From Chloroflexota bacterium (lineage in GTDB: Bacteria; Chloroflexota; Limnocylindria; Limnocylindrales; CSP1-4), in contig JAJYNP010000170.1 in NCBI GenBank assembly GCA_021786265.1, positions 1-5,841 of the forward strand: 5,841 bases of DNA, read 5' to 3'. The position numbers and the translations under genes were made by a program. The notes beneath the pieces are model-generated. The model ran no database searches. It saw nothing but the letters and a program-made list of their open reading frames with translations, and was not told the origin of the DNA. Positions 1 to 5,841 of the stretch are shown piece after piece; within the stretch, counting starts at the first letter, position 1; each line of letters starts with the position of its first letter.

Positions 1-9
1 AGACGAGGC

Positions 10-363
10 CTACTGGGCCAGCGTGTCCACGTCGATGATCTCGTTGATCCACTTCAACGGATCGGCGGAGGCTGCGCTGAGCGGGTTCTTGAGGTTCTCT
101 CGCGTCTGGCCGAGCATCCCCATCACGGTCTGGTGGCGGCGCTGCAGGGAGACGTAGTAGGGGTTGAGGACGAGGTCGTTGGCGATCGCGTCGGAGAGGC
201 GGCGGTTGATCTCGCGTTCGTTGGCGAGTTGCGTGCGCAGCGTCTCGCGTTGGGTCTGGAGGTCCTTGATGAGTCGGATCATGCGGTCCTGCTTGCCGGC
301 GTTGAACGCGTCGACGCGGGCGGCTGTCACTTTGTCGGCCTTAGCGGCCTTCTTCTTCGCCAT
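10..363 (-). CDS. Basic coiled-coil protein of unknown function (117 aa)
   Basis: Last gene of the minus-strand cluster. The ATG at 363 is preceded by a purine-rich GAGGGG ribosome binding site (372-377) with an 8-nt spacer, and the gene ends in TAG at 10-12. The N-terminus is a short lysine/alanine tail (MAKKKAAKADK). Residues about 24-62 are rich in Arg, Glu, Gln and Leu and look like a continuous amphipathic helix or coiled coil. The C-terminal third is less charged (NPLSAASADPLKWINEIID). There is no signal peptide, membrane segment or cysteine. The start lies 23 bp inside the end of the ATPase gene, so the two are probably translated together. I do not recognise a family. The lysine-rich tail plus helix would suit a nucleic-acid-binding or virion-associated protein, but that is only inference. 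The gene call is firm and the function unknown. Confidence 0.85.
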   Translation of the reverse strand: MAKKKAAKADKVTAARVDAFNAGKQDRMIRLIKDLQTQRETLRTQLANEREINRRLSDAIANDLVLNPYYVSLQRRHQTVMGMLGQTRENLKNPLSAASADPLKWINEIIDVDTLAQ

Positions 364-1120
364 TTCGGTTTCCCCTCTTCTTGTAGCTCGGTGTGGTGAT
401 CATAAGCGGCGCCGACGCGTCGCGGCCGACGACGATCCAGTGGTGCTTCTCGAGTCCTCGCAGGGCGCCGCGGATCTCGGCCTTGGGGCGTCCGAGAATG
501 TCCGCGAGTCCGTTGACGACGTCGATGTTGCGGTTGCGGCTGACGACGACCCAGCTGGCCTGGCGCCCCGCCATCGGGGTGACCCAGGAGGGCTGCTGGT
601 AGGAGCCGACGAAGGAGATGCCGCGGTCCCGGGCCGCGACGAGGATCTTGTCGACGGTGCCGCGCAGATCGAAGGGCTGGCGGGGGTCGGTCAGCACGAG
701 CAGCTCGTCGGCGTAGATCGTCCAGCCGCCCATCTCGTAGGCGTCATAGAGGCACTGGTTGATCGTGTCGACGAGCTTGTCGGTGTCCTGGTGGGTGCGG
801 GCCCGGTTGCCGATCACGTAGCGGCTGGGGCGGCCCTCCTCGTCGTTCTTCGCGCAGGCTTCGCCCATCGACTTATGGCCCGGCCACTTCTCGACGCGGG
901 GGAAGCCGAACTCCTCGAGGCTGGTGTCGCCGCCTTTGACGTCAAGGATGAGGGCGTACTTGCGGCACGCTTCGATCAGCCCGCCGGCGAAGACGGTCTT
1001 ACCCTCGCCGGTGGGGGCGATGATCGACACGTGCTCGCCGGGGCGCCAGAGGTCCTTGAAGCGGGGCAGGAACTCCGTGTCCCAGTCGAGGGCCTCGACT
1101 TCGAGCCGGTCCGAGGACAC
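341..1120 (-). CDS. FtsK/HerA-superfamily P-loop ATPase, probable genome-packaging ATPase
   Basis: A 259-residue ATPase. The Walker A motif is APTGEGKT (residues 35-42, Lys41). Walker B is the hydrophobic run WTIYADE (133-139), with Asp138 and the probable catalytic Glu139. The segment ISFVGSYQQPSWVTP (168-182) matches the hydrophobic strand followed by Gln and Pro that HerA/FtsK ATPases carry after Walker B. These proteins form rings that pump DNA. Members of this size package genomes in tailless phages with internal membranes (PRD1 P9-like, A32-like). No membrane segment is visible, unlike FtsK itself or Zot-type proteins. The start is GTG at 1120, two bases after the stop of the upstream gene and without a clear Shine-Dalgarno site, so translational coupling is likely. 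It ends in TAA at 341-343, inside the next gene. The superfamily call is firm. The packaging role is inferred from size and neighbours; a plasmid- or conjugation-type DNA translocase is the alternative. Confidence 0.87.
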   Translation of the reverse strand: MSSDRLEVEALDWDTEFLPRFKDLWRPGEHVSIIAPTGEGKTVFAGGLIEACRKYALILDVKGGDTSLEEFGFPRVEKWPGHKSMGEACAKNDEEGRPSRYVIGNRARTHQDTDKLVDTINQCLYDAYEMGGWTIYADELLVLTDPRQPFDLRGTVDKILVAARDRGISFVGSYQQPSWVTPMAGRQASWVVVSRNRNIDVVNGLADILGRPKAEIRGALRGLEKHHWIVVGRDASAPLMITTPSYKKRGNRNGEEEGR

Positions 1121-1122
1121 GG

Positions 1123-1665
1123 CTAGACGATCGGAGTGTCCGAGGCCGCGGGTGCCGTCGAACCCTGGGGGACCGCGACGTCGGCTGATACTGCGGCCCC
1201 GGCGGAGTCGTCGGCCGACTCGGTGGAGGTCGAGGTAGCCGCCGGGGCGACGTCGTCAACGCCGGGGACCGCAGAAGGGGCGGGGGCAGGAGTGTCATCG
1301 GCCGTGCCAGCCGGCTCGTCTGCCCCCGCGAGCTCAGAGGAGTCCTCGCTCGAGGAGCCGCTGGTAGTCGACGGTCGGGCCGCCGACGTCGACCAGATCA
1401 CGCTCCCGGGGCTCGACGACGTCAAGGTGAAGTGTGTCGCTGACGTTTGAGTAGTGGACGCTGATTCGTCCGTCAGATCCGTCGCACTCGTATCCTCCGC
1501 AGGGGCAGGCGAAGTATCCGGCTGCGGTGACAGGTCTGGCGTCCATTCCGTCTCTCCTCCTCTATCGACCTTCGAGACGACTTCGAGGGCCTCGTCGCGG
1601 TCGGCCTCGCTGAACCAGCTGGTCTGGCGTACCAGGTGGGCGAGGATCTCGCTAAGCGTTTTCAT
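1123..1665 (-). CDS. Ser/Thr/Ala/Pro-rich protein with helical N-terminus (180 aa), contains a nested gene
   Basis: The ATG at 1665 has a strong AAGGAG ribosome binding site (1672-1677) with a 6-nt spacer, and it overlaps the end of the upstream gene by 14 bp. Residues 1-34 (MKTLSEILAHLVRQTSWFSE and onward) look like a normal helical domain. From about residue 40 to the end the protein is almost only Ser, Thr, Ala, Pro, Asp and Gly and should be disordered. Residues about 41-111 are encoded by the same DNA as the 70-aa nested gene in another frame. The Ser/Thr richness there is what results when frequent GTC-GAC codons are read out of register. The TAG at 1123-1125 lies two bases before the ATPase start, which supports translation through to the end. 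No family is recognised. The disordered tail might be a linker or a protein-protein interaction segment. A two-frameshift artefact is possible but less simple. Confidence 0.72.
   Translation of the reverse strand: MKTLSEILAHLVRQTSWFSEADRDEALEVVSKVDRGGETEWTPDLSPQPDTSPAPAEDTSATDLTDESASTTQTSATHFTLTSSSPGSVIWSTSAARPSTTSGSSSEDSSELAGADEPAGTADDTPAPAPSAVPGVDDVAPAATSTSTESADDSAGAAVSADVAVPQGSTAPAASDTPIV
1334..1546 (-). CDS. Nested overlapping gene: small Cys-motif protein (70 aa)
   Basis: This frame lies wholly inside the 180-aa gene, on the same strand and out of register with it. It has its own ATG at 1546, a near-ideal GGAGGA ribosome binding site (1555-1560) with an 8-nt spacer, and an in-frame TAG overlapping the start of that site, so no longer start is possible. 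The product has the varied composition of a folded protein, with Tyr, Val, Leu, His and Asp spread along it. A F-x-C-x-C-x4-C motif (FACPCGGYEC, residues 12-21) suggests a metal knuckle. It ends in VDYQRLLERGLL. Third-position GC is about three quarters in both frames by my count and does not separate them. The second-position composition looks protein-like in this frame and unusually C-rich in the host frame. The function is unknown. The same Cys spacing recurs in the 136-aa protein at 3585-3995. Confidence 0.66.
   Translation of the reverse strand: MDARPVTAAGYFACPCGGYECDGSDGRISVHYSNVSDTLHLDVVEPRERDLVDVGGPTVDYQRLLERGLL
1547..1560 (-). promoter_or_regulatory. Strong ribosome binding site of the nested gene
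   Basis: On the minus strand the bases before the ATG at 1546 read GGAGGAGAGACGGA. GGAGGA matches the 16S anti-Shine-Dalgarno core and the spacer is 8 nt. It lies within the coding sequence of the 180-aa protein, which has no apparent use for it, so it is the main evidence that the nested frame is translated. Confidence 0.7.
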
Positions 1666-2617
1666 GGATGACTCCTTCGGTGGCTGGTTCGGGCGGGGCC
1701 TCGATGTAGGCCCACGGGAACAACGCTTCGATCATAGAGGCCACCGGGTCCACGCCGGAGGGAACGTCGTCGCCGAAGGCCTCGCGGATCGCCTCGGCCC
1801 GCTTCTTCGCCCGGGCCTCGGCCCGCTTCTTCGCGGGCAGCAGCGAGTCGAGGCTCGCCTCGATCGCCATGTAGAGCGCCGGCGCGAGGGTGTTGAACAG
1901 GTCCGGATTGGCCTCGATGGCAAAGATGAGCAGCGGCGGCCCGACGACCCCGCCGACGGCGCCGATCCTGTCCTTGCCGGCCGAGATGGGTTGGAGGATC
2001 TTGCGGTCGATGACGGTGTCCTTGAGGGCGTCGTCGATCACCTCGCCCGAGGCCGGCGCGTTCCACTGCAGGTACTGACCGAGCGAGTAGTGCCGACCCG
2101 CCGGGAGGCCGTCCACGCCGACGCGAGCCAGTCGCGCCCCGATGGAGCCGAACAGCTGCTCGAGGTCCCCAGCCACGCTGCGACGTCGCTTCACGAACGC
2201 GCCGGGGCGCTTCTCCTTGGTCTTGGGGGCCGCTGCGGCCGGGGGCGGGGTGTCGGGCTTCTTCGCCTTCTTACCGAACAGCCGGCCGAGCGGGGTGGTG
2301 GGTGCTTCGGGGGAGACCCCAGTGGGGACGTCCGTCTCGGGAGGGGAGCCTGGCGAAGGGCTCGAGCCGGGGCGGACTTCCCCACTGGGGAACTGGGCCT
2401 CGAGGTCGGCGGCGTAGGGATTGAAGTCATCCTCTACCGGGGCCGGCGCTTCGGGTTCGATCTTCTCGCCGCGTTGTCTTGCGACGCGTTCACGGTACAA
2501 CTTGCGGGCGTAGCAGGTGGTGCAGAGTCCCTGGGCCTTGTGGGGCCGGTTGGTGCCGCCGCACTCGGAACACCCCTCGGGCATCTCGTCGATGGGCCAC
2601 TGCCGGTCAGCTCGCAC
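1652..2617 (-). CDS. Zinc-finger protein with disordered linker and hydrophobic region (321 aa)
   Basis: Three parts can be seen. Residues 16-35 form a four-cysteine zinc motif (C16-x2-C19-x12-C32-x2-C35, with RPHKAQGLCTTCY inside), a small finger seen in many phage proteins. Residues about 50-145 are rich in Pro, Glu, Ala and Lys and likely disordered. Residues about 148-260 look folded, including the hydrophobic stretches 218-235 (GAVGGVVGPPLLIFAI) and 238-253, which could be membrane-associated or a buried core. A duplicated AKKRAEA segment follows at 262-276, in a very basic helix. The start taken is GTG at 2617, 11 bp inside the upstream gene with only a weak GGGTG in front. ATG at 2584 (residue 12) would still keep the whole zinc motif. 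It overlaps the next gene by 14 bp. I do not recognise the family. The arrangement would fit a protein bridging nucleic acid and membrane, as inference only. Confidence 0.82.
   Translation of the reverse strand: MRADRQWPIDEMPEGCSECGGTNRPHKAQGLCTTCYARKLYRERVARQRGEKIEPEAPAPVEDDFNPYAADLEAQFPSGEVRPGSSPSPGSPPETDVPTGVSPEAPTTPLGRLFGKKAKKPDTPPPAAAAPKTKEKRPGAFVKRRRSVAGDLEQLFGSIGARLARVGVDGLPAGRHYSLGQYLQWNAPASGEVIDDALKDTVIDRKILQPISAGKDRIGAVGGVVGPPLLIFAIEANPDLFNTLAPALYMAIEASLDSLLPAKKRAEARAKKRAEAIREAFGDDVPSGVDPVASMIEALFPWAYIEAPPEPATEGVIHENA
1666..1677 (-). promoter_or_regulatory. Ribosome binding site of the 180-aa gene
   Basis: The minus strand reads AAGGAG (1677-1672) followed by TCATCC and then the ATG at 1665. 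This fixes the start codon although it lies inside the end of the upstream gene. Confidence 0.75.
1791..1834. repeat. Short tandem repeat, 24-bp period, coding for AKKRAEA twice
   Basis: The 20 bases at 1791-1810 recur exactly at 1815-1834. The repeat lies in frame within the zinc-finger protein and gives two copies of the basic heptad AKKRAEA separated by one Arg. The identity at DNA level suggests a recent in-frame duplication that lengthened a basic helix. Confidence 0.8.
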
Positions 2618-2900
2618 GTTGCACCCGCAGATAGACGATCCCCGAGATCGCGACGCCGAGCACGGCGCCGAGCGTCAGGCCGATCAGACGCGCCCTGGCC
2701 CGGGCCTCGACACACGGGGCACAGTCCTCGGGCGTGACGGTCCCGGGGACGGCCTCGCTCGCCCGTTTCGCCTCCTCGGCGCGGCGCTTTAGCAGATCGC
2801 CGACCTCCACCTCGGGGCGCGGCTCGGGTTCTACCGTGGCCGGATCGACCCAGTCGGCCGGCGGGGCGTAGTCGCGTGGGGGTTCGAAAAAGGACGGCAT
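2607..2900 (-). CDS. Small protein with C-terminal membrane segment and CxxC (97 aa)
   Basis: The N-terminal half is rich in Pro, Glu and Asp. It is followed by a charged helix (LLKRRAEEAKRASEA, residues 37-51), a CAPC motif (Cys60, Cys63) and one strong transmembrane segment at about 72-91 (LIGLTLGAVLGVAISGIVYL), with a short basic end (RVQRAS). The topology would be a tail anchor with the N-terminus in the cytoplasm or inside a virion membrane. I prefer ATG 2900, which shares one base with the upstream TGA and has GGGG 6 nt before it. GTG 2903 would add one residue and overlap by four bases. No family is recognised. In a membrane-containing phage it would be a candidate virion membrane protein. 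The CxxC might be a thiol pair, but there is no thioredoxin fold around it. Confidence 0.82.
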   Translation of the reverse strand: MPSFFEPPRDYAPPADWVDPATVEPEPRPEVEVGDLLKRRAEEAKRASEAVPGTVTPEDCAPCVEARARARLIGLTLGAVLGVAISGIVYLRVQRAS

Positions 2901-3298
2901 CACTTGCCCCAGAACCGCTCGGACTTGGACTTCTTGCCGGGCGCCGGGTCTGGCGTCGGCTCGGGTGTCGGCGCCGGCGGTGGCTCTACCTTCCCCTTCG
3001 GTTCGTCGTCCTTCGCGTCGTCGTCCTTCACCTTGGGGGCGGGCTTCTCCTTCGGAGACTTGCCCGCGAGGTCGCGGACGGCCTTCTTCACCTGACGTTC
3101 GGCGTAGGACTCCATCTCGCGCAGCGAGAACCGCGGCGTGTCGTCGGAATCGTCATCGTCGTCGTCGGCCGGCGGATCGACCTTGGCGGCGCCGGGCAGG
3201 TTGGAGACGAGCGAGATGATGGGATCGAGCTTCTCGCTCAGCAGTTCCGCGAGCTCTTCGTGGGTTACGGGATCGTCGGGGTTCGCCATGGTGCGCAT
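2900..3298 (-). CDS. Charged, largely disordered protein (132 aa), first gene of the minus cluster
   Basis: Residues about 13-35 (HEELAELLSEKLDPIISLV) form an amphipathic helix. A run of six Asp follows at 45-50, then a second helix (FSLREMESYAERQVKKAVRD, about 57-76), then alternating Lys/Asp and Pro-rich sequence to a basic end (KKSKSERFWGK). No cysteine or membrane segment is present. The start is ATG 3298, with ATG 3289 as the alternative. Neither has a clear Shine-Dalgarno site, but 3298 lies 7 nt past a TACCCT hexamer and could be the first base of a leaderless message. The stop overlaps the next gene's start. Two helices separated by flexible charged linkers could be a scaffold or chaperone for assembly, but no family is recognised and the role is open. 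Confidence 0.82.
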   Translation of the reverse strand: MRTMANPDDPVTHEELAELLSEKLDPIISLVSNLPGAAKVDPPADDDDDDSDDTPRFSLREMESYAERQVKKAVRDLAGKSPKEKPAPKVKDDDAKDDEPKGKVEPPPAPTPEPTPDPAPGKKSKSERFWGK

Positions 3299-3327
3299 CG
3301 TAGCAGGGTAGAGGGTACAATGCCAGC
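3299..3327. promoter_or_regulatory. Candidate bidirectional promoter in a 29-bp divergent spacer
   Basis: This is the only non-coding stretch between the two gene clusters. On the plus strand TACAAT (3316-3321) is one base from the consensus -10 and ends 7 nt before ATG 3328. On the minus strand TACCCT (3310-3305) fits TANNNT and ends 7 nt before ATG 3298. Each places the likely transcription start at the A of the ATG, implying leaderless mRNAs. The two elements lie within a direct repeat, AGGGTA-G-AGGGTA (3305-3317), which might be an operator. No convincing -35 box is seen on either strand; such boxes would lie within the coding sequences. The GAGGG at 3311-3315 could instead serve as a ribosome binding site for the plus-strand gene. 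Confidence 0.42.
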
Positions 3328-3588
3328 ATGAGCGACGAGCCAGCGAGGACTGAGGCCCCCCTTCGCGAGTGGACCGAGACGGCGGTCTATATCCTCACCT
3401 CGGCGGCGGCCGCCTACGCGTTGCTGCACCAGGCCGGGATAGAGATCAACTGGAACCCGATCACGTCACGCGTGAAACGACTGCGGGCTCGGGTTTCCGA
3501 GACTCCGTGGCTGAACCCGAAGCAGTGGCGGCGCATGGTGACCGAGGTTCTGCTCGAGGCGTGGAACATCGTGGAGGAGAAGCCGTGA
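3328..3588 (+). CDS. Small single-span membrane protein (86 aa)
   Basis: First gene of the plus-strand cluster, starting at ATG 3328. A polar N-terminus (MSDEPARTEAPLREW) precedes one transmembrane segment at about residues 17-35 (TETAVYILTSAAAAYALL). After it come a basic stretch (SRVKRLRARV, 47-56) and an amphipathic, Trp-containing helix (PKQWRRMVTEVLLEAWNIVE). The positive side after the membrane segment suggests that the C-terminus stays in the cytoplasm or virion interior. The size and single span also occur in holins, but there is no lysis gene beside it and the neighbours look structural. A virion membrane or vertex-anchoring protein is equally possible. The stop overlaps the next gene by four bases. 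Confidence 0.83.
   Translation: MSDEPARTEAPLREWTETAVYILTSAAAAYALLHQAGIEINWNPITSRVKRLRARVSETPWLNPKQWRRMVTEVLLEAWNIVEEKP
3573..3579 (+). promoter_or_regulatory. Ribosome binding site deciding the GTG start at 3585
   Basis: GGAGGAG lies 5 nt before GTG 3585 and inside the end of the upstream gene. The frame is open further upstream to 3369, but that part reads in a shadow frame of the membrane protein. This site shows that the true start is the GTG, giving a GTGA overlap with the upstream TGA. Confidence 0.8.
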
Positions 3589-3995
3589 CCAAGCCCGTGG
3601 GTGACGCAATATATAGACGCATGGAGGCCGACGCGATTGTGCTCTCCAAGGCCTACGGCTTCGAGGCGAGCCCGTACCTCCAGCCCGGTCAGCCTCGCTG
3701 GCGCCTGGGTCCGCGCTGGATCGAGTTCGAGTGCGGGTGCCGCGCCGAGCGGTGCCGGACCCTCATCGATCCCAAGCCCTGGGACCCGATCATCTTCGAG
3801 GGGCTGCCCGAGCAGGCGGTCTACGACCACGTCTGTGACGCGCACCAGCTCGGCATGTGGGAGAACCGGATCCGGTTCTGGATCTTTCGCGATCACGACA
3901 AGGAGACCGCCGAGAACCGACGCTTCACCAAGGTCCGGGGGTATAGTGACTTTCAGGACTGGCACCGCCGGCGCCGGCCGCTACTGATGGGGTGA
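3585..3995 (+). CDS. Cys-rich probable zinc-binding protein (136 aa)
   Basis: Starts at GTG 3585 with a strong ribosome binding site and a four-base overlap with the membrane-protein gene. The protein carries F-x-C-x-C-x4-C (FECGCRAERC, Cys50, Cys52, Cys57), and later CDAH (Cys84, His87); together these could bind one zinc ion. It is rich in Trp, Arg and aromatic residues (RIRFWIFRDHD, YSDFQDWHRRRRP) and has a very basic end. There is no membrane segment or signal peptide. An alternative ATG at 3621 (residue 13) follows an AT-rich patch (AATATATAG, 3608-3616) that stands out from its GC-rich surroundings. No family is recognised. A compact zinc-containing nucleic-acid-binding or regulatory protein is plausible. 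Its Cys spacing matches that of the nested 70-aa protein on the other strand. Confidence 0.83.
   Translation: MTKPVGDAIYRRMEADAIVLSKAYGFEASPYLQPGQPRWRLGPRWIEFECGCRAERCRTLIDPKPWDPIIFEGLPEQAVYDHVCDAHQLGMWENRIRFWIFRDHDKETAENRRFTKVRGYSDFQDWHRRRRPLLMG
3942..3947 (+). promoter_or_regulatory. Weak candidate -10 box before the paralog and fibre genes
   Basis: TATAGT in the sequence GGGGTATAGTGAC is close to the -10 consensus and would start transcription about 45 nt before the first paralog. No -35 box is seen at the usual distance. The site lies in coding sequence, so it may be chance. Confidence 0.2.
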
Positions 3996-3997
3996 CC

Positions 3998-4522
3998 ATG
4001 TCTGACACCGATACCGACAACGACCCCGGCTTCGAGGTTAAGGCGGCGTTCGACTTCGCAGTCGAGATCGGTGGCAAGTTGGACGAGAGCATCGCCGCTC
4101 AGAAACGACTGCTGCGACAGCTGAGCGAGGCGACGCCCATCATGTACCGACCGACCGCCTCGGCGGTCTGTCCCACGCCGAGCGCGTCGTTCGTGCTCGA
4201 CCTGGGCACGCCGAGCCAGGGCACGTTCTGGGAGGTGCGAAAGGTCGTCGTCGGCGGAATGGACTTCACCACCGCCGCCGCCGGTACGGCGGGCCTGTAC
4301 CTGTCGGCGAGTCCGAGCATATTCGGGTCGGGCCTCAACAACGCCGAGGACTACGCGTCGAGCCTGCCAAGCGTCGGGTACTACGGTACCGGGGCGCTCT
4401 ACGTGCGCCCGAGCGAGTACCTGTTCCTCGTGGTCTTCAACGCCACGGCCGGACAAACCTACGTCGCTAACGCGTTCTGTCGCGTCTACAACGACTCGGT
4501 CGTCGAGGACTGGATCAGCTAG
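3998..4522 (+). CDS. Beta-rich probable virion protein, paralog 1 (174 aa)
   Basis: I prefer ATG 3998, two bases after the upstream stop, because GGGGTGA (3989-3995) is well placed as a ribosome binding site. GTG 3992 would add two residues and overlap by four bases. Residues 1-50 are acidic and then helical (AAFDFAVEIGGKLDESIAAQ), possibly a coiled coil for oligomerisation or anchoring. Residues 53-174 are rich in Val, Thr, Gly and Tyr with alternating patterns typical of a beta sandwich (ASFVLDLGTPSQGTFWEV, ALYVRPSEYLFLVV). This domain is about 72% identical without gaps to the whole C-terminal domain of the next gene (88 of 122 by my count). The family is not recognised. Position before a fibre gene suggests a spike, vertex or receptor-binding subunit. 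A single-jelly-roll capsid protein is an alternative that structure prediction could test. Confidence 0.85.
   Translation: MSDTDTDNDPGFEVKAAFDFAVEIGGKLDESIAAQKRLLRQLSEATPIMYRPTASAVCPTPSASFVLDLGTPSQGTFWEVRKVVVGGMDFTTAAAGTAGLYLSASPSIFGSGLNNAEDYASSLPSVGYYGTGALYVRPSEYLFLVVFNATAGQTYVANAFCRVYNDSVVEDWIS
4154..4239 (+). repeat. 86-bp perfect direct repeat, copy 1
   Basis: Identical base for base to 4582-4667 (offset 428). It encodes residues TASAVCPTPSASF to about WEVR in the first paralog. Identity includes every synonymous position, while the rest of the paralogous pair is clearly diverged. Confidence 0.95.
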
Positions 4523-4950
4523 TGCGCTCGACGCCGCTCGCGCAGCGGTACCGCCCGCCGGTCATCTCGATCGTGGACCTCACCGCCTCGGCGGTCTGTC
4601 CCACGCCGAGCGCGTCGTTCGTGCTCGACCTGGGCACGCCGAGCCAGGGCACGTTCTGGGAGGTGCGCCGTATCGTCACCGGGGGACTCGACGTGACGAC
4701 CCTCGCCGACGGATCGGCGGGACTCTACCTCTCGGGATCGCCGACGGTCAACGGCGCCGGCCTCAACAACGCCGAGGACTGGGCGCCCTTCCTGCCGAGC
4801 ATCAAGCGCTACGGCCCGGGGGCGCTCTACGTTCGTTCGAGCGAGCACGTGTTCCTCGTCGTCTCGGGCGCCACCGCCGGACAGACCTACGTCTCGCACG
4901 CCCTCTGTCGCGTCTACACCACCGCAAGCCAACCAGACTGGATCAGCTAA
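4522..4950 (+). CDS. Beta-rich probable virion protein, paralog 2 (142 aa)
   Basis: Starts at GTG 4522, which shares its first base with the upstream TAG (TAGTG). No good Shine-Dalgarno site is present (GAGGA at 4505-4509 is 12 nt away), so it is probably translated by re-initiation. A short N-terminus of 20 residues (MRSTPLAQRYRPPVISIVDL) replaces the acidic, helical extension of paralog 1. The beta domain at 21-142 aligns with paralog 1 without a gap to the shared end DWIS. The differences cluster in what are likely loops (GTAG to SAG, GYYGTG to KRYGPG, FNATAG to SGATAG) and near the C-terminus (NDSVVE to TTASQP). Two such subunits made in a fixed order could form a hetero-oligomer, with one carrying the extension that attaches it to the particle. 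The molecular function is not known. Confidence 0.85.
   Translation: MRSTPLAQRYRPPVISIVDLTASAVCPTPSASFVLDLGTPSQGTFWEVRRIVTGGLDVTTLADGSAGLYLSGSPTVNGAGLNNAEDWAPFLPSIKRYGPGALYVRSSEHVFLVVSGATAGQTYVSHALCRVYTTASQPDWIS
4582..4667 (+). repeat. 86-bp perfect direct repeat, copy 2
   Basis: Second copy of the segment at 4154-4239. The flanking bases differ on both sides (G4153 against C4581; A4240 against C4668), so the identity ends sharply. Confidence 0.95.
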
Positions 4951-5841
4951 TGCCATTCCCACAGCCGGGCACCGGCGGTATAGACCAACTAACCGGCGAC
5001 GTACTAGCCGGGCCGGGAACCGGCTCCCAGGCCGCGACCCTCGAGGCGACCGCCAACGTCGAGAGCGTGATCGCCGCGAACACGACCGTCGCGGGGGCCG
5101 TGCAAAAAACAGCCACCCCCGGCGGGGACCTCGCCGGCACGGGGAGCACCTACAGCACGCCCGAGCTCATCGCGGTCGGCACCGCCGGCACCGTCGGGGA
5201 CGCGAGTCACTACCCCGTCGTCACGACTGACACGAAAGGGCGGGTCACCGGCATGGTCGCGACCGCCGTTCCCGGGGGGACGCCCGCCACGACCGTCACG
5301 GGTCCGGACGTGTTCGGCGCGGCTGCGGTCGTCGGCACGAGCACGCTCTACGCCCGCGAGGACCACGACCACGGACTCCCCGCTGCGCCGGCGGTTCCCA
5401 CGCCCGCCACGACCGTCACGGGTCCGGACGTGTTCGGCGCGGCTGCTGTAGTAGGTACCGGTACCGAGTACGCCCGCATCGATCACGACCACGGACTGCC
5501 CGCCGCGCCCGCCGATATTCCGCTCTCCACCGTGACCACGGCAGGCGACCTCATCGTCGGTACGGGAGCAGGAACAGTAGGCAGGCTCGGGATTGGGGCG
5601 AATGGTGACGTGCTAACCGTGGCGGCAGGGGCGCTCGGCTATGCCGCGCCGTCCACGGGCGTGGACCTGTTGCAGTTCTTCCAATCAACCCTGCCCTCTA
5701 GCCAGAGCTGGACCTCTGTCGCCTACGGCAACGGGACGTTCGTCGCGGTGTCGGCTGGCCCCTCGACCGCCGCCGCGTACTCCACCAACGGTGGGGTGAC
5801 CTGGACGGCGGCAACGCTGCCCTCTATCCAGAGCTGGATCT
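4950..5841 (+). CDS. Fibre-like adhesion protein with DHDHG and beta-propeller-type repeats, partial (no stop in window)
   Basis: ATG 4950 shares its A with the upstream TAA (TAATG). The frame stays open to the window edge, so at least 297 residues are present and the C-terminus is missing. In order: a Gly/Ala/Thr-rich N-terminus; YPVVTTDTKGRVTG (88-101), a motif common in phage fibres; two 40-residue repeats at 111-150 and 151-190, each with TPATTVTGPDVFGAA and a DHDHGLP end; TTAGDLIVGTGAGTVGRLG (196-214), another motif widespread in phage structural proteins; and then SWTSVAYGNGTFVAVSAG (253-270) with YSTNGGVTW (277-285), typical of BNR/Kelch-like propeller blades. A second blade starts at residue 290 (TLPSIQSW), giving a 42-residue period. 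The likely role is a receptor-binding fibre or spike at the particle surface. The protein family is inferred from motifs, not from an alignment. Confidence 0.88.
   Translation, partial: MPFPQPGTGGIDQLTGDVLAGPGTGSQAATLEATANVESVIAANTTVAGAVQKTATPGGDLAGTGSTYSTPELIAVGTAGTVGDASHYPVVTTDTKGRVTGMVATAVPGGTPATTVTGPDVFGAAAVVGTSTLYAREDHDHGLPAAPAVPTPATTVTGPDVFGAAAVVGTGTEYARIDHDHGLPAAPADIPLSTVTTAGDLIVGTGAGTVGRLGIGANGDVLTVAAGALGYAAPSTGVDLLQFFQSTLPSSQSWTSVAYGNGTFVAVSAGPSTAAAYSTNGGVTWTAATLPSIQSWI
5280..5326 (+). repeat. 47-bp perfect direct repeat in the fibre gene, copy 1 (120-bp unit)
   Basis: Identical to 5400-5446 at an offset of 120 bp (40 codons). It is the start of the first DHDHG repeat. The remainder of the unit is similar in protein but differs at many bases. 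Confidence 0.93.
5400..5446 (+). repeat. 47-bp perfect direct repeat in the fibre gene, copy 2
   Basis: Second copy of 5280-5326. The two 40-residue units differ mainly at TSTLYARED against TGTEYARID before the shared HDHGLP. Confidence 0.93.
5691..5841 (+). repeat. Start of a 126-bp (42-residue) propeller-like repeat array, cut by the window edge
   Basis: CTGCCCTCTA-GCCAGAGCTGGA at 5691-5712 recurs almost exactly from 5817 (CTGCCCTCTA-TCCAGAGCTGGA). This gives a 126-bp period of blades reading LPSxQSW...YGNGTFVAV...YSTNGGVTW. Only one full unit is visible, and the number of blades cannot be known from here. Confidence 0.75.

Follow-up and report, generated by a model that had tools for sequence, protein, structure and literature searches.

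Does the DNA just upstream of a phage packaging ATPase gene encode two proteins at once and, if so, which of the two reading frames was there first? The question is raised by a window of 5,841 nucleotides (the whole stretch of DNA analyzed here), in which an earlier note made from the sequence had pointed out a 70-codon open reading frame (ORF) lying inside a 180-codon ORF that is read in another frame. The minus strand of the window carries a block of ORFs of 132 aa, 98 aa, 321 aa, and 180 aa, the packaging ATPase, and 117 aa, while a further ORF block is found on the plus strand. The features discussed below are:

341..1120, minus strand: tectivirus-type DNA-packaging ATPase, 259 aa (phrog_2666, tblastn to phages)
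1118..1120, minus strand: GTG start of the packaging ATPase, two bases past the long-gene stop (1123-1125)
1123..1665, minus strand: long gene, 180 codons (residues 1-40, conserved module; 41-111, overlap; 112-180, tail)
1334..1546, minus strand: nested gene, 70 codons, ATG to TGA, with a Cys motif in its N-terminal half
1337..1399, minus strand: conserved C-terminal core DLVDVxGxxxDYQRLLExGLL (alignments with L002 and P0006, see below)
1414..1545, minus strand: hypervariable block, long-protein residues 41-84, corresponding to the N-terminal half of the nested protein
1555..1560, minus strand: GGAGGA Shine-Dalgarno sequence of the nested gene (8 nt spacing, -11.8)
1562..1564, minus strand: in-frame TAG before the nested ATG, with no counterpart at that place in L002
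1652..2617, minus strand: 321-aa upstream gene, overlapping the start of the long gene by 14 nt

A tectivirus-like context for the locus

Tectiviruses are membrane-containing phages. A packaging ATPase of the FtsK-HerA type, one of the characters by which Tectiviridae are recognized, is encoded in the window. Since this ATPase matches phrog_2666 (named terminase large subunit; E=9.9e-17) and, by tblastn, 14 Rhodococcus, Streptomyces, and Microbacterium phage records at 25-32% identity, with three of the four fetched records classified as Tectiviridae, we assign the window to a putative distant and poorly known tectivirus-like phage. Its host is probably an actinobacterium. Family scans of the window identified neither a capsid gene nor a polymerase gene.

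Actinobacterial tectiviruses (Rhodococcus phage Toil, Streptomyces phage WheeHeim, and Microbacterium phage Badulia) share the homologous packaging ATPase, with 25-32% identity, but differ in having no match to the long protein and none to the nested protein better than E=3. Among 50,697 phage records, the long protein has no tblastn match at E<=0.1 and the nested protein has six, all with E>=3; blastn of the whole window against phages returned nothing, as did searches of plasmids with positions 1123-2617 (blastn) and with the 321-aa protein (tblastn). IMG/VR contains no homologue of the nested or the long protein and, when queried with the ATPase, 321-aa, and 131-aa proteins, yielded one distant locus, L001.

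Several other elements came to light in the course of these searches. The 19.3-kb "plasmid" pSCO2 of Streptomyces collinus (L018, NC_021986.1) may, despite its filing as a plasmid, be a tectivirus-like element, as it encodes an ATPase 41.6% identical to that of the window together with a GH25 lysozyme. The 321-aa protein has no match in pSCO2 and, going by the annotation only, the gene before its ATPase overlaps the ATPase start, so that the nested/long pair does not lie directly upstream there. Related ATPases are also encoded on four contigs of 18-20 kb (L013, L014, L016, and L017) from genomes of the same order as the genome that contains L002; judged from their length, these may be near-complete tectivirus-like genomes. 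Elsewhere in the window, the adjacent 174- and 142-aa genes (3998-4522 and 4522-4950) have in common a block of 86 identical bases (starting at 4154 and at 4582), differ outside it, as after a recent duplication or gene conversion, and both match one single place in L002. The long open ORF that follows (4950-5840) contains two near-identical "TPATTVTGPDVFGAAAVVG" repeats, and short parts of it match L013 and L002 with 65-79% identity.

Two reading frames in one stretch

The description of the locus in the earlier note holds in the window. The 70-codon ORF (1334-1546) lies wholly inside the 180-codon ORF (1123-1665) on the same strand with an offset of two bases, such that nested codon positions 1, 2, and 3 fall on long-frame positions 3, 1, and 2. 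Its ATG is preceded at 8 nt by the GGAGGA that had been noticed (1555-1560) and at 18 nt by the in-frame TAG (1562-1564), and the CxCx4C motif spans residues 14-21 of its product. The long frame does run without a stop up to the TAG at 1123-1125, two bases before the GTG of the ATPase (1118-1120). Its tail (residues 112-180), which reaches the ATPase start, is rich in Ala, Asp, Pro, Ser, and Thr. Within the overlap, the Ser/Thr richness attributed to the long frame amounts to 26% Ser and 19% Thr, and the ordinary protein-like composition attributed to the nested frame is reflected in 36% of order-promoting residues versus 11% in the long frame.

Conservation of the nested arrangement

Using a profile of the long protein with patterns in its N-terminus, we found a relative, L002, on contig JAJZBS010000147.1, a contig of low coverage (3.9-fold according to its title) from an Actinomycetes metagenome-assembled genome. 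The long ORF of L002 (3765-4241, 158 aa) is 46% identical to that of the window in the matched part and contains a nested ORF (3893-4069, 58 aa) with the frame offset seen in the window. The nested start falls, in both genomes, on an identical Glu-Trp pair of the long frame (GAATGG) and the nested stop on an identical Ser-Glu pair (TCTGAG). The two nested proteins are 69% identical over their last 26 residues and have the core DLVDVxGxxxDYQRLLExGLL in common. The overprinting arrangement is therefore kept in the one relative whose DNA includes the long gene, and the case that the earlier note set against a nested gene, a broken 70-codon frame beside a preserved long frame, was not seen there.

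A database search with the nested protein of the window alone returned nothing. With a two-sequence nested profile (window and L002), the search returned P0006, a 58-aa protein called as a gene on four public contigs and known as protein, which carries the nested core. Between the N-terminal halves of the nested proteins (window versus L002 and P0006), no convincing alignment was obtained beyond the initial Met-Asp. Two of the features seen in the window are not conserved: the nearest in-frame stop before the nested ATG of L002 is 114 nt upstream, and the CxCx4C motif (CPCGGYEC in the window) contrasts with CPYC in L002 and P0006. Five further database relatives, P0001-P0005, are known from the long frame; in P0005, the Ser-Ser-Glu that provides the nested stop is missing, and a nested gene there, if any, therefore ends differently.

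Genome searches around the genome of L002 gave no second close relative among 397 genomes of its order, 3 of its family, 395 of its class, and 396 of its phylum, sets that overlap and in most genomes of which the top six candidates were scored. No tblastn match to the long or nested protein of the window was found in L013-L017 (E<=0.01), nor any match to the nested profile at E<=1 in the four genomes behind them. Other sequence, or none, is present between the 321-aa homologue and the ATPase in L013, L014, and L015, distant contigs though nearer than the actinobacterial tectiviruses, which were inspected in this region; L016 and L017 were covered by tblastn only. With the nested protein of L002 as query, L017 gave one match (E=0.009), which was dropped, as it spans unrelated ORFs.

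Start signals and chance openness of the two frames

The strength of the start signals was estimated as duplex energies with an anti-Shine-Dalgarno octamer. Of 12 sites scored in the window, the nested ATG has the strongest Shine-Dalgarno duplex (-11.8), followed by that of the 136-aa gene at 3585 (-9.3), and the nested start of L002 is likewise the best of 12 sites (-9.0; next, -6.6), two of which are alternative starts of one gene, with some genes left out. For comparison, the 5% level of random sites is -6.7 in the window and -6.9 in L002. In both genomes, the inner gene thus has an initiation signal of its own, as looked for in cases of overprinting. The start of the long gene has values of -8.8 in the window and a weak -2.1 in L002, and a Shine-Dalgarno sequence is absent from the ATPase start in both (-3.2 and +0.3). 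The long-gene stop adjoins the ATPase start in each case, as TAG, two bases, and GTG in the window and as TAATG in L002.

When the long protein was re-encoded at random with the codon usage of the genome, the nested frame was left open in 42% of 60,000 recodings for the window (51% for L002), so that the length of the nested ORF is no evidence for a gene. An ATG, an open frame, and a stop at the observed places were obtained in 0.8% (window) and 0.6% (L002) of the recodings. Conversely, recoding of the nested protein leaves the long frame open by chance in 34% (window) and 82% (L002) of trials, and the openness of this frame through the overlap is thus weak evidence as well. It is open in L002 and in all five database relatives (165-179 aa), where openness is ascertained because P0001-P0005 were found as called long-frame proteins. 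The long frame is better supported by two other points: it is the frame used for coding to either side of the overlap, and its end lies at the ATPase start in the window as well as in L002.

Codon usage in the overlap

Scored for codon usage (training set, 20 other ORFs of the window and L002 contigs), the overlap favors the nested frame over the long frame, with +2.0 versus -18.0 bits in the window and +5.7 versus -4.2 bits in L002. As control slices, we used 1964 (window) and 2212 (L002) segments that overlap, are non-independent, and come nearly all from the 20 training ORFs; none scores as well as the nested ORF in its +2 frame (maxima of -24.9 and -18.5), and this frame is open in 963 of the 1964. 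The long frame of the window scores below all 1964 slices in the overlap, and 30 of 2212 are as low as that of L002. With synonymous choice alone, the nested frame reaches +0.22 (window) and +0.50 (L002) per codon, compared to -0.13 and +0.06 for the long frame, while values between -0.14 and -0.79 were obtained for the +2 frames of the 20 control ORFs, none of which attains the nested score.

On both sides of the overlap and in both genomes, the long frame has the highest score on its strand, with 12.6 (window) and 5.6 (L002) bits before the overlap and 3.1 and 2.3 bits after it; the other two frames of that strand score -30 or lower in these flanks. Judging from codon usage, the nested frame appears to be the better-adapted coding frame in the overlap, and the long frame there would be a low-complexity, Ser/Thr-rich linker.

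Substitution patterns

The test of synonymous-site constraint that had been suggested for both frames was applied to the 26 codons conserved between the window and L002. In the long frame, silent change is reduced: in this single pair, 12 of 13 fourfold sites are identical, compared to 230 of 405 in five control genes (g86 left out; p=0.008) and 10 of 27 in the flanks of the long gene itself (p=0.001). Changes at long-frame third positions (3/26) are fewer than in the controls (344/994, p=0.009), and nested third positions, which are long-frame position 2, also show 3 changes in 26 (p=0.009 versus the same controls), so that the nested frame alone does not explain the pattern. The 12 substitutions over these codons are distributed as 6, 3, and 3 on long-frame positions 1, 2, and 3. 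This pattern speaks against free evolution of third positions, be it in the long or in the nested frame. Dual coding predicts such a pattern, but a frame-blind constraint, such as a conserved DNA element, would give a similar one.

Among P0001-P0004, which are known only as long-frame proteins, the minimal nucleotide changes counted per column without a tree comprise 18 at long-frame position 2 (nested third position) versus 7 at position 1 in the overlap, and 12 versus 17 outside it (p=0.023). The nucleotide differences in the control genes between the window and L002 are 157 at position 2 versus 198 at position 1 (p=0.006 versus 18:7). Pairs of the window with P0001-P0004 were left out of this position test, given the unreliable alignment over residues 41-84. 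The changes between the nested proteins of L002 and P0006 (seven at nested position 1, which is the long-frame third position, three at position 2, and one at both) may indicate a slight lean to changes tolerated by the long frame. Provided that the adjoining bases are kept, long-frame changes at residues 103 (G/A/D), 107 (E/A), and 108 (D/A/G) leave the nested protein unaltered; Lys107 of L002 does not, as it changes Arg to Gln.

A variable block shared by both frames

The long protein of P0001, known as protein, is nearly identical to that of the window except in residues 41-84, where 26 of 37 compared residues differ and 12 gap columns are present. Before the overlap, 2 of 40 residues differ (95% identity, 3 gap columns), and none of 96 differs from residue 85 to the end (100% identity, 3 gap columns). 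Positions 1414-1545 thus form a hypervariable cassette inside both frames, which is replaced relative to P0001. As this block corresponds to the N-terminal half of the nested gene, an exchange within it changes both proteins.

Alternative explanations

Taken together, the observations are, as a whole, best explained by two genes of a tectivirus-like phage that truly overlap, one internal to the other on the same strand, a reading that we consider likely. Two different proteins are very probably read from this single stretch of DNA, and this putative dual coding is the well-supported step of the reading. The view that the nested frame is the constrained one draws support from L002, P0006, codon usage, and the direction of amino-acid changes (18:7 versus 12:17). 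If the long gene alone were real, the nested ORF would be an untranslated by-product of high G+C content; the frequent openness of +2 frames (42-51% of recodings and 963/1964 control slices) and the choice of the long frame by gene callers in P0001-P0005 agree with this. However, the start, stop, and C-terminus of the nested ORF are conserved in L002, P0006 exists, the nested Shine-Dalgarno sequence is the strongest, and the nested codon usage is unmatched by any +2 control slice, which makes this explanation unlikely. We regard as decidedly unlikely the converse situation, in which coding in the overlap is confined to the nested gene, chance alone keeps the long frame open, and the actual upstream gene does not extend through the overlap, for example owing to frameshifting or to little translation. 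It would agree with the poor codon scores that the long frame has in the overlap (in the window, lower than in any of the 1964 control slices; 30/2212 are as low as in L002) and with its chance openness (34% and 82% of nested recodings). Yet coding in both flanks follows the long frame (12.6 and 5.6 bits upstream of the overlap, 3.1 and 2.3 bits downstream), with no stop between these flanks in the window, L002, or P0001-P0005. The tail of the long frame, moreover, shows partial conservation among P0001-P0005 and L002 and, in the window and L002, terminates at the ATPase start, and nested third positions are not free to change (3/26).

The spread of substitutions over codon positions (6/3/3 in the 26 codons) is what could be expected if the conserved 80 bases were a cis-acting DNA or RNA element rather than the end of a protein. 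This is highly improbable, since RNA folding is ordinary in the region (z of -0.18 in the window and +0.97 in L002), the window has no Rfam match at the gathering score, and the long-frame changes at residues 103, 107 (E/A), and 108 would be silent in the nested frame if the adjoining bases are kept. Finally, two compensating frameshift errors of assembly or sequencing, at about 1546 and 1334, could make one gene look like two, as the earlier note had cautioned. Nothing that would favor such errors was found, and they are very unlikely, to the point of being negligible, because L002, an independent assembly, has the nested arrangement with the identical offset, start, and stop, and the nested protein is also found in P0006.

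Possible function and comparison with known gene pairs

The nested protein of the window has no match to a Pfam, PHROG, or solved-structure family at the thresholds used, and AlphaFold2 predicted no fold for it (pLDDT of 41.5). Over the Cys motif and the C-terminal part, P0006 (E=0.0071, 17 bits) and the L002 form (E=0.056, 14.1 bits) show a weak likeness to Pfam ATE_N, the N-terminus of arginyl-tRNA-protein transferase; both are below the Pfam gathering score of 27, and the window's protein has no match to this family. We take the likeness as a lead only and, as a guess, the nested product could be a small metal-binding accessory or assembly protein.

As in the pair described here, a short phage gene is fully enclosed by a longer same-strand gene in lambda, where Rz1 is read in the +1 frame within Rz (PMC6139136), and embedded spanin genes of this kind are described there as often missed by gene callers. 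Rz1 is, however, a lipoprotein and Rz has an N-terminal membrane anchor (PMC6139136), and neither signal was seen by inspection in the window pair, which is beside the packaging ATPase, whereas Rz/Rz1 are beside lysis genes. An embedded spanin reading was rejected, as the lipobox [LVI][ASTVI][GAS]C (PMC6139136) does not occur in the nested protein. By inspection, the Cys contexts are YFAC, ACPC, and GYEC in the window and FDNC and CPYC in L002, and residues 1-40 of the long protein have, by eye, no long hydrophobic stretch. A further internal phage overlap with two proteins from one stretch is that of phiX174 E inside D (PMC8227390). The E product there acts in lysis and has a transmembrane domain, and codon usage marks E as the younger frame (PMC8227390); unlike E, the nested frame of the window has the codon usage closer to that of the genome. 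Within the mostly open-access literature on tectiviruses, nested or overprinted phage genes, embedded spanins, and translational coupling, we found no report of this gene pair; neither "overlap" nor "nested" occurs in the main text of PMC6950372.

A model for expression and order of birth

In the model we propose, a single mRNA would carry the 321-aa gene, the long gene, and the packaging ATPase in this order. Ribosomes would start the long gene at 1665, and others would start the nested gene at its own Shine-Dalgarno sequence and ATG (1546) and stop at 1334. Those reading the long frame would end at 1123 and probably re-initiate at the ATPase GTG, which has no Shine-Dalgarno sequence. Termination-reinitiation at overlapping or closely spaced junctions has been described in bacteria and archaea (PMC6728339, PMC10666635). 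From the arrangement of the sequence, we lean slightly towards coupling of the long frame to ATPase translation.

According to PMC8227390, the ancestral frame of an overlap can be recognized by a wider distribution or by a codon usage closer to that of the genome. No relatives with only one of the two genes were found. The codon-usage criterion, applied here via log-odds scores and thus differently from the test in PMC8227390, points to the nested frame as the presumably older one. Two histories had been offered in the earlier note. The one that begins with the nested gene, over which the long frame later expanded, is the better fit, since codon usage in the overlap is that of the genome in the nested frame and less so in the long frame; a disordered tail tolerating a second gene fits less well. 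By a modest balance of probability, the nested gene may be older than the long-frame extension. In this history, the upstream 40-codon module would have lost its stop and extended through an older nested Cys-motif gene to the ATPase start. Stop-codon loss of an upstream gene, with extension past a downstream gene, has been considered a possible route to embedded spanins (PMC6139136). More tentatively, and with the odds rather against the full combination, an older Cys-motif gene could have been overprinted by stop-loss growth, with the long frame kept as a ribosome feeder for the ATPase and a swappable N-terminal half diversifying both proteins.

Public protein databases contain the product of one frame or of the other (long, P0001-P0005; inner, P0006), which would be expected of gene callers that discard nested genes, and a conserved phage gene is therefore half-hidden in them. 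The locus would also provide an example, in double-stranded DNA phages, of an overlap in which the inner gene rather than the outer one looks ancestral, and in which the outer frame has a plausible second role in supplying ribosomes to the next gene. The locus thus appears to contain a nested gene that is real and conserved, in a phage group about which little is known, and offers the unusual hint that, of the two genes, the inner one arose first.
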